Below are positions 1 through 64,000 of a stretch of 64,000 nucleotides of DNA, in pieces. Source of the stretch: Hydrogenophaga crocea (GTDB lineage Bacteria; Pseudomonadota; Gammaproteobacteria; Burkholderiales; Burkholderiaceae_C); NCBI RefSeq assembly GCF_011388215.1, contig NZ_CP049989.1:3658001-3722000 (forward strand), in the 5' to 3' direction. How positions within the stretch are numbered: the first letter of the stretch is position 1; the number at the start of each line of letters is the position of its first letter. The notes beneath the pieces were generated by a model, which did not search any database, had not been told where the DNA came from, and saw nothing but the letters and a program-made list of their open reading frames with translations. The position numbers and the translations under genes were made by a program.

Positions 1-178
1 TCTCGGTGTTGAGCTCGATGCGCCGGATGATCAGGGCGCTGGGCAGACGCCAGCGGTGGTTCAGATTGCCCACATGGGTGATCTGGTGGTGCCACAGACC
101 GTTGCGGGGTTTGGAAATGCAGCTGATCTCGAACTCGTGCACGCCGGGACTCCCTGGGTTTTGGTGCATCATTTGCAT
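1..178 (-). CDS. DUF3892-like small protein, C-terminus off the left edge
   Basis: An open minus-strand frame of 59 codons runs off the window edge. Its translation contains ISCISKPRNG, then ITHVGN and a segment ending ALIIRRIELNTE. This spacing resembles DUF3892 proteins (an ISCI..K start, an ITHIGG-like centre, then W.L..EEVIRRIE and a terminal FYV). The last part would lie outside the window. In-frame ATGs sit at 178, 172 and 169, and no Shine-Dalgarno decides between them. Function is unknown. It is divergent from the restriction-modification locus. The family assignment is from memory of the pattern. Confidence 0.45.
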   Translation of the reverse strand, partial: MQMMHQNPGSPGVHEFEISCISKPRNGLWHHQITHVGNLNHRWRLPSALIIRRIELNTE

Positions 179-258
179 TGATGCGTGTAAGTCAAAAGCA
201 TACTTGTGGTCGCTTGGTCCGAGCAACCAGAATCCGCCCTCATTTCCCTCGATACAAC

Positions 259-858
259 ATGCTTTACGCCGTGAAGGATCTCGCCGAGGTGCGGGCTGGT
301 CATGCCTTCCGCGGCGGCGTGCCGGTGGCCGAGACCGGCAACGCCCGGGTGGTGCAAATGCGCGACATCTGCCTCGACAGCGGCGTGAACTGGGCCGGTG
401 TCGCCGCCACCCGCCTGCCGGCCACCGCGCGCGCGCCCGAGTGGCTGCAGAACGGCGACGTGCTGTTCGCTGCCCGGGGCGGCCGCAACTACGCGCTGTG
501 CCTGTCCGACGTGCCCGAGCGCACGCTGTGCGCGCAGTATTTCTTCGTACTCCGGCGCAAATCGCCGGCCGTGGTGCCCGAGTACCTGGCCTGGCACATC
601 AACCGGGCCCCGGGCCAGCGCTACCTCATGGGCAAAGCCGAGGGCACGGACCAGCTCAGCATCCGCCGCGCCGTGCTCGAAGACATGCCGGTGGCGCTGC
701 CCGACACCGAGCGGCAATGGCTGCTGGTGAACCTGGCCCGCGCCGCCGCCTGCGAGCGGCGCCGGCTCGAATCCCTGATCCGCCTGCGCGAGCAGGAACT
801 CGATGCGCTCGCGCACCAACTGCAGGCCGTGGCCCAATGCCCTGAACCCCATCCATGA
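259..858 (+). CDS. Half-size type I restriction specificity (S) protein, single TRD
   Basis: This 199-residue protein has the layout of half an HsdS subunit. It starts with a target-recognition domain (VKDLAEVRAGHAFRGG, then RVVQMRDI and GDVLFAARG), followed by the conserved SIRRAVLEDMPVALP segment and a C-terminal coiled coil of about 45 residues rich in Glu, Arg and Leu. A normal HsdS has two such units and about 400 residues. The frame stays open back to 178, but the ATG at 259 begins at the usual HsdS N-terminus. The stop overlaps the hsdM start as ATGA, so the two are probably translationally coupled. Half-S proteins can dimerise to form a full specificity unit, or can compete with a full HsdS; which applies here is unknown. 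Confidence 0.75.
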   Translation: MLYAVKDLAEVRAGHAFRGGVPVAETGNARVVQMRDICLDSGVNWAGVAATRLPATARAPEWLQNGDVLFAARGGRNYALCLSDVPERTLCAQYFFVLRRKSPAVVPEYLAWHINRAPGQRYLMGKAEGTDQLSIRRAVLEDMPVALPDTERQWLLVNLARAAACERRRLESLIRLREQELDALAHQLQAVAQCPEPHP

Positions 859-2366
859 ACGACACCGCCATCAGCCAGAACGCGATCAATGCCGCGGTCT
901 GGTCCGCCTGCGACACCTTCCGCGGTACGGTCGATCCCAGCATCTACAAGGACTACGTCCTCACGATGCTGTTCCTCAAGTACATCTCCGACGTCTGGCA
1001 CGACCACTACACGCGCTACCAGGCCGAGCACGGCGACCACCCGGAACTGATCGAGGAACTGCTCAAGAACGAGCGCTTCGTGCTGCCGCCCCAGGCCAGC
1101 TTCCCCGCGCTGCACGCCGCGCGCCACCTGCCCGGCAACGGCGAGCGCATCGACAAGGCGCTGCATGCGATCGAAGAGGCCAACCTCGGCAAGCTGCGTG
1201 ACGTGTTCCAGGACATCAGCTTCAACTCCAACAAGCTCGGCGACGAGGCCCAGAAGAACGACATTCTTCGCCACCTGCTCGAGGACTTCGCCGGCCCCGA
1301 GCTGAACCTGCGCGAGAGCCGGGTGGGCTCGCTCGACGTGATCGGCAACGCCTACGAATTCCTCATCAAGAACTTCGCCACCACCGCGGGCAAGAAGGCC
1401 GGCGAGTTCTACACGCCGCCCGAGGTGTCCATGCTGATGGCCCGGCTCATGGACCCGCAGCCCGGCGAGGAAATCTGCGACCCCACCTGCGGCTCGGGCT
1501 CGCTGCTCATGAAGTGCAGCCAGCTCATCCGCGCGCGCAGCGGCGGCCGGCGCTACGCGCTGTACGGCCAGGAGGCCATCGGCAGCACCTGGGCGCTGGC
1601 CAAGATGAACATGTTCCTGCACGCCGAAGACAACCACCGCATCGAATGGGGCGACACGCTGCGCAACCCGCGGCTGCTCGACAGCGAAGGTCGGCTCAAG
1701 CGCTTCGACATCGTGGTCGCCAACCCGCCGTTCTCGCTCGAGAAATGGGGCCACGAAGGCGCGGCCCACGACCCGCACCAGCGCTTTCGCCGCGGCATCC
1801 CGCCGCGCACCAAGGCCGACTACGCCTTCATCCTGCACATGGTCGAAACCATGAAACCCGATCGCGGCCGCATGGCGGTGGTGGTGCCGCACGGTGTGCT
1901 GTTCCGCGGCGCGGCCGAAGGCAAGATCCGCCGCCGGCTGATCGAGGAGAACCTGCTCGACGCCGTCATCGGCCTGCCCGAGAAGCTGTTCTACGGCACC
2001 GGCATTCCCGCGGCCATCCTGGTGCTGCGCCAGCGCAAGCCCGACGACACCGTGCTGTTCATCGACGCCAGCCGCAGCTACCAGGACGGCAAGAACCAGA
2101 ACCTGCTGCGCCCCCAGGACCTCGACACCATCATGGACACGGTGCAGGCGCGCCGCAGCGTCGACAAGTACGCCCACCTGGCCACCGCGGCCGAGATCGC
2201 GGGCCACGACTTCAACCTGAACATCCCGCGCTACGTGAACACCTTCGAAGCGGCCGAGCGCATCGACCTCTCGGCCGTGCGCGCCGAGCGACTGAAGCTG
2301 CAGGCCGAGCTCGCGGTGCTCGAACAGAAGATGGCCGGCTTCCTCAAGGAGCTCGGCTACGAATGA
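855..2366 (+). CDS. hsdM: Type I restriction-modification DNA methyltransferase subunit HsdM
   Basis: This is an N6-adenine methyltransferase subunit that modifies DNA in complex with HsdS. The N-terminal 150 residues match the helical HsdM_N domain (DPSIYKDYVLTMLFLKYISD). The SAM-binding motif I (DPTCGSGSLLMK) lies near residue 210 and the catalytic motif IV, NPPF, near residue 290. At 503 residues it has the usual length. It overlaps the half-S gene upstream and the hsdS gene downstream, both by four bases (ATGA), so half-S, M and S look like one tightly coupled transcript. All motifs needed for methylation are present. Confidence 0.95.
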   Translation: MNDTAISQNAINAAVWSACDTFRGTVDPSIYKDYVLTMLFLKYISDVWHDHYTRYQAEHGDHPELIEELLKNERFVLPPQASFPALHAARHLPGNGERIDKALHAIEEANLGKLRDVFQDISFNSNKLGDEAQKNDILRHLLEDFAGPELNLRESRVGSLDVIGNAYEFLIKNFATTAGKKAGEFYTPPEVSMLMARLMDPQPGEEICDPTCGSGSLLMKCSQLIRARSGGRRYALYGQEAIGSTWALAKMNMFLHAEDNHRIEWGDTLRNPRLLDSEGRLKRFDIVVANPPFSLEKWGHEGAAHDPHQRFRRGIPPRTKADYAFILHMVETMKPDRGRMAVVVPHGVLFRGAAEGKIRRRLIEENLLDAVIGLPEKLFYGTGIPAAILVLRQRKPDDTVLFIDASRSYQDGKNQNLLRPQDLDTIMDTVQARRSVDKYAHLATAAEIAGHDFNLNIPRYVNTFEAAERIDLSAVRAERLKLQAELAVLEQKMAGFLKELGYE

Positions 2367-3625
2367 GGCGAAACATGCTGCCTGAAGGCTGGAGCCGTTG
2401 CCGGCTCGGCGACCTGATGGCGTTCCGCAACGGCTTGAACTACACGCGCAACGAGAGCGGCGAGTGCATCAAGGTGGTGGGCGTGAGCGACTTCCGCGCG
2501 CGCACCGTGCTCGACGGCGCCGCCGGGCTCGACACCGTGGCCCTGCGCGATCGCGTGGGCCCCCAAGACCTGCTGCAGGCCGGCGACCTGCTGTTCGTGC
2601 GCTCCAACGGCAACAAGGCGCTGGTGGGCCGCTGCCTGTTCGTCGCGCGGCTCGACGAGCCCGTGACCTTCTCGGGCTTCACCATCCGCGGCCGCGTCAC
2701 CTCGCCGCGGCTGGACCCGGCCTTCGCGTCGGAGCTCATGCGCACGGCACGCACCGTGGCACAAATGCACCTGGGCGGCAGCGGCACCAACATCAGCAAC
2801 CTGAGCCAGGACATCCTGCAGAACGTCGAGGTCTGCCTGCCCGGGGTGGGCGAGCAGCGCCGCATCGTGCGCGTGCTGGCCACCTGGCGCGAGGCCATCG
2901 ACGCCACCGACAACCTGCTCGAGAACGCGCGGCGCGAAAAGCACGACCTGATGCAGGCCTTGCTGTCGGGCCGCGTCGCCGCGCTGCAGCAGCGCGGCGC
3001 CTGGGAGCAGGTGGAGTTCGACGACGTCTTCGAGCGCGTGGCGCGCAAGAACGACGAAGGCAGCAGCAACGTGCTCACCATCTCGGCCCAGCACGGCCTG
3101 GTGAGCCAGCGCGACTTCTTCCACAAGAACGTGGCGAGCGAAGACCTGAGCCACTACACCTACCTGAGCACGGGCGACTTCGCCTACAACAAGAGCGCCT
3201 CCGCGGGCTACCCGGTGGGCGCCATCAAGCCGCTCGTGGCGCACGACTCGGGCGTGGTCTCGAGCCTGTACATCTGCTTCCGTCAGCGGTCCGACGCGCA
3301 GGTCGACGCCGACTTCTACCGCCACTACTTCGAGGCCGGCATGCTCAACGAGCCCATCGGCTTCATCGCCCAGGAGGGGGCGCGCAACCACGGCCTGCTC
3401 AACGTGAGCGTGAAAGACTTCTTCAAGCTGCCGCTGCACCTGCCCCCGCTGCCGGTGCAGCGGCGCATCGCCGAGGTGCTGGGCGTGGCCGAGGATTACG
3501 AGCATTCGGTCGCTGCGCAGGCGCGGGCGCTGCGCGACGAACTCGGCGCGTTGCGCGAAGACCTGCTGAGCGGCCAGCGGCGGCTGCGTCCGGTCGAGGA
3601 ACCCGGCGAGCCATGCCCCCGCTGA
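2363..3625 (+). CDS. hsdS: Type I restriction-modification specificity subunit HsdS, two TRDs
   Basis: This 420-residue full-length S subunit would confer DNA sequence specificity on HsdM and HsdR. Two target-recognition units are visible. The first runs from the start to about residue 170 (GWSRCRLGDLMAFRNG, GDLLFVRSNGN, LSQDILQNVEVCLP) and is followed by a helical spacer. The second starts near residue 215 (WEQVEFDDVFERVARKN) and ends with KDFFKLPLHLPPLPVQRRI and a second helix. The ATG at 2363 overlaps the hsdM stop; another in-frame ATG lies at 2375. It is followed seven bases later by the GTG of hsdR. Confidence 0.92.
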   Translation: MRRNMLPEGWSRCRLGDLMAFRNGLNYTRNESGECIKVVGVSDFRARTVLDGAAGLDTVALRDRVGPQDLLQAGDLLFVRSNGNKALVGRCLFVARLDEPVTFSGFTIRGRVTSPRLDPAFASELMRTARTVAQMHLGGSGTNISNLSQDILQNVEVCLPGVGEQRRIVRVLATWREAIDATDNLLENARREKHDLMQALLSGRVAALQQRGAWEQVEFDDVFERVARKNDEGSSNVLTISAQHGLVSQRDFFHKNVASEDLSHYTYLSTGDFAYNKSASAGYPVGAIKPLVAHDSGVVSSLYICFRQRSDAQVDADFYRHYFEAGMLNEPIGFIAQEGARNHGLLNVSVKDFFKLPLHLPPLPVQRRIAEVLGVAEDYEHSVAAQARALRDELGALREDLLSGQRRLRPVEEPGEPCPR

Positions 3626-3632
3626 GACCGGC

Positions 3633-6125
3633 GTGAGCGCGACCCCCGTCCCCGGGCGGCGCGGCCCCGTGGCCGCCTCGCTGGCCCTGCTCACGGCAAT
3701 GGGCTGGCGCCCGCTGAGCACGGCCGACGCGCGCCGGCTGCGTGGTGGCGTGCGCGACGCGGTGCTCAAGCCGCGCCTGATCGAAGCGCTTCAGGCGCAC
3801 CGCTTCGAGTACAAGGGCGAATACCACCCGCTGTCGCCCGGCGGCATCGACCAGGTGGTGCGCCAGGTGATGTCGCTGAACCTGCACGAGGGCCTGCTCG
3901 CGGCCAATGAGCGCTTCTACCGGCTGCTCACGCTGGGCGTGACCGTCACCGAGTTCATGCCCGACAGCAAGAAGCACCAGCCCACGGTGCCCTTGCTCGA
4001 CTGGCAGCGCCCCGAGGCCAATCTCTGGGACGTCTGCGAAGGCTTCGAGCTGCTGCCCGCGCGCGGCACCGAGCCGCTGCGCTGCGACCTGGTGGCCTGC
4101 GTGAACGGCCTGCCGCTGGCGGTGATCGAGTGCGCCGACACGGTAGAGGCCGCGGTGCAACGCCAGCGGCGCCGCCAGCGGCTCGACGCACTGCCCCAGC
4201 TGCATGCCTGCGCCCAGCTGCTGCTGGCGCTCGGATCGTCCGCCGCGGCGGGCGCGGGCGACGCGCGCTACGGCACCACGGGCACGCCGCCGCGCTGCTG
4301 GGCGCGCTGGCACGAAGGCCCGCCCGATCCGCTGGGGCCGGTGCACGCGCTGCTGTCGCCCGACCGCCTGCTCGAGCTGCTGCGCCACTTCGTGCTGTTC
4401 GACCGCCGCCTCGGCAAGGTCGTGGCGCGACCGCACCAGGTGTTCGGCGTGCGCGCGGTGCTGGCTCGCATCGCCCAGCGCCGGCCCGACGGCGCGCGCG
4501 AAGGCGGTGTGCTCTGGCACACCACGGGCTCGGGCAAGAGCTTCACCATGGTCTTCCTGACCAAGGCGCTGCTGCTGCACCCGGGCACCCAGGCCTGCCG
4601 CGTGATCGTGGTGACCGACCGGCTCGACCTCGAGAGCCAGCTCGCGCGCAACTTCCTCGAAAGCGGCGCCTTCGGCTCGGCGCTGGCCGACCGCGAGGGC
4701 GAGCGCGCGCGCGTGGCCTCGGGGCGCGAGCTGGCGCGGCGCATCGGCCAGGGCCGCGAGCGCATCATCTTCACGCTGGTGCAGAAGTTCGCCACGGCCT
4801 CGCGCCTGCCCGAATGCCGCAACCCCTCGGCCGACCTGATCGTGCTGGTGGACGAAGGCCACCGCAGCCAGGGCGGCGAGTGGCACGACCGCATGCGCAG
4901 GGCGCTGCCGCGGGCGGCCTACCTCGCCTTCACCGGCACACCGCTGCTCAAGCGCGAGAAAACCGCCAACCGCTTCGGCCCCATCCTGCACGCCTATACG
5001 CAGCAGCGCGCGGTGCGCGACGGCACCGTGGCGCCGCTGCTCTACGAAGAGCGCAAGCCGCGGCTGGCCAGCGGCGACGAGGCCGCGCGCCGCGTCGAGC
5101 GCATCGCGCGCGACATCGCGCAGCACTTCCACGACACCATCAAGACGCGCAGCCAGGGCCTCAAGGGCCAGGTCGCCACCGGCAGCAAGCTCGACGCCAT
5201 CCGCTACCAGCGCTGCCTCGACGACACCGGCCTGGTGAGCAGCGCGGTGCTGATCTCGCCGCCCGAGCGCCGCGAAGGCGTCAGCGAGGTCGACGAAAGC
5301 CAGCTGCTCGAGGTGCGGCACTGGTGGAACACCCACGTGGGCCGCGACGCCGAACGCTACGAGCAGAACCTGCTGCGCGACTTCGGCAGCGACGGCGCGC
5401 CCGACCTGCTCATCGTGGTCGACCGCCTGCTCACCGGTTTCGACGAGCCGCGCAACACGGTGCTCTACATCGACAAGCCGCTCAAGGAGCACCGCCTGAT
5501 CCAGGCCGTGGCGCGCGTGAACCGGCTGCACGAGGCCAAGCGCCACGGCCTGCTGGTGGACTACCGCGACATCCTGCGCGCGCTGGACACCGCCGTGCGC
5601 GACTACCAGGACCTCGCCACGCGCACCCAGGGCGGCTACGACATCGACGACATCGCCGGCCTGTACCGCGCGGTCGACCCGCGGTCGCCCGAGGACACGC
5701 CGGTGCGCGAGCCCAAGCGCATCTACGCCGTGCTGCCCGCCGACACGGTGCCCGACGACAGCGCCCGCGCGCGGCTGAAGCAGGCGATCGAGACCGCGCT
5801 CGCGCTCGATCCCGATGCCGAGAGCGGCTTCGAGGGCCGGCCGCTGGCGCGCGCCTGTTACGGCATCGTGCGCCTGGCCGCGGCGCGGCCCGGCGGCCCG
5901 CCGCTGCCCGCCACGGCCACGCTGATCGAACAGGCCCGCGCCATGGACACCGAAGTGCGCAACATCGTGGCCGAGCATTCGCTCAACCCGCAGGATCTCG
6001 ACGCCGCGGTGCGCCAGGCCTTGCTGCCGCGGCTGTTCGCGCTGCTGGGGCTCGAGCGGGCCCGGCTCGCGGTCGCGCAGGTGATCGAGCTCGCGCGCGA
6101 AGGCCTGGCGCGCGAGAGCGACTGA
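3633..6125 (+). CDS. hsdR: Type I restriction HsdR subunit, nuclease active site apparently degenerate
   Basis: HsdR provides DNA translocation and cleavage in a type I complex. The motor is intact: Walker A TTGSGKS near residue 300, motif II VDEGHRS near 405, FTGTP near 432, and the later motifs RLLTGFDEP and QAVARVNRLH. The N-terminal nuclease segment aligns through the family signature VNGLPL. The usual D..E.K becomes D152...E166-C-A168, so the catalytic Lys is Ala. The following QxxxY motif reads QLHAC (189-193), without the Tyr. At 830 residues it is shorter than typical enzymes of about 1000. Translation starts at GTG 3633, seven bases after hsdS. I infer a translocating but non-cleaving protein, unless another site replaces it. 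Confidence 0.92.
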   Translation: MSATPVPGRRGPVAASLALLTAMGWRPLSTADARRLRGGVRDAVLKPRLIEALQAHRFEYKGEYHPLSPGGIDQVVRQVMSLNLHEGLLAANERFYRLLTLGVTVTEFMPDSKKHQPTVPLLDWQRPEANLWDVCEGFELLPARGTEPLRCDLVACVNGLPLAVIECADTVEAAVQRQRRRQRLDALPQLHACAQLLLALGSSAAAGAGDARYGTTGTPPRCWARWHEGPPDPLGPVHALLSPDRLLELLRHFVLFDRRLGKVVARPHQVFGVRAVLARIAQRRPDGAREGGVLWHTTGSGKSFTMVFLTKALLLHPGTQACRVIVVTDRLDLESQLARNFLESGAFGSALADREGERARVASGRELARRIGQGRERIIFTLVQKFATASRLPECRNPSADLIVLVDEGHRSQGGEWHDRMRRALPRAAYLAFTGTPLLKREKTANRFGPILHAYTQQRAVRDGTVAPLLYEERKPRLASGDEAARRVERIARDIAQHFHDTIKTRSQGLKGQVATGSKLDAIRYQRCLDDTGLVSSAVLISPPERREGVSEVDESQLLEVRHWWNTHVGRDAERYEQNLLRDFGSDGAPDLLIVVDRLLTGFDEPRNTVLYIDKPLKEHRLIQAVARVNRLHEAKRHGLLVDYRDILRALDTAVRDYQDLATRTQGGYDIDDIAGLYRAVDPRSPEDTPVREPKRIYAVLPADTVPDDSARARLKQAIETALALDPDAESGFEGRPLARACYGIVRLAAARPGGPPLPATATLIEQARAMDTEVRNIVAEHSLNPQDLDAAVRQALLPRLFALLGLERARLAVAQVIELAREGLARESD

Positions 6126-6131
6126 GCGCGC

Positions 6132-6707
6132 CTACAGCGCCCGCGCCTGCACCGTGCCCCCGGCGCGCACGAACACGCCTGCGCCCAGGTGGTGAATGGT
6201 CTGCAGATCGGCGTTGTGCGCGTCGAAGACCCAGCGGCCGTTGGCGAACACGCGCGGATCGGCCGCGGCGGCCACCACCTCGGCAAAGCAGGTGTCGTAG
6301 GCGTCTTCGGTGTGGCGCTCGGGGATCAGGCGGCATTCGAGCCAGGCCGCGCAGCCGGCCTCGATCAGCGGCACGCCCAGCACCGGCCCGGCCGTGGCGC
6401 TCAGGCCATAGCGCGCGAACTTGTCGCCGTCGCGGCCGCTGTGCTGGCCCACGCTCCAGGTGAGGTCGGCGAGCGCCAGGCCCGGCAGGCACAGGCCGAA
6501 GGCGCCGCTGGCGCCCACGAGTTCGCGCGTGAAGGTGTGCTTGTCGATCACCACCGCGATGCGCGGCGGCGTGAACTCCACCGGCATGGACCAGGCCGCG
6601 GCCATCAGGTTGCGCCGGCCACCGTGCGCGCTCGTCACGAGCACGGTGGGGCCGTGGTTGATGAGGCGGCTCGCGTGCTCCAGGCGCACCGGCGCGAAGC
6701 CGCTCAC
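6132..6707 (-). CDS. Flavin reductase-like FMN-binding protein
   Basis: This 191-residue protein resembles the flavin reductase-like split-barrel family. It has an early [19 protein letters not shown] segment, then [20 protein letters not shown] and FGLCLPG, as in DIM6/NTAB-type FMN-binding oxidoreductases. The GTG start at 6707 overlaps the stop of the upstream VOC gene as GTGA, so it is probably translated by coupling and the pair forms an operon. The natural substrate cannot be told. The pairing with a VOC protein and a divergent LysR regulator suggests an inducible catabolic or detoxification step, which is inference. Confidence 0.75.
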
Positions 6708-7177
6708 TTCGCGAACAGCCGGTTGATGTCGCCGAAGGCCTTGACCTCGATCGCGTTGCCCGAGGGGTCGAGGAAGAACATGGTCGCCTGCTCGCCGGGC
6801 TGGCCCTGGAAGCGGATGTAGGGCTCGATCACGAAGGCCGTGCCCAGCGCCTTCAGGCGCTCGGCCATGGCCTCCCAGTCGGCCATGGGCAGCACGATGC
6901 CGAAGTGGCGCACCGGCACGCCGTGCCCATCGACCGCGTTGGTGCCGGCATTCCCGCAGGCCTCGGGCGCGAGGTGGGCCACGATCTGGTGGCCGTAGAA
7001 GTTGAAGTCGATCCACTCGGGCGAGCTGCGGCCTTCGGGGCAGCCGAGCAGTTCACCGTAGAAGCGGCGCGCGGCCTCGAGGTCGTGCACCGGGAACGCG
7101 AGGTGGAAGGGCGACAGCGGCGCCGGGTTGGTGGTGGGCGCGGTCATGGTGGGTCGGGTGGCGGTGGCGGTGCTCAT
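6704..7177 (-). CDS. VOC (glyoxalase/extradiol dioxygenase) superfamily protein
   Basis: This 157-residue VOC protein begins its fold at [20 protein letters not shown] and ends with [17 protein letters not shown]. The terminal Glu of that motif is the common VOC metal ligand. Only one beta-alpha-beta-beta-beta pair is present, so it would act as a dimer. I chose the ATG at 7177 because a GAGG sequence stands about 8 bases upstream; the frame remains open to 7231. It is the first gene of a two-gene operon with the flavin reductase and diverges from a LysR regulator. The substrate is unknown. Confidence 0.78.
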
Positions 7178-7277
7178 CGGGGCCTCGTCGGAAAGGGGGG
7201 AGAACGGCGATGCTAGTCGCGCTCCAGCCAAAAGAAAATCAATGGTTTTTTGAGCCGAGCATCACTATGCTTTGTGT

Positions 7278-8141
7278 ATGATCGCCGAGCTCAAGACCTT
7301 CATCGCCGTGGCGCGCGCGGGCACCTTCGCGGCCGCGGGCCAGCAGATCGGCCTCACGCAGGCGGCCGTGAGCGCGCAGATCAAGCGGCTCGAAGCCGGG
7401 CTTGGCTTCACCCTGTTCGACCGCACCGGCCGTGCGGCGCGGCTGAACCCCCGCGGCCGGCAGACGCTGGCGCAGGCGCAGGAGCTGATCGCGCTTTACG
7501 CGCAGCTGGGCTCGCACCAGCGCAGCAAGGCAACCACGGTGTTCGTGGCCCTGGGCGCCATCGCTTCGGTGCAGCAGGCCTTTCTGCCGGCGGCGCTCGC
7601 GAGGTTCCACCGCGCGCTGCCGGGCAGCCGCACGCGCGTGGTGCCGGGCGTGTCCACCGCGCTGCTCAACGCGGTCGACGCGGGCGAGATCGACGCGGCG
7701 GTGATCATCCGGCCGCCATTCGCGCTGCCCAGCGATCTGCGCTGGGTGCCGCTGGCGCGCGAACCCTTTCGCCTGCTGGTGCCGCGCGCCGTGCGCGGCG
7801 ACGACTGGCGGGCGCTGCTCGCCAACCAGCCCTTCGTGCGCTACGACCGCGGCTCCTTCGGCGGCCGCCAGGTCGACCGCTTCCTGCGCGCGCGCCAGGT
7901 GGCGGTGAACGAGGTGTGCGAGCTCGACGAGCTCGACGCCATCGTGCAACTGGTGGCCAACGGCCTCGGCGTGGCGCTGCTGCCGCAAACCGCGGACCGG
8001 CGCCGCTGGCCCGCGGGCGTGCGCGCGATCGACCTGGGCGCACACACCTTCCACCGCGACATCGGCATCGTGCACCGCAGCGAGCTGACCGAGGCCGCGC
8101 AGCGCCTGGTGCAAGGCGTGGTCGAGGCCTACGCGGCCTGA
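7278..8141 (+). CDS. LysR family transcriptional regulator
   Basis: This 287-residue LysR-type regulator has an N-terminal winged helix-turn-helix (LKTFIAVARAGTFAAAGQQI, then LTQAAVSAQIKRLEAGLGF) followed by an effector-binding domain ending in VANGLGVALLPQ. The 100-bp gap to the divergent VOC/flavin-reductase pair suggests that it controls those genes and itself, as is common in the family. There is no Shine-Dalgarno before the ATG. A TATGCT hexamer at 7266-7271 ends six bases upstream, so the transcript may be leaderless. Its stop directly abuts the converging pncB stop. Confidence 0.88.
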   Translation: MIAELKTFIAVARAGTFAAAGQQIGLTQAAVSAQIKRLEAGLGFTLFDRTGRAARLNPRGRQTLAQAQELIALYAQLGSHQRSKATTVFVALGAIASVQQAFLPAALARFHRALPGSRTRVVPGVSTALLNAVDAGEIDAAVIIRPPFALPSDLRWVPLAREPFRLLVPRAVRGDDWRALLANQPFVRYDRGSFGGRQVDRFLRARQVAVNEVCELDELDAIVQLVANGLGVALLPQTADRRRWPAGVRAIDLGAHTFHRDIGIVHRSELTEAAQRLVQGVVEAYAA

Positions 8142-9335
8142 TCAGCCCGCGTCGCGCACACCGAACACCTGGCGCAGGTAGGCCAGGAAGGTCGCGTCGT
8201 CGCACAGCGCCTTGCCCGGCGTGTCCGAGATCTTGGCCACGGGCTGGCCATTGGCCTCGCGCAGCTTCATCACGATGTTGAGCGGCTGCAGGCCCATGTC
8301 GTTGGTGAGGTGGGTGCCGATGCCGAAGCCGAGCTGCGCGCGATCGCCGAAGTGGCGGTGGATGCGCAGCGCGGTGGCGATGTCCAGGCCGTCGGAGAAC
8401 ACCAGCCGCTTGGTATGGGAGTCGATGCGCAGCCGCGCGTAGTGCGCCAGCGCCTTCTCGCCCCAGGCGATCGGGTCGCCCGAGTCGTGGCGCAGGCCGT
8501 CGAAGAGCTTGGCGAAGTAGAGGTCGAAGTCGGCCAGGAAGGCGTCCATGCCGATCACGTCGGTGAGGGCGATGCCGAGGTCGCCGCGGTACTCCTGCAC
8601 CCAGTCCTCGAGCGCGGCCTTCTGGAAATCGCGCAGGCGCACGCCCAGGGTCTGGTAGGTCTGCAGGTACTCGTGCGCCATGGTGCCGATGGGCACCAGC
8701 CCGAGCTCGCGCGCCAGCATCACGTTGGACGTGCCCTTGAACACCTGCGGCGCCTCGGCCGCGAGCGTGGCCACCACCTCGCGCTGCCAGTCGCCGCTGA
8801 AGCGGCGGCGCACGCCGAAGTCGGTGATCTCGAAGGGGTGGCGCAGCGGCGGCTCGCGGCCCACCGCCTGCAGCCGCGCCACCTTGTCGCGCAGGCGGCG
8901 GCGGCCTTCGGCGAGCGCCGCAGCGGTGTCGAAACGGCGGAAGTAGAGCTCGTTGACGATCGCGAGCACGAAGATCTCGAAGGCCATCACGTGCACCTGC
9001 GGGCCGCGCGCCTCGATCGTGAGCTGCCCGTGCGCCACGCTGGCGCGGATGAACTCGCGCTGGAACTGGAAGATGCGCAGGAAGTCGACGAAGTCCGACT
9101 TGATGTAGCGCAGCCCGCCCAGCCAGGCCAGTTCGTCGGCGCGAAAGCGCAGCGTGCACAGGTGGTCGAGCTCGCGGTTCAGTTCGTCGAGCAGCGCGGC
9201 CAGCGGGTAGGCGCTGCGGTTGCGGCAGACGAAGGTGTAGCGCGCCTGCGTCGTGGGGTGCCGGTGCAGCATGGCCTGCCACATCGAGAACTTGTAGAGG
9301 TCGGTGTCGAGCAGGCTGTGGATGACGGGCTTCAT
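8142..9335 (-). CDS. pncB: Nicotinate phosphoribosyltransferase
   Basis: PncB converts nicotinate and PRPP to nicotinate mononucleotide with ATP hydrolysis, in the NAD salvage pathway of the cytosol. The 397-residue protein carries the family hallmarks: an N-terminal [12 protein letters not shown], the central [15 protein letters not shown] segment, [12 protein letters not shown], and LVFSDGLD near the phosphate-binding site. The ATG at 9335 gives the standard N-terminus [15 protein letters not shown]; the frame runs open further upstream but without family similarity. It stands alone between a convergent LysR gene and a divergent conserved gene. Confidence 0.95.
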
Positions 9336-9439
9336 GCGGCGATCTTCGCTCAGGCCGCCGGGCACCGTCCGGGGGATGCCGCCGCCCCGGCAGTCGTGCT
9401 AACGTCACGCCTTGCCCACCGCCCGGCCCGCTTCGCGCC

Positions 9440-10000
9440 ATGACCACCAGCCCGCCCCTCACCCCGCCGCCGCGCGTCGCGCTGGGCACCGGCCTGGCCG
9501 CCTTGCCGGCCGGGGCGATGAACGTGGTGTTCACGCTGGAGCCCGGCGACGCCGAGCCGGCCCGCCTGAAGCTGTGCGCGCGCGACCTGCAGCAGCTCTC
9601 CGACAGCGCGCTGCGCACCACGCAGCTCACGGGCCACGTGTTCTTCGCCTTCAACGGCCTCGAACGCGACCCGCGGCAGGTGCACACCATCCCCGAATGC
9701 CGCGACCTGCTGCGCGCGCTGCACGAGCGCTGGCCCTACTGGATGCACTTCCTGGCGCCCGAGCCCGACCTGTGGACCGTGCTGCTGCTGTGCCTGTTGC
9801 CGCTGGGCCCGGGCGTGCGGCTGCCCAACGGCCGCATCGGCCACGAGCTCGACCGCAAGGCGCTCAAGAACCTCGTGCTCGACCTCACCATCGCCATGCA
9901 CGAGCTGCACGACCACCACAAGCTCGCGCTGGCCGAGCGCCAGCGCATCTTCAAGGCCTCCATGCAGGCCATGGAACGCGCCACCGGCGCCCGGCTCTGA
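9440..10000 (+). CDS. Conserved protein of unknown function
   Basis: This predicted soluble 186-residue protein has no motif I can assign. The sequence has features of a real gene: a compositionally normal core (MNVVFTLEPGD, HVFFAFNGLERDPRQVHTIP) and a C-terminal charged helix (LDRKALKNLVLDLTIAMHEL). No signal peptide is evident. One hydrophobic stretch (LWTVLLLCLLPLGPGV) near residue 115 might be buried or membrane-associated. It lies 13 bp before the NADH dehydrogenase gene on the same strand, so the two are probably cotranscribed. No function is proposed. Confidence 0.65.
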   Translation: MTTSPPLTPPPRVALGTGLAALPAGAMNVVFTLEPGDAEPARLKLCARDLQQLSDSALRTTQLTGHVFFAFNGLERDPRQVHTIPECRDLLRALHERWPYWMHFLAPEPDLWTVLLLCLLPLGPGVRLPNGRIGHELDRKALKNLVLDLTIAMHELHDHHKLALAERQRIFKASMQAMERATGARL

Positions 10001-10013
10001 GGGGGCACGCGGC

Positions 10014-11339
10014 TTGCCAGCGCAGCGCGTGAGCCAGACCCCCTCTCTCCCCATCGTCATCGTCGGCGGCGGCGCCGGCGGCCTCGAACTGGCCTGCAAG
10101 CTGGGCCGCCGGCTCGGTCCGCAGCGCGTGACCCTGGTCGACCGCCAGCTCTTCCACGTCTGGAAACCCTCGCTGCACGAGGTGGCCGCGGGCACGCTCG
10201 ACATCCACCAGGAAGGCCTGTCGTACGAGATGCTCGCGCACGACAACGGCTTCGCGTTCTGCTATGGCGCGCTCACCGGGCTGGACACCGCGCAGCGCCG
10301 CCTCACCGTGGCGGCGGTGCCCGACGGGCACGGCGACGAACTGATCCCCGAGCGCTCGCTGGCGTATGGCGAACTGGTGCTCGCGCTGGGCAGCACGGCC
10401 AACCACTTCAACGTGCCGGGCGCGGCCGAGCACACGGTGGCGCTGAACCAGCCCGCCGACGCCGAGCGCTTCCGCCTGCGCCTGCTGCGCCTGCTCACCA
10501 TGGCCGAGCGGCGCAAGATCGACGGCGGCGAAGGGCGGGTGCAGGTGGTGATCATCGGCGGGGGCGCCACGGGCGTGGAGCTCGCGGCCGAGCTGCGCGA
10601 GGCGGGCCAGGTGCTCACGCGCTACGGCTTCCAGCACCTCGATGCGCGCCACGACCTGCGGCTCACGCTGCTCGAGGGCGCGGACCGCATCCTCGCGCCG
10701 CTGCCCGAGAAGGTGTCGGCCTCGGCCACCGCGCTGCTGCGCGAGCGCGGCGTCGAGGTGGTCACGCAATGCCGCGTCGCGCGCATCGGCCCCAGCGCGG
10801 TCGAAGACAGCGCGGGCCGTGTGTTCCCGGCCGACGTGGTGGTGTGGGCCGCGGGCATCCAGGCGCCGCCGCTGCTGGCCGCGCTGGGCCTGCCGGTGGC
10901 GCGTGGCGGCCAGGTCGAGGTGGACGGCACCCTGGCCGTCAAGGGCGTGCCGCACCTGCACGCGCTGGGCGACAACGCGGCCTGCGCCCAGGCCGACGGC
11001 CGTCCGGTGCCGCCGCGCGCGCAGGCCGCGCACCAGCAGGCCAGCTACCTCGCCGGGCGCCTGCTGCGCCTGGCGCGCGGGCAGGCGCCGCGTGCCCGGC
11101 CCTTCGTGTACCGCGACCACGGCTCGCTGGTCTCGCTGGGCACGCGCAGCTCGGTGGGCAACCTCATGGGCAACCTGTTCGGCGCGAACTGGTTCGTGCA
11201 GGGCCTGCTCGCGCGGCTGATGTACACGAGCCTGCACCTCATGCACCACCAGGCGGTGCTGGGCACGTTGCGCACCGCCGTGCTGGCGTTCGCGCGTTTC
11301 CTCGTGAAGCGCGCGACGCCGCTCGTGAAGCTGCACTGA
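10014..11339 (+). CDS. ndh: Type II NADH:quinone oxidoreductase (NDH-2)
   Basis: NDH-2 is a single-subunit, non-proton-pumping flavoprotein that passes electrons from NADH to quinone at the inner membrane. Two Rossmann motifs are clear: VIVGGGAGGLELA near the N-terminus for FAD, and VIIGGGATGVELAAELRE near residue 180 for NADH. HALGDNAAC near residue 320 is a further FAD contact. The C-terminal 60 residues are hydrophobic and amphipathic (LMYTSLHLMHHQAVLG), as expected for peripheral membrane anchoring. The start is uncertain: TTG 10014 has a GGGGG tract upstream, while GTG 10029 begins nearer the family N-terminus. Confidence 0.92.
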   Translation: MPAQRVSQTPSLPIVIVGGGAGGLELACKLGRRLGPQRVTLVDRQLFHVWKPSLHEVAAGTLDIHQEGLSYEMLAHDNGFAFCYGALTGLDTAQRRLTVAAVPDGHGDELIPERSLAYGELVLALGSTANHFNVPGAAEHTVALNQPADAERFRLRLLRLLTMAERRKIDGGEGRVQVVIIGGGATGVELAAELREAGQVLTRYGFQHLDARHDLRLTLLEGADRILAPLPEKVSASATALLRERGVEVVTQCRVARIGPSAVEDSAGRVFPADVVVWAAGIQAPPLLAALGLPVARGGQVEVDGTLAVKGVPHLHALGDNAACAQADGRPVPPRAQAAHQQASYLAGRLLRLARGQAPRARPFVYRDHGSLVSLGTRSSVGNLMGNLFGANWFVQGLLARLMYTSLHLMHHQAVLGTLRTAVLAFARFLVKRATPLVKLH

Positions 11340-11360
11340 GGCCCGGCGACCGCCGGGCCT
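11339..11360. terminator. Perfect hairpin between convergent ndh and acyl-CoA dehydrogenase genes
   Basis: A 9-bp perfect inverted repeat (AGGCCCGGC / GCCGGGCCT) with a 4-base loop begins at the ndh stop codon and lies before the stop of the convergent gene. It has no U-tract on either side, so it is only a candidate bidirectional terminator. Confidence 0.45.
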
Positions 11361-11372
11361 GCAGCGCGCGGG

Positions 11373-13007
11373 TCAGAGGGCCGCGCGCACGCGCGACCAG
11401 TGCATCAGCCCCTCGGGCACGCCCTCGCGCTCGAACACCGGCGTGTGGGCCCCGCCCGCGGCGTCGAGCCGCGCCACGGCCCAGGCCAGCAGCGTGAGCG
11501 CGAGCGCGTGCAGCAGGTCGTCGGCGGTGTCGAGCAGGGTGGCGCCGCCTTGCGCGCAGCGCGCCAGCCACGCGGGCAGCACGGCGCGCGCCTCGTCGAA
11601 CAGGCGACGCAGGCCGGCGGCTTCGCCGAGTTCGGCCTGCAGGCCGTCGAGCAGTTCGGTGAGCGCGGCGCCGCCGTCGGCGAGCAGCTTGCGCTGCGCG
11701 AGGTCGATCGCCTGGATCTGGTTGGTGCCCTCGTAGATCATCGCGATGCGCGCGTCGCGCACCGTCTGCTCGATGCCGTATTCGTGCACGTAGCCGTAGC
11801 CGCCCCACAGGCCCAGCGCCTCGGCCGGGCCGTGAAAGCCGTGGTGGGTGCAGAAGGCCTTGATCACCGGCGTGAGCAGCGCCGCGAAGCGGCGCTCGCG
11901 CGCGCGCACCGCCTCGTCGCGGTGGTGGTCGGCGAGGTCGAGCGCGAGCGCGGCGCGGTAGGCGAGCACGCGCTGGGCTTCGGTGTAGGTGCGCAGGCGC
12001 TGCAGCGTGCGCCGCACCGCGGGGTGCTGCGCGATGGGCTTGCCCATCTGCACGCGCTCCTCGGCGTAGCGCTGCGCGTTCTGCGCCGCCATTTCCTGGT
12101 GGCCCAGGCCCTGCAGGCCCACGTGCAGCCGGGCCGAGTTCATCATGAGGAACATCGCCGCCAGGCCGCGGTTGGCCTCGCCCACCAGCCAGCCCGTGGC
12201 GCCTTCGTAGCGCATGGCGCAGGTGGCGCTGGCCTTGATGCCCATCTTCTTCTCGATGCCGTCGCAGACCATGGCGTTGCGGCTGCCGTCGGGCAGCCAC
12301 TTGGGCACGAGCGCGAGCGACAGGCCCTTGGTGCCCGCGGGCGCATCGGGCAGGCGGCACAGCACCAGATGCACGATGTTGTCGGTGAGGTCGTGCTCAC
12401 CGCCGCTGATGAAGATCTTGCTGCCGCTGATGCGCAGGCTGCCGTCGGCCTGCGGCTCGGCACGCGTGCGCAGCTGGCCCAGGTCGCTGCCGGCCTGTGG
12501 CTCGGTGAGCGCCATGGCGGCCAGCCATTCGCCGCTGGCGATCTTGGCCAGGTAGCGCGCCTTGAGCGCGTCGCTGCCGTGGTGCTTGAGCGTTTCGTAG
12601 GCCCCGTGCAGCAGGTCGGGGTACATGTTCCAGCCGTGGTTGCAGGCGTCGAGCATCTCGCGCAGGGCGGCGTCGAGCAGCAACGGCAGGCCTTGCCCGC
12701 CCCAGGCGGGGTCGCAGGGCAGGGCGGGCCAGCCGCCTTGCACGAAGGCCTGGTAGGCGGCGCGAAAACCCGGCGGCGTCTTCACCGAGCCGTCGGCCTC
12801 GCGCACGCAGCCGGCCAGGTCGCCCGGGCCGTTGAGCGGTTGCAGCACCTCGCTCGCGAAGCGCGCGGCTTCCTGCAGCACGGCGTCGGCGGTGTCGATG
12901 TCGAGTTCGGCGAAGGCCGGGCACTCGGCCCACAGCGCGGGCGCGCCCAGCACCTCGTCGATCACGCGCCGCATCGATGCGAGCGGCGCTTCGTATCCCC
13001 AGCTCAT
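11373..13007 (-). CDS. Acyl-CoA dehydrogenase
   Basis: This FAD-dependent acyl-CoA dehydrogenase would catalyse alpha,beta-dehydrogenation of an acyl-CoA. Family motifs are MALTEPQAGSDLGQLRT (near residue 170), ISGSKIFISGGEHDL, and IAMIYEGTNQIQAIDLAQRK (near residue 425), whose Glu corresponds to the usual catalytic base. At 544 residues it has the C-terminal extension of the longer class. The ATG overlaps the livF stop by four bases (ATGA), so it is the last gene of the ligase-thiolase-transporter operon and probably acts on the CoA ester made by the ligase. The acyl chain cannot be predicted. Confidence 0.9.
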   Translation of the reverse strand: MSWGYEAPLASMRRVIDEVLGAPALWAECPAFAELDIDTADAVLQEAARFASEVLQPLNGPGDLAGCVREADGSVKTPPGFRAAYQAFVQGGWPALPCDPAWGGQGLPLLLDAALREMLDACNHGWNMYPDLLHGAYETLKHHGSDALKARYLAKIASGEWLAAMALTEPQAGSDLGQLRTRAEPQADGSLRISGSKIFISGGEHDLTDNIVHLVLCRLPDAPAGTKGLSLALVPKWLPDGSRNAMVCDGIEKKMGIKASATCAMRYEGATGWLVGEANRGLAAMFLMMNSARLHVGLQGLGHQEMAAQNAQRYAEERVQMGKPIAQHPAVRRTLQRLRTYTEAQRVLAYRAALALDLADHHRDEAVRARERRFAALLTPVIKAFCTHHGFHGPAEALGLWGGYGYVHEYGIEQTVRDARIAMIYEGTNQIQAIDLAQRKLLADGGAALTELLDGLQAELGEAAGLRRLFDEARAVLPAWLARCAQGGATLLDTADDLLHALALTLLAWAVARLDAAGGAHTPVFEREGVPEGLMHWSRVRAAL

Positions 13008-13732
13008 CCTTTTTTCGCCCCCAGGTAGGTCTCGATCACGCGCGGGTCGGTCGCCAGTTGCGCGGCTGGGCCCGAGAGCACCATGTCGCCGGTTTCGAGC
13101 ACGTGGCCTTCGTCGGCCACGTTGAGCGCGGCGCGCGCGTTCTGCTCCACCAGCAGGATGCTCACGCCGCGTTCGCGCAGCGTCTCGACGATGCGGAAGA
13201 TGTCGCGCACGATCAGCGGCGCCAGACCCAGGCTGGGCTCGTCGAGCATGAGCAGCCTGGGCTGGCCCATGAGCGCGCGGCCGATGGCGAGCATCTGGCG
13301 CTCACCGCCCGAGAGCGTGCCGGCGGCCTGCGCGCGGCGCTCCTTCAGGCGCGGGAACAGCTCGAAGACCTGCTCGAGCCCTTCGCGCCAGCGCGGCGCG
13401 CGCTGCTTCATGGGGCGCCAGCCGCCCAGCACCAGGTTGTCTTCCACGCTCATGGTGCCGAACAGCTCGCGCTTCTCTGGCACCAGCGCCAGGCCGGCCA
13501 TCACGCGCTCTTCGAGCGTGAGGCGCGAGACGTCTTCGCCGTTGAAGCGCAGGCCGCCGCGCTGCGGCAGCAGGCCCATGAGCGCGTTGAGCAGCGTGGA
13601 CTTGCCCGCGCCGTTGGGGCCGATCACGGTCACCACCTGGCCCGCGCGCACGCTCAGCGTGATGCCGCGCAGCACCTCGGCCTTGCCGTAGCCGGCGTGC
13701 AGGTCGTTCACTTCCAGCAGGAGGTCGCTCAT
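13004..13732 (-). CDS. livF: Liv-type ABC transporter ATP-binding protein LivF
   Basis: This 242-residue ATPase belongs to a branched-chain-amino-acid-type (HAAT) importer. It shows Walker A GPNGAGKST, a signature LSGGERQM and Walker B LLMLDEPSLGLAPL, all at normal spacing. It lies 1 bp after the LivM-LivG fusion gene and overlaps the dehydrogenase gene by four bases. Because the operon encodes CoA activation and beta-oxidation enzymes, the transported solute is probably an organic acid and not leucine; that is inference. Confidence 0.93.
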   Translation of the reverse strand: MSDLLLEVNDLHAGYGKAEVLRGITLSVRAGQVVTVIGPNGAGKSTLLNALMGLLPQRGGLRFNGEDVSRLTLEERVMAGLALVPEKRELFGTMSVEDNLVLGGWRPMKQRAPRWREGLEQVFELFPRLKERRAQAAGTLSGGERQMLAIGRALMGQPRLLMLDEPSLGLAPLIVRDIFRIVETLRERGVSILLVEQNARAALNVADEGHVLETGDMVLSGPAAQLATDPRVIETYLGAKKG

Positions 13733-13733
13733 G

Positions 13734-15524
13734 TCAGTGCTCCGTGCCGAGGTAGGCCGCGCGCACTTTTTCGCTGGCCTGGATTTCTTCCGGCGTGCCT
13801 TCGAGCAGCGGGGTGCCGAACTCCATCACCAGGATGCGGTCGGTCAGGTTCATCACGAAGTCCATGTCGTGTTCCACGAGCAGCAGGCTCAGGCCTTCGC
13901 CCTTGAGCTGGCGCAGCACCTCGGCCAGCGCCTGTTTCTCGCGGTGGCGCAGGCCGGCCGCGGGTTCGTCGAGCAGCAGCAGGGCCGGGTCGCTCGCGAG
14001 GGCGCGCGCGATCTCGACCAGGCGCTGCGGGCCCAGGGCCAGGTTGCCCGCGAGCTCGTGCATCTGCTCGCCCAGGCCCACGCGCTGGAGCTGGCGCGCG
14101 GCCTCGGCGAAGGCGCGGGCCTCTTCGGCGCGGTCCAGGCGCAGCATGGCCGCGGCGGTGCCGCTGCGCGTGCGCAGGTAGGTGCCCAGGGCCACGTTCT
14201 CGAGCACGGTCATGTCGGGCACCAGCTTCACGTGCTGGAAGGTGCGCGAGAGGCCGCGGCGCGCGATCTCGCGCGAGGGCAGGCCGTCGACCCGTTCGCC
14301 GCGCAGCCAGACCTCGCCGCCCGACAGCGGCAGCACGCCAGAGATCAGGTTGAAGGTGGTGGACTTGCCGGCGCCGTTGGGGCCGATGAGGCCGAAGATC
14401 TGGCCGGCCTGGATGTTGAAGGCCACACCGTTCACGGCCACCAGGCCGCCGAAGGTGCGGCGCACCGACTTCACCTCGAGCAGCGTGCTGCCCGCGGCGG
14501 GCTTGTCGCGCGCCGGCAGCGTGGCCGTGGTGTCCACGGCGCGCGCGCGGCGGCGTGGCAGCAGGCGCTCGATCGAGGGCCACAGGCCCTCGGGCGCGAA
14601 CTTGAGCACCAGCACCAGCACCACGCCGAAGACGATGATCTCGTAGCTGCCCGAGGTGCCGAGCAGCGCGGGCAGCCAGGTCTGCAGCTGGTCTTCGGCG
14701 AGCTTGACCAGCGCCGCGCCGGTGAACGCGCCCCACACGTGGCCCGCGCCGCCGAGCACCGCCATGAACAGGTACTCGATGCCGAACTTGATGCCGAAGG
14801 GCGAGGGGTTCACGCTGCGCTGCATGTGCGCGAACAGCCAGCCCGAGACGGCCGCGAGCAGCGCGGCGATCACGAAAATCAGCATCTTGTGGCGGAAGGC
14901 CGAAGCGCCCATGGCCTCGGGCATGGTGGAGCCGCCGCCGCGGTTGGCGTTGAGCGCGCGCATGATGCGGCCGGGCCGCGAATCGAGCAGGCGCGTGACG
15001 GCGATCGCCGCCGCGATGGCCACGGCCCAGATCAGCAGGTAGATGCGCCGCTCTTCCTGCAAGCTGATGCCGAACAGTTCGATGGCGGGCACGCCCAGCA
15101 GGCCGTCGTATTTGCCCAGGGCTTCGAGGTTGCCCATGGTGTAGAAGAGCGAGAGGCTCCAGGCGATGGTGGCCAGCGGCAGGTAGTGGCCCGACATGCG
15201 CAGCGTGACCCAGCCCAGCACCACGGCCACGGCCAGCGTGATGGCCAGCCCCGCGAGCAGGCCGATCCAGGGCGACAGGCCCACCTTCACCGCCAGGTAG
15301 GCGCTGGCGTAGGCGCCCAGGCCCGCGAACGCGGCCTGGCCGAACGAGGTGAGGCCACCAATGCCGGTGAGGAGCACCAGGCCCAGGGCCACCAGGCCGA
15401 ACAGGCCCACGTAGTTGAGCTTGGTGATCCAGTAGTCGGGCACCGGCAGGAAGGGCACGGCGGCCATGACCACCACGAAGGCCAGCAGGCCGTAACGACG
15501 CAGGTCCATGTCAGTGTTCTTCAT
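13734..15524 (-). CDS. livMG: Fused Liv-type permease and ATP-binding protein (LivM-LivG)
   Basis: One 596-residue chain joins an inner-membrane permease domain to an ATPase. The LivM part (to about residue 340) has repeated hydrophobic helices and the signature LTGIGGLTSFGQAAFAGLGA. After a basic, polar linker (LLPRRRARAVDTTAT), the LivG part has Walker A GPNGAGKST, the Liv-specific SRTFQHVKLVPDMTVLENV, and Walker B LLLLDEPAAGL followed by LLVEHDMDFVM. The signature region reads LALGPQRLVEIARAL. The start is either ATG 15524, overlapping the livH end, or ATG 15509. Such fusions are known in Burkholderiales. Confidence 0.92.
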   Translation of the reverse strand: MKNTDMDLRRYGLLAFVVVMAAVPFLPVPDYWITKLNYVGLFGLVALGLVLLTGIGGLTSFGQAAFAGLGAYASAYLAVKVGLSPWIGLLAGLAITLAVAVVLGWVTLRMSGHYLPLATIAWSLSLFYTMGNLEALGKYDGLLGVPAIELFGISLQEERRIYLLIWAVAIAAAIAVTRLLDSRPGRIMRALNANRGGGSTMPEAMGASAFRHKMLIFVIAALLAAVSGWLFAHMQRSVNPSPFGIKFGIEYLFMAVLGGAGHVWGAFTGAALVKLAEDQLQTWLPALLGTSGSYEIIVFGVVLVLVLKFAPEGLWPSIERLLPRRRARAVDTTATLPARDKPAAGSTLLEVKSVRRTFGGLVAVNGVAFNIQAGQIFGLIGPNGAGKSTTFNLISGVLPLSGGEVWLRGERVDGLPSREIARRGLSRTFQHVKLVPDMTVLENVALGTYLRTRSGTAAAMLRLDRAEEARAFAEAARQLQRVGLGEQMHELAGNLALGPQRLVEIARALASDPALLLLDEPAAGLRHREKQALAEVLRQLKGEGLSLLLVEHDMDFVMNLTDRILVMEFGTPLLEGTPEEIQASEKVRAAYLGTEH

Positions 15525-16548
15525 CGTGGGGATCAACGAACGAGCGCCACAGCAGCACCGGCAGGATGGCGGTGAACACGATGACTTCCTTGAAGGCACT
15601 GGCCCAGAACGAGCCGAATGCCTCGATCAGCCCCACGCCGAGCGCGCCGACGAGCGCGAGCGGGAAGCTGGTGAGGCCGGCGAACACCGCGGCCACGAAG
15701 CCCTTGAGGCCGATCAGGAAGCCGCTGTCGAAAAAGATGGTGGTGGTCGGACCGATGAGCAGGCCCGAGAGCGCACCGATGAAGGCCGCGAGCGTGAAGC
15801 TCAGCGAGCCGGCGGCGTCGGTGGAGATGCCCATGAGCCGCGCGCCGGTCTGGTTGACCGAGGTGGCGCGCAGCGCCTTGCCGGTGAGCGTGCGGTCGAA
15901 CAGCACGAACAGCGCGGCGATCAGCGCCACCGAGGCGATGAGGATGATGAGCGCCTGGCCGCTGAGCGCGATCGGGCCGAGGCTGAAGCGCTCGTCCCAG
16001 AAGCTCGGGTTGCGGAAGCCCTCGGCGCCGAAGAAGGCCAGGCCCAGGCCGGTCAGCGCGAAGTGCACGCCCACCGAGACGATCAGCAGCACCAGCACGC
16101 TTGCGCTCGCGAGCGAGCGGTAGGCCAGCCGGTACACCAGCGGGCCCATGGGCGTGACCAGGGCCAGCGTGAGCGCGGCCTGCACCAGCATGGGCGGCTT
16201 CTGCGGCGCGAGCCACACGGTGAGGCCGCAGGCCACCAGCGGCAGGGCCGCGGTGCGCACGGCCAGCTTCGCCCAGCGCGCGAGCGGCCAGCTTTCGCGC
16301 CAGGCGCGCACGGTGTCGAGCACCAGCGCCAGCGCCACCATGAGCAGCAGCAGCCACACGGTGCCGGGCACGGCGCCGCTCTGGAACAGCGCCATGGTCA
16401 GGGCCGCGAAGGCGACGTACTCGCCCTGCGGGATGAAAACGATGCGGGTGACCGCGAACACCAGGACGAGGGCGATCGCCACCAGCGCGTAGATCGCGCC
16501 GTTGATGACGCCATCGACCCCGAGGATCGCGGCAATGTTCAGGTCCAT
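15511..16548 (-). CDS. livH: Liv-type ABC transporter permease LivH
   Basis: This inner-membrane permease of 345 residues is almost wholly hydrophobic with about eight to nine helices. It begins with INGAIYALVAIALVLVFAVT and FIPQGEYVAFAAL, the standard LivH opening, and includes FDRTLTGKALRATSVNQTGA and LMGISTDAAGSLSFTLAAFI, the cytoplasmic coupling region. It would pair with the permease half of the LivM-LivG fusion. It is 35 bp after the binding-protein gene and overlaps the fusion gene, consistent with one operon. Confidence 0.92.
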   Translation of the reverse strand: MDLNIAAILGVDGVINGAIYALVAIALVLVFAVTRIVFIPQGEYVAFAALTMALFQSGAVPGTVWLLLLMVALALVLDTVRAWRESWPLARWAKLAVRTAALPLVACGLTVWLAPQKPPMLVQAALTLALVTPMGPLVYRLAYRSLASASVLVLLIVSVGVHFALTGLGLAFFGAEGFRNPSFWDERFSLGPIALSGQALIILIASVALIAALFVLFDRTLTGKALRATSVNQTGARLMGISTDAAGSLSFTLAAFIGALSGLLIGPTTTIFFDSGFLIGLKGFVAAVFAGLTSFPLALVGALGVGLIEAFGSFWASAFKEVIVFTAILPVLLWRSFVDPHDEEH

Positions 16549-16583
16549 GGGTCGCGGTCTCCCGTCAATCCTTCAAATGCCGA

Positions 16584-17723
16584 TCAGTGCTCGAGCTTCC
16601 AGTCGCCGTTGACGACCTTCATCACCACGCCCGAACCGGTCTTGAAACCCCAGTGGTCGGTGGCGGTGAAGTCCAGGATGCCGTGCGTGACGGGCATGGC
16701 GGCCTCGGCCTCGATCGCGTCCTTGAGGGCGGCGCGGAACTCGGGCGTGCCGGGCTTGGCCTTCTTGAGCGCCACCGGCACGACCTTGTCGAGCAGCAGG
16801 TAGGCGTCGTAGGAGTGCGCGGCGAACTGGTTGCGCATGCCGGCGCCGTGGATCTTTTCGTACTCGGCGTTGAACTTCACGCCCACGGCCTTGCTGGGGT
16901 GGCTGTCGGGCAGCTGCTCGGCCACCACCACGGGGCCCGAGGTCACGAAGGTGCCCTCGACGGCCTTGCCGCCCACACGCATCAGGTCGCGCGTGGCCGC
17001 GGCGTGCGTCTGGTAGTACTTGCCCTTGTAGCCGCGCTCGACCAGACCCAGCTGCGGCATGGCCGCGCCGCTCCCCGAGGCCACGATCACCATGGCGTCG
17101 GGGTTGAGCGAGGCGAGCTTGAGGGCCTGCGCGGTCACGCTGGTGTCCGAACGCGCGAAGCGCTCAACGCCCACCATCTTGATGCCGGCCTTCTCGAGCA
17201 GCGGGTTCAGGGCCTGCAGCCACTGCTCGCCGTAGGCGTCGGTGTAGCCCAGGAAGCCCACGCTCTTGACGCCCTGCTTCTTCATGTGCTCGACCATGGC
17301 CTCGGCCATGACGTTGTTGCTCTGCGGCATGCGGAAGCTCCAGGCGTCCTTGCCCGGGGGCAGGCCGATGGGCGAGAGCGCGAGCTGCACGGTGTTCGAT
17401 TCGATCGCCACCTCGGCCATGGGAATGGCCACCGGCGTGGCGACCGCGCCCACGATCACGTCGACCTTGTCCTGGTTGACGAAGCGGCGCGCGTTCTGCA
17501 CGCCCTTGGTGGGGTCGGTGGCGTCGTCGAGCACGATCACGTTGACCTTCTCGCCGCCGATGGTGGACGGCCACATCTTCACGCCGTTGGCCACCGGAAT
17601 GCCCAGGCCCGAGGCCGGGCCGGTGAGCGACGCGCTCACGCCGATGGTGATGTCGGCCCAGGCGGCGCCGGTGAGCGTGGCCGCGACAGCGACGGCCAGG
17701 GTGTGCTTCAGCAGTTTCTTCAT
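16584..17723 (-). CDS. livK: Liv-type ABC transporter substrate-binding protein (LivK-like)
   Basis: This 379-residue periplasmic binding protein starts with a typical signal peptide (MKKLLKHTLAVAVAATLTGA, cleavage probably after AWA). The mature part begins DITIGVSASLTGPASGLGIP, the type I periplasmic fold start, and contains VDVIVGAVATPVAIP and GFLGYTDAYGEQW. I chose ATG 17723 because it starts the signal peptide. It follows the thiolase gene by 62 bp and precedes livH by 35 bp. Ligand specificity cannot be read from the sequence; the context favours an aromatic or other carboxylic acid. Confidence 0.92.
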   Translation of the reverse strand: MKKLLKHTLAVAVAATLTGAAWADITIGVSASLTGPASGLGIPVANGVKMWPSTIGGEKVNVIVLDDATDPTKGVQNARRFVNQDKVDVIVGAVATPVAIPMAEVAIESNTVQLALSPIGLPPGKDAWSFRMPQSNNVMAEAMVEHMKKQGVKSVGFLGYTDAYGEQWLQALNPLLEKAGIKMVGVERFARSDTSVTAQALKLASLNPDAMVIVASGSGAAMPQLGLVERGYKGKYYQTHAAATRDLMRVGGKAVEGTFVTSGPVVVAEQLPDSHPSKAVGVKFNAEYEKIHGAGMRNQFAAHSYDAYLLLDKVVPVALKKAKPGTPEFRAALKDAIEAEAAMPVTHGILDFTATDHWGFKTGSGVVMKVVNGDWKLEH

Positions 17724-17785
17724 GCGTTGTCTCCGGTGGTGTTGCGTGTGCTCGTGGCCCGCACACGCGAGGGCGTGAAATCGGC

Positions 17786-19033
17786 TCAGGCGGCCGCGGG
17801 ATTCTCGACCAGCAGGGCAATGCCCTGGCCGCCGCCCACGCAGGCCGAGGCGATGCCCCAGCGCGCGCCGATGTCGCGCAACTGGCGCGCGACGGTGATG
17901 GTGAGGCGAACGCCGGTGGCCGCCAAGGGGTGGCCGAGCGCGATCGCGCCACCGTGCACGTTGAGCCTGTCTTGATCGAGCTGCAGCTCGCGCGCCACGG
18001 CCAGCGCCTGCGCGCCCTGCGCCTCGTTGATCTCGAAACGCGCGATGTCGCCCAGCGCCAGGCCAGCGCGTTCGAGCAGCAGGCGGATGGCCGGCGCGGG
18101 GCCGATGCCCATGATCTCGGGCGGCACGCCCACCACGGCGGCGGCGGCCAGGCGCGCCAACGGGGCCTTGCCTGCGGCCTTCACACCCGCGGCGTTGGTC
18201 ACGACCGCGGCCGCGGCCGCGTCGGTGAGGGCCGAGCTGTTGCCGCCGGTCTGCACGCCGTCCTTGAACACGGTGCGCAGCTTGGCCAGCACCTCGGGCG
18301 GGGTGGGGCGCGGGTGGGTGTCGCGGTCGGCCACGGCGGCCTTGCCGCTCAGGCGCAGGCGGCGCGGCTGGTAGCCGTCGCGCTGGAATTCCTCGTTCGC
18401 CACGGGCACGATCTCGCCGTCGAACCAGCCCGCGGCCTGCGCCGCCACGGCGCGCTCGAAGCTGCGCGCGGCGAAGGCGTCCACGTCTTCGCGCGTGAGG
18501 CCATAGCGCTGCGCCAGGTTCTCGGCGGTGCGGATCATGCTGATGTCGGCGGCCGGATCGGTGAGGGCCTCCCACATGTAGTCCTTGAAGCCGATGGGCG
18601 CGCCCAGGCGGAAGCCGCCGCGGTGGTCGAAGGCCGCGATGGGGTTGCGCGTCATGGACTCGGTGCCGACCACCAGCACGTGGCTGGCCACGCCCGCGCC
18701 GATCTGCTCGCCGGCCTGGCGGAACAGTTCGAAGCCGGTGCCGCAAATGCGCTGCGCCATGAGCGCGGGCACCTCGACCGGCACGCCCGCGTACAGGCCG
18801 ATGTGGCGCGGCACGTAGAACTGGTCGAAGCCGCCCGGGGCCATGTTGCCCGCGATCACCGAGTCGATGCGCTCGGCGGGCACGCCGGTGCGCGCGAGGA
18901 TCTCGCGCGCCACCTTGATGCCGAGGTCGATCGGGTTGGCGTCGGCGAACGCACCCATGTAATCGACCATGGGGGTGCGAACCCCGTCAAGGATGAAAAC
19001 GTCGTCGAAGGTCTGGCTCTGGCCGCGGCTCAT
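17786..19033 (-). CDS. Thiolase family protein (acetyl-CoA acetyltransferase)
   Basis: Thiolases cleave or form 3-ketoacyl-CoA. The 415-residue protein has the nucleophilic Cys in QRICGTGFELFRQAGEQ (near residue 95), the His in GGAIALGHPLAATGVR, and the second Cys in SACVGGGQG near the C-terminus. ALMAQRICGTG replaces the commoner NRxCxSG, a mild divergence. The ATG overlaps the upstream ligase stop (ATGA), so translation is probably coupled. With the ligase and the acyl-CoA dehydrogenase it gives three steps of a beta-oxidation-like route; a hydratase and a hydroxyacyl-CoA dehydrogenase are not in the operon. Confidence 0.9.
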   Translation of the reverse strand: MSRGQSQTFDDVFILDGVRTPMVDYMGAFADANPIDLGIKVAREILARTGVPAERIDSVIAGNMAPGGFDQFYVPRHIGLYAGVPVEVPALMAQRICGTGFELFRQAGEQIGAGVASHVLVVGTESMTRNPIAAFDHRGGFRLGAPIGFKDYMWEALTDPAADISMIRTAENLAQRYGLTREDVDAFAARSFERAVAAQAAGWFDGEIVPVANEEFQRDGYQPRRLRLSGKAAVADRDTHPRPTPPEVLAKLRTVFKDGVQTGGNSSALTDAAAAAVVTNAAGVKAAGKAPLARLAAAAVVGVPPEIMGIGPAPAIRLLLERAGLALGDIARFEINEAQGAQALAVARELQLDQDRLNVHGGAIALGHPLAATGVRLTITVARQLRDIGARWGIASACVGGGQGIALLVENPAAA

Positions 19034-20868
19034 GGGAGGGCTTTCTCGGGGGTGGCGGGGCGCACCACGCGCGCCGTGTCGTTGTCGTCGTAAAGGGCTT
19101 CGACCAGGGCCGCGCGGCGCTGCAGCACGGCACGCTGGTTGAGGTAGCCCTTGTCGGTGATTTCGCCGGCGTCCACGCTCGGGGCTTCGTCGAGCACCAG
19201 CGCGCGCGTGGGCGATTGCGAAGAGCCGCCGCCTTCGGCGCGCAGCGCGGCCAGGCCGCGCGCGATGTGCGCGTGCAGCTCGTCGCGCGGCAGCCGGGCC
19301 GCGGCCGGGGTGGGGAACACGAGCACGCCGATCTGGTCGCGGTCGTGGCCGGTGATGACCACGTCCTGTGCGTGCGGCGCGAGGGCCGACACCACGCGCA
19401 GGCGCAGCGTGCCCACCGACACCCAGGTGCCGGTGGTGAGCTTGAAGTCTTCGGCCACGCGGCCGTTGAACACCACGCCGCGCTCGGGCGCTTTCGGGTC
19501 GGCCAGGTAGCCGGCGTCGCCGATGCGGTAGTAGCCCTCTTCGTCGAAGGCCTGGGCGCTGAGCTCGGGCGCGTGGCGGTAGCCGGGGAAGATGTTCACG
19601 CCGCGGATGCGCAGCTCGTGCTTCTCGCCGTTGGGCACGAACTTGAGTTCGACACCGGGCAGCACCCCGCCGATCACGCCCGCGCGCTCCATGCGCCAGT
19701 GCGCGCTCGTGACCGCGGGCGCGGTCTCGGTGGAGCCCCAGGAGGTGGTGAGCCAGACCTCGCGGCCCAGCACGCGCCTGGCGAGCCGCTGCAGCCGTTC
19801 CCAGCTGGCCTGCGGCAGCGCGGCACCGGCGTAGAACACCGTGCGCAGCCGGCCCAGCACGCGGCGCGCCAGGTCCTCGTCGGCCTCGAGCAGGGGCATG
19901 GCCATGTCGAAGCCACGCGGCACGTTGAACCAGATGGTGGGCTGCACCTCGGCGAGGTTGGCCACCGTCTTCTCGATCAGGCCCGGCGCGGGCCGGCCTT
20001 CGTCGATCACCAGCGTGCCGCCGTGGCACATCACCATGTGCAGGTTGTGGTTGCCGCCGAAGGTGTGGCTCCAGGGCAGCCAGTCGACCAGCACCGGCTT
20101 TTCATGGCGCAGGAAACGCCAGGCCTGCGCGATCATCTGCTGGTTCGCGCACAGCATGCGGTGTGTGTTGATCACCACCTTGGGCGTGCCGGTGGAGCCC
20201 GAGGTGAGCAGGTACTTGGCCGTGGTGTCGGGCGTGATGGCCTCGAAGGCCGTGCGCACCGCGGGCGTCTCGTCGCCAGCCAGCAGTTGTTCAAAAGCCA
20301 GGGCCCCCGGGATGCGGTCCTGCACGGTGTCGGCGCCCTGGCTGAACACCACGGGCACCTGCAGGCCGCTGCTGGCGATCGCGGGGCCGTACACCGCGGC
20401 GTCGGACGCATAGACCAGCGCGGGCTGCAGCGTGTGCAGGATGCCGTGCACCTTGCTGTACTCGCGCGTGAGGCGGCAGTAGGCGCTCGACACGGTGCAG
20501 CTCGCGCGGCCGATGTGCTGCGCGGCGAGCACCAGCAGCAGGTGGTCGATGCCGTTGTCGGACAGCACCACCACCGGCGCGTCGGGCGCGAGGTCCAGGC
20601 CCAGCAGGGCCTGCGCGACGCGGCCCACCTGCGCGCGCAAGGCGCCCCAGCTCAGGCGGCGCCAGCCGCCCTCGGGCGTGCGCTCGGCCAGCGCGGGCGC
20701 GTCGGGCGTGTGGCGGGCCCAGTGCTCGAGCCATTCGCCCACGCAGCGCGCGTAATCACCCAGGGGCTCGGGCGAGCGCAGCACAAAGCTGCCGTCGGCC
20801 CGGTGTTCCACCGTGGCCGCGGGCGGTGCGATCCAGGCGGGATCGGCCATCCAGTCGAGGGTGCTCAT
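19030..20868 (-). CDS. Feruloyl-CoA synthase-like AMP-dependent acyl-CoA ligase
   Basis: This 612-residue ligase of the ANL superfamily would activate a carboxylic acid to its CoA ester. The ATP-binding P-loop is LLTSGSTGTPK, followed by VDWLPWSHTFGGNHN and TTSWGSTETAPAVTSAHW, as in feruloyl-CoA synthases. The later YYRIGDAGYL and the C-terminal ITDKGYLNQRA are also typical. The start may be ATG 20868, with GGAG just upstream, or ATG 20877. It is the first gene of a seven-gene operon, and a palindrome overlapping its start faces the divergent tetR gene. An aromatic acid substrate is likely but not shown. Confidence 0.88.
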   Translation of the reverse strand: MSTLDWMADPAWIAPPAATVEHRADGSFVLRSPEPLGDYARCVGEWLEHWARHTPDAPALAERTPEGGWRRLSWGALRAQVGRVAQALLGLDLAPDAPVVVLSDNGIDHLLLVLAAQHIGRASCTVSSAYCRLTREYSKVHGILHTLQPALVYASDAAVYGPAIASSGLQVPVVFSQGADTVQDRIPGALAFEQLLAGDETPAVRTAFEAITPDTTAKYLLTSGSTGTPKVVINTHRMLCANQQMIAQAWRFLRHEKPVLVDWLPWSHTFGGNHNLHMVMCHGGTLVIDEGRPAPGLIEKTVANLAEVQPTIWFNVPRGFDMAMPLLEADEDLARRVLGRLRTVFYAGAALPQASWERLQRLARRVLGREVWLTTSWGSTETAPAVTSAHWRMERAGVIGGVLPGVELKFVPNGEKHELRIRGVNIFPGYRHAPELSAQAFDEEGYYRIGDAGYLADPKAPERGVVFNGRVAEDFKLTTGTWVSVGTLRLRVVSALAPHAQDVVITGHDRDQIGVLVFPTPAAARLPRDELHAHIARGLAALRAEGGGSSQSPTRALVLDEAPSVDAGEITDKGYLNQRAVLQRRAALVEALYDDNDTARVVRPATPEKALP

Positions 20869-20874
20869 GGTCTC

Positions 20875-20890
20875 CATACAGTTATGTATG
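20875..20890. promoter_or_regulatory. Palindromic operator 1, probable TetR-family binding site
   Basis: A perfect inverted repeat (CATACA-N4-TGTATG) lies at the start of the acyl-CoA ligase gene. Its core TACA-N4-TGTA is shared with the second palindrome 58 bp away near tetR. Position and shared core suggest that both bind the divergently encoded regulator. Confidence 0.6.
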
Positions 20891-20947
20891 TTTGATAACC
20901 AATGCTATCGAGGGTTTTCACCAGGGGGGTACAGGGTTTCTCCCTAG

Positions 20948-20969
20948 CTCCGTACATTTCTGTACGGAG
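20948..20969. promoter_or_regulatory. Palindromic operator 2 upstream of tetR
   Basis: A perfect 9-bp inverted repeat with a 4-base spacer (CTCCGTACA / TGTACGGAG) lies 34 bp before the tetR start and carries the same TACA-N4-TGTA core as the first palindrome. It is well placed for autoregulation because it covers the -35 region for the -10-like TAGAAT at 20990-20995. Confidence 0.65.
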
Positions 20970-21002
20970 CCCTTTGGAGATGCCATCGATAGAATCCGCG
21001 CC

Positions 21003-21641
21003 GTGAGTTCGAGCAGCGACAGCCCCAAGGCCACCGCCCCGGCGCGCAAGACCCGCGCGGGCGGCGAGGCCGCGCGCGTGTCGCTCACGCCCGAGACCTG
21101 GATCGAGGCCGCGACCGGGGTGCTGGTGGACCAGGGCATCGACCACGTGCGCGTGGACCTGCTCGCGCAGCACCTGGGCGTCACGCGCGGCAGCTTCTAC
21201 TGGCACTTCAAGGACCGCGAGGACCTGCTGCGCCGGGTGTTGCAGGCCTGGCGCGAGACCGCCACCGAAAACCTCACGGCCCGGCTCGAGTCCGCGCACG
21301 AAGACCCGATGGCGCAGCTGCGCGACGTGCTTTCGCTGCCATTTCGCGGCCGCTCCGCGGCGCGCGCGGCGCGCATCGAGCTCGCGATCCGCGCCTGGGC
21401 CCGGCGCGACCAGATGGCGCGCTTCGCGGTCGACGAGGCCGACGCGAGCCGCATCGGCTACATCGCGCAGGTGTTCTCGGCGCTGGGTTTTCCGGTGATG
21501 GAAGCGCGCTCGCGCGCCTTCATGCTCTACGGCTACATCGTGTCGGAATCGCTCATGCCCACGCTGAGCAGCAAGGCCCAGCAGGACGAGCGGCGCCGCT
21601 TCGCGGAGCGGCTGTTCACGCAGCGCGTGACGCCGGTCTGA
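21003..21641 (+). CDS. TetR/AcrR family transcriptional regulator
   Basis: This 212-residue regulator has an N-terminal TetR DNA-binding domain: TWIEAATGVLVDQGIDHVRV, then LLAQHLGVTRGSFYWHFKDR, the recognition helix and following family signature. The rest is a helical ligand-binding domain. I chose GTG 21003; the open frame extends to 20826, but that part covers the operator region and has no family similarity. TAGAAT at 20990-20995 ends seven bases before the GTG and no Shine-Dalgarno is present, so the mRNA may be leaderless. It probably represses the divergent ligase-thiolase-transporter operon and itself. Confidence 0.9.
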   Translation: MSSSSDSPKATAPARKTRAGGEAARVSLTPETWIEAATGVLVDQGIDHVRVDLLAQHLGVTRGSFYWHFKDREDLLRRVLQAWRETATENLTARLESAHEDPMAQLRDVLSLPFRGRSAARAARIELAIRAWARRDQMARFAVDEADASRIGYIAQVFSALGFPVMEARSRAFMLYGYIVSESLMPTLSSKAQQDERRRFAERLFTQRVTPV

Positions 21642-21645
21642 TCGC

Positions 21646-22275
21646 TCAAGCGCTGCGCTTGAACAGCGCGAGCAGCCCGCCCGCCACCACGAACAGCGTG
21701 CCGAACACGCGGTTGAGGGCGCGCACATGGGCGCTCGACTTGAGCGAACTCAGCAGCCGCGCCGCGAGCGCGGTGTAGCCCGCCATCACCACCAGGTCGG
21801 TGAAGCCCAGCGTGAGCGCGATCACCAGGTACTGGGGTGCGAGCGGTTGAGCGAGGTTGAGGAACTGCGGCACCACGGCGAGCAGGAACACCGTGCCCTT
21901 GGGGTTGAGCGCGTTGATGATCCAGCCGCGCACGATGAGCTCGCGCGCGCGCCGCGGCGTGGCGTCGGTGCCGGCCTCGGCGATGGGCCGTGCGGGCGCG
22001 CGCCATTGCTGGATGCCCAGCCACACCAGGTAGGCCACGCCGGCCCACTTGATGACCGTGAAGGCCGTGGCCGAGGCGGCCACCAGCGCGCCCAGGCCCA
22101 CGCCCACCACCAGGATCTGCGTCCAGATGCCCAGCACCAGCCCCAGGGTGGTGAGGTAGCCGCGGCGGAAACCGTGCGACAGGCCCGAGCTCATGGCGGC
22201 CACGGCGCCCGCGCCCGGCGAGATGCTGATGGCCCAGGACGCGGCGAAAAAGGCGAGCCAGGTGGTGAATTCCAT
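21646..22275 (-). CDS. LysE/RhtB family amino-acid exporter
   Basis: This 209-residue inner-membrane protein has about six hydrophobic helices. The family signature is present near the N-terminus (ISPGAGAVAAMSSGLSHGFRRG) and later as WIINALNPKGTVFLLAVVPQF. RhtB proteins export amino acids or derivatives by proton exchange; the substrate here is not predictable. Its stop is four bases from the converging tetR stop. A second LysE-type exporter lies at 59466-60080 but differs clearly in sequence. Confidence 0.88.
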   Translation of the reverse strand: MEFTTWLAFFAASWAISISPGAGAVAAMSSGLSHGFRRGYLTTLGLVLGIWTQILVVGVGLGALVAASATAFTVIKWAGVAYLVWLGIQQWRAPARPIAEAGTDATPRRARELIVRGWIINALNPKGTVFLLAVVPQFLNLAQPLAPQYLVIALTLGFTDLVVMAGYTALAARLLSSLKSSAHVRALNRVFGTLFVVAGGLLALFKRSA

Positions 22276-22310
22276 GGTGGTCGGCAAGGGCAACAGAGGG
22301 GGCAGCGATG

Positions 22311-22829
22311 CTACCGGATCCTCAGCTTGAACTGCAGCAGCAGCGCGCCGTCCACGTTCTTCATCGAGGGGATCACGCCCAGGTTGACGCCGAAGCGCCG
22401 GCCTTCGATGGTGGCCATGGGCAGGGCCGCGAAGAAGGTGCCGCCGCGCTCGATCGCGGGATAGCCATTGAGCACGCCGATGGCCGCACCGAGCTTGACG
22501 GGCCCGATCTGCCAGGGCTGCCAGTTCACGGCCGCGTACTGCGAGTGCTTGCCCAGGCTGTTGTCGTACACGCCCGCCATCAGCGCCACGTCGGGCGAGC
22601 GGCGCCACTCGAGGCCGAAGCCGAGGTTGCGCTCGTTGTAGTGCGCGTGGCGGTTGAAGTGGCGCGAGAAGCCGCCGATGTTGACCCACACCGAAGGCGT
22701 CTCGGCGGCGGGGATGGCGGGGCCTTCATCGGCGCGTGCGGCAAAGGCCACCAGCGGCAGCGCCAGGGCGATCAGCCAGGCCCGGGACGCGGGCAGGGAA
22801 GGGCGGGAAACAGCTGGGCGCGCAAACAT
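22311..22829 (-). CDS. Exported protein of unknown function, probable periplasmic or outer-membrane
   Basis: This 172-residue protein has a cleavable signal peptide (basic start, then AWLIALALPLVAFAARA). The mature part has alternating hydrophobic and aromatic residues (FSRHFNRHAHYNERNLGFG, WRRSPDVALMAGVYDNSLGK, YAAVNWQPWQIG), suggestive of a small beta-barrel, and ends in a basic strand. I do not recognise a named family with confidence. GAGGTGACC just before the ATG is a fair ribosome site. It lies downstream of infA on the same strand. Confidence 0.65.
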   Translation of the reverse strand: MFARPAVSRPSLPASRAWLIALALPLVAFAARADEGPAIPAAETPSVWVNIGGFSRHFNRHAHYNERNLGFGLEWRRSPDVALMAGVYDNSLGKHSQYAAVNWQPWQIGPVKLGAAIGVLNGYPAIERGGTFFAALPMATIEGRRFGVNLGVIPSMKNVDGALLLQFKLRIR

Positions 22830-22877
22830 CGGTCACCTCGATCACGGTATCCCCGGTGGGGACATGCCTGTGATCTC

Positions 22878-22927
22878 GGCGCCGCAGCGGCGCCCTGAAT
22901 GCCACCGGTCGGGCTAACACCCGACCG
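22878..22927 (-). terminator. Two hairpins after infA
   Basis: Two perfect inverted repeats lie in the gap downstream of infA: CGGTCGGG / CCCGACCG with a 6-base loop (22906-22927), then GGCGCC / GGCGCC with a 5-base loop (22878-22894). Neither has a U-tract. They are plausible transcription barriers for the infA message. Confidence 0.35.
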
Positions 22928-22949
22928 TGACAAGCGCGTGACGGGATGC

Positions 22950-23204
22950 TCAGCTGCGCTTGCGCGGCGCAGCGGGGCCGCGACCTTCGAGGTGGCGGAA
23001 ATTGATGCGGCCCTTGGTCAGGTCGTAGGGCGAAAGTTCCAGCGAAACACGGTCACCCGCGAGGATGCGGATGTGGTTCTTCTTCATCTTGCCGGCGGAA
23101 TAGGCAATGAGCTGGTGCCCGTTGTCCAGGGTCACGCGAAAACGCGTGTCGGGCAACACCTCGTTGACGATACCCATCATGTCGATCAGTTCTTCCTTGG
23201 CCAT
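22950..23204 (-). CDS. infA: Translation initiation factor IF-1
   Basis: IF-1 binds the 30S A site during initiation. The 84-residue protein shows the whole OB-fold: [40 protein letters not shown] and [18 protein letters not shown]. It is longer than the canonical 71-72 residues because of a basic C-terminal tail ([14 protein letters not shown]). It stands alone between minE and an exported protein, not in a ribosomal-protein operon, so it is probably the second IF-1 paralogue common in betaproteobacteria. AAGGAT lies before the ATG. Confidence 0.95.
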
Positions 23205-23351
23205 GCGGATCCTTTTCAGTGGCAACGACGCCACCACGCAAGCCGCCCGGAGCTGCAGCGCAGGCCCGGGTGCGTGGAAGCGAGGAAATGGCCATCGGGG
23301 CGATGGCCGGCGAACGGCCCGGGTGCGGAGCCCGGGCAGGCGCGCGGCGGC

Positions 23352-23383
23352 GCGCGAAACCCCGGGATTTTACCGGGTCGCGC
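23352..23383 (-). terminator. Stem-loop after minE
   Basis: Directly after the minE stop, the minus strand can fold as GCGCGA-CCCGG, loop TAAAATC, CCGGG, a 3-base bulge and TCGCGC. It has no U-tract after it. It is a candidate terminator of the minCDE transcript. Confidence 0.35.
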
Positions 23384-23384
23384 T

Positions 23385-23645
23385 TCAGCGCTTCTCGGGC
23401 AGCTCGATCTTGACCTCGAGCACGTCAAGGTTGTCCTGGCGTTCGAGCTGCACCTTGATGTCGTTGGGGTCGATGCGGATGTACTTGCCGATCACCGCCA
23501 CGAGCTCGCGCTGCAGCGCGGGCAGGTAGTCGGGTTCCGCGGCGCTGCGGCCGGCCCGCTCGTGCGCGAGGATGATCTGCAGCCGCTCCTTGGCGACGCT
23601 GGCGGTCTTTTTCTTCTCGCCGAGCAGGAAGGACAGCAGGGACAT
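23385..23645 (-). CDS. minE: Cell division topological specificity factor MinE
   Basis: MinE stimulates MinD ATPase and drives pole-to-pole oscillation that keeps the division site at mid-cell. The 86-residue protein has the N-terminal amphipathic membrane helix ([20 protein letters not shown]), the MinD-binding segment [15 protein letters not shown], and the C-terminal topological domain ([20 protein letters not shown]). Length and order are standard. It follows minD by one base and ends the minCDE operon. Confidence 0.96.
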
Positions 23646-23646
23646 G

Positions 23647-24462
23647 TCACTTCCCTCCGAACAGGCGCTTGAAGAAGCCGGCCTTCTCGGCCTCGATGAA
23701 GCGCAGGGGCTTTTCGGCGCCCAGGAAACGGTCGATCACGTCGCCATAGGCCTCGGCCACGTCGCTGCCCTTGAGGTGGATCGCCGGCGTGCCCTGGTTG
23801 GACGCCGTGAGCACGCTCTCGCTCTCGGGGATCACGCCGATCAGCGGGATGCGCAGGATGTCCTGGATGTCCTGCAGCGAGAGCATCTGGCCGTCGGCCA
23901 CGCGCGAGGGGTTGTAGCGCGTGATCAGCAGGTGCTCTTTGATCGGGTCCTTGCCGTCGATGGCGCGCTGGGTCTTGCTCGAAAGCATGCCCAGGATGCG
24001 GTCGGAGTCGCGCACGCTGGACACCTCGGGGTTGGTCACCACCAGGGCCTCGTCGGCGTAATGCATGGCCATGAGCGCGCCGGTTTCGATGCCCGCGGGG
24101 GAGTCGCAGACGATGAAGTCGAAACCCATCTCGACCAGTTCGTCGAGCACACGCTTGACGCCCTCCTGCGAGAGCGCGTCCTTGTCGCGCGTCTGGCTGG
24201 CCGCGAGCACGTACAGCGTGTCGACCTGCTTGTCCTTGATCAGGGCCTGGCCGAGCTTGGCCTCGCCGTGGATCACGTTGATCAGGTCGTAGACCACGCG
24301 GCGCTCGCAACCCATGATGAGGTCGAGGTTGCGCAGGCCGACGTCGAAATCGATGACGGCGGTCTTGTGGCCGCGCAGCGCGAGGCCGGTGGCGAAGCTG
24401 GCGCTGGTGGTGGTCTTGCCCACCCCGCCCTTGCCGGAGGTGACGACGACGATACGGGTCAT
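23647..24462 (-). CDS. minD: Septum site-determining ATPase MinD
   Basis: MinD is a membrane-associated ParA-type ATPase that recruits MinC and responds to MinE. The 271-residue protein has the deviant Walker [10 protein letters not shown] at the N-terminus, [29 protein letters not shown], and a C-terminal amphipathic membrane-targeting helix ([12 protein letters not shown]). It lies 26 bp after minC and one base before minE. All functional motifs are present. Confidence 0.97.
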
Positions 24463-24488
24463 GGTGCGGTTCCTTGGATTCGGATGGT

Positions 24489-25235
24489 TCAGGCAGGCAG
24501 CGGATCGATCACGAGCTTCTCGCCGTCGGGCGTGCGTTGCAGGCGCACCTGGGCCGGCTTGCCGTGCAGCTCGCTGGGCAGGGGCACTTCGCTCGTGCGG
24601 TAGATGCCGGCGATGGACACCAGCTCGGGTGCCATGGCCAGCGAAAAAATGCGCGCATCGGCAAAGCCGCGCGCACCCGCGATGGCCTTGCCGCGCAGCG
24701 GCGCGTACACGTGGATGTGGCCGTCGGCGATGACCTCGGCGCCCGGGTTCACGGGCGCCATCACCACCAGGTCGCGGCCCCGCGCATACACCTGCTGGCC
24801 CGAGCGCAGCGGCTTGTCCACCACCAGCGCGGCCGGGTTCACGGGCGGCGGGGGCGGTGGCGCCGCGGCCTCGCGCGCCGGCTGGCGCGGTGCTTCGCGC
24901 GGCAGGTTGATGCCATCGGCCAGCGGCAGGCCGGCGCTGCGGGCCGCGGCGCGCTGGGCGTCGTCGAGCGCGTGCACGGCGACTGCGCGCAGGCGGTGCT
25001 CCTGCAGCAGGGCCGCCACGGCCGCGAGGTCGGGCGTGCCCGCATCGGCCACGCCCTGCAGATCGATCAGCAAGGGATCGTGGTCGAAGAACTCGGGCTG
25101 GTCGCCGTAGCGTTCGCCGAACTCGCGGCGCAGCAGATCCAGATCGCTCGACTTGAGCAGCAGGGCCAGCAGCGGGAGGTGGGCGCTCTTGAGGTCGAAA
25201 CTGGCGGGCGCTTGGCCGCCCAGGGACACGGGCAT
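24489..25235 (-). CDS. minC: Septum site-determining protein MinC
   Basis: MinC inhibits FtsZ polymerisation away from mid-cell. The 248-residue protein has an N-terminal FtsZ-inhibitory domain (FDLKSAHLPLLALLLKSSDL), a linker rich in proline (a run of six Pro near residue 130), and the C-terminal MinD-binding beta-helix (RSGQQVYARGRDLVVMAPVN, GAEVIADGHIHVYAPLRGKA). No Shine-Dalgarno precedes ATG 25235. TACACT at 25268-25273 could be a -10, giving a leader of about 25 bases. It is the first gene of minCDE. Confidence 0.94.
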   Translation of the reverse strand: MPVSLGGQAPASFDLKSAHLPLLALLLKSSDLDLLRREFGERYGDQPEFFDHDPLLIDLQGVADAGTPDLAAVAALLQEHRLRAVAVHALDDAQRAAARSAGLPLADGINLPREAPRQPAREAAAPPPPPPVNPAALVVDKPLRSGQQVYARGRDLVVMAPVNPGAEVIADGHIHVYAPLRGKAIAGARGFADARIFSLAMAPELVSIAGIYRTSEVPLPSELHGKPAQVRLQRTPDGEKLVIDPLPA

Positions 25236-25554
25236 GGACGGAGGTCGGGCACGGCGGAAAGGCGCGCAGTGTAGCAGCGGGCACCGGGGCGTCCGGTGAG
25301 CGTTCGTGACCGGATGTTGGACAAACCTGTGGAAAGTTCTGGCACAAGCCCGCTGTTGTCCACAGGCGGGGCGCGGGCGGCGGGATTGTCCCCATCGGCG
25401 AACACCGGGAACCGGGCCCTCCCCACAGGCTTGTCCGGTTCACAAACGCCTTGCGCCACAAAGGAAAAGGGCGCTTGTCCACAGAAGACAGCGCCCTTCT
25501 ACTACCTACGACTATCTTTTAAAAAGAAACCATAGATAAGACAGCCGAACTCCT
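25236..25554. other. 319-bp intergenic region with repeated TTGTCC/CCACAG motifs
   Basis: The longest gene-free stretch in the window lies between minC and the Spy-like gene. It holds five TTGTCC elements (25319-25324 on the minus strand; 25356, 25386, 25431 and 25475 on the plus strand) and several CCACAG elements. Two join as TTGTCCACA (25356-25364 and 25475-25483), one mismatch from the DnaA box TTATCCACA. The right end is AT-rich, with a 13-base palindrome at 25515-25527. It must contain the minCDE promoter. I see no open frame or RNA gene that I can support. Confidence 0.6.
25467..25498 (-). terminator. Hairpin followed by a short T-run, candidate terminator of the Spy-like gene
   Basis: The perfect arms AAGGGCGC and GCGCCCTT flank a 16-base loop that contains a DnaA-box-like sequence. 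Read on the minus strand, the stem ends in CCCTTTTCC, so it could terminate the upstream Spy-like message before the minCDE promoter. The large loop weakens this call. Confidence 0.4.
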
Positions 25555-26130
25555 TCAGCCGCGACCAGGGCCCTGGTGCGGGCCGCCGTGGCGGTGGTCG
25601 TGGCCGCGGTGGTGGCCGCGCTCGCCGCGCGGGCCGAACGCGGGCTGCTGCGCGTCGAAGGCTTTCTGTTGGGCGGGATTGAGTTGCGCGTAGAAGCTGC
25701 GGATCGCGTCATGGCGCTGGGCCATCGCGCGGTCGCGCTCGGCCTTCATCGCGTCCATGCGGTCCAGGCGCTCGGGCGTGCTCAGCTTGCTCCAGGCTTC
25801 GCGGTCCATGGGCGGCTGGGCCGGGCCTTGCGGGGGCTGCATGCGCGCCACGAAGGCGTTCCACGCAGGCTCCTGCTGCGGCGTGAGCTGCAGGCTGGCT
25901 TTCAGACGGGCCTGGTGCTCGGCCATGCGCTGTTGCAGGCGTTGCTGGTGCTCGGCATGGCGCTGCGCGTCGGCGCGCGGCGCGCCCGGGCGCTCGGCCT
26001 TCACCGCGGCGGGCGGCTGGCCGGCGGCCGGGGGGCTGGGCATGTTCTGCGCCAGTGCGGTCAGGGACAGGCCGACGATGGTCGTGGCCAGGACGGTGGC
26101 GGCGGTGCGGCGGACAAACAAGGTCTTCAT
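25555..26130 (-). CDS. Spy/CpxP-like (LTXXQ) periplasmic protein with a His-rich tail
   Basis: This exported protein of 191 residues has a signal peptide (MKTLFVRRTAATVLATTIVG, probable cleavage near ALA) and a helical mature part with LTPQQ (near residue 80) and a second Leu-Asn-Pro-Ala-Gln-Gln, the LTxxQ repeat pattern of Spy/CpxP chaperones. The last 20 residues are rich in His and Gly (GHHRGHDHRHGGPHQ), a likely metal-binding tail. It lies 64 bp after cueR on the same strand in a copper cluster, which supports a role in periplasmic copper or envelope stress; that is inference. Confidence 0.7.
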   Translation of the reverse strand: MKTLFVRRTAATVLATTIVGLSLTALAQNMPSPPAAGQPPAAVKAERPGAPRADAQRHAEHQQRLQQRMAEHQARLKASLQLTPQQEPAWNAFVARMQPPQGPAQPPMDREAWSKLSTPERLDRMDAMKAERDRAMAQRHDAIRSFYAQLNPAQQKAFDAQQPAFGPRGERGHHRGHDHRHGGPHQGPGRG

Positions 26131-26194
26131 GGTCACTCCTGGAAAGGGCCACCGGGGTGGTGGCGTGGGAATGACTGTGCGCCGCAACCGTGCA

Positions 26195-26671
26195 TCAACC
26201 GTGCAACAAGCGCGGCGATTCTGTGTTCTTTCGGTAAAGACCGGTGTCGCCCGCGCCGCCGAGGTCGTCGAGGATGGGGCAGTCGGGCCGCTGGTTGCCC
26301 GGGCAGCGCTGCACCAGGTCCTGCAGCGTGCGGCGCATGGCCTCGAGGGCGGCGATGCGTTCGCCCAGTTCTTCGATGTGGCGTTGCGCGATGCGCTTGA
26401 CGTTCTCGCTGCTGCGCCGGCGGTTGTGCCAGAGGTTCACGAGGTCGCGGATCTCGTCGAGCGTGAAGCCCATGTCGCGCGCGCGCCGGATGAAGCGCAG
26501 CGTGTGCACGTCGGCCTCGGCGTACTGGCGGTAATTGCCCTCGGTGCGGTGCACCGCGCCCAGCAGGCCGAGGTTTTCGTAGTGGCGCAGCATCTTGGGC
26601 GAGATGCCGCTGAGCTGCGCGGCCTGGCCGATGTTGACCGGCCAGGGCACCGAGGACAGGTCTGTGTTCAT
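26195..26671 (-). CDS. cueR: MerR-family copper(I)-responsive regulator CueR
   Basis: CueR activates copper-efflux promoters by untwisting an overlong spacer. The 158-residue protein has the MerR helix-turn-helix (VNIGQAAQLSGISPKMLRHY, then GNYRQY), the dimerisation helix, and the C-terminal metal loop CPGNQRPDCP, whose two Cys match the Cu(I) ligands of CueR. It overlaps copZ by one base (TGATG), so translation is probably coupled. Two palindromes with 19-bp promoter spacers in the copZ-copA gap are its probable targets. Confidence 0.92.
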   Translation of the reverse strand: MNTDLSSVPWPVNIGQAAQLSGISPKMLRHYENLGLLGAVHRTEGNYRQYAEADVHTLRFIRRARDMGFTLDEIRDLVNLWHNRRRSSENVKRIAQRHIEELGERIAALEAMRRTLQDLVQRCPGNQRPDCPILDDLGGAGDTGLYRKNTESPRLLHG

Positions 26672-26868
26672 CAGGCGCTCACCGCGTAGCCTTCCTCGCG
26701 GATGGCCTCGGCGATCTTCTCGCGCGGCTGGGTGCTGGTCACGTCGACGCGGTTGTGCGGCCGGTCGATGCGCACCTCGGCCTGCGGGTCGAGCTGTTTG
26801 ATGGCGGTGGTCACGGCGCGTTCGCAGTGGCTGCAGGTCATGCCCTGCACGGTGAAGGTCTGGTTCAT
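26671..26868 (-). CDS. copZ: Copper chaperone CopZ-like heavy-metal-associated protein
   Basis: This 65-residue protein is a single HMA domain with the ferredoxin-like fold. The Cu(I)-binding loop is GMTCSHC near residues 9-15. It would carry Cu(I) in the cytosol to CopA or to CueR. A GGAG element 8 bases before the ATG serves as the ribosome site. It is the first gene of the copZ-cueR transcript and diverges from copA. Confidence 0.92.
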   Translation of the reverse strand: MNQTFTVQGMTCSHCERAVTTAIKQLDPQAEVRIDRPHNRVDVTSTQPREKIAEAIREEGYAVSA

Positions 26869-26900
26869 GGAATAGCTCCGGGGGTTGAAGGGACGGCTTC

Positions 26901-26931
26901 ATTCTCAAGCTTGACACCATGTCAAGGTCAA
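26901..26931 (-). promoter_or_regulatory. MerR-type promoter of copZ-cueR
   Basis: On the minus strand, -35 TTGACC (26931-26926) and -10 GAGAAT (26906-26901) are separated by 19 bp, the long spacer typical of MerR-controlled promoters. The spacer carries the inverted repeat CTTGACA-N3-TGTCAAG (26910-26926), the expected position for CueR. Confidence 0.65.
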
Positions 26932-26957
26932 GCGCAGGGTGTTCCGATCGGTGGTTC

Positions 26958-26988
26958 TTGACCTTGCCATCGTGGCAAGGTGCACCAT
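26958..26988 (+). promoter_or_regulatory. CueR-type promoter of copA
   Basis: The -35 TTGACC (26958-26963) is followed 19 bp later by a weak -10 CACCAT (26983-26988). Between them lies the perfect repeat ACCTTGCCA-N3-TGGCAAGGT (26961-26981), close to the known CueR operator pattern. The predicted start of transcription falls at about 26995-26996, on the ATG itself. Confidence 0.75.
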
Positions 26989-26995
26989 GCCGGGC

Positions 26996-29257
26996 ATGAA
27001 CACCACCACCACCCTGTCCCCGGCCACGGCCGATGCCGAGGTCTGCGAGATCGACCTCGGCATCGGCGGCATGACCTGCGCCTCGTGCGTGGGCCGTGTG
27101 GAGCGCGCCCTGCGCAAGCAGCCCGGCGTGATCGATGCGAGCGTGAACCTTGCCACCGAGACCGCGCGCGTGACCGCTGCCGCGGGCGACCCGGCGCTGA
27201 CCGCGAGGCTCAGGCGCGCGGTGCGCGACGCCGGTTACGAGCCGCGCGCGGTCGAGACCGACGACGACCCCGATCGCGAGCGCGTGCTCGGCGTGCCGCG
27301 CAACGCCTGGCCCGTGCTGATCGCCGCGCTGCTGTCGGCGCCGCTCGTGGGGCCCATGGTGGGCGACCTGCTGGGCAAGCACTGGATGCTGCCTGCGCTC
27401 TGGCAGTTCGTGCTCGCCACGCCGGTGCAGTTCGTGCTGGGCGCGCGTTTCTACCGCGCGGGCTGGCACGCGCTCAAGGCCGGCAGCGGCAACATGGAGC
27501 TGCTGGTGGCCATCGGCACCACGGCCGGCTGGGCCCTGTCGACCTGGCTCTGGTGGCGCGCCGACGCGGGCGAGATGGTGCACCTCTACTACGAAGGCTC
27601 GGCCGTGGTGATCACGCTGGTGCTGCTGGGCAAATGGCTCGAAGCGCGCGCCAAGCGCCAGACCACCGAGGCGATCCGCGCGCTGCAGGCCCTGCGGCCC
27701 GAGCGCGCGCGGCTGCTGCCCGACGGCGTGCGCCGCACCGAGATGGTCGAGGTGCCGGTGGAAGAACTGCTGCCGGGCGACCGCATCCAGGTGCTGCCGG
27801 GCGAGCGCTTCGCGGCCGATGGCGAGGTGGTGGACGGCCACACCCAGGCCGACGAATCCATGCTCACCGGAGAGGCCATGCCCGTGCCCAAGGCGCCGGG
27901 CAGCGGCGTCACGGGCGGCTCGCTCAATGGCGAAGGCCTGGTGGTGGTCGAGGTGCGCGCGAGTGGTGCGCAATCGGTGCTCGCGCAAATCATTGCGCTG
28001 GTGCAGGACGCGCAGGCCGGCAAGGCGCCGGTGCAGCGCCTGGTCGACCGCGTGGCCGCGGTGTTCGTGCCGGTGGTGCTGGCGATCGGCGTCGTCACGC
28101 TGCTGGCCTGGCTCGCGCTGGGTGCGCCGCTGGAAGACGCTCTGCAGCACGCGGTGGCGGTGCTGGTGATCGCCTGCCCCTGCGCGTTGGGCCTGGCCAC
28201 GCCCGCGGCCATCATGGCCGGCACCGGCGTGGCCGCGCGGCACGGCATCCTGATCCGCGACGCCGAGGCGCTGGAGATCGCGCACCGCGTGCAGGCGGTG
28301 GCCTTCGACAAGACCGGCACGCTCACCGAAGGCCGGCCGCGCCTGTTGTTCCTTGCGGGCGAGCCAGGCAGCGACGAGGCCGCGTTGCTGGTGCAGGCGG
28401 CCGCATTGCAGGCCGGCAGCGAACACCCGCTGGCCCGCGCGGTGCTGCAGGCGGCGCGCGAGCGCGGCCTGGCCTGGCCCGAGGCGCGCGAGTTGCAGGC
28501 CGTGACCGGCCGCGGCGTGCAGGGCACGGTGGACGGCGCGCTGCTGCTGTTGGGCAGCCTGCGCTGGATGGAGGCGTTGGGGGTGGGCATGACCGCGTTG
28601 CAGCCCGCGGTGCAGCGCGCGCTCGCGCAGGGCGCGTCGGTTTCGGTCCTGGCGCGCCGCGACGCCCCCGACCGCTTGACGGCGCTCGCGGTGCTGGCCT
28701 TCGGCGACGAGCCCAAGCCCGGTGCGCGCGAGGCCCTGGCGCGCCTGCGCGAGCGCGGCCTGCGGCTTGCGCTGGTCTCGGGCGACAACCGCGCCGCGGC
28801 CGAGGCCATGGCCGAGCGCCTGGGCCTGCGGCCCGAAGAGGTGATGGCCGAGGTGCTGCCGGCCGACAAGGCCGCGGCGATCCGTTCGCTGCAACAGGGC
28901 GGCCGCGTGGTGGCCATGGTGGGCGACGGCGTGAACGACGCGCCCGCGCTGGCCGCGGCCGACGTGGGCCTGGCCATGGGCCACAGCGAAGGCGCGAGCG
29001 CCGACGTGGCCCTGCACGCCGCGGGCATCACGCTCATGCGTGGCGAACCGCAGCTGGTGGCGGCGGCTTTCGACATCTCGCGCCGCACGGTGCGCAAGAT
29101 CCGCCAGAACCTGTTCTGGGCCTTTGCCTACAACGTGGCCGGCATACCGCTGGCGGCGCTGGGTTTTCTGAACCCGGTGGTGGCCGGCGCGGCCATGGCA
29201 CTGAGCTCGGTGAGCGTGGTGAGCAACGCGCTGCTGCTCAAACGCTGGCGGCCTTGA
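26996..29257 (+). CDS. copA: Copper-translocating P1B-type ATPase CopA
   Basis: CopA exports Cu(I) from the cytosol at the cost of ATP. The 753-residue protein has one N-terminal HMA domain with GMTCASC, the transmembrane CPC motif in VIACPCALGLATPAA (near residue 390), the phosphorylation site DKTGTLT, TGEAMP in the actuator, SEHPLARA in the nucleotide domain, and GDGVNDAPAL. YN in the following helix and MALSSVSVVSNALLL at the end are typical of Cu(I) pumps. I chose ATG 26996; ATG 26987 lies inside the predicted -10. No Shine-Dalgarno is present, so the message is probably leaderless. Confidence 0.95.
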   Translation: MNTTTTLSPATADAEVCEIDLGIGGMTCASCVGRVERALRKQPGVIDASVNLATETARVTAAAGDPALTARLRRAVRDAGYEPRAVETDDDPDRERVLGVPRNAWPVLIAALLSAPLVGPMVGDLLGKHWMLPALWQFVLATPVQFVLGARFYRAGWHALKAGSGNMELLVAIGTTAGWALSTWLWWRADAGEMVHLYYEGSAVVITLVLLGKWLEARAKRQTTEAIRALQALRPERARLLPDGVRRTEMVEVPVEELLPGDRIQVLPGERFAADGEVVDGHTQADESMLTGEAMPVPKAPGSGVTGGSLNGEGLVVVEVRASGAQSVLAQIIALVQDAQAGKAPVQRLVDRVAAVFVPVVLAIGVVTLLAWLALGAPLEDALQHAVAVLVIACPCALGLATPAAIMAGTGVAARHGILIRDAEALEIAHRVQAVAFDKTGTLTEGRPRLLFLAGEPGSDEAALLVQAAALQAGSEHPLARAVLQAARERGLAWPEARELQAVTGRGVQGTVDGALLLLGSLRWMEALGVGMTALQPAVQRALAQGASVSVLARRDAPDRLTALAVLAFGDEPKPGAREALARLRERGLRLALVSGDNRAAAEAMAERLGLRPEEVMAEVLPADKAAAIRSLQQGGRVVAMVGDGVNDAPALAAADVGLAMGHSEGASADVALHAAGITLMRGEPQLVAAAFDISRRTVRKIRQNLFWAFAYNVAGIPLAALGFLNPVVAGAAMALSSVSVVSNALLLKRWRP

Positions 29258-29267
29258 CCTGTGTCAA
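29254..29267 (+). promoter_or_regulatory. FNR/ANR-type box upstream of the hemerythrin gene
   Basis: TTGACCTGTGTCAA fits the Crp-Fnr family pattern TTGAY-N4-RTCAA and overlaps the copA stop codon. Its centre is about 41.5 bp before a start point expected from GATGCT (29290-29295, a weak -10), the classic class II activator position. Confidence 0.55.
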
Positions 29268-29319
29268 GACGCAGGGTGGTCGCGCGTGGGATGCTCGTGG
29301 CCATTGTGAGGAGATGCCC

Positions 29320-29901
29320 ATGAAACGCGACGCCCTGCGCACCGTTCGCGACGAGCACGCGAGCCTGGCCGCGATGCTGCGCTCCATGCTGGCGATGATC
29401 GAACGCGGGCCCGAGACCGACGGGCCCGAGCGTTTCTTCGATGTGCTGCGGGCGATGCTGTTCTACATCGGCGAGTTTCCCGAGAAGCTGCACCACCCCA
29501 AGGAATCGGACCTGCTGTTCCCGCGCGTGGCGCGCGCCGCGCCGCACACGCTCGAGGCCATCCAGCGCCTCGAGAAAGAGCACATGGGCGGCGAAGACCG
29601 CGTGCGCGAGCTCGTGCACCTGCTCATGGCCTGGGAGTACCTGGGCGAGCCGCGCCGCCAGGCCTTCGTCGACGAGGTGCAGGCCTACGTGAATTTCTAC
29701 CTCGCGCACATGCGCCTCGAAGAGCAGCTCGTGCTGCCCGCGGCCGAGCAGTCGCTGAGCGACGAAGACCGCCGCCTGCTCGACGCCGCCTTCGCCGCGC
29801 ACACCGATCCGCTGAGCCCCGAAGGCGCGCGCGACCCGGCCTTCGACCGCCTGTTCACGCGCATCGTGCGGCTCGCGCCCGCGCCGGTGGGCGTGGGCTG
29901 A
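29320..29901 (+). CDS. Hemerythrin HHE-domain protein
   Basis: This 193-residue four-helix HHE protein has the iron-ligand pattern: DEHASLAAML, LHHPKESDLLFPR, EKEHMGGEDRVREL, and HMRLEEQLVLPAAE. Such cytosolic di-iron proteins are linked to oxygen, nitric oxide or iron-sulfur cluster repair. I chose ATG 29320, which has GAGGAG six bases upstream; ATG 29314 is too close to it. An FNR-type box upstream suggests induction at low oxygen or by NO. It is 62 bp after copA but probably has its own promoter. Confidence 0.88.
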   Translation: MKRDALRTVRDEHASLAAMLRSMLAMIERGPETDGPERFFDVLRAMLFYIGEFPEKLHHPKESDLLFPRVARAAPHTLEAIQRLEKEHMGGEDRVRELVHLLMAWEYLGEPRRQAFVDEVQAYVNFYLAHMRLEEQLVLPAAEQSLSDEDRRLLDAAFAAHTDPLSPEGARDPAFDRLFTRIVRLAPAPVGVG

Positions 29902-29940
29902 GGTCCCGGCGGGCGCCTGGGCTGGTGTTTGGGCTGGCGT

Positions 29941-31302
29941 TCAACGCGCCAGTTCGTCCAGCAATTGCTCGAACACCGCGAGCAGCGCGGCCACATCGCC
30001 TTCGCGGGTCTCGGGGCTCACCAGCATCATGCTGTGGAAGGGCGTGAGCAGCACGCCGCGGTTGAGCATGAACAGGTGCGTGAGCGCTTCGAGTTCGCTC
30101 TGGGCATGGTCGCGCACGTCCTGCGCGTGGCGCGGCGTGTGCGGCATGAACTGCAGTTCGAGCCGCGCGCCCAGGCGCGTCACGGTCCAGGGCCGCTGCG
30201 CCCGCGCGATGCGATGCACCAGGCCTTGTTCGAGCTCGGCCGCGAGTGCGAGCATGTGGCGGTAGTTCGGTGCCGTGTGCAGGTGCGTGAGCGCGGCGTC
30301 GAGCGCGGCCAATGTAAGCGCGTTGCCCGCCAGCGTGGTGCCGATGCCGCTGTGGCCCTCGGGCGCGGCCGCCTTGGCCGCGGCCATGCGCGCACCCACC
30401 GCGTGCGTGAAGCCGTAGACCGCGCAGGGCAGGCCGCCGGCCACGGCCTTGCCCACCACCAGCACGTCGGGGTCGAGCGCATGGGCGCGCGCGTAGCCGC
30501 CGAGCGCGGTGGACACGGTGTGGGTCTCGTCCATCACGAACAGCACGCCGTGGCGGCGGCACAGCGCGCGCACGGCGGGCCAGAAGCCGTCGGCGGGCGG
30601 CACCAGGCCGAAGTTGGTGAGCGCGGGTTCGGCGAGCAGGCAGGCCACGTCGCCGGCCGCGAGCGCGGCCTCGAGCGCGGCGAGGTCGTTGAAGGGCACC
30701 ACGCGCGTGAACGCGGCGTGGTTGTGCACCTGGCCCAGCACCGAGGGCCGGGGCAGGGTGCGGCCGGTGGCGGGGTCGAGGTCGACCAGGGTGTCGTCGA
30801 CCGCGCCGTGGTAGCAGCCGTCGAACACCAGCAGTTGCGGCCGGCCCGTGATGGCGCGCGCCCAGCGCAGCACGAAGCGGTTGGCGTCGCTCGCGCTCAG
30901 CGCCATCTGCCACAGCGGCAGGCCGAACACGCGCTGCAGGGCCTCGCCCACGGCCGGGCTGCGCGTGGAAGGCAGCATGCAGGTGAGGCCTTGCGCGGCC
31001 TGCTCGGCGATGGCGTGTGCAAGCGGCGCGGGGCTGTGGCCGAACATGGCGCCGGTGTCGCCGAGGCAGAAGTCGGCGTAGCGGTGGCCGTCGGCGCAGG
31101 TGAGCGTGATGCCTTGCGCGCTGTGCACGGCCAGCGTGGCGGGCGTGGGCCAGTCGCGCATCCAGTGCAGGGGCACGCCGAAGAGGTAGTGGGCGCGCGC
31201 GGCCTCGGCCTGGGCCACGGAGCGCGGGTGGGTGGCGATGAAGCGCTCGCGCTCGGCCTGCTGCAGGGCCGCGATGCGCTGCGAAGCGATGGAGGGGTTC
31301 AT
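29941..31302 (-). CDS. Class III aminotransferase, glutamate-1-semialdehyde aminomutase-like
   Basis: This PLP-dependent aminotransferase of 453 residues resembles the glutamate-1-semialdehyde aminotransferase branch. The cofactor pocket shows FDGCYHGAVDDTL, MDETHT for the ring-nitrogen Asp, and DVLVVGKAVAGGLP with the Schiff-base Lys. The usual haem-biosynthetic enzyme (HemL) differs and the neighbours are unrelated to haem, so the substrate is unknown. There is no ribosome site. TAGAGT (31309-31314, minus strand) ends six bases before the ATG, suggesting a leaderless message. It diverges from an MFS gene. Confidence 0.82.
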   Translation of the reverse strand: MNPSIASQRIAALQQAERERFIATHPRSVAQAEAARAHYLFGVPLHWMRDWPTPATLAVHSAQGITLTCADGHRYADFCLGDTGAMFGHSPAPLAHAIAEQAAQGLTCMLPSTRSPAVGEALQRVFGLPLWQMALSASDANRFVLRWARAITGRPQLLVFDGCYHGAVDDTLVDLDPATGRTLPRPSVLGQVHNHAAFTRVVPFNDLAALEAALAAGDVACLLAEPALTNFGLVPPADGFWPAVRALCRRHGVLFVMDETHTVSTALGGYARAHALDPDVLVVGKAVAGGLPCAVYGFTHAVGARMAAAKAAAPEGHSGIGTTLAGNALTLAALDAALTHLHTAPNYRHMLALAAELEQGLVHRIARAQRPWTVTRLGARLELQFMPHTPRHAQDVRDHAQSELEALTHLFMLNRGVLLTPFHSMMLVSPETREGDVAALLAVFEQLLDELAR

Positions 31303-31409
31303 GCGGCCACTCTACGGCCACACGCAGCGGCCGCACGGAGCCAGTGCGCGGGCGCCGGGGCGGACCGGCGCGACAGGCCCTGCGGGGGCACACGGCCACA
31401 ATGCCGCGC

Positions 31410-32603
31410 ATGCCGACCCGCGATCACCCCCTTCCCCTGTTGCGCCTGGCGCTGGCGCTCTCGCTCGGGGCCGCGGTCTCGCTGGGCATCACGCGTTTCG
31501 CCTACGGCCTGCTGTTGCCACCCATGCGCGAGGACCTGGGCTGGAGCTACACGCTCGCGGGCGCGATGAACACGGTGAACGCGGCCGGCTACCTGATCGG
31601 CGCGCTCGCCACGCCGCTGCTGATGCGCCGCTGGCGGCCCGCGACGGTGCTGCTCGCGGGCTCGCTGCTGGCCTCGCTGTTCATGGGCCTGAGCGGCTTT
31701 TTTACGGCGGCCGCGCCGCTGCTCGCGCAGCGCCTGCTCGCGGGCGTGGCGAGCGCGCTGGTCTTCATCACGGGCGGCCTGCTCGCGGCGCGGCTGGGCG
31801 CGCGCGACCCAGCGCGCAGCGGCTTCCTGCTGGGCCTGTATTACGGCGGCACGGGCCTGGGCATCGTGGTGTCGGCGCTGGGCGTGCCGCCGGTGCTCGC
31901 GGCCGCCGCGGCGCAGCCGCACGGCTGGGCCTGGGCCTGGTGGATGCTGGCGCTGGCCTGCCTGCTGGCCACGGCCTTCATGGTGTGGCCCGCGCGGGTG
32001 CTCGCGGCGCTGCCCGCGCCGGCGCCGAACGCGCAGGCGCCGGGCCACCGCGTGTTCCGCGTGCGCGATTTCGGCTTCGGCCTCGCGGGCTACGGCTGTT
32101 TCGGCATCGGCTACATCGGCTACATGACCTTCGTGATCGCGCTGCTGCGCGAACAGGGCAGCACGGCCGCGGCGCTGACGCTGTTCTACGCGCTGCTGGG
32201 CGTGGCGGTGCTGGCCTCGTCGCGCATCTGGGCCGGCCTGCTCGACCGCGAGCGCGGCGGCGGGGCGTTGGCGCGGCTGAACGCGCTGCTGGGCGTGGCG
32301 GCCATCGTGCCCGCGCTCACCGCGGCCTGGCCGCTGGTGCTGGCCTCGGGCCTGCTGTTCGGCGCGGTGTTCCTGTCGGTGGTGGCGTCGACCACCGCGC
32401 TGGTGCGCCACAACCTGCCGCCCGCGCAGTGGGCCGCGGGCATCAGCGCCTTCACCATCGTGTTCGCGGCCGGCCAGATCGTGGGGCCCACGGTGGTGGG
32501 CCTGATCGCCGATGGCCCCGGCGGCCTGGCGCGCGGGCTGGTCTTCTCGGCCGCGGCGCTGTGGCTGGGCGCGCTGCTGGCCTGGCGCCAGCGCGCGCTC
32601 TGA
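31410..32603 (+). CDS. YbfB/YjiJ family MFS transporter
   Basis: This inner-membrane permease of about 397 residues has 12 hydrophobic segments. The first helix includes SLGITRFAYGLLLPPMREDL, and the YbfB/YjiJ family is marked by this start and by AGAMNTVNAAGYLIGAL. Its solute is unknown. CACAAT (31397-31402) ends seven bases before ATG 31410, which lacks a Shine-Dalgarno. This favours 31410 over ATG 31401, which would begin inside that hexamer. The divergent aminotransferase gene may share regulation. Confidence 0.85.
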   Translation: MPTRDHPLPLLRLALALSLGAAVSLGITRFAYGLLLPPMREDLGWSYTLAGAMNTVNAAGYLIGALATPLLMRRWRPATVLLAGSLLASLFMGLSGFFTAAAPLLAQRLLAGVASALVFITGGLLAARLGARDPARSGFLLGLYYGGTGLGIVVSALGVPPVLAAAAAQPHGWAWAWWMLALACLLATAFMVWPARVLAALPAPAPNAQAPGHRVFRVRDFGFGLAGYGCFGIGYIGYMTFVIALLREQGSTAAALTLFYALLGVAVLASSRIWAGLLDRERGGGALARLNALLGVAAIVPALTAAWPLVLASGLLFGAVFLSVVASTTALVRHNLPPAQWAAGISAFTIVFAAGQIVGPTVVGLIADGPGGLARGLVFSAAALWLGALLAWRQRAL

Positions 32604-32618
32604 GCGTCGGCCCGTCGG

Positions 32619-34154
32619 TCAGCGGTAGACGTTGACCCAGGGCACGGCGCCACCCACGCCATCGAGCACGTGCCAGGCGGCCGCGGCGCTGCCGTCGGCC
32701 GACACCGCGAGCGCGGCGTCGCTGTCGAAGCCGATGTTGCTCGCGAGCGACCACACGCCGCTCTGCGTGCCCCAGTTGCCGGCCGTGTCGCGCACGCGCG
32801 AGACCAGGCGGTAGCTGGGTTCGTACGCACCCCAGACGAGCACGATGTTGCCCGTGCTGTCGCGCTGCATCATGGCGCCGCTGATGATGCTGCCCGTGCT
32901 GGCGCTGAGCATGCCGGCCGTGCCCACGGTGCCGCCGGCCGTCACGGTGTTGGTGTAGAGCAGGTTGCCCCCGGCGCTGGCCTGCTGCCAGATGACGACC
33001 GCGGTGCCGTCGTTGGCGAGCGCGACGCGGCTGAACAGGCTTTCGGCGCCGGTCTGGTCGACCTCGACCGCACTGCCCCAGGCGCCGCCCGCGGCGCGGC
33101 GCGCGAGCAGCACGCTGCGGTTTTCGCCGACCACGGGCGAGGTGCGGTGCATCGCGGCGGCAGCCGAGCCGTCGGACGCGATCGCCACGTCTTCGAGCAC
33201 GCTGTTGTAGCCGCTCACGGGCGTGGTCAGCAGGGCCGGTGTGGCCCAGCCACCGCCCTGGGTGAACACGGTGGCGGCGGCGTACTGGCCGGCGGTCGGG
33301 CCCGCAACGATGTTGGTGGTCCAGCCGGCGACCACGTCGCCGTTGGCATTGACGGCCAGGCGCGGCGTCAGGCCGATGCCGTTGATGCCGCTGCCCGCGG
33401 GGAAGTCGATGTCCACGTACGGGCCCCAGGTGCCATTGGCGGCCATGCGCGCGGCCAGCGCGCGCCGGGTGTTGAAGACCGCGGGGAAGACGTCGAAGTC
33501 CTGGCCCCAGACGGCGGTGGCCACGCCGTTGTTGTCCATCACCAGCGCCACGCGCGAGAAGCTGGAGCCGAGGTCGTCGTCTTCGAGCAGGGTGGGCGTG
33601 GCCCAGGCGCCGCCCGCGGTCTGGTGCGAGCCGTACAGGCTGTCGCGCAGGTTGGAGCGGCCGATGAAGGCGATGGCGGCGGTGCCGTTGGGCGCCAGGC
33701 CGACGCTCATGCCATGGAAGCTCGGGCGGTCGGCGCTGGTCCAGCTGGCCACCACGTCGGTCGGGCCCCAGCCGGCGCCGGGTGTGTAGCGGCGCGTGAG
33801 CAGCGAGCGGTCACCGGTGCCCAGGTCGGCGTCGACCCAGGCCACGATGAAGGCCCCGTTGGCGTTGGCGGCCACCACGGGCCCGGCCGTGCCGTTGGAG
33901 GGCCCGTCGGTGGCGCGCAGGCGTTCCGCGGTCTGCCAGGCGCGCGCGGTGGGTGTCGCGGGCGCAGGCGCCGGGGCGGGGGTCGCGGCCGGCGCAGGGG
34001 CGGGTGCGGGGCTGTCGCCACCGCCGCCACCGCAGGCGCCGAGCAGCACGGCGGCCATCAGACCGGCGAGCAGCCGGGGCGAGCGGGCGTGGCGTGGCGA
34101 GGGCGCGCAGGAAACGGCGGGTGCGGCGGTGTGCGTGGGCGTGACAGCGGCCAT
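32619..34154 (-). CDS. Lipoprotein with repeated beta-propeller-like motifs
   Basis: This 511-residue exported lipoprotein has a long basic start, a hydrophobic segment (LLAGLMAAVLLGAC) ending in a lipobox Cys, then Gly- and Ala-Pro-rich linkers. The rest has about eight repeats with the pattern N-x-x-G-x-A-x-A-V/I-W and W-G/A-T-P (IAFIGRSNL, GVATAVWGQDF, DGTAVVIWQQA, TGNIVLVWGA), which suggests a beta-propeller. No enzyme motif is seen. AGGAG precedes the ATG. It lies 103 bp after the histidine kinase on the same strand; a functional link is unproven. Confidence 0.75.
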   Translation of the reverse strand: MAAVTPTHTAAPAVSCAPSPRHARSPRLLAGLMAAVLLGACGGGGGDSPAPAPAPAATPAPAPAPATPTARAWQTAERLRATDGPSNGTAGPVVAANANGAFIVAWVDADLGTGDRSLLTRRYTPGAGWGPTDVVASWTSADRPSFHGMSVGLAPNGTAAIAFIGRSNLRDSLYGSHQTAGGAWATPTLLEDDDLGSSFSRVALVMDNNGVATAVWGQDFDVFPAVFNTRRALAARMAANGTWGPYVDIDFPAGSGINGIGLTPRLAVNANGDVVAGWTTNIVAGPTAGQYAAATVFTQGGGWATPALLTTPVSGYNSVLEDVAIASDGSAAAAMHRTSPVVGENRSVLLARRAAGGAWGSAVEVDQTGAESLFSRVALANDGTAVVIWQQASAGGNLLYTNTVTAGGTVGTAGMLSASTGSIISGAMMQRDSTGNIVLVWGAYEPSYRLVSRVRDTAGNWGTQSGVWSLASNIGFDSDAALAVSADGSAAAAWHVLDGVGGAVPWVNVYR

Positions 34155-34257
34155 GGGTGCTCCTGGTGGCGCGCCCCGGATGGCCGCGCTCGGGGGGCAC
34201 GATACGGAGGCCGGCACGGCACGAACAGTGCCGAAGGTCACGATCTGCGGGCCGCGC

Positions 34258-36000
34258 TCAGGGCGCCATCAGGTCGGCCAGCGCCTGGCGCAGCCGCAAC
34301 GGATCGACCGGCTTGTAGAGCACGGGCAGGCCTGCGTCGCGCAGGCGCTGCAGCCGCTCGGGCGCGGTCTCGCCGGTCACGAGCAGCAGCGGCAGGCCCG
34401 GCGCGTAGCGCTCGCGCAATCGCTGCGCCACCTGCAGGCCGTCGGCGCCGTCGGCGAGGCGGAAGTCGCAGATCAGGGCGTCGAAGGCCTGCGTGGCCAG
34501 GGCCTCGGCGGCGCGCGCTTCGCCGTCCACCGCGGTGAGCTGCACGCCCCAGCCACCGAGCAGCGCGCCCGTGGCCTGCGCGATGTCGGCCTCGTCGTCG
34601 ATCAGCAGCACGCGTTGCGGCAGGGCGCGCTGATCGGCGGGCTCGGCGGGCAGGGGCAGCGGCGCGCGCGCGGGCGGCGCCTCGGCCAGCGGCAGTTCGA
34701 TGCGAAAACGCGTGCCGCGGCCCGGGTGCGAGTGCAGCGCGATCGGGTGTTCGAGCAGCGCGGCGAGCCGGCGCACGATGGCCAGGCCCATGCCCAGGCC
34801 GCGCGTGCGGTCGCGACCGGGGTTGTCGACCTGGTAGAACTCGTCGAACACCCGGCCCGCGTGCTCGGGCGCGATGCCGATGCCGGTGTCGATCACCTCG
34901 ACCCACACGCGGCGCCCGCGCAGGCGCGCCACCACCAGCACGCCGCCGCGCGGCGTGTACTTGATGGCGTTCTCGACCAGGTTGGCGAGCAGGCGCAGCA
35001 GCAGCTGCGGGTCGCTGCGCACCCACAGGCCGGTGGCGCGGATGCGCAGCTGCAGCCCGGCTTCTTCGGCGCGGTTGGCGAACAGCGGCAGCAGCGCGGT
35101 GAAGACGTCGGCCAGCGCCAGGGCCTGGGGCTCGGGCTCGATCACGCCCGCGTCCAGGCGCGAGACGTCGAGCATGGTGTCGAGCGAGGCCCCGAGCGCG
35201 CGCACCGCGCCCATCAGGCGCTGCGCGTGCGCGAGCGCCGAGCGGCCCTTGAGCTCGCGCTCGATCACCGCGCCGAACAGCGCGATGGCGTGCAGCGGCT
35301 GGCGCAGGTCGTGGCTGGCGGCGGCGAAGAAGCGGGTCTTGTCTTCGCTGGCGCGGCGCGTGATCGCCATCTGCTCGGCGAGCTGTTCGGCCAGGGCCTC
35401 TTTCTCGAAGCGCGTGTGCAGCGCTTCGGTGAGCAGTCGGTGCAGGTTGCGCGCGAACAGCAGCGTGGCGCCCAGGTAGACCAGGCAGCAGCCCGCCAGA
35501 AAGGCGTGCAGGGTGTCGCCCTGCCAGAGCAGGGCCGAGGCCAGGCCCAGCACCATGGGCACGGTGAAGGCCAGCACCGAGGCCCAGCGCGTGGCCATGG
35601 CGGGCACGCCGGCGCTGCAGATGCCCAGGATCACGAGCATGAGCAGCGCGGTCAGCGGCTGGTTGCCCGCGGGCAGGAAGCACCAGGGCGCCAGGCCCCA
35701 GGTGAGGCTGTAGAAGGCGTGCTCGCGCACGTGCACGCGCGCCCAGTGCGCGCTGCGCTCGGCGGCCTGCGGGTCGCGGTGCCAGCGGCCCAGCAGCGGA
35801 TAGCGCAGGGTCTGCAGGATGTGCAGGCCCCACCACACCAGCACGCCCGGCTCGCGCAGCTGCCACCAGTAGAGCGCGACCATGCTCCAGGCAATGGCCA
35901 CGTCGGCCAGCGTGGAGGGCGCGAGGTTGCGAAACAGCGCCGCGACCTGCGCGCGGTGCACGCGCTCGTCGATGCCGATCGGCGCGGGGGCGGCGTTCAA
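34258..36000 (-). CDS. Hybrid sensor histidine kinase with C-terminal receiver
   Basis: This 580-residue membrane kinase has about five to six hydrophobic segments in the first 200 residues (ADVAIAWSMVALYWWQL, TALLMLVILGICSAGVPA), then a HisKA domain with the phospho-acceptor His in FFAAASHDLRQPLHAIALF, an HATPase domain (NLVENAIKY, DTGIGI, GLGMGLAIV) and a receiver (VLLIDDEADIA, ICDFRLADG with its Asp). The only start that fits is TTG 36000, whose TTGA overlaps the stop of the response regulator gene, implying coupling. The signal sensed is unknown. Confidence 0.88.
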   Translation of the reverse strand: MNAAPAPIGIDERVHRAQVAALFRNLAPSTLADVAIAWSMVALYWWQLREPGVLVWWGLHILQTLRYPLLGRWHRDPQAAERSAHWARVHVREHAFYSLTWGLAPWCFLPAGNQPLTALLMLVILGICSAGVPAMATRWASVLAFTVPMVLGLASALLWQGDTLHAFLAGCCLVYLGATLLFARNLHRLLTEALHTRFEKEALAEQLAEQMAITRRASEDKTRFFAAASHDLRQPLHAIALFGAVIERELKGRSALAHAQRLMGAVRALGASLDTMLDVSRLDAGVIEPEPQALALADVFTALLPLFANRAEEAGLQLRIRATGLWVRSDPQLLLRLLANLVENAIKYTPRGGVLVVARLRGRRVWVEVIDTGIGIAPEHAGRVFDEFYQVDNPGRDRTRGLGMGLAIVRRLAALLEHPIALHSHPGRGTRFRIELPLAEAPPARAPLPLPAEPADQRALPQRVLLIDDEADIAQATGALLGGWGVQLTAVDGEARAAEALATQAFDALICDFRLADGADGLQVAQRLRERYAPGLPLLLVTGETAPERLQRLRDAGLPVLYKPVDPLRLRQALADLMAP

Positions 36001-36677
36001 CGCAGCTGGCTGATGAGCTGGGCGCGCGAGCGCACGCCGAAGAGCAGCAGCAGGGCCGAGACGTGGTTCTTCACCGTGCCCTCGCTGAGGTGGGCGCGCA
36101 GCGCGATCTCGCGGTTGGAGGCGCCGGCCAGCACCCATTCGAGCACCTGGGTCTGGCGCTCGGTGAGCGAGAGGCGCTGGCCCTGGGCGCCGTGCCAGCG
36201 CGAGGCCGGCACGGGGTCGTCGGCCAGCGCGGCGGCGCAGGCGCGGTCGTGTTCGCCGAAGGTGCCGCGCGAGCGGATGAAGCCGATGACGTGTTGCAGG
36301 TCGCCCGCCTTGGGCAGGTAGGCCAGCGCGCCGCGCGAGACCGCGTGGCGCATCAGGCCCGGGTCGCCCACCCCGGAGAGCACCACCACGGGCGCGCCCG
36401 GGAAGGCGCGCAGGAAGTCGTCGAGGCCGCTCATGCCGTGGGCGTCGGGCAGCTGCAGGTCGAGCAGCACCAGGCCGATGCGGTGGCGCTGGGCGCGGTA
36501 GAGGTCGAGCGCTTCGGCCAGGGTGCGGGCCTCGAACACCGGCACGCTCTGGCCGGTGTCGGCCGCGTGCGACTGCACCAGCGTGAGCAGGCCCAGGCGG
36601 ACCAGGTCGTGGTCGTCGACCACCAGCAGGCCGGACGCGGTGGTGGCGGGGACGGTGGGCTCGGCGATGGCGTCCAT
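35997..36677 (-). CDS. NarL/LuxR family response regulator
   Basis: This 226-residue response regulator has an N-terminal receiver with acidic pair DDHD, phospho-Asp in LVLLDLQLP and Lys in YLPKAG, followed by a LuxR-type DNA-binding domain (LTERQTQVLEWVLAGASN and LSEGTVKNHVSALLLLFGV). I chose ATG 36677: TACCAT (36685-36690, minus strand) ends seven bases upstream, matching a leaderless start. The frame stays open to 36731. It forms an operon with the hybrid kinase. Confidence 0.87.
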   Translation of the reverse strand: MDAIAEPTVPATTASGLLVVDDHDLVRLGLLTLVQSHAADTGQSVPVFEARTLAEALDLYRAQRHRIGLVLLDLQLPDAHGMSGLDDFLRAFPGAPVVVLSGVGDPGLMRHAVSRGALAYLPKAGDLQHVIGFIRSRGTFGEHDRACAAALADDPVPASRWHGAQGQRLSLTERQTQVLEWVLAGASNREIALRAHLSEGTVKNHVSALLLLFGVRSRAQLISQLR

Positions 36678-36866
36678 GGCGCGAATGGTAGGCAGCGCCC
36701 GCGGCGCCGGGAAGTGACCAAAGTCATTCACATCCCCCAGAGCGATGGTCTGCGCGGTGGACGCCGGGGGCGGCGGCGAAGTGGCTCCCTGGGGCGCGCG
36801 CGGGCGGCGCTATCGTCCCGCACCCCTTGTCCCGAAGCCCTTTTCCGCGCTTTGCCGCCTGTCGCC

Positions 36867-37799
36867 ATGGCCCTCGGTCAGTTCGCTTTTGCCAACAACA
36901 CCAACCGTTTCCTGGCCTGCGCGCCGCTCGACACGCAGCCCTACGCCGTCTGCGGCGTGCCCTACGACGGCGTGGTCACCAACCGCCCGGGCGCGCGCTT
37001 TGGCCCGCAGGCCATCCGCGCGGCCAGCCTCATGCTGTGCGACGGCATCCACCCGGTGTTCGACGTGTCGCCGCTGGCGCACGTGGGCGACGCGCTCGAC
37101 ATGCGCCTGCCCAACGCCTCGCCGCTGCCCGAGGTGCGCGCCCACATCGAGCGCCAGGCCGCGGCGCTGATGGCCAGGCACCACTGCGTGTTCCTCGGCG
37201 GCGACCACTCGATCACGCTGTCGCTGCTGCGCGCGGCGCGCCAGCGCCATGGCCAGCCGCTCGCGCTGCTGCACTTCGACGCCCACTGCGACACCTGGAC
37301 CGACCACTTCGGCGAGCCCTCGGGCCACGGCACCTGGACCTACGAGGCGATCCAGGAAGGCCTGGTGAGCCCCGCGCACGCGGTGCAGGTGGGCATCCGC
37401 TCGAGCGGCGAGCGCGCGGCGCGCGAGTACGTGGCCGACCAGGGCGGCGCGATCTACACCGCGCGGGCGCTGCGCGGCCTCGACGGCGCGGCGCTGGCGC
37501 CCACGCTGCAGGCCATCCGCGAACGACTGGGCGATCGCCCGGCCTACCTCACGCTCGACATCGACGTGCTCGACCCGGCCTTTGCGCCCGGCACCGGCAC
37601 GCCCGAGCCCGGCGGTCTCACGAGCGCGCAGGTGCTGAGCTTTCTCGAAGAACTGGCCGATCTGAACTGGGTCGGCATGGACTGCGTGGAGGTCGCGCCC
37701 GCCTACGACCACGCCGAGCTCACCACCAACGCCGCCGCCTGTTTCGTGTGGACCTACCTCGCCGGGCGCGTGGCGCGCGACCGGGATCGGGGGCGCTGA
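36867..37799 (+). CDS. speB: Ureohydrolase of the agmatinase/guanidinobutyrase type
   Basis: This manganese ureohydrolase of 310 residues would split agmatine into putrescine and urea, or guanidinobutyrate into GABA and urea. All metal motifs are present: GGDHSITL, HFDAHCDTW, and LDIDVLDPAFAPGTGTPEPGG. The polyamine genes that follow (puuB three bases downstream) fit both substrates. The start is ATG 36867, with no clear ribosome site. It diverges from the two-component system. Confidence 0.88.
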   Translation: MALGQFAFANNTNRFLACAPLDTQPYAVCGVPYDGVVTNRPGARFGPQAIRAASLMLCDGIHPVFDVSPLAHVGDALDMRLPNASPLPEVRAHIERQAAALMARHHCVFLGGDHSITLSLLRAARQRHGQPLALLHFDAHCDTWTDHFGEPSGHGTWTYEAIQEGLVSPAHAVQVGIRSSGERAAREYVADQGGAIYTARALRGLDGAALAPTLQAIRERLGDRPAYLTLDIDVLDPAFAPGTGTPEPGGLTSAQVLSFLEELADLNWVGMDCVEVAPAYDHAELTTNAAACFVWTYLAGRVARDRDRGR

Positions 37800-37801
37800 G
37801 C

Positions 37802-39109
37802 ATGTGGGGCTCGCTGACCGGTTCGGACACCCAGCTCAACCAGCGCAGCTACTACGAGGCCAGCGTGCAGCGCGGCGCGCCGCGCGCGCCGCTGCGCGAG
37901 CACCTGCACGTGGACGCGCTGGTGGTGGGCGCGGGCTTTTCGGGTCTGTCGGCCGCGCTCGAGATGGCACAGCGCGGGCTGTCGGTGGCGGTGCTCGAGG
38001 CCGAGCGCATCGGCAGCGGCGCGAGCGGGCGCAACGGCGGCCAGGCCATCGTGGGCTATGCGAGCGGGCAGGGCCCGTTTGAGCAGCAGCTGGGCCGCGA
38101 AGACGCCGAGCGCGCCTGGGCGATGTCGCTCGAGGCCATCGACCTGATCGACCGCCGCATCGCCGAACACCGCATCGACTGCGACCGCGCCCTCGGCTAC
38201 GTGTACGTGGCCGAGAACGCCCGCAAGGCGCGCGCGCTGCGCGAGGAAATGGACGGCCTGCAGGCGCGCGGCATCGGTGTGGAATGGGCCGAGGGCGCCG
38301 ACATGGGCGCGCTGATCGGCAGCGATCACTACCGCGCCGCAGCGCGCGAGCGGCGCAGCGGCCACCTGCACCCGCTCAAGTACGCGCTGGGCCTGGCGCG
38401 CGCGGCCGAGGCCGCGGGCGTGCGCGTCTTCGAGCGCTCGGCGGTGACGGCACTGCAGCGCGGCGACACGCTGGTGGCGCGCACCGCGCAAGGCCAGGTC
38501 TCGGCGCGCTTCGGCGTGCTCGCGGGCAACTGCATGCTGGCCGAGCACGGCCCCGCGGTGGCGCCCGAGATCGCGGCGCGCATCATGCCCGTGGGCACCT
38601 ACATCCTGGGCACCGCACCGGTCGACCCGGCGCTGGCGGCGCGGCTGATCCCGGGCAACGCCGCGGTGTGCGACAACAACTTCGTGCTCGACTACTACCG
38701 CTTCAGCGCCGACCACCGCATGCTGTTCGGCGGCCGCGTGAGCTACACCACGCGCACCCCGGCGCGGCTGGAGCAGACCATGCAGGCGCGCATGGCCGCG
38801 GTGTTCCCCGCGCTGCGCGCGGTGCCGGTGGAGCACCTCTGGGGCGGCTTCGTGGACATCAGCATGAACCGCGCGCCCGACTTCGGCCGCCTGGGCCCCA
38901 ACCTGTACTACCTGCAGGGCTTCAGCGGCCACGGCGTGGCGCTCACCGGCCTGGCGGGCCAGCTCGTGGCCGAGGCCGTGCTGGGCCAGGCCAGCCGCTT
39001 CGACGTGTACGCGCGGCTGCGCCACCGGCGCTTCCCCGGCGGGCCGCTGCTGCGCACGCCCAGCCTGGCACTGGGCATGCTGTGGCACCGCTTGCGCGAC
39101 GTGCTGTGA
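37802..39109 (+). CDS. puuB: FAD-dependent gamma-glutamylputrescine oxidase-like protein
   Basis: This 435-residue flavoprotein of the DAO family oxidises an amine with oxygen. The FAD motif is VDALVVGAGFSGLSAALEMA, followed by GSGASGRNGGQ and the C-terminal GFSGHGVALTGLAGQL. In the Puu route it would oxidise gamma-glutamylputrescine to the aldehyde. The gene starts three bases after the ureohydrolase stop and ends before a long perfect inverted repeat. The assignment to PuuB rests on context plus family resemblance, since other amine oxidases look alike. Confidence 0.85.
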   Translation: MWGSLTGSDTQLNQRSYYEASVQRGAPRAPLREHLHVDALVVGAGFSGLSAALEMAQRGLSVAVLEAERIGSGASGRNGGQAIVGYASGQGPFEQQLGREDAERAWAMSLEAIDLIDRRIAEHRIDCDRALGYVYVAENARKARALREEMDGLQARGIGVEWAEGADMGALIGSDHYRAAARERRSGHLHPLKYALGLARAAEAAGVRVFERSAVTALQRGDTLVARTAQGQVSARFGVLAGNCMLAEHGPAVAPEIAARIMPVGTYILGTAPVDPALAARLIPGNAAVCDNNFVLDYYRFSADHRMLFGGRVSYTTRTPARLEQTMQARMAAVFPALRAVPVEHLWGGFVDISMNRAPDFGRLGPNLYYLQGFSGHGVALTGLAGQLVAEAVLGQASRFDVYARLRHRRFPGGPLLRTPSLALGMLWHRLRDVL

Positions 39110-39118
39110 GCGACAGGC

Positions 39119-39153
39119 CTTACAAATCCGAAAATGAATTTCGGATTTGTAAG
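39119..39153. repeat. Perfect 15-bp inverted repeat between convergent puuB and mocR genes
   Basis: The arms CTTACAAATCCGAAA and TTTCGGATTTGTAAG are perfectly complementary with a 5-base loop. They are AT-rich in a GC-rich genome. The element sits 9 bp after the puuB stop and 2 bp from the convergent stop. It could be a bidirectional transcription barrier, but no U-tract follows on either strand. Confidence 0.7.
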
Positions 39154-39155
39154 CG

Positions 39156-40646
39156 CTACCCCACCGCCTTGCGCACCGCCGCCGCGATCAGCGGCCCGCA
39201 CTGGCGGATCTCGGCCAGCGCGGCGTAGCCATAGCCGATGACCAGGCCGCGCAGGTCGGTGCGGCGCAGGCAGTAGGCCGAGAGCGGGCGCACGATCAGG
39301 CCCTGCTGCGCCAGGCGCTGGGCGATGGCCTGGTCGTCGATGCGCGCGGGCAGGCGCAGGCACAGGTGCAGGCCCTGCTCGGCGCCGCTGATGCGCGGCG
39401 CGTCCGGGCCCTCGCCGCCGAGTACGGGGCCGAGCGCTTCGAGCAGGCACTGGCGGCGCTCGGCGTAGGTCTGGCGCGCGCGCCGCAGCGAGCTCGCGAA
39501 GTGGCCCATCTCGATGAACTCGGCCAGCGCCGCCTGGGTGGGCATGTGGCCGGGGCGGTGCAGGTCGTAGTGGGCCTGGCGGAAGGCCTCGACCAGGCCC
39601 TTGGGCACCACCAGGTAGCCGAGCTTCAGCCCGGGGTAGAGCACCTTGGAGAAGGTGCCCATGTAGAGCACGCGGCCGTCGAGGTCCAGGCCTTCGAGGC
39701 TGGAGATCGGCGGGCCGCTGAAGCGGTACTCGCTGTCGTAGTCGTCTTCGAGCACCCAGGCGCCGTGCGCGCGCGCCGTGGCCAGCAGCTGGTGGCGGCG
39801 CGCCAGCGACATCACCTCGCCCGTGGGGTACTGGTGCGAGGGCGTGACGTAGATCAGCGTGGGCGGCTCGGCGTCGTCGGCCTCGGTGGGGCGGATGCCC
39901 TCGTCGTCGGTGGCCACGGGGTGCACGCGCTGGCCGTTGGCCATGAAGGCCTTCATCGCGCCCCAGTAGGCCGGGTCTTCCACCCACACGGTGTCGCCGT
40001 GGTCGGCGAGCAGCCGCGCGCAGAGCTCGAGCGATTGCTGCGTGCCGGTTGTGACGATGACCTGGTCGGCCTCGAGCTGCACGCTGCGGAACACGCGCAG
40101 GTAGTCGGCGATGGCGCGGCGCAGCGGCGCGTAACCGCCCGAGGTGTTGTAGTCGAGCATGTCCGGGTAGGTCATGCGCCAGTGCTTGTTCTGCAGCCGC
40201 TGCCAGAGCGCGAGCGGGAAGGCGCTGAAGTCGGCGATGCCCGGCGTGAAGGGCTGCACCTCGAGCTCGTGGGCGCTGAAGCGGTGCGCGAGCGCTTCGC
40301 CGCGCCGCGACAGCCGCGGCGCCTGGCGGTGCGGCGCCTGGGCCGGCGCGCCACGCAGCGCGCGCGCGCCGCTGGCGCGCGGCACGTGGTCGTTCACGTA
40401 GGTGCCGCTGCCCACGCGGCTGGCCAGGTAGCCCTCGACGCTGAGCTGGTTGATGGCCGCGACCACGGTGTTGCGCGACAGGGCCAGGTCCTGCGCGAGG
40501 TCGCGGCTGGAGGGCAGGCGCTCGCCGGCGCCGAGCTTGCCATCGAGCATGGCGCGGCGCAGCGCCTCGTAGAGCTGGCGATGCAGGGGCAGGGCGTCTT
40601 GCGCGCCCAGGCGGTTCATCTCGGCCAGCAGGAATTCGGACAGCAT
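39156..40646 (-). CDS. MocR-type (GntR plus aminotransferase fold) regulator
   Basis: This 496-residue regulator joins an N-terminal GntR winged helix (LPLHRQLYEALRRAMLDGKL, GERLPSSRDLAQDLALSRNT, then GYLASRVGSGTYV) to a class I aminotransferase-like domain. That domain retains the PLP Lys context (YMGTFSKVLYPGLKLGYL) and YVTPSHQYPTG. Relatives such as GabR and PdxR use PLP adducts as signals. It diverges from puuD, so it probably controls the polyamine genes in response to a PLP-linked amine or GABA. That role is inference from position. Confidence 0.88.
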   Translation of the reverse strand: MLSEFLLAEMNRLGAQDALPLHRQLYEALRRAMLDGKLGAGERLPSSRDLAQDLALSRNTVVAAINQLSVEGYLASRVGSGTYVNDHVPRASGARALRGAPAQAPHRQAPRLSRRGEALAHRFSAHELEVQPFTPGIADFSAFPLALWQRLQNKHWRMTYPDMLDYNTSGGYAPLRRAIADYLRVFRSVQLEADQVIVTTGTQQSLELCARLLADHGDTVWVEDPAYWGAMKAFMANGQRVHPVATDDEGIRPTEADDAEPPTLIYVTPSHQYPTGEVMSLARRHQLLATARAHGAWVLEDDYDSEYRFSGPPISSLEGLDLDGRVLYMGTFSKVLYPGLKLGYLVVPKGLVEAFRQAHYDLHRPGHMPTQAALAEFIEMGHFASSLRRARQTYAERRQCLLEALGPVLGGEGPDAPRISGAEQGLHLCLRLPARIDDQAIAQRLAQQGLIVRPLSAYCLRRTDLRGLVIGYGYAALAEIRQCGPLIAAAVRKAVG

Positions 40647-40666
40647 GGGGGGCGGGTCAGGGCGTC

Positions 40667-40708
40667 AAGTGGCACCATTCGGGGGCCGCAACTGGCCCTC
40701 ATTATCAT
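40667..40708. promoter_or_regulatory. Candidate MocR direct repeats and puuD promoter
   Basis: Two similar elements, AAGTGGCACCATT (from 40667) and AACTGGCCCTCATT (from 40690), lie 23 bp apart, about two helical turns, as MocR/GabR regulators often require. TATCAT (40703-40708) is a possible -10 for puuD. No good -35 is present, which fits an activated promoter. Confidence 0.4.
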
Positions 40709-40751
40709 CCAATCGACCCGCCACAATGTCCGCAGACCGTCAGGAGAATCC

Positions 40752-41552
40752 ATGAACAAGCCGCCATGCATGGTCTGGCTGCCGGCCGACCACCGCCTGC
40801 TGGGCGATCACGGTCACCAGATGCCCTTTCTGTTGCTGGGCGACAAGTACGCGCGGGCCGTGAAGGTCGGGGCGCAGGCCCAGCCCGTCATGTTCCCGCT
40901 CGCCGACGCCGAGCAGATCGACGAGCTGCTGGCCATGGTCGACGGCGTGATGCTCACCGGCTCGCCCTCGAACGTGCACCCCTCGCACTTCCACGAGGAG
41001 GTGGCCGACCCCAGCCTGCCGCTCGACCCCGACCGCGACCTGCTCACGCTGGCGCTGGTCAAGGCCTGTGTGCACCAGGGCGTGCCGCTGCTGGGCATCT
41101 GCCGCGGCTTCCAGGAGATCAACGTGGCCCTGGGCGGCGCGCTCTACCAGCGCGTGCACCAGGTGCCCGGCATGAACGACCACCGCGAGCCCAAGAGCGC
41201 CCCGCCAGACGAGCAGTACGCGCCCCGCCATGCGATCCGCATCGCCGAGGGCAGCGCCTTCGCCGAGTGGGCGCAGGCCACGACGGCACAGGTGAACTCG
41301 CTGCACGGCCAGGGCATCGCGCGGCTGGCCGAGGGCCTGGAGCCACTGGCCTGGGCACCCGACGGTCTGATCGAGGCCTTCGCCGTGAAGGGTGCGCGCA
41401 CCTTCGCCTACGCCATGCAGTGGCACCCCGAGTGGCGCTGCTGGGACACCCCGTTCTACGCCGCCATCTTCGAGGCCTTCGGCCGCGCCTGCCGCCAGCG
41501 CCGCAGCCTGCGCCTGCAGGCCAGCGACCTCGCGCGCAGCCAGCCCGGTTAG
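40752..41552 (+). CDS. puuD: Gamma-glutamyl-GABA hydrolase PuuD
   Basis: PuuD hydrolyses gamma-glutamyl-GABA to glutamate and GABA, the last step of the Puu pathway. The 266-residue protein is a class I glutamine amidotransferase fold with the nucleophilic Cys in LLGICRGFQEINVALGG, the oxyanion region MLTGSPSNVHP and the His-Glu pair in MQWHPEW. GGAG stands seven bases before the ATG. It begins a plus-strand run with puuA and the aminotransferase, and faces the MocR gene. Confidence 0.92.
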   Translation: MNKPPCMVWLPADHRLLGDHGHQMPFLLLGDKYARAVKVGAQAQPVMFPLADAEQIDELLAMVDGVMLTGSPSNVHPSHFHEEVADPSLPLDPDRDLLTLALVKACVHQGVPLLGICRGFQEINVALGGALYQRVHQVPGMNDHREPKSAPPDEQYAPRHAIRIAEGSAFAEWAQATTAQVNSLHGQGIARLAEGLEPLAWAPDGLIEAFAVKGARTFAYAMQWHPEWRCWDTPFYAAIFEAFGRACRQRRSLRLQASDLARSQPG

Positions 41553-41611
41553 CTGCGCTCATCCGCCCCCGACCCCGAACGATTTGCCCAACGCAGAAAC
41601 AGGAGCCGGCC

Positions 41612-42973
41612 ATGAGCGCCCCCAAGAATTTCAACGAGCTGGAGAACTGGCTCAACGAACACCGCGTCACCGAAGTCGAATGCCTGGTGCCCGACCTCAC
41701 CGGCGTGGCGCGCGGCAAGATCCTGCCGCGCGAGAAGTTCACCGAAGACCGCGGCATGCGGCTGCCGCACGCCATCGTGGCCATGAGCGTGACCGGTGAG
41801 CAGCCCGCCAGCGGCCCGTACTACGACGTGGTCGAGCCCACCGACCGCGACATGCAGCTGCGCCCCGACCCGAGCACGGTGCGCATCGTGCCCTGGGCCA
41901 CCGACCCCACGGCGCAGGTGATCCACGACTGCTTCGACCACAAGGGCCAGCTCGTGCCCTACGCACCGCGCAGCGTGCTGCGCCGCATCTGCGACCTGTA
42001 CGCCGCCGAGGGCTGGGACCCGGTGATCGCGCCCGAGCTCGAGTTCTACCTGACCGCGCGCAACACCGACCCCAACACCCTGCTGCGCCCGCCGATCGGC
42101 CGCAGCGGCCGCGCCGAGACCTCGCGCCAGGCCTACTCGATCGACGCCGTCAACGAGTTCGACCCGCTGTTCGAGGAGATCTACGAGTACTGCAATCTCA
42201 TGGGCCTGAACGTGGACACGCTGATCCACGAGATCGGCGCGGGCCAGATGGAGATCAACTTCTTCCACGACCACCCGCTGGGCCTGGCCGACGAGGTCTT
42301 CTTCTTCAAGCGCACGGTGCGCGAGTGCGCGCTGCGCCACGACATGTACGCCACCTTCATGGCCAAGCCCATCGCGGGCGAGCCGGGCAGCGCCATGCAC
42401 ATGCACCAGAGCGTGGTGCACAAGGAGACCGGCAAGAACATCTTCAGCAACCCCGACGGCACGGCCTCGGACGCGTTCTTCCATTACATCGGCGGCCTGC
42501 AGCGCTACATCCCGGCCGCGATGGCGCTGGTGGCGCCCTACGTGAACAGCTACCGGCGCCTGAGCCGCCACACGGCCGCACCGATCAACATCGAGTGGGG
42601 CCACGACAACCGCACCGTGGGCATCCGCTCGCCCATCGCCTCGCCCGAGGCGCGCCGCATCGAGAACCGCGTGATCGGCGCCGACGCCAACCCCTACGTG
42701 GCCATGGCCATGACGCTGGCCTGCGGCTACCTGGGCATGAAGAACAAGATCAAGCCCAAGCCCGAGATGAAGGGCGACGCCTACCTCTCGCCCTACGCGC
42801 TGCCGCGCAGCCTGGGCGAGGCGCTCGACTGGCTGCGCCGCGAACCCGACCTGCACGAGGTGCTGGGCCACGAGTTCGTGACCATCTACACCGAGATCAA
42901 GGAACTCGAGTTCGACGAGTTCATGAAGGTGATCTCGCCCTGGGAGCGCGAACACCTCCTGCTCCACGTCTGA
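41612..42973 (+). CDS. puuA: Glutamine synthetase family protein, gamma-glutamylputrescine synthetase PuuA
   Basis: PuuA ligates glutamate to putrescine with ATP, making gamma-glutamylputrescine. The 453-residue protein has the GS fold motifs: VPDLTGVARGKILP, a metal-site EIGAGQMEINF, GSAMHMHQS, NRTVGIRSP and RIENRVIGADANPYVAMA. The 15 bp to the next gene and AGGAG before the ATG fit one operon. The gene set (PuuA, B, C, D) is complete in the window, which supports PuuA over a housekeeping GS. Confidence 0.9.
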   Translation: MSAPKNFNELENWLNEHRVTEVECLVPDLTGVARGKILPREKFTEDRGMRLPHAIVAMSVTGEQPASGPYYDVVEPTDRDMQLRPDPSTVRIVPWATDPTAQVIHDCFDHKGQLVPYAPRSVLRRICDLYAAEGWDPVIAPELEFYLTARNTDPNTLLRPPIGRSGRAETSRQAYSIDAVNEFDPLFEEIYEYCNLMGLNVDTLIHEIGAGQMEINFFHDHPLGLADEVFFFKRTVRECALRHDMYATFMAKPIAGEPGSAMHMHQSVVHKETGKNIFSNPDGTASDAFFHYIGGLQRYIPAAMALVAPYVNSYRRLSRHTAAPINIEWGHDNRTVGIRSPIASPEARRIENRVIGADANPYVAMAMTLACGYLGMKNKIKPKPEMKGDAYLSPYALPRSLGEALDWLRREPDLHEVLGHEFVTIYTEIKELEFDEFMKVISPWEREHLLLHV

Positions 42974-42988
42974 CCCGGAAAGCCTGCC

Positions 42989-44428
42989 ATGAACCCCTCC
43001 ACCCTGATCGCCCCTCCCGCGCTGGTGCGCCGCGCCGAACAGCAGGACACCCAGGCCATCCAGGCCCTCGACAGCGCGCACTACATCCACCCCTTCACCG
43101 ACCACGGCGATCTCGCCACGCGCGGGGCGCGGGTGATCACGCGCGCCGAGGGCATCTACATCTGGGATTCCGAGGGGCACAAGATCCTCGACGCCATGAG
43201 CGGGCTGTGGTGCGTGAACGCGGGCTACGGGCGCAAGGAGCTGGCCGACGCGGCCTACCAGCAGCTCATGACGCTGCCCTACTACAACAGCTTCTTCCAG
43301 ACCACCAACGTGCCCGCCACGCAGCTCGCGGCCAAACTCGCGGCGCTCGCGCCCGAGGTCGGCGGGCGGCGCTTCGAGCACGTGTTCTTCAGCTCCAGCG
43401 GCAGCGAGAGCAACGACACCAACGTGCGTCTGGTGCGCCGCTACTGGGACCTGCTGGGCCAGCCGCAGCGCAAGACCATCATCAGCCGCCACAACGCGTA
43501 CCACGGCTCCACCATGGCCGGCGCCTCGCTCGGCGGCATGGACGGCATGCACGCCCAGGGCGACCTGCCCATCCCGGGCATCGTGCACGTGATGCAGCCC
43601 TACTACCTCGAGAACGCACTGCCCGGCGAGAGCGAGGCCGACTTCGGCCTGCGCGCGGCGCGCGCGATCGAGCAGAAGATCCTCGAGCTCGGCGCCGACA
43701 AGGTGGCGGCCTTCATCGCCGAGCCGGTGCAGGGCGCGGGCGGCGTGATCATCCCGCCCGCCACCTACTGGCCCGAGGTGCAGCGCATCGTCGACCAGTA
43801 CGGCATCCTGCTCATCTCCGACGAGGTGATCTGCGCCTTCGGCCGCCTGGGCCACTGGTTCGCCTACGAGAAGTTCGGCTACCGGCCCGACCTGGTCACC
43901 TTCGCCAAGGGCGTGACCAGCGGCTACGTGCCCCTGGGCGGCGTGATGGTGGGCGACCGCGTGGCCAAGGTGCTGATCGAGCAGGGCGGCGAGTTCAACC
44001 ACGGCTACACCTACAGCGGCCACCCCGTGGCCTGCGCCGTGGCACTGGCCAACCTGGAACTGATGGAGCGTGAGCAGCTGCCGCGCAAGGTGCGCGAAGA
44101 CATCGGCCCCTACCTGGCCGAGCGCTTCACCGAGATCGGCCGGCACCCGCTGGTGGGCGTGGCCGAGACCTGCGGCTTCGTGGGCGGTCTGGTGCTGGTC
44201 AAGGACAAGGCCACGCGGGCGATGTACGACCCCGAGCTGGCCGTGGGCATGATGTGCCGCGCCCACTGCTTCCGCAACGGCCTGATCATGCGCGCCGTGG
44301 GCGACCGCATGATCATCGCCCCGCCGCTGGTGATGACCCGGGCCCAGATCGACGACATGGTGGAGCTGATCCTGCGCTGCCTCGACGCCACGCTCGCGGA
44401 ACTGCGCGAAAAAGGGCTGCATGGGTGA
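42989..44428 (+). CDS. spuC: Class III aminotransferase, putrescine--pyruvate type
   Basis: This PLP-dependent aminotransferase of 479 residues would transfer the amino group of putrescine, or of a related amine, to pyruvate, giving 4-aminobutanal. The signature is DEVICAFGRLGHWFAYEKFG, then DLVTFAKGVTSGYVPLGGV with the Schiff-base Lys; SSSGSESNDTNVRLVRRY is the substrate-side signature. Length and order match SpuC-type omega-aminotransferases. It gives a second route for putrescine beside the gamma-glutamyl one. Confidence 0.88.
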   Translation: MNPSTLIAPPALVRRAEQQDTQAIQALDSAHYIHPFTDHGDLATRGARVITRAEGIYIWDSEGHKILDAMSGLWCVNAGYGRKELADAAYQQLMTLPYYNSFFQTTNVPATQLAAKLAALAPEVGGRRFEHVFFSSSGSESNDTNVRLVRRYWDLLGQPQRKTIISRHNAYHGSTMAGASLGGMDGMHAQGDLPIPGIVHVMQPYYLENALPGESEADFGLRAARAIEQKILELGADKVAAFIAEPVQGAGGVIIPPATYWPEVQRIVDQYGILLISDEVICAFGRLGHWFAYEKFGYRPDLVTFAKGVTSGYVPLGGVMVGDRVAKVLIEQGGEFNHGYTYSGHPVACAVALANLELMEREQLPRKVREDIGPYLAERFTEIGRHPLVGVAETCGFVGGLVLVKDKATRAMYDPELAVGMMCRAHCFRNGLIMRAVGDRMIIAPPLVMTRAQIDDMVELILRCLDATLAELREKGLHG

Positions 44429-44460
44429 CTCGGCCGCCGCGCCGGGCCGCCCCAAGCCAG

Positions 44461-44518
44461 GCCGCACCCCCTCGGGGGGCAGCGGCGCGCGGAGTGCGGC
44501 GCGTGGGGGCTCTAGAAT
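44461..44518 (+). repeat. GC-rich hairpin block before potF, possible intergenic repeat
   Basis: CCCCCTCGGGGGGCAG, then GGCGCGCGGAGTGCGGCGC, and a final GTGGGGGC form hairpin-prone complements in the 235-bp gap between the aminotransferase and potF. Similar blocks are, as I recall, common between genes in Comamonadaceae. TAGAAT at 44513-44518 may be the -10 of the potF promoter, leaving a leader of about 140 bases. Confidence 0.35.
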
Positions 44519-44663
44519 GGCCGCCGATCCCTTTTCTGGGGCATGGCTGGCGGTCAAAAGCGGGGCATTCCCGGTCTGGAACTTGCATGCCACCCCTGGG
44601 TCATCTGCCTGCCGTTGGGTTCGACGGTTCGGGTCCTAAACCTCCTGTGGAGTGAGCAACACC

Positions 44664-45842
44664 ATGAAGAAGCACGTTCTGGCACTCGCGATGGCGGCCA
44701 TGCTGGTCGCCGCCTGCGGCAAGAAAGAAGAGGCCGCCCCGGCCCCGGCACCCGCGCCGGCGGCCACCGCACCCGCCCCGGCCCCGGCGCCGGCCGGCCC
44801 GGTGCTCGATGACGAGAAGGTTCTCAACATCTACAACTGGCCCGACTACATCCCCGAGAACATGATCGCGGAGTTCGAGAAGGCCACGGGCATCAAGGTC
44901 AACTACGACACCTTCGAGACCAACGAGGCGCTGCACGCCAAGCTGGTCGCGGGCAATACCGGCTACGACATCGTGGTGCCGGGCAGCGTCTTCGCCAAGC
45001 CCCAGATCGAAGCCGGCTTCTTCCAGCCGCTCGACAAGGCCAAGCTCAAGAACTACGGCAACCTCGATCCGGCCGTGATGTCGGTGCTGACCAAGGCCGA
45101 CCCCGACAACAAGTTCCTCGTGCCCTGGGCCTGGAGCTTCACCACCGTGGGCATCAACAAGACCAAGGTCGCCAAGGCCCTGGGCAGCACGCCCATGCCC
45201 GAGAACGCCTGGGACCTGGTGTTCAAGCCCGAGTACACGAGCAAGCTCAAGTCCTGCGGCATCGCCTACCTCGACTCGCCGACCGAGATCATCCCGGTGG
45301 CGCTGCACTACATCGGCAAGGACGCGTACTCCAACAACCCGGCCGACTACAAGGAAGCCACGGCCATGCTGGCCAAGGTGCGCAAGGACATCCGCCTGTT
45401 CAGCTCGACCATGATCGACGACATCGCCGGCGGCAAGGCCTGCGTGGCCATCGGCTGGGCGGGTGACGTGAACATCGCGGCCGGCCGCGCCAAGGAGAAC
45501 GGCTCCAAGGACGAGATCGAAGCGCTGCTGCCCTCGACCGGCGCGCTGTCGTTCTTCGACACCATGGCCATCACCAAGGACGCCAAGCACCCGAACAACG
45601 CGCACGCGTTCATCGACTTCTTCCTCTCGCCCGAGAGCGGTGCCGCGATGGCCAACGAGATGAGCTACAACGCGGGCAACAAGGCCGCGCTGCCGCAGGT
45701 CAAGCCCGAGATGGTGGCCAACAAGACCATCTTCGTGGAAGAGGCCTACATGCCCAAGATGATCCCCCCGAGCAGCTTCACGAACGAAGCGCGTGAGGCG
45801 ATGGCCACGGCCTACAACGCCTTCAAGAAGGGCGGCAAGTAA
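44664..45842 (+). CDS. potF: Polyamine ABC transporter substrate-binding lipoprotein PotF
   Basis: This 392-residue protein is a spermidine/putrescine binding protein. The mature start VLNIYNWPDYIPENMIAEFE and the later IVVPGSVFAKPQIEAGFF, WAWSFTTVGINK and IGWAGDVNIAAGRA are typical of PotF. The N-terminus has a signal ending LVAAC, a lipobox, followed by a 30-residue linker of Ala and Pro. It would therefore be anchored to a membrane, unlike the soluble PotF of enterics. GGAG lies 11 bases before ATG 44664. A strong terminator follows. Confidence 0.93.
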   Translation: MKKHVLALAMAAMLVAACGKKEEAAPAPAPAPAATAPAPAPAPAGPVLDDEKVLNIYNWPDYIPENMIAEFEKATGIKVNYDTFETNEALHAKLVAGNTGYDIVVPGSVFAKPQIEAGFFQPLDKAKLKNYGNLDPAVMSVLTKADPDNKFLVPWAWSFTTVGINKTKVAKALGSTPMPENAWDLVFKPEYTSKLKSCGIAYLDSPTEIIPVALHYIGKDAYSNNPADYKEATAMLAKVRKDIRLFSSTMIDDIAGGKACVAIGWAGDVNIAAGRAKENGSKDEIEALLPSTGALSFFDTMAITKDAKHPNNAHAFIDFFLSPESGAAMANEMSYNAGNKAALPQVKPEMVANKTIFVEEAYMPKMIPPSSFTNEAREAMATAYNAFKKGGK

Positions 45843-45871
45843 GCCCAGGCCTTCACGGGCCTCGACACCCC

Positions 45872-45906
45872 GGGCTGTTCGTACTCCAGTATGAACAGCC
45901 CTTTTT
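45872..45906 (+). terminator. Rho-independent terminator between potF and potG
   Basis: The arms GGGCTGTTC and GAACAGCCC, extended inwards by GTACT/AGTAT with one G-U pair, are followed by TTTTT. Placed between the binding-protein gene and the ATPase gene, it probably lets potF be expressed more than potGHI. Confidence 0.85.
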
Positions 45907-45949
45907 CTTGCCGGGCCGGTCCCGGTCCCCACACACAACAGGCGTACTC

Positions 45950-47053
<1,104 letters not shown>

Positions 47054-47069
47054 GCCGCCGGAGCAGACC

Positions 47070-47975
47070 ATGAAGCTGTCCATGCCCGGCAAGCGATTCG
47101 TCATCGGCGTGCCCTACGCCTGGCTGATCGTCTTCTTCTTCCTGCCCTTCCTGATCCTGCTGTACATCAGCTTCGTGGACATGGGCGGCGACATCAGCCC
47201 CTTCAAGCCGCTGTGGGACCCGGACACCGGCGTGCTGCGGCTCAAGTACGAGAACTACCTGTCCATCTTCCGCGAGGAAGAGGGCGCGCGCCTGTTCCAG
47301 ACGCTCTACATCGACGCCTACCTGCGCTCGATCGGCTACGCGATGGCCACCGCGGTGTTCTGCCTGGTGCTGGGCTACCCGTTCGCGTACTTCATCGCGC
47401 GCTCGCCGGCCAGCGTGCGTCCGGCGCTGCTGCTGCTGGTGATGCTGCCGTTCTGGACCTCGTTCCTGCTGCGCGTGTACGCCTGGAAGGGCATCCTCGC
47501 CGACCAGGGCATGCTCAACCGCCTGCTCATGGCGATCGGGCTCACGAGCGAGCCCATTCCCATGCTCTACACCAGCGTGTCCATGCTGGTGGGCATGACC
47601 TATGTGTACCTGCCCTTCATGATCCTGCCGCTGTACGCGAACCTGGTGAAGATGGACTTCCGCCTGCTCGAGGCCGCCTACGACCTCGGCACCACGCCCT
47701 TCAAGGCCTTCTGGCTCGTGACGGTGCCGCTGTCCAAGGCCGGCATCGTGGCCGGCTTCATGCTGGTGTTCATCCCCTGCGTGGGCGAGTTCGTGATCCC
47801 CTCGCTGCTCGGCGGGCCCGAGAACCTCATGATCGGCCGCGTGGTCTGGGACGAGATGTTCACCGCCAACAACTGGCCGCGCTCGACCGCGCTTGCCGTG
47901 GTGATGATCGGTCTCATCGTCGTGCCGCTGGCGGTGTACTACAAGGTCACCGGCGACGCCGCCGAGAAGCGTTGA
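47070..47975 (+). CDS. potH: Putrescine/spermidine ABC transporter permease PotH
   Basis: This 301-residue inner-membrane permease has six hydrophobic helices, beginning VPYAWLIVFFFLPFLILLYI. The coupling loop is LLEAAYDLGTTPFKAFWLVT, the EAA motif that docks to the ATPase. A GGAG element lies upstream of the ATG. It is 16 bp after potG and 10 bp before potI. Confidence 0.94.
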   Translation: MKLSMPGKRFVIGVPYAWLIVFFFLPFLILLYISFVDMGGDISPFKPLWDPDTGVLRLKYENYLSIFREEEGARLFQTLYIDAYLRSIGYAMATAVFCLVLGYPFAYFIARSPASVRPALLLLVMLPFWTSFLLRVYAWKGILADQGMLNRLLMAIGLTSEPIPMLYTSVSMLVGMTYVYLPFMILPLYANLVKMDFRLLEAAYDLGTTPFKAFWLVTVPLSKAGIVAGFMLVFIPCVGEFVIPSLLGGPENLMIGRVVWDEMFTANNWPRSTALAVVMIGLIVVPLAVYYKVTGDAAEKR

Positions 47976-47985
47976 GGAGCGCGCC

Positions 47986-48822
47986 ATGAAACAACTGCTC
48001 GAAAAGCACTTCGGCAAGGTCTGGCTGCTGGTCGTCTTCGCCTTCCTGTACCTGCCACTGGCCTTCATGGTGCTGTTCTCGTTCAACAGCACCCGCCAGG
48101 ACGCGCGCTTCACCGGCTTCTCGCTGCGCTGGTACGAGGCCCTGCTCAACGACAACAAGATCGTCGACGGCTTCTTCCTCTCGCTCAAGATCGCCGCCAT
48201 CACGGGCGTGCTGTCGGCGGTGCTCGCCACCTTCGCGGCCTTCGTGCTGGTGCGCTACCGCCGCTTCATCGGCCGCACGGTGTTCAGTGGCATGGTGAAC
48301 GCGCCGCTGGTGATGCCCGAGGTGATCATCGGCCTGTCGCTGCTGCTGCTGTTCGTGGGCGCGCAGAACCTGTTCGACTGGCCGCAGCGTGGCCTGCTCA
48401 CCATCGTGCTCGGCCACACGCTGCTCGGCATGGCCTACGGCATGGTGGTGATCCAGAGCCGGCTGCTCGAGATGGACCGTTCGATCGAAGAGGCCGCCAT
48501 GGACCTGGGCGCGCGCCCGCACCAGGTGTTCTTCCTGGTCACGCTGCCCAACATCTTCCAGGCCATCCTCGCGGCCTTCCTGCTCGCGTTCACGCTCTCG
48601 TTCGACGACGTGGTGATCACCGAATTCCTCAGCGGCCCGGGCGTGAGCACGCTGCCGCAGGTGATCTTCGGCTACGCGCGCCGCGGCATCAACCCGACCA
48701 TCTACGCCGCGGCCACCATCCTCATCGTGACCGTGACCATCGTGGTGGTGAGCTACGCGGTGTGGGTGGCGCGCCAGACCCGCAAGCGCGAGCGCGAAAT
48801 GGCGGCGGCGCTGCGCAGCTGA
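47986..48822 (+). CDS. potI: Putrescine/spermidine ABC transporter permease PotI
   Basis: This second permease of 278 residues has six hydrophobic helices, beginning LLVVFAFLYLPLAFMVLFSF, and an EAA loop (IEEAAMDLGARPHQVFFLVT). FDDVVITEFLSGPGVSTLPQ is typical of PotI/PotC. TGAGGAGCGCGCC before the ATG gives a good ribosome site. It ends the pot operon; a hairpin with pyrimidine-rich downstream sequence follows about 100 bp later. Confidence 0.94.
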   Translation: MKQLLEKHFGKVWLLVVFAFLYLPLAFMVLFSFNSTRQDARFTGFSLRWYEALLNDNKIVDGFFLSLKIAAITGVLSAVLATFAAFVLVRYRRFIGRTVFSGMVNAPLVMPEVIIGLSLLLLFVGAQNLFDWPQRGLLTIVLGHTLLGMAYGMVVIQSRLLEMDRSIEEAAMDLGARPHQVFFLVTLPNIFQAILAAFLLAFTLSFDDVVITEFLSGPGVSTLPQVIFGYARRGINPTIYAAATILIVTVTIVVVSYAVWVARQTRKREREMAAALRS

Positions 48823-48907
48823 GCCCCCGGGCCCGGGGATCCGTGGCGCTGCCCCGTGGCATGGGCGCCACGGCGTAGGCCATCGGCCCGAGTGGTGGAC
48901 CTGGCCC

Positions 48908-48967
48908 GGTTCGCAAGAATGCGGGCTCTCCGGAATTCGGAGAGTTCTTTCTTCTTACTTGCGAACC
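48908..48967 (+). promoter_or_regulatory. Nested inverted repeats in the leader of the outer-membrane protein gene
   Basis: Outer arms GGTTCGCAAG (48908-48917) and CTTGCGAACC (48958-48967) are perfectly complementary, and the right arm directly abuts the ATG. Inside lies a second stem, CTCTCCG / CGGAGAG with a 5-base loop (48926-48944), then a pyrimidine-rich run. No Shine-Dalgarno lies near the start codon. The inner stem with its T-rich tail could end the pot transcript. The outer stem could hide the start codon. Confidence 0.6.
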
Positions 48968-49534
48968 ATGAAAAGCACCCGCCTCCTGGCCCTTGCGGCC
49001 GCCTGTCTTGCCCTGTCCACGGCGCACGCCCAGACCGCAGAAGCGGCCGCCCACAGCGGCATGTACGCCGAGATCGGCTATGCCGCGCCCGAGTTCAAGA
49101 CGTCCGATGGCATCGACTCGATGAAGGCCTCGCCCAGCCTCGTGTCGGGTGTCTTCGGCTACCAGTTGCATCCCAACTTCGCGGTCGAAGGCTTCCTGGG
49201 CCTGGGCGCCGGCAAGGACGGCTTGAAGTTCAACGGCCTGAGCGTGCCGGTGAACGTCAAGCTGGGCACCCTGTATGGCGTGTTCGCCCGGCCCAGCGTG
49301 GCCGTCAGCGAGTCCGTCGACCTGTTCGCCCGCATCGGCTGGATGAGCACCGAACTCAAGGCCTCCGGCCCCGGTGGGAGCTATGCCGACCGGAACTCCA
49401 GCCTCGCTTACGGCGTCGGCGCCAACTTCAACCTGTCCAAGACCTCGTACCTGCAGGCGAGCTGGACGAGCTTCTACGACAAGCACGAGACCCAGATCCA
49501 GGGTCTCGGCCTGGCCTACGGCATGCGCTTCTGA
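48968..49534 (+). CDS. Small outer-membrane beta-barrel protein
   Basis: This 188-residue exported protein has a signal peptide (MKSTRLLALAAACLALSTAH, probable cleavage after AHA or nearby) and a mature part with alternating strands (GMYAEIGYAAPEFKT, VFGYQLHPNFAVEGFLGLG, SLAYGVGANFNLS) ending LAYGMRF, with the C-terminal Phe expected of barrel assembly. It resembles the small OmpX/OmpW-like or OmpA-barrel proteins. Its place inside the polyamine island suggests, but does not show, a link to polyamine passage. Its leader has nested inverted repeats. Confidence 0.78.
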   Translation: MKSTRLLALAAACLALSTAHAQTAEAAAHSGMYAEIGYAAPEFKTSDGIDSMKASPSLVSGVFGYQLHPNFAVEGFLGLGAGKDGLKFNGLSVPVNVKLGTLYGVFARPSVAVSESVDLFARIGWMSTELKASGPGGSYADRNSSLAYGVGANFNLSKTSYLQASWTSFYDKHETQIQGLGLAYGMRF

Positions 49535-49565
49535 GCCATCCCTGTCTCCCCGTCTCCAAGGCTCT

Positions 49566-49590
49566 GGCCACCTTCGGGTGGCCTTTTTTT
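49566..49590 (+). terminator. Rho-independent terminator after the outer-membrane protein gene
   Basis: The arms GGCCACC and GGTGGCC with loop TTCG are followed by seven Ts. This is a textbook terminator for the small outer-membrane protein gene, with the puuC gene starting about 110 bp later behind its own promoter (TAGCAT near 49660). Confidence 0.92.
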
Positions 49591-49700
49591 GGGCGCCGCG
49601 CGCGCAGTGGACGCCAGCTCGCCCGGGAAAGTGGCTGCCCATGGCCGGGCGCAGGCGGCGTAGCATGGGCCGATTCTTCAGGCCCCGCACCACCCACGCC

Positions 49701-51191
49701 ATGACCACTGCCACGCCCGACACCCCCTCCCTCGCCTTCGACGGCCGCGCCTTCATCAACGGCGAGCGCGTCGCGGCGCGCGACGGCCAGACCTTCGACT
49801 GCTTCTCGCCGGTGGACGGCCGCCTGCTCGCGCCCGTGGCGCGTGGCCAGGCCGCCGACATCGACGCCGCCGTGGCCGCGGCGCGCGCGGCCTTCGAAGA
49901 CCGCCGCTGGGCCGGCCTGGCGCCGGCGCGCCGCAAGCGCGTGATGCTGGCCTTCGCCGACCTGCTGCTCAAGCACGCCGACGAGCTCGCGCTCACCGAA
50001 ACGCTCGACATGGGCAAGCCCGTGCGCTACGCGCGCAGCGTGGACGTGAACAGCGCGGCCAACTGCATCCGCTGGTACGGCGAGGCGGTGGACAAGGTCT
50101 ACGACGAGATCGCGCCCACGCCCGACACCGCGCTGGCCCTGATCACGCGCGAGCCCGTGGGCGTGGTGGGCGTGATCGTGCCCTGGAACTACCCCATGAT
50201 CATGGCCGCCTGGAAGATCGCCCCGGCGCTGGCCGCGGGCAACTCGGTGGTCTTGAAGCCCAGCGAGAAAAGCCCGCTCACCGCGTTGCGCCTGGCCGAG
50301 CTCGCGCTGGCCGCGGGCCTGCCGCCGGGCGTGTTCAACGTGGTGCCCGGTTACGGTCCCGAAGCGGGCAGCCCGCTCGCGCTGCACATGGACGTGGACT
50401 GCATCGCCTTCACCGGCAGCACGCGCGTGGGCAAGCAGATCCACGTGATGGCCGGCCAGAGCAACTTGAAGCGCGCCTGGACCGAGCTCGGCGGCAAGTC
50501 GCCCAACATCGTGTTCGCCGATTGCCCGAACCTGGACAAGGCCGTCGAGGCCGCGGTGGGCAGCATCTTCTTCAACCAGGGCGAGAGCTGCAACGCGCCC
50601 TCGCGCCTGTTCGTCGAGGCCTCGATCAAAGACGCCTTCCTCGAGAAGGCGCTCAAGCTGGTGCCGCAGTACCAGCCGGGCAACCCGCTGGACAAAGCCA
50701 CGGTGATGGGCGCGATCGTCGACAAGACCCAGCTCGACACGGTGTTGCGCTACATCGAGAGCGGCAAGAAGGAGGGCGCGAAGCTGCTCGCGGGCGGCGA
50801 GCAGGCCGAGCCCGTGAAGGGCGGCTGCTACGTGCTGCCCACCATCTTCGACGGCGTGAAGAACGACATGACCATCGCGCGCGAGGAAATCTTCGGCCCG
50901 GTGCTGTCGGTGCTCTCGTTCACCGACGCGGCCGACGTGGTCAGGCAGGCCAACAGCAACATCTACGGCCTGCAGGCCGCGGTGTGGACGCGCGACATCA
51001 ACAAGGCCCACGGCGTGGCGCGCGCCCTGCGCGCCGGCACGGTGCACGTGAACCAGTACGACGAAGACGACATCACCGTGCCCTTCGGCGGCTTCAAGCA
51101 GAGCGGCGTGGGCCGCGACAAGTCGCTGCACGCCTTCGACAAGTACACGGAAGTCAAAACGACCTGGATCCGCATCGACAGCCCGATCTGA
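49701..51191 (+). CDS. puuC: Aldehyde dehydrogenase PuuC (gamma-glutamyl-gamma-aminobutyraldehyde)
   Basis: This NAD(P)-dependent aldehyde dehydrogenase of 496 residues would oxidise gamma-glutamyl-aminobutyraldehyde, or 4-aminobutanal from the transaminase route. Its motifs include VPWNYPMIMAAWKIAPALAA, GSTRVGKQI, ELGGKSPNIVFAD with the general-base Glu, and FFNQGESCNAPSRLFV with the nucleophilic Cys. EEIFGPVLSVL follows. It begins an operon with gabT 10 bp downstream. Position in the island decides PuuC over other ALDHs. Confidence 0.9.
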   Translation: MTTATPDTPSLAFDGRAFINGERVAARDGQTFDCFSPVDGRLLAPVARGQAADIDAAVAAARAAFEDRRWAGLAPARRKRVMLAFADLLLKHADELALTETLDMGKPVRYARSVDVNSAANCIRWYGEAVDKVYDEIAPTPDTALALITREPVGVVGVIVPWNYPMIMAAWKIAPALAAGNSVVLKPSEKSPLTALRLAELALAAGLPPGVFNVVPGYGPEAGSPLALHMDVDCIAFTGSTRVGKQIHVMAGQSNLKRAWTELGGKSPNIVFADCPNLDKAVEAAVGSIFFNQGESCNAPSRLFVEASIKDAFLEKALKLVPQYQPGNPLDKATVMGAIVDKTQLDTVLRYIESGKKEGAKLLAGGEQAEPVKGGCYVLPTIFDGVKNDMTIAREEIFGPVLSVLSFTDAADVVRQANSNIYGLQAAVWTRDINKAHGVARALRAGTVHVNQYDEDDITVPFGGFKQSGVGRDKSLHAFDKYTEVKTTWIRIDSPI

Positions 51192-51201
51192 GGAGAGCCG
51201 C

Positions 51202-52509
51202 ATGAACGCCCCGCAAACGCCCGAGACCCTGAGCGCCCCGCACACCAACGCCGCCTGGCACCAGCGCCGGCTCGCGGCCACGCCGCGCGGCGTGGGCGTG
51301 TTCGGCGACTTCTTCATCGAGCGCGCGAAGAACGCCGAGTTCTGGGACATCGAGGGCCGGCGCTTCATCGACTTCGCGGGCGGCATCGCGGTACTCAACA
51401 CCGGCCACGTGCACCCCAAGGTGCAGGCCGCCATCGCGGCCCAGCTGCAGCGCTTCACGCACAGCTGTTACCAGGTGGTGCCCTATGCCGAGTACGTGTC
51501 GCTGGCCGAGCGCCTCAACGCCATGGTGCCCATCGCCGGGCCGGTGAAGACGGCGTTCTTCTCGACCGGCGCCGAGGCGATCGAGAACGCGGTGAAGATC
51601 GCGCGCGCGGCCACGGGGCGCAGCGGCGTGATCGCCTTCGGCGGCGCCTTCCACGGCCGCAGCCTGTTCGCGGTGTCGCTCACGGGCAAGGTACAGCCCT
51701 ACAAGGCCGGCTTCGGGCCCTTCCCGCCCGAGATCTACCACGTGCCCTTTCCCTGCCACTGCAGCTCGCTCGACGACACGAAGCGCGCGATCGAGCACCT
51801 CTTCAAGGCCGACATCGAACCCTCGCGCGTGGCGGCCATCGTGTTCGAGCCGGTGCAGGGCGAGGGCGGCTTCAACCCGATCCAGCCCGCGGCCGTGAAG
51901 TGGCTGCGTGAGCTCTGCGACCAGCACGGCATCCTGCTCATCGCCGACGAGGTGCAGACCGGCTTCGCGCGCACCGGCCGCATGTTCGCCATGGAGCACT
52001 TTGGCGTGCAGCCCGACCTCATGACCCTGGCCAAGAGCCTGGCCGGCGGCACCACGCTCTCGGCCGTGTGCGGCCGCGCGGCCGTGATGGACGGGCCCGC
52101 GCCCGGCGGCCTGGGCGGCACCTACGCCGGTCACCCGCTGGCCATCGCCGCGGCGCACGCGGTGATCGACGTGATGGAAGAAGAACGCCTGTGCGAGCGC
52201 GCGCAACGGCTGGGCGACAAGCTGCTCGCGCACCTGATCGCCCAGCGCGCGGTGCACCCGCGCATCGGCGACATCCGCGGCCTGGGCGCGATGGTGGCCA
52301 ACGAATTCGTCGACCCGAAAACCGGCGCGCCCGACGCCGACACGGCCAAGCGCGTGCAGATGGCCGCCCTCCGGCGCGGCCTGCTGTTGCTCACCTGCGG
52401 CGTGCACGGCAACGTGATCCGCTACCTGTTTCCGCTGACGGTGGAAGACGCGGTCTTCGACGAGGGTCTGGCCATCCTCGACGCGGCGCTGGCCGAGGTG
52501 CTGGCGTGA
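51202..52509 (+). CDS. gabT: 4-aminobutyrate aminotransferase GabT
   Basis: GabT moves the amino group of GABA to 2-oxoglutarate, giving succinate semialdehyde. The 435-residue protein has the class III motifs: FSTGAEAIENAVKIARAATG, LLIADEVQTGFARTGRMFAM, and DLMTLAKSLAGGTTLSAVCG with the PLP Lys. GAGGAG lies before the ATG. Its stop overlaps the GTG of the next gene (GTGA). Succinate-semialdehyde dehydrogenase is not in the window unless the PuuC-type enzyme also does that step. Confidence 0.93.
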   Translation: MNAPQTPETLSAPHTNAAWHQRRLAATPRGVGVFGDFFIERAKNAEFWDIEGRRFIDFAGGIAVLNTGHVHPKVQAAIAAQLQRFTHSCYQVVPYAEYVSLAERLNAMVPIAGPVKTAFFSTGAEAIENAVKIARAATGRSGVIAFGGAFHGRSLFAVSLTGKVQPYKAGFGPFPPEIYHVPFPCHCSSLDDTKRAIEHLFKADIEPSRVAAIVFEPVQGEGGFNPIQPAAVKWLRELCDQHGILLIADEVQTGFARTGRMFAMEHFGVQPDLMTLAKSLAGGTTLSAVCGRAAVMDGPAPGGLGGTYAGHPLAIAAAHAVIDVMEEERLCERAQRLGDKLLAHLIAQRAVHPRIGDIRGLGAMVANEFVDPKTGAPDADTAKRVQMAALRRGLLLLTCGVHGNVIRYLFPLTVEDAVFDEGLAILDAALAEVLA

Positions 52510-53870
52510 ACGACCGCAGCGCGGCCCCTGGCAACAACGCAGGCGCCGCGCTCGACGAGCGCATCGCGGCGCTGCGCGCCCAGGGCGTGCATTCGGTGCT
52601 CGCCACCTTCACCGACCTCGAGGGTACGCCCAAGGGCAAGCTGGTGCCGCTCGATGGACTGCCCGGCGCGGTGTCGCAGGGCGCGGGCTTCGCGGGCCCG
52701 AGCATCGTGGGCACCGGCCTGCCGCGCATGGGCGCGCGCAGCGAGTACATGGGCCGTGTGCGGCCCGAGAGCCTGCGGCCCTTGCCCTTCATGCCCGGCG
52801 TGGCGCACGCGGTGTGCGACGGTTACGCGGGCGGCGAGCCGCTGGACACCGACCCGCGCCAGGTGCTGCGGCGCCAAGTGGCGCGGCTGCGCGAGCGCGG
52901 CTGGACGCTTTGGGTGGGCATCGAGCCCGAGTTCTTCCTGCTCAGGCGCGGCGACGACGGCCGCTGGGGCGTGGCCGATGCGCGCGACCGCCTCGCCAAG
53001 CCCTCGTACGACCTGCGCTCGATCGGCCGCAACCTGGGCTTCCTCGACGACATGCGCGAGGCGCTGGCGGCGCTGGGTTTCGCGCTCGAGCAGATCGACC
53101 ACGAAGACGCGAGCGGGCAGTACGAAATCAACTACCGCCACGACGACGCGCTCGCCGCGGCCGACCGCTACCAGCTCTTCAAGCTCACCGCGCAGGCCGT
53201 CGCCGAGCGCCACGGCTGCACCTTCTCGACCATGCCCAAGCCGCTCGCGCACGCGCCGGGCAGCGGCCTGCATTTCCACCTGAGCCTGAGCGACGCGGGC
53301 GGCGGCCCGCTGATGGGCGATGACCAGGGCGCACTCGGCCTGAGCGATGCGGGCTGGGGCTTCGCCGCGGGCCTGCTCGCGCACGCCGACGCGCTGGCCG
53401 CGGTCTGCGCGCCCACGGTCAACAGCTACAAGCGCCTGGCCGCGAGCGATTGCGCCTCGGGCACCACCTGGGCGCCGGTGTGGAAGGCCGTGGGCGAAAA
53501 CAACCGCACCTGCCTGCTGCGCGCGGTGGCGGGCCGGCTCGAATGGCGGCTGCCCGACCCGGCCTGCAACGTGTACCTGGCGCTCGCGGCCACGCTGGCC
53601 GCGGGGCTCGACGGCATCGACCGCGGCCTGCCCGCGCCCCGGCCTTGCGAGGACGACCTCTACCAGCGCCACGCCGCGGGCGAGCCCGTGCCCGAGCGCC
53701 TGCCGCGCGACCTGCACGAAGCGCTGCGCGGGCTCGAGGCCGACGCCGTGGTGCGCGCCGCGCTGGGCGAGCCCCTGGTGGCGCAGTTCCTCGCGCTCAA
53801 GCGCGCCGAGTGGGCCGAGTACCACGCGCAGGTGAGCGACTGGGAACTGCGGCGCTACGCCGAGGGCTGA
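52506..53870 (+). CDS. Second glutamine synthetase-like ligase
   Basis: This 454-residue protein of the GS superfamily has VLATFTDLEGTPKGKLVPLD at the start, IEPEFFLL, a metal-site EDASGQYEINY, GSGLHFHLS, ENNRTCLLRAV and RLEWRLPDPACNVYLALA. All are catalytic GS motifs, but it differs strongly from the PuuA copy 10 kb upstream. It resembles the gamma-glutamylmethylamide and GlnT-like branch. GTG 52506 overlaps the gabT stop, so the two are cotranslated. A glutamate-amine ligase with another amine than putrescine is likely; the substrate is unknown. Confidence 0.85.
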   Translation: MNDRSAAPGNNAGAALDERIAALRAQGVHSVLATFTDLEGTPKGKLVPLDGLPGAVSQGAGFAGPSIVGTGLPRMGARSEYMGRVRPESLRPLPFMPGVAHAVCDGYAGGEPLDTDPRQVLRRQVARLRERGWTLWVGIEPEFFLLRRGDDGRWGVADARDRLAKPSYDLRSIGRNLGFLDDMREALAALGFALEQIDHEDASGQYEINYRHDDALAAADRYQLFKLTAQAVAERHGCTFSTMPKPLAHAPGSGLHFHLSLSDAGGGPLMGDDQGALGLSDAGWGFAAGLLAHADALAAVCAPTVNSYKRLAASDCASGTTWAPVWKAVGENNRTCLLRAVAGRLEWRLPDPACNVYLALAATLAAGLDGIDRGLPAPRPCEDDLYQRHAAGEPVPERLPRDLHEALRGLEADAVVRAALGEPLVAQFLALKRAEWAEYHAQVSDWELRRYAEG

Positions 53871-53907
53871 TCGGGCCTCGGCACGGCCGATCGCGATAAT
53901 CGCGGCC

Positions 53908-54651
53908 GTGAGTTCTCCCAGCACCACCGCCGGCGCCAAGACCTGGACCAAGACCACCGACCGCCCGCTGCGCAGCGCGCGCAAGTCGCTGGGCATCTGG
54001 CTGTTCGCGCGCTTCGTGGGCGTGCCCGTGCCCTGGGCCGCCACGCGCCAGACCGACGCCGTGGCCCTGCTGGCCTTCGAACACCAGCGCCTGCTCGACC
54101 TGGCGGCCGCGGGCGAGGCCGTGCCCACGGTGCTCGCCTTCGATGGCCACGCGCTGGTCACGAGCGACATCGGCACCACGCTGGACTACCTGCTGTTCCA
54201 GCGCGAGCCCAACCAGCGCCTGCCGCTGATGACCGCGGCCGCGGCCGACCTCGCGGCCTTTCACGCGCGCGGCCACTGGCACGGCGGCGCGCAGGCGCGC
54301 AACATCACCTGGGACGGCGCGCGCTTTGCGCGGCTCGATTTCGAGGAGCGGCTGGTGCCGGGCCTGCCGCTGGCCATGGTGCAGCGCTACGACGTGCTGC
54401 AGCTCATGCTCTCGCTCGCCCGGCTCATCGAGCCCCTGGGGCCCTCGGCCGTGCACGCCGTGCTGAGCGCCTACGCCGCGGTGGACGAAGCCCAGGGCGA
54501 AGCGCTCAAGCGCTTCATCCGACGGCTGCTGCCGCGGCTGGCGCGCGTGGCGCGCATCGCGGCCTGGTCCTCGCGGCTCGACGGCTCGCGCGAGCTCATG
54601 CGCCTGCGCACCGTGATGCAGGGCATGGCGGCCTTCGTCGAGACGCGCTGA
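53908..54651 (+). CDS. Kinase-fold protein with HGG in place of the catalytic HxD
   Basis: This 247-residue protein has the outline of small RIO/Bud32- or Kdo-kinase-like proteins: a glycine-poor N-lobe, then LLAFEHQRLLDLAAAGEAVP, VTSDIGTTLDYLL, and a catalytic-loop-like HWHGGAQARNITW followed by RLDFEERLV. The His and the Asn of the loop are kept, but the Asp expected after HG is Gly. DFE stands for the DFG Asp. GTG 53908 has GATAAT (53895-53900) seven bases upstream and no ribosome site, so it is probably leaderless and transcribed separately from the ligase 37 bp before. Confidence 0.7.
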   Translation: MSSPSTTAGAKTWTKTTDRPLRSARKSLGIWLFARFVGVPVPWAATRQTDAVALLAFEHQRLLDLAAAGEAVPTVLAFDGHALVTSDIGTTLDYLLFQREPNQRLPLMTAAAADLAAFHARGHWHGGAQARNITWDGARFARLDFEERLVPGLPLAMVQRYDVLQLMLSLARLIEPLGPSAVHAVLSAYAAVDEAQGEALKRFIRRLLPRLARVARIAAWSSRLDGSRELMRLRTVMQGMAAFVETR

Positions 54652-54657
54652 GGCGCT

Positions 54658-55428
54658 TCAGGTCTTGTAGCCCGGGTCCAGGCGCTCGAGCTTGCGCAGC
54701 TGGGCGGGCCAGGCGATCTGCGCGCCCTGGCCCGCGGTGGCCACGCGCATCACGTCGGCCATGCCGGCGAGGATGCGCGGGTCGACCTGGGTGAGTTCGC
54801 TGCCGCCGGCCAGCGCGTCGATCTGGATGCGGCAGGTGTTCTCGAAGGTGTACATCGAGAGGAAGGCGTCGGGCACGGTGCGGCCCACGGTGAGCAGGCC
54901 GTGGTTGCGCAGCACCAGGTAATTGGCCTTGCCGAGGTCGGCCTGCAGGCGCGGCTTCTCGTCGGGGCGGAAGGCCACGCCCTCGTAGTCGTGGTACGCG
55001 AGCGAGGCCAGCACGAAGGTGCTCTGCTGGCTGATGGGCAGCACGCCGTGCTTTTGCGCGCTCACCGCCACGCCCGCGCGCGAATGCGTGTGCAGCACGC
55101 AGCCCGCCTCGGGCCGGGCCTCGTGCACCGCGCTGTGGATCACGAAGCCCGCGGGGTTCACGGGAAAGGGCGAGTCGTGCAGCTTGTTGCAGGCCATGTC
55201 GACCTTCACCAGGCTGCTGGCGGTGATCTCGTCGAACATCAGCCCGTAGGGGTTGATGAGGAACTGGTGCTCGCCGCCGCTCACGCTGTCGGGCAGCTTG
55301 GCGCTGATGTGGGTGAAGACCAGGTCGCTCCAGCCGTAGGCCGCCACCAGCCGGTAGCAGGCCGCGAGCTCGCAGCGCAGCGCCCATTCTTCGGCGCTGA
55401 CCACTTCTTTGAGGGACGGGATGTGCAT
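54658..55428 (-). CDS. Class II aldolase/adducin family protein
   Basis: This 256-residue zinc-dependent aldolase- or epimerase-like protein has YGWSDLVFTHISAKLPD, the metal-binding HTHSRAGVAVS, and a second His in VLRNHGLLTVGRTV. The family includes L-fuculose-phosphate aldolase and ribulose-phosphate epimerase; this branch (ELAACYRLVAAYGW) has no settled substrate. I chose ATG 55428. It ends six bases from the converging kinase-like gene. Confidence 0.85.
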   Translation of the reverse strand: MHIPSLKEVVSAEEWALRCELAACYRLVAAYGWSDLVFTHISAKLPDSVSGGEHQFLINPYGLMFDEITASSLVKVDMACNKLHDSPFPVNPAGFVIHSAVHEARPEAGCVLHTHSRAGVAVSAQKHGVLPISQQSTFVLASLAYHDYEGVAFRPDEKPRLQADLGKANYLVLRNHGLLTVGRTVPDAFLSMYTFENTCRIQIDALAGGSELTQVDPRILAGMADVMRVATAGQGAQIAWPAQLRKLERLDPGYKT

Positions 55429-55523
55429 GGCGTGTCTCCGCGGCCGCCTCGGGGCGGGCGGCCTGCCATGCACTGTAGGCGCTGGGTCGCGTGCGGGCCT
55501 GTCCGCACGGCGACGCGCGGGGC

Positions 55524-55715
55524 TCAGCCCTTCGTCTTGCAGGTGTTCAGGCCCAGCATCGCGTAGGGCGGGCACCAGCCCACCAGGCCGGTGAGCAGCG
55601 GCACCACGCCGAGCCAGCCCCACCAGCCCACGGTGCCGGTGGCGGCCAGGGCGATCAGCACCAGGCCGAGGAGGATGCGAAGGGTGCGGTCGATGCCGCC
55701 GACGTTGCGGGTCAT
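55524..55715 (-). CDS. DUF2892 inner-membrane protein
   Basis: This 63-residue membrane protein starts MTRNVGGIDRTLRILLGLVL and has two hydrophobic helices, ending with WCPPYAMLGLNTCKTKG. This is the YgaP-like DUF2892 pattern (N-terminal arginines, then a CP..Y..LG..TC end). The two Cys near the C-terminus are conserved in the family. GGAG lies six bases before the ATG. It follows the cysteine-cluster gene and may share its transcript. Function is unknown. Confidence 0.85.
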   Translation of the reverse strand: MTRNVGGIDRTLRILLGLVLIALAATGTVGWWGWLGVVPLLTGLVGWCPPYAMLGLNTCKTKG

Positions 55716-55789
55716 GGCTAGCTCCATCAGTGAACGGTGATGTTCAGGGCGATTGGACGCCCGGGCCTGGCGGTTCGCCTTGATCCAGA

Positions 55790-56044
55790 TCAGGGTTGTG
55801 TCACGCGCTCCAGCCGCGCCAGCCACAGCATGGCGTGTGAGCGCTCGCTGCCACACATTTCCAGGCTGGGCTTGAGGGAGCTGCACACCGCGGGCCGCTC
55901 GGGCCGGCCGAACAGGCGGCAGCGCAAGGCCTCGTCGAGCTGCGGGCAGGGCAGGCCCGCCGGCTTGCCCTGGGGCAGGCCGGGCAGGGGGCTGCTGATG
56001 GACGGGGCGGTGCAGCAGGCCGCGCAGCCCGGGCGGCAGTCCAT
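55790..56044 (-). CDS. YkgJ family cysteine-cluster protein
   Basis: This 84-residue cytosolic protein has the cluster C-x3-C-x2-C near residues 3-11 ([11 protein letters not shown]) with further Cys at CPQL, RCRLF and VCSSL, the pattern of the YkgJ/UPF0153 family, which probably binds zinc or an iron-sulfur cluster. It starts 12 bp after the FMN reductase stop, so the two genes form one transcript. No catalytic role is known. Confidence 0.83.
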
Positions 56045-56056
56045 GGCGGGCGGCGC

Positions 56057-56650
56057 TCAGGGCGCGTTGAGCTTGCGCGCGGCGTGCAGCGTCTGCTCCA
56101 CCACGCCCTGCACCGCCGCGAGCGCCGTGGCGTTCACGAGCCGGCCCTCGGCGTCGAAGGCCTCGCCGGCCTTGGCGAGCGCGAACTGGCGCGGCGTGAG
56201 CCAGCACTGCAGGTTGAGCAGCAGCGGGCTCAGGTGCGACAGGCTGCGCAAGCCGCCGAGCGCGCCCGGCGAGGCGCTGAGCAGGCCCACCACCTTGCCC
56301 GCGAAGGGCTTGGTGCCGCTGGACCATTCCGGGTCGCCCTTGATGGGGCTGGACACCCAGTCGATGGTGTTCTTGAGCAGGCCGGTGTAGCTGCCGTTGT
56401 ACTCGGGCGAGCAGACGATCCAGGCCGGGTGGGCGTGGAAGATTTCCTTCAGCCGGCGGGCCGCGTCGGGCGTGCCACGCGCTTCGAGGTCGGCGTTGTA
56501 GAGCGGCAGTTCGTGCTCGGCGAGCTCGAGCAGCGTCACCTGCGCGCCCGCGGCGCGGCCGACCTCGGCGGCCACGCGGGCCAGGCGGCGGTTGAACGAC
56601 TGGGCGCGGGTGCTGCCGGCGAAAACGAGGAGGGGAGTGGGTGCGGTCAT
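56057..56650 (-). CDS. NADPH-dependent FMN reductase family protein
   Basis: This 197-residue flavodoxin-fold protein starts [20 protein letters not shown], the FMN phosphate loop, and has [20 protein letters not shown], the family signature, followed by [14 protein letters not shown]. Such enzymes reduce FMN, quinones or azo dyes with NAD(P)H. It lacks a ribosome site; CAGAAT (56659-56664, minus strand) ends eight bases before the ATG, so the message may be leaderless. It diverges from mnmG. Confidence 0.88.
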
Positions 56651-56751
56651 GGGGGCGGATTCTGGCACCCGGCCACGCGCGCCGCGCCTTGATGGGACAA
56701 TCGCGGGCTTGCCCGCGCCGGTCTTCCACCGCCGCGGGCTTTGGAGTTCAC

Positions 56752-58704
56752 ATGCTGTACCCCCAGGAATTTGATGTCATCGTCGTCGGCGGCGGCCACG
56801 CCGGCACCGAGGCCGCGCTCGCCGCGGCGCGCATGGGCTGCGCCACGCTGCTGCTCACGCACAACATCGAGACGCTCGGCCAGATGAGCTGCAACCCCAG
56901 CATCGGCGGCATCGGCAAGGGCCACCTGGTGAAAGAGGTGGACGCGCTCGGCGGCGCGATGGCCATCGCCACCGACGAGGGCGGCATCCAGTTCCGCATC
57001 CTCAACGGCAGCAAGGGCCCGGCGGTTCGCGCCACGCGCGCCCAGGCCGACCGCGTGCTCTACAAGGCCGCGATCCGCCGCCGCCTGGAGAACCAGCCGA
57101 ACCTGTGGCTGTTCCAGCAGGCGGTGGACGACCTGATGGTGGAGGGCGACCGCGTGGTGGGTGCGGTGACGCAGGTGGGCATCCGCTTCCGCGCCCGCAC
57201 CGTGGTGCTCACGGCGGGCACCTTCCTCGACGGCAAGATCCACGTGGGCCTGAACAACTACAGCGCGGGCCGCGCGGGCGACCCGCCCGCGGTGTCGCTG
57301 TCGGCGCGCCTCAAAGAGCTCCGGCTGCCGCAGGGCCGCCTCAAGACCGGTACCCCGCCGCGGCTGGATGGCCGCACCATCGACTGGAGCCAGTGCACCG
57401 AGCAGCCCGGCGACCTCGATCCGGTGCCGGTGTTCAGCTTCATGGGCAACGCCGCGATGCACCCGCGCCAGGTGCCCTGCTGGATCACGCACACCAACGA
57501 GCGCACGCACGAGATCATCCGCAGCGGCTTCGACCGCAGCCCCATGTTCACCGGCAAGATCGAGGGCGTGGGGCCGCGCTACTGCCCGAGCGTGGAAGAC
57601 AAGATCAACCGCTTCGCCGACAAGGACAGCCACCAGATCTTCCTCGAGCCCGAGGGCCTGACCACGCACGAGGTCTACCCCAACGGCATTTCCACCAGCC
57701 TGCCCTTCGACATCCAGTACGCGCTGGTGCGCAGCATGAAGGGGCTGGAGAACGCGCACATCCTGCGCCCGGGCTACGCGATCGAGTACGACTACTTCGA
57801 CCCGCGCTCGCTCAAGAGCAGCTTCGAGACCAAACAGATCGCGGGCCTGTTCTTCGCGGGCCAGATCAACGGCACCACCGGCTATGAGGAGGCGGCGGCC
57901 CAGGGGCTGTTCGCCGGCATCAACGCCGCGCTGCAGTGCCGCGGCGAAGCGCCCTGGCTGCCCTCGCGCGACCAGGCCTATCTGGGTGTGCTGGTCGACG
58001 ACCTCGTGACCCAGGGCGTGACCGAGCCCTACCGCATGTTCACCAGCCGCGCCGAATTCCGGCTGCAGCTGCGTGAGGACAACGCCGACATGCGCCTGAC
58101 CGAAGCCGGCCGCCGCCTGGGCCTGGTGGACGACGCGCGCTGGGACGCCTTCAGCCGCAAGCGCGACGCGGTTTCACGTGAAACCGAGCGCCTCAAGTCG
58201 ACCTGGGTGAACCCGCGTGTGCTGCCTGCGGAAGAGGGCGAGCGTGTGCTGGGCAAGGCCATCGAGCACGAGCACAACCTGTTCGACTTGCTGCGCCGTC
58301 CCGGCGTGTCCTACGCGGCGCTCACCGGCATGAACGGCGGCGCCTACGCGAGCGACGCGGTTTCACGTGAAACGCTGGGCGATCTGGCCGAGCCCGTGAT
58401 CGAGCAAGTGGAGATCGCGGCCAAGTACAGCGGCTACATCGACCGGCAGAAGGCCGAGGTGGAGCGCGCCGCGAACTTCGAGCACCTGCGTCTGCCCGCC
58501 GACATCGACTACCTCCAGGTCACGTCGCTCTCGTTCGAGGCCCGCCAGAAACTGGCCAAGCACCGGCCCGAGACCCTGGGCCAGGCGGCGCGCATTTCGG
58601 GCATCACGCCCGCGAGCATCTCCCTGCTGCTGATCCACCTGAAGAAAGGTGGCTTCAAGGGCTTTGCCTCGCTGCGCACCGAGCCGGAGGCCGCTGCGCA
58701 ATGA
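56752..58704 (+). CDS. mnmG: tRNA uridine-5-carboxymethylaminomethyl enzyme MnmG (GidA)
   Basis: MnmG with MnmE modifies U34 of several tRNAs, using FAD, NADH and folate. The 650-residue protein begins [20 protein letters not shown] for FAD, followed by [31 protein letters not shown], and the C-terminal domain [21 protein letters not shown] stands before the ATG. Two perfect 14-bp parS palindromes lie inside the coding region. It overlaps rsmG by four bases (ATGA). Confidence 0.97.
58170..58185. promoter_or_regulatory. parS site 1, inside mnmG
   Basis: GGTTTCACGTGAAACC contains the 14-bp palindrome GTTTCACGTGAAAC, the core of the chromosomal parS consensus TGTTTCACGTGAAACA bound by ParB. It is read in frame within mnmG. 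Confidence 0.9.
58359..58374. promoter_or_regulatory. parS site 2, inside mnmG
   Basis: GGTTTCACGTGAAACG again holds the full GTTTCACGTGAAAC palindrome, 189 bp after site 1 and in the same reading phase. Confidence 0.9.
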
Positions 58705-59384
58705 GCACCCTGCCCGAAGCCCTGCGCCGGGAGTTGCGCCAGGACCTGCTCGTGGGTCTGCGCGCGCTCGAGCTGGAGTTCGACGAGGCCCAGGTCGAGT
58801 TGTTGCTCGACTACATGGCGCTGATCGAGAAGTGGAACCGGGTCTACAACCTCACGGCGGTGCGCGAGCCCGGTGAGATGCTGACCCACCACGTGCTCGA
58901 CAGCCTGGCCGTGGTCGGCCCGCTGCTGCGCGAAACCGACGGACGCCCCGTGCGCCTGCTCGACGTGGGCTCGGGCGCGGGTCTGCCGGGCGTGGTGATC
59001 GCCATTGCCTGCCCGCACATCGAGGTGACCTGCGTGGACACGGTGGCCAAGAAGGCGGCCTTCATCCAGCAGGTGGCGACCGAGCTCGCGCTCGTGAACC
59101 TGCACGGCCTGCACACCCGGGTCGAGAGCCTGGATCGCCGCCGGGGGGAGGAGGGCTTCGACGTCATCACCTCGCGCGCCTTCGCGGCGCTGGTCGACTT
59201 CGTGGACTGGTCGCACAAGGCGCTGCAGACCGGGGGCGTGTGGATGGCCCTCAAGGGCAAGCACCCGCAGGCCGAACTGCTCGCACTGCCGCCCGGCATC
59301 GACGTGTTTCACGTGGAACCGATCGCCGTGCCCGGCCTCAAGGCCGACCGCTGCATCGTCTGGATGCGCGACCGCCGCGCCTGA
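58701..59384 (+). CDS. rsmG: 16S rRNA (guanine527-N7)-methyltransferase RsmG (GidB)
   Basis: RsmG methylates G527 of 16S rRNA using SAM. The 227-residue protein has the SAM loop [20 protein letters not shown] near residue 95, the N-terminal [15 protein letters not shown], and [14 protein letters not shown] after it. The ATG overlaps the mnmG stop. A parS-like site with one mismatch lies near its 3' end. Confidence 0.95.
59305..59320. promoter_or_regulatory. parS-like site 3, inside rsmG (one mismatch)
   Basis: TGTTTCACGTGGAACC differs from the palindrome core GTTTCACGTGAAAC at one base. It lies between the other parS sites and the parAB genes, so weak ParB binding is plausible. Confidence 0.65.
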
Positions 59385-59465
59385 GCGCGCCCGGCGACGC
59401 GGGGCGGGCCGGTTCCGCGCGGCCCCTCACGTACACTCGACCCTCTTTTGTGAGGGGCCACCACC

Positions 59466-60080
59466 ATGTTCGGCATCGCGGACTACGGCGCTTTTGTCAT
59501 CGCCATCGTCGTGTTTCTCGCCATTCCCGGGCCGGGCAACCTGGCCCTGATCACCTCGACCAGCAAGGGCGGCGTGAAGGGCGGACTGGCCGCCACCATG
59601 GGGGTGATCGCCGGTGACCAGGTGCTGATGTGGGCGGCCGTGGCCGGCGTGGCCGCGCTGCTGGCCGCCACGCCCGCGCTGTTCGGCGCGGTGCAGTGGC
59701 TGGGCGCGATCTACCTGGCCTGGCTGGGCTGGAAGATGCTCAGCGCCAAGCCCGGCGACGCGCCGGTGCTCAACATCCGCCCGCGCCAGTACTTCCAGCA
59801 GGCCGCGGCCATCACCTTGCTCAATCCCAAGGCCATCGTGTTCTACATGGCCTTCTTCCCGCTGTTTGTGGACCCGGCCCGCCACCAGGGCCTGATCACC
59901 TTCGGCGCCATGGCCGCGACCATCGCGGCGCTCACCTTCGCTTACGGCCTGGGCATGACGCTGATCGTGCACTTCCTGGCCGAGCGCCTGCGCGCCAACC
60001 CCACGATCGGCCGCGTGCTCGAGAAGGTGGCGGGTGTGTTCCTGATCGGCTTCGGTGTGAAGCTGGCCCTGTCCAAGTAA
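59466..60080 (+). CDS. LysE family translocator
   Basis: This 204-residue inner-membrane exporter has about six hydrophobic helices and the LysE signature FLAIPGPGNLALITSTSKGG near the start, with LLNPKAIVFYMAFFPLFVDP later. GAGGGG lies 10-15 bases before the ATG. It stands between rsmG and parA, five bases before parA, so it may share the parA transcript. The exported amino acid is unknown. Confidence 0.88.
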   Translation: MFGIADYGAFVIAIVVFLAIPGPGNLALITSTSKGGVKGGLAATMGVIAGDQVLMWAAVAGVAALLAATPALFGAVQWLGAIYLAWLGWKMLSAKPGDAPVLNIRPRQYFQQAAAITLLNPKAIVFYMAFFPLFVDPARHQGLITFGAMAATIAALTFAYGLGMTLIVHFLAERLRANPTIGRVLEKVAGVFLIGFGVKLALSK

Positions 60081-60085
60081 GCCCC

Positions 60086-60856
60086 ATGGCCAAGATCTTT
60101 TGTGTTGCGAACCAGAAGGGCGGCGTCGGCAAGACGACCACCACGGTGAACCTGGCGGCGGGGCTGGCCAAGGTGGGGCAGCGCGTGCTCATGGTCGACC
60201 TCGACCCCCAGGGCAATGCCACCATGGGCTCGGGGGTGGACAAGCGCGCCATGGCGCTGTCGGTGTACGACGTGCTGCTCGAGTCCGCGTCGGTGGCCGA
60301 GGCCGCGGTGTTCTCCGAGAAGTGCGGCTACCACGTGCTCGGCGCCAACCGCGAGCTCGCGGGCGCCGAGGTGGAACTGGTGGAGGTGGAGCGCCGCGAG
60401 CGCCGCCTCAAGCAGGCCCTGGCCGCGGTGGCCGACCAGTACGACTTCGTGCTGATCGACTGCCCGCCCTCGCTCAGCATGCTCACGCTCAACGGCCTGT
60501 GTTCGGCGCACGGCGTGATCGTGCCCATGCAGTGCGAGTACTTCGCGCTCGAAGGCCTGACCGATCTGGTCAACACCATCAAGCAGGTGCACGCCAACCT
60601 CAACAAAGACCTGCAGATCATCGGCCTGCTGCGCGTGATGTTCGACCCGCGCATCACCCTGCAGCAGCAGGTGAGCGACCAGCTCAAGGCCCACTTCGGC
60701 GACAAGGTGTTCGACACCGTGATCCCGCGCAACGTGCGCCTGGCCGAAGCGCCGAGCTACGGTCTGCCCGGCGTGGTGTTCGATCCGGCCGCGCGCGGCA
60801 GCCAGGCCTTCGTCGCCTTTGCCGAAGAGATGGTCCAGCGCATCAAGAAGATGTAA
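60086..60856 (+). CDS. parA: Chromosome partitioning ATPase ParA (Soj)
   Basis: ParA binds DNA nonspecifically with ATP and moves ParB-parS complexes for origin segregation. The 256-residue protein is of the short chromosomal (Soj) type: Walker [48 protein letters not shown], and VIPRNVRLAEAPSYG. No N-terminal DNA-binding domain is present. It is followed 16 bp later by a hydrolase gene and then by parB. Confidence 0.96.
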   Translation: MAKIFCVANQKGGVGKTTTTVNLAAGLAKVGQRVLMVDLDPQGNATMGSGVDKRAMALSVYDVLLESASVAEAAVFSEKCGYHVLGANRELAGAEVELVEVERRERRLKQALAAVADQYDFVLIDCPPSLSMLTLNGLCSAHGVIVPMQCEYFALEGLTDLVNTIKQVHANLNKDLQIIGLLRVMFDPRITLQQQVSDQLKAHFGDKVFDTVIPRNVRLAEAPSYGLPGVVFDPAARGSQAFVAFAEEMVQRIKKM

Positions 60857-60864
60857 GGGGAGGG

Positions 60865-60880
60865 CGTTTCACGTGAAACC
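60865..60880. promoter_or_regulatory. parS site 4, over the start codon of the hydrolase gene
   Basis: CGTTTCACGTGAAACC holds the full GTTTCACGTGAAAC palindrome (60866-60879) between parA and the hydrolase. The GTG start codon of the hydrolase (60873) lies inside it, so ParB occupancy could affect expression of the hydrolase and parB. Confidence 0.88.
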
Positions 60881-61418
60881 CGAGAACGTGCTGATCCTGC
60901 CGGGTTGGCAGAACAGCGGCCCCGCCCACTGGCAGAGCCGCTGGGAAAAGGCCCACGGCTACCGCCGCGTCGAGCAGCACGACTGGATGACACCCCAGCG
61001 CGGCGACTGGATGGCCCGCCTCGAAGACGTGGTGCTCGGCGCCGACGGCCCGGTGGTGCTCGTGGCCCACAGCCTGGGCTGCATCCTCACGGCGGCCTGG
61101 GCCGCGCATTCGCGCAGCACCGCGCGCGTGCGTGGCGCGCTGCTGGTGGCGCCGGGCGACAGCGAGCGGCCCGACCTGCGCGATCAGCTGCCGAGCTGGT
61201 CGCCCATCGTGCGCCAGCGCCTGCCTTTCCCGGCCGTGCTCGTGGGCAGCCACGACGACCCGTACTGCAGCTTCGAACGCGCCCAGGGCTTCGCGGCCGA
61301 CTGGGGTGCGCGCTTCATCGACCTCGGCAACGCCGGCCACATCAACGCCGACTCGGGCCTGGGCGACTGGCCCCAGGGCCGGGCCTGGCTCCAGGAACTC
61401 CAGAAAGACACGCACTGA
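60873..61418 (+). CDS. RBBP9/YdeN-type alpha/beta hydrolase
   Basis: This 181-residue serine hydrolase starts KPENVLILPGWQNSGPAHWQ and has the nucleophile elbow VLVAHSLGC, then the Asp in VGSHDDPYCSFERAQGF and the His in LGNAGHINADSGLGDWPQG. This matches the RBBP9/YdeN family. GTG 60873, inside a parS site, is the only start that matches the family N-terminus; GGGGAGGG precedes it by about 10 bases. It sits between parA and parB and shares TGATG with parB. Its substrate and any link to partitioning are unknown. Confidence 0.85.
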   Translation: MKPENVLILPGWQNSGPAHWQSRWEKAHGYRRVEQHDWMTPQRGDWMARLEDVVLGADGPVVLVAHSLGCILTAAWAAHSRSTARVRGALLVAPGDSERPDLRDQLPSWSPIVRQRLPFPAVLVGSHDDPYCSFERAQGFAADWGARFIDLGNAGHINADSGLGDWPQGRAWLQELQKDTH

Positions 61419-62335
61419 TGGTCACCAAAAAACCCAAGGGCCTGGGCCGCGGCCTCGAAGCCCTGCTCGGCCCCAAGGTCGACGACACGCCCGCGGGCAC
61501 CGAGGCCCAGGCCGGCGCGCCGTCCACGCTGCCGCTCGACCAGCTCGTGGCCGGCCAGTACCAGCCGCGCACGCGCATGGACGAGGGTGCGCTTTACGAA
61601 CTGGCCGAGAGCATCAAGGCCCAGGGCATCATGCAACCGATCCTGGTGCGCAAGCTCGCGAGCGGCCCGAACGCGGGCAAGCACGAGATCATCGCGGGCG
61701 AGCGGCGCTTCCGCGCCTCGAAGCTCGCGGGCCTCAGCGAGGTGCCGGTGCTGGTGCGCGAGGTGCCCGACGAGTCGGCCGCGGCGATGGCGCTGATCGA
61801 GAACATCCAGCGCGAAGACCTCAACCCGCTCGAAGAGGCGCACGGCCTGCAGCGCTTGGTGAAAGAGTTTGGGCTCACTCACGAGCAGGCGGCCCAGGCC
61901 GTGGGCCGTTCGCGCAGCGCGGCCAGCAACCTGCTGCGCCTGCTGCAGCTCGCCGAGCCGGTGCAGACCATGCTCATGGCCGGCGACCTCGACATGGGCC
62001 ACGCGCGCGCCCTGCTGCCGCTGGACAAGGCCACGCAGATCACGGCGGCGAATCAGATCGCGACCAAGCAGTACTCGGTGCGCGAGGCCGAGAACCTGGT
62101 GAAGAAGCTCGCCGCCGAGTTCGCGCTCGCGCCGCAGAAGCCGCGCAAGGAAAAGTCGCGCGACATCCGGCGCGTGGAAGAGGAGCTGGCCGACCTGCTG
62201 ACCGCCGAGGTCGAGGTGCGCGTGAAAAAGCGCGTGAAGCGCCACGGCCGCGTGGAAGAGATGGGCGAGCTGGCGATCCAGTTCGGCTCGCTGGAAGCCT
62301 TGAACGGCATCATCGAGCGGCTGAGGAACAGCTGA
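61418..62335 (+). CDS. parB: Chromosome partitioning CTPase/DNA-binding protein ParB (Spo0J)
   Basis: ParB binds parS and spreads as a CTP-dependent clamp. The 305-residue protein has the N-terminal Arg-rich ParA-contact (KGLGRGLEALLG), the CTP-binding motifs YQPRTRMD and GERRFRASKLAG, ENIQREDLNPLEEA, a helix-turn-helix (LTHEQAAQAVGRSRSAASNLL), and a C-terminal dimerisation region. It shares one base with the hydrolase stop (TGATG), so it is coupled. Four parS sites lie within 3.3 kb upstream. Confidence 0.96.
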   Translation: MVTKKPKGLGRGLEALLGPKVDDTPAGTEAQAGAPSTLPLDQLVAGQYQPRTRMDEGALYELAESIKAQGIMQPILVRKLASGPNAGKHEIIAGERRFRASKLAGLSEVPVLVREVPDESAAAMALIENIQREDLNPLEEAHGLQRLVKEFGLTHEQAAQAVGRSRSAASNLLRLLQLAEPVQTMLMAGDLDMGHARALLPLDKATQITAANQIATKQYSVREAENLVKKLAAEFALAPQKPRKEKSRDIRRVEEELADLLTAEVEVRVKKRVKRHGRVEEMGELAIQFGSLEALNGIIERLRNS

Positions 62336-62351
62336 GCGCCCACCGCGCTTC

Positions 62352-62376
62352 GGGCGCCCCCCGGCCGGGGGCGCCC
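62352..62376. terminator. Perfect GC hairpin between convergent parB and FAD-oxidase genes
   Basis: The arms GGGCGCCCCC and GGGGGCGCCC (10 bp) with a 5-base loop lie between two converging stop codons. Like the hairpin after ndh it has no U-tract. It is a likely bidirectional transcription barrier. Confidence 0.5.
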
Positions 62377-62378
62377 GC

Positions 62379-63803
62379 TCAGAGCGCGAAGATCTTGCCC
62401 GGGTTGAGGATGTTGTCCGGGTCGAGCGCGCGCTTGATGGTGCGCATCATCTCCACCGCGCCCGCGCCGGCTTCGTCGAGCAGGAAGCCCATCTTGTGCA
62501 GGCCCACGCCGTGTTCGCCGGTGCAGGTGCCTTCGAGGCGCAGCGCGCGGGCCACGAGCTTGACGTTGAGCGCCTCGGCGATGCGGCGTTCTTCGGCGCT
62601 GTCGGGGTCGATCAGGTAGCCGAAGTGGAAGTTGCCGTCGCCCACGTGCCCCACGAGGAAGTAGGGCAGGCCGGCGGCGTCGGCCTCGGCCACGGAATCG
62701 AGCAGGCAGTCGGCCAGGCGGCTGATGGGCACGCAGGTGTCGGTGCTCACGGCGCGGCAGCCGGGCTTGCTCTGGATGGCCGCGAAATAGGCGTTGTGCC
62801 GCGCGGTCCACAGGCGCGTGCGCTCCTCGGGTGTGGTGGCCCATTCGAAGGCGTTGCCACCGAACTCGCTGGCGATCTCCTGCACCGTCTCGGCCTGCTC
62901 CTGCACGCTGGCGGGCGAGCCGTGGAATTCCATCAGCAGCATGTGCTCTTCGCGCAGGCCGAGCTTGCTGTGGGCGTTGACCATGCGCACGGTGTTGGCG
63001 TCGATCAGCTCGCAGCGCGCGATCGGCACGCCAAGCTGGATCACCTGGATCACCGTGCGCACCGCGGCCTCGATCGTGGGGAAGGAGCAGATGGCGGCCG
63101 AAATCGCCTCGGGCAGCGGGTAGAGCTTGAGCGTGACTTCGGTGATCACGCCCAGCGTGCCCTCGCTGCCCACCATCAGGCGTGTGAGGTCGTAGCCCGC
63201 GCTGCTTTTCTTGGCGCGCGTGCCGGTGCGCAGCACCTCGCCGCGGGCCGTGACCACCTCGAGCGCGAGCACGTTTTCGCGCATGGTGCCGTAGCGCACG
63301 GCGTTGGTGCCGCTGGCGCGCGTGGCCGTCATGCCGCCAATGGAGGCGTCGGCCCCCGGGTCGATGGGGAAGAACAGGCCTTCGCTCTTCACGGCCTCGT
63401 TGAGCGCCTTGCGCGTCACGCCCGGCTGCACCGTCACGGTGAGGTCTTCGGCGTTGATGGACAGCACCTTGTCCATGCGGCCCACGTCGATGCTGATGCC
63501 GCCCTGCACCGCGAGCAGGTGGCCTTCGAGCGAGGACCCCACACCGAAGGGGATCACGGGCACCTTGTGCTGTGCGCACAGGGCCACGGCATCGGCCACA
63601 TCCTGCGTGGACTGCGCGAACACCACGGCGGCCGGCGGCGGCACGGTGAAGGTCGACTCGTCGCGGCCGTGCTGCTCGCGCACCGCCAGCGCGGTGGAAC
63701 ACTGGGCGCCGAAGCGCGCCTGCAGCGCGGCGATGAAGTCGGCGGGCACCTCGCGCTGCGCCACCGTGGGCAGCAGGTGGGTGATGTCGGTGGGGGCGTT
63801 CAT
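62379..63803 (-). CDS. FAD-binding oxidase, D-lactate/glycolate dehydrogenase type
   Basis: This 474-residue flavoprotein is of the GlcD/DLD type. The PP-loop of the FAD domain is seen in VPVIPFGVGSSLEGHLLAV, then DPGADASIGGMTATRASGT, and MVGSEGTLGVITEVTLKLYP. The C-terminal oxidase domain ends VGHVGDGNFHFGYL and GTCTGEHGVGLHKMGFL, with metal or substrate His residues, then LDPDNILNPGKIFAL. It would oxidise a 2-hydroxy acid such as D-lactate and pass electrons to the respiratory chain. It converges on parB and stands alone. Confidence 0.9.
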   Translation of the reverse strand: MNAPTDITHLLPTVAQREVPADFIAALQARFGAQCSTALAVREQHGRDESTFTVPPPAAVVFAQSTQDVADAVALCAQHKVPVIPFGVGSSLEGHLLAVQGGISIDVGRMDKVLSINAEDLTVTVQPGVTRKALNEAVKSEGLFFPIDPGADASIGGMTATRASGTNAVRYGTMRENVLALEVVTARGEVLRTGTRAKKSSAGYDLTRLMVGSEGTLGVITEVTLKLYPLPEAISAAICSFPTIEAAVRTVIQVIQLGVPIARCELIDANTVRMVNAHSKLGLREEHMLLMEFHGSPASVQEQAETVQEIASEFGGNAFEWATTPEERTRLWTARHNAYFAAIQSKPGCRAVSTDTCVPISRLADCLLDSVAEADAAGLPYFLVGHVGDGNFHFGYLIDPDSAEERRIAEALNVKLVARALRLEGTCTGEHGVGLHKMGFLLDEAGAGAVEMMRTIKRALDPDNILNPGKIFAL

Positions 63804-63877
63804 GGGCGGTCTCCGGCGCGTGTTCTGCAGAACGCGGCAGTTTACGCCCGGGCCTGGCCGCTGCGCTCAGCGCGGGG

Positions 63878-64000
63878 TCATGGGCGCGGCAGGCGCGCCG
63901 TGAGCGGCGGCAGGCTGCCCGTGGCCGCCGACGGGGCCGACTGCGTGCTGGCGCCGCTGCTGGCGTGGCGCGAGGGCAGGGTGTTGTGGGCCGCGGTGAG
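63878..64000 (-). CDS. C-terminal end of an unidentified protein at the right edge
   Basis: A minus-strand frame is open for 40 codons from the window edge to a TGA at 63878-63880. Its translation is low in complexity, rich in Ser, Ala, Thr and Pro (SSGASTQSAPSAATG), like a disordered tail. A plus-strand frame over the same bases, from GTG 63901, is also open, so the coding strand is not certain. No function can be given. Confidence 0.3.
   Translation of the reverse strand, partial: LTAAHNTLPSRHASSGASTQSAPSAATGSLPPLTARLPRP

What the first reader, a model, noticed from the sequence alone, without database searches (positions are those of the whole stretch)
4083..4211. HsdR has an intact motor but a degenerate nuclease active site
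Anchored on VNGLPL, the PD-(D/E)xK nuclease of type I R subunits should read D...E-x-K and then QxxxY. Here D152 and E166 remain, but the catalytic Lys is Ala168 (E-C-A) and the Tyr of QxxxY is Cys193 (QLHAC). All helicase motifs are kept and the frame is open for 830 codons, so this is not a decaying pseudogene. It could be a translocase without DNA cleavage, with modification still active and perhaps another role for the motor.
Basis: partly seen in the sequence, partly recalled or inferred. Interest (0 to 1): 0.7.

Follow-up and report, generated by a model that had tools for sequence, protein, structure and literature searches.

The report
Restriction motor with a dead nuclease
A bacterial DNA-defence enzyme of a Hydrogenophaga-type bacterium has lost the residue it needs to cut DNA while its DNA-pulling motor and its DNA-marking partner genes look intact, and relatives show that this loss is inherited and has happened several times.

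Summary
Confirmed, with one correction. The HsdR at 3633-6125 keeps D152 and E166, but the catalytic Lys is Ala168, and residues 115-261 hold no Lys. It is no one-off: six HsdR clusters without the Lys form one clade (support 1.0), two also lacking the Asp, and three Hydrogenophaga genomes carry the operon at the same chromosomal place. Between the clade's halves the nuclease core has diverged about twice as much as expected, while motor motifs are nearly unchanged and motor dN/dS (0.30-0.54) lies below neutral simulations, though above Lys-bearing sisters (bin means 0.12-0.20). By parsimony a Variovorax-type clade lost the Lys four more times. Best reading: a Type I system that methylates and may still run its motor but does not cut. 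Main rival: slow decay towards a lone methyltransferase. No activity was tested.

The parts
259..858 (+). half-HsdS-like gene (199 aa, one specificity-type half); present in Lys-bearing sister operons too
   Evidence: PADLOC Specificity_I 3.2e-21; no Pfam match at the cut-off; conserved next to hsdM
855..2366 (+). hsdM, N6-adenine methyltransferase subunit, motif I DPTCGSGS and motif IV NPPF intact
   Evidence: Pfam N6_Mtase and HsdM_N, TIGR00497; motifs
2375..3625 (+). hsdS, specificity subunit (416 aa)
   Evidence: Pfam Methylase_S, PADLOC Specificity_I 3.8e-89
3633..6125 (+). hsdR, 830 aa (GTG start), R subunit with a broken nuclease site and intact motor motifs
   Evidence: Pfam HSDR_N, SWI2_SNF2, T1R_D3-like; TIGR00348 339.2 bits over cut-off 284.55
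4086..4088 (+). D152, retained metal-site Asp (EcoR124I D151)
4128..4136 (+). E166-C167-A168, in place of E-x-K (EcoR124I E165-L-K167)
4161..4175 (+). R177-Q-R-R-R181, the position of QxxxY (QxxxN in sisters)
4197..4211 (+).
4521..4544 (+). Walker A region of the motor (TTGSGKSF, residues 297-304)

Best explanation
This is a Type I restriction-modification operon (half-S, hsdM, hsdS, hsdR) whose R subunit has lost its nuclease active site but keeps a selected SF2 motor. Shown by sequence: loss of the catalytic Lys and of the Q of QxxxY, inherited in a clade; intact motor and methyltransferase motifs; purifying selection on the motor. Inferred: the M2S core methylates its target, R still docks and uses ATP to translocate or remodel DNA at unmodified sites, and nothing is cut. 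The most likely benefit is a methylation-reading motor without the danger of self-cleavage, for instance hindering or clearing proteins on incoming unmodified DNA; that last step is speculation.
For: The Lys-less clade of six clusters has support 1.0 in trees built without the nuclease-core columns. At the Lys it has A, A, A, R, Q, P; the Asp is G in 2 of 6; the Q of QxxxY is R in 6 of 6. EcoR124I K167A: no cleavage, restriction largely gone, main population at 577 against 588 bp/s (PMC2602864). Three Hydrogenophaga genomes hold the operon in one syntenic place, and their motor motifs differ at 1-2 of 46 positions against 92-114 of 370 elsewhere in the motor. Motor dN/dS 0.54, 0.45, 0.30 against neutral means of 1.15-1.84, minimum 0.89. 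Core distance in short-versus-long pairs 0.42-0.51; at matched motor distance Lys-bearing pairs average 0.24-0.26 with maximum 0.345, for the 8 of 9 such pairs that had enough comparators. The own genome holds a single HSDR_N match, so no other R subunit of that family is there to serve the methyltransferase.
Against: Motor constraint is weaker than in Lys-bearing sisters: their dN/dS bin means are 0.12-0.20, maximum 0.32, in the 231 of 276 pairs listed; motor/HsdM distance ratio 1.87-2.23 against 1.25 (sd 0.21, maximum 1.70; n=115 matched pairs; maximum 2.27 over all 226 pairs). The window subclade has lost most of the region after the motor, where EcoR124I has the helical domain that takes part in ATPase and translocation (PMC5248579, abstract); I place the loss there by its position, not by structure. 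EcoR124I K167A also had a slow sub-population (345 bp/s), shorter lifetimes and 0.63 of the ATPase rate. Within each half of the clade the core is not outside the Lys-bearing range (6 of 15 pairs). Related loci do decay further (L018, L108, L109).
Confidence: 0.6

Rival explanations
1. Slow decay. Restriction was lost first because it is costly; HsdR is now eroding and the operon is on its way to a lone methyltransferase. The remaining constraint on the motor reflects earlier selection or a merely structural role.
For: Motor dN/dS is about 1.8 and 2.7 times the matching Lys-bearing bin mean for the two pairs that fall in a bin with data; large C-terminal deletions in P0001-P0003; the Variovorax loci can be ordered from HsdS loss to Lys loss to HsdM NPPF-to-HPPF (L108, L109), and the Herminiimonas locus L018 has broken motor motifs as well.
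Against: Motor dN/dS in all three Hydrogenophaga pairs lies below every neutral simulation, so selection acted during that divergence; HsdS and HsdM are open and HsdM motifs intact in all three; the HsdR frame is open in all six clusters.
Confidence: 0.27
2. The complex still cuts: Arg177-Arg181 or another residue takes over the Lys role, or a separate nuclease acts in trans on DNA held by the motor.
For: R177 is a shared change of the six-member clade; helix 171-181 starts three residues after A168 in the model; D and E remain in 4 of 6.
Against: No Lys in residues 115-261; the Asp is lost in 2 of 6 and the core has diverged; I saw no nuclease gene specific to the Lys-less operons: half-S and the DUF3892 neighbour also sit beside Lys-bearing operons. 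The rest of the genome was not searched for nucleases.
Confidence: 0.08
3. The dead R subunit is a dominant-negative: it occupies methyltransferase complexes, so that an incoming Type I system of the same family cannot restrict the host.
For: EcoR124I K167A raised plating of phage on an r+ host to 1.0, i.e. it is trans-dominant (PMC2602864, Table 1); Lys-bearing systems of the family occur in the same genus (4 of the 8 genomes with a match, 1 unread).
Against: No second HSDR_N in the own genome to act on; whether R subunits mix across systems was not testable here.
Confidence: 0.05

Closest known systems
EcoR124I HsdR (Type IC R subunit, PDB 2w00, 6h2j)
   Same: Same order of nuclease and SF2 motor; Foldseek ranks 1-16 are all chains of EcoR124I entries; sequence match 3.1e-31.
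   Different: K167 is Ala168; QxxxY is RxxxR; most of the region after the motor is missing.
EcoR124I K167A laboratory mutant
   Same: The same substitution in the same motif; no cleavage, main population at the wild-type translocation rate (PMC2602864).
   Different: Made in the laboratory; here it is natural, inherited in a clade and joined by further deletions.
Lys-bearing betaproteobacterial HsdR of about 1093 aa (P0005 and others)
   Same: Closest relatives with the Lys, 60-66% identical in the 72-row alignment; same operon type with half-S, hsdM, hsdS.
   Different: They keep E-A-K and QxxxN and the full C-terminal region.

Membership tests
Type I restriction-modification system | hsdM, hsdS and hsdR in one operon | tested here: met
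Type I restriction-modification system | HsdR family profile above the curated cut-off | tested here: met
   TIGR00348 339.2 bits over 284.55; Pfam HSDR_N 86.1 over 25.1
Type I restriction-modification system | SF2 motor motifs in HsdR | tested here: met
Type I restriction-modification system | D...ExK nuclease site in HsdR | tested here: not met
   D152 and E166 kept, Lys is Ala168, no Lys in 115-261
Type I restriction-modification system | QxxxY motif | tested here: not met
   R177xxxR181; the Tyr is Asn in Lys-bearing sisters
Type I restriction-modification system | ATP-dependent translocation and distant cleavage | not testable with these tools
   needs biochemistry
solitary (orphan) Type I methyltransferase | hsdM/hsdS without an intact hsdR gene | tested here: not met
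   hsdR is an open 830-codon frame whose motor is under purifying selection

The most novel reading that the evidence does not exclude
A natural, lineage-conserved class of Type I systems has given up cleavage for good and works as a methylation-directed DNA translocase; by parsimony the conversion arose about six times in these betaproteobacterial HsdR lineages, which would make the motor, not the nuclease, the selected part.
Probability: 0.3. Interest if true: 0.78.

Novelty: new variant of a known kind. Interest (0 to 1): 0.52.

Why it matters
If the motor still runs, these are natural non-cutting Type I motors: they would show that a restriction enzyme can be kept for something other than cleavage, and they give ready variants for asking what translocation alone does to phage or plasmid DNA. 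If instead they are decaying, the graded series (intact, Lys lost, methyltransferase motif lost, motor broken) suggests in which order a Type I system may be taken apart. Either way, presence of an hsdR gene or a profile hit is not evidence of restriction, which matters for automatic defence-system counts: PADLOC and TIGR00348 both call this gene a Type I restriction enzyme.

Tried and rejected
Sequencing error or assembly artefact: rejected, because the genome is one contig, P0002 (91% identical, from another contig) has the same E-C-A, and the clade shares the loss. Lys shifted nearby: rejected, no Lys in 115-261. A nuclease gene specific to the Lys-less operons: none seen; half-S, DUF3892 and the 120-aa MDD..QIHIP neighbour also occur beside the Lys-bearing operon of G306. 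Absence of full HsdS as the common cause: fits the Variovorax loci (7 of 7 Lys-less loci without an HsdS hit, 3 of 6 Lys-bearing loci with one) but not Hydrogenophaga, where HsdS is present; HsdS was sought with only three Hydrogenophaga HsdS queries, and the 1050-bp gap of L107 holds a 348-aa open frame without a hit. Metal-site geometry from the model: could not be done, the model (mean pLDDT 73, pTM 0.58) came without coordinates in the Python box and Foldseek gave no residue alignment. Papers: nine searches ran (listings only) and I saw no natural HsdR without a nuclease site in the listed titles and abstract openings; a word search inside the Type I review PMC3874165 found none of my six terms, and passages of PMC12707154 did not bear on it. 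Subscription journals and preprints are mostly not held. The first gene-calling runs were a script error and a badly trained model, replaced. In one search the Lys lists for P0003 and P0104 are invalid (anchor string absent) and were not used. Searches give slightly different motor dN/dS (0.51, 0.45, 0.31 and 0.54, 0.45, 0.30) because the alignments differ.

Full report
What is there. The window begins with a Type I restriction-modification operon on the + strand: a half-HsdS-like gene (259-858), hsdM (855-2366), hsdS (2375-3625) and hsdR (3633-6125, GTG start, 830 codons); genes overlap or lie a few bases apart. HsdR passes the curated cut-offs of TIGR00348 and Pfam HSDR_N. HsdM has DPTCGSGS and NPPF. 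The window's genome is one 4.56-Mb contig. I infer that it belongs to Hydrogenophaga: genomes G330 and G302 of its own genus hold contigs with exactly the lengths of two named Hydrogenophaga records, a MAG (CS4-C022) and H. borbori LA-38.

The active site. D152 and E166 are kept and the Lys is Ala168. A profile of 72 homologues aligned to EcoR124I places E166-C-A opposite E165-L-K167 and the family's Q-x-x-x-N opposite Q179-x-x-x-Y183; in the window these are R177 and R181. The single-sequence alignment shifts this by one residue, so the Q position rests on the profile. There is no Lys between residues 115 and 261. In the predicted structure the strands 149-157 and 160-168 and the helix 171-181 carry these residues with good local confidence (block means 79-96 for residues 11-200), but the whole model is only moderate (mean pLDDT 73, pTM 0.58) and the metal site could not be measured. 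Foldseek ranks 1-16 are all chains of EcoR124I entries (TM about 0.4 for the whole chain).

It is inherited. Three protein searches (queries window HsdR, P0056 and the HsdR of L017; the best 120 listed each, out of 3752, 6902 and 5274 significant hits) gave 255 distinct proteins. 232 have Lys and 23 do not. The query choice enriches for Lys-less ones. Outside that set, 30 top-scoring and 20 hand-picked mid-scoring HSDR_N loci from 150 genomes of the phylum gave 45 of 45 readable sites with Lys and 5 unread. In trees built without the nuclease-core columns, P0001 (window), P0002, P0003, P0004, P0011 and P0056 form one clade with support 1.0. Their residues at the Lys are A, A, A, R, Q, P, at the Asp D, D, G, D, D, G, and at the Q of QxxxY always R. 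E-C-A itself occurs only in P0001 and P0002 among the 255.

Same place, three genomes. In the genus 8 of 67 genomes matched at 1e-50: 3 Lys-less (window, G302, G330), 4 with Lys, 1 unread. The three Lys-less operons share the order DoxX, hemerythrin, a 120-aa protein, a DUF3892 protein, half-S, hsdM, hsdS, hsdR. The Lys-bearing operon of G306 has the same upstream neighbours. Trees of HsdM and of HsdR both place the Lys-less three together inside the Lys-bearing betaproteobacterial group.

Selection. In the 9 short-versus-long pairs of the clade the nuclease core (residues 146-200) differs at 42-51% of sites; for the 8 with enough comparators, Lys-bearing pairs at the same motor distance average 24-26% with maximum 34.5%. 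The 6 pairs within each half lie inside the Lys-bearing range, and the N-terminal lobe lies inside it throughout. Motor motifs differ at 1-2 of 46 positions against 92-114 of 370 elsewhere (p 1e-4 to 5e-6). Motor dN/dS (NG86) is 0.54, 0.45, 0.30 and hsdM in the same genomes 0.21, 0.18, 0.14; neutral simulations at GC 0.95 and 0.70 gave means of 1.15-1.84, minimum 0.89. So the motor was under selection. But Lys-bearing pairs have bin means of 0.12-0.20, maximum 0.32, in the 231 of 276 pairs listed, and the motor/HsdM distance ratio is 1.87-2.23 against 1.25 in 115 matched pairs (maximum 1.70; over all 226 pairs maximum 2.27). Constraint is therefore reduced. The open frame alone says little: with GC at 0.95 a neutral 416-codon frame gained about one stop, with GC at 0.70 two to five (insertions and deletions were not simulated).

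Further reduction. The long half (P0004, P0011, P0056) has lost 38-39 residues between nuclease and motor. The window half (P0001-P0003) has a similar loss there and has also lost 9 residues after E-C-A, 33 in the motor linker, and roughly 170-180 after the motor. By position this is the helical domain of EcoR124I, which takes part in translocation, cleavage and ATPase (PMC5248579, abstract and passages); I did not test the correspondence by structure.

What the change does. In EcoR124I, K167A gave no cleavage; plating was 0.1 in an r- host (wild type 0.001) and 1.0 in an r+ host (trans-dominant); translocation was 577 against 588 bp/s with a slow sub-population at 345 bp/s, lifetimes were shorter and relative ATPase 0.63 (PMC2602864, passages and tables). 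So the substitution seen here removes cutting and can leave the motor running. Why plating was 0.1 rather than 1 without cleavage is not explained in the passages that I saw. Whether the window's motor runs is inferred.

A second set. Searching with the HsdR of L017 showed a Variovorax-type clade of 30 proteins (support 0.999) in which 16 lack the Lys in four separate branches (one with support 0.744) and 5 lack the Asp. In the whole tree there are 6 separate Lys-less groups, 6 changes by parsimony, two of them single proteins (P0065, P0146). In 13 loci of that genus (L017, L099-L110), 7 Lys-less operons have no HsdS hit between hsdM and hsdR, and 3 of 6 Lys-bearing ones have one, of which two look like remnants (248 and 708 bp gaps). 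L108 and L109 have HPPF in HsdM, and the Herminiimonas locus L018 has HLPF and broken motor motifs. This looks like stepwise decay and is the reason why decay remains a serious rival for the window too.

Verdict. My estimates: loss of the nuclease about 0.92, selection on the motor about 0.8, a working non-cutting motor about even; 0.6 for the stated explanation overall. It is a new variant of a known kind: a natural, lineage-conserved R subunit without a nuclease site. None of the nine paper searches that ran listed a report of this (listings only).

Noticed in passing
window 259-858; L045, L046, L009, L010, L057 and others: A half-HsdS-like gene of about 200 aa sits directly before hsdM in 27 of the 30 loci, Lys-bearing or not; Pfam does not recognise it at the cut-off, PADLOC does.
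   Followed up: partly
L099-L110 and L017 (Variovorax-type loci beside a glyceraldehyde-phosphate-dehydrogenase-like gene): HsdS between hsdM and hsdR gave no hit in 10 of 13 and looks like fragments in 2 more, while hsdM and hsdR stay; half-S may be the only specificity subunit left.
   Followed up: partly
L108, L109: HsdM motif IV is HPPF instead of NPPF while the HsdR motor motifs are largely kept: methyltransferase and nuclease both look dead, the motor does not.
   Followed up: partly
L018 (Herminiimonas MAG) 1098-5211: Half-S, HsdM (HLPF) and a 657-codon HsdR with broken motor motifs, all as open frames: an end stage of decay or a different function.
   Followed up: no
L044 11457-11822 and 11840-12142: A 121-aa protein without a Pfam match and a divergent DUF3892 protein lie before the operon in all three Lys-less Hydrogenophaga loci and in the Lys-bearing G306; a DUF3892 relative also precedes the operon in L009, L010 and L058.
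   Followed up: partly
P0065 (1045 aa, E-A-S): An isolated single protein with the Lys replaced by Ser but QxxxN kept.
   Followed up: no
EcoR124I K167A, PMC2602864 Table 1: Plating of 0.1 rather than 1 in the r- host although no cleavage was seen; possibly a block by the motor alone, not explained in the passages seen.
   Followed up: no
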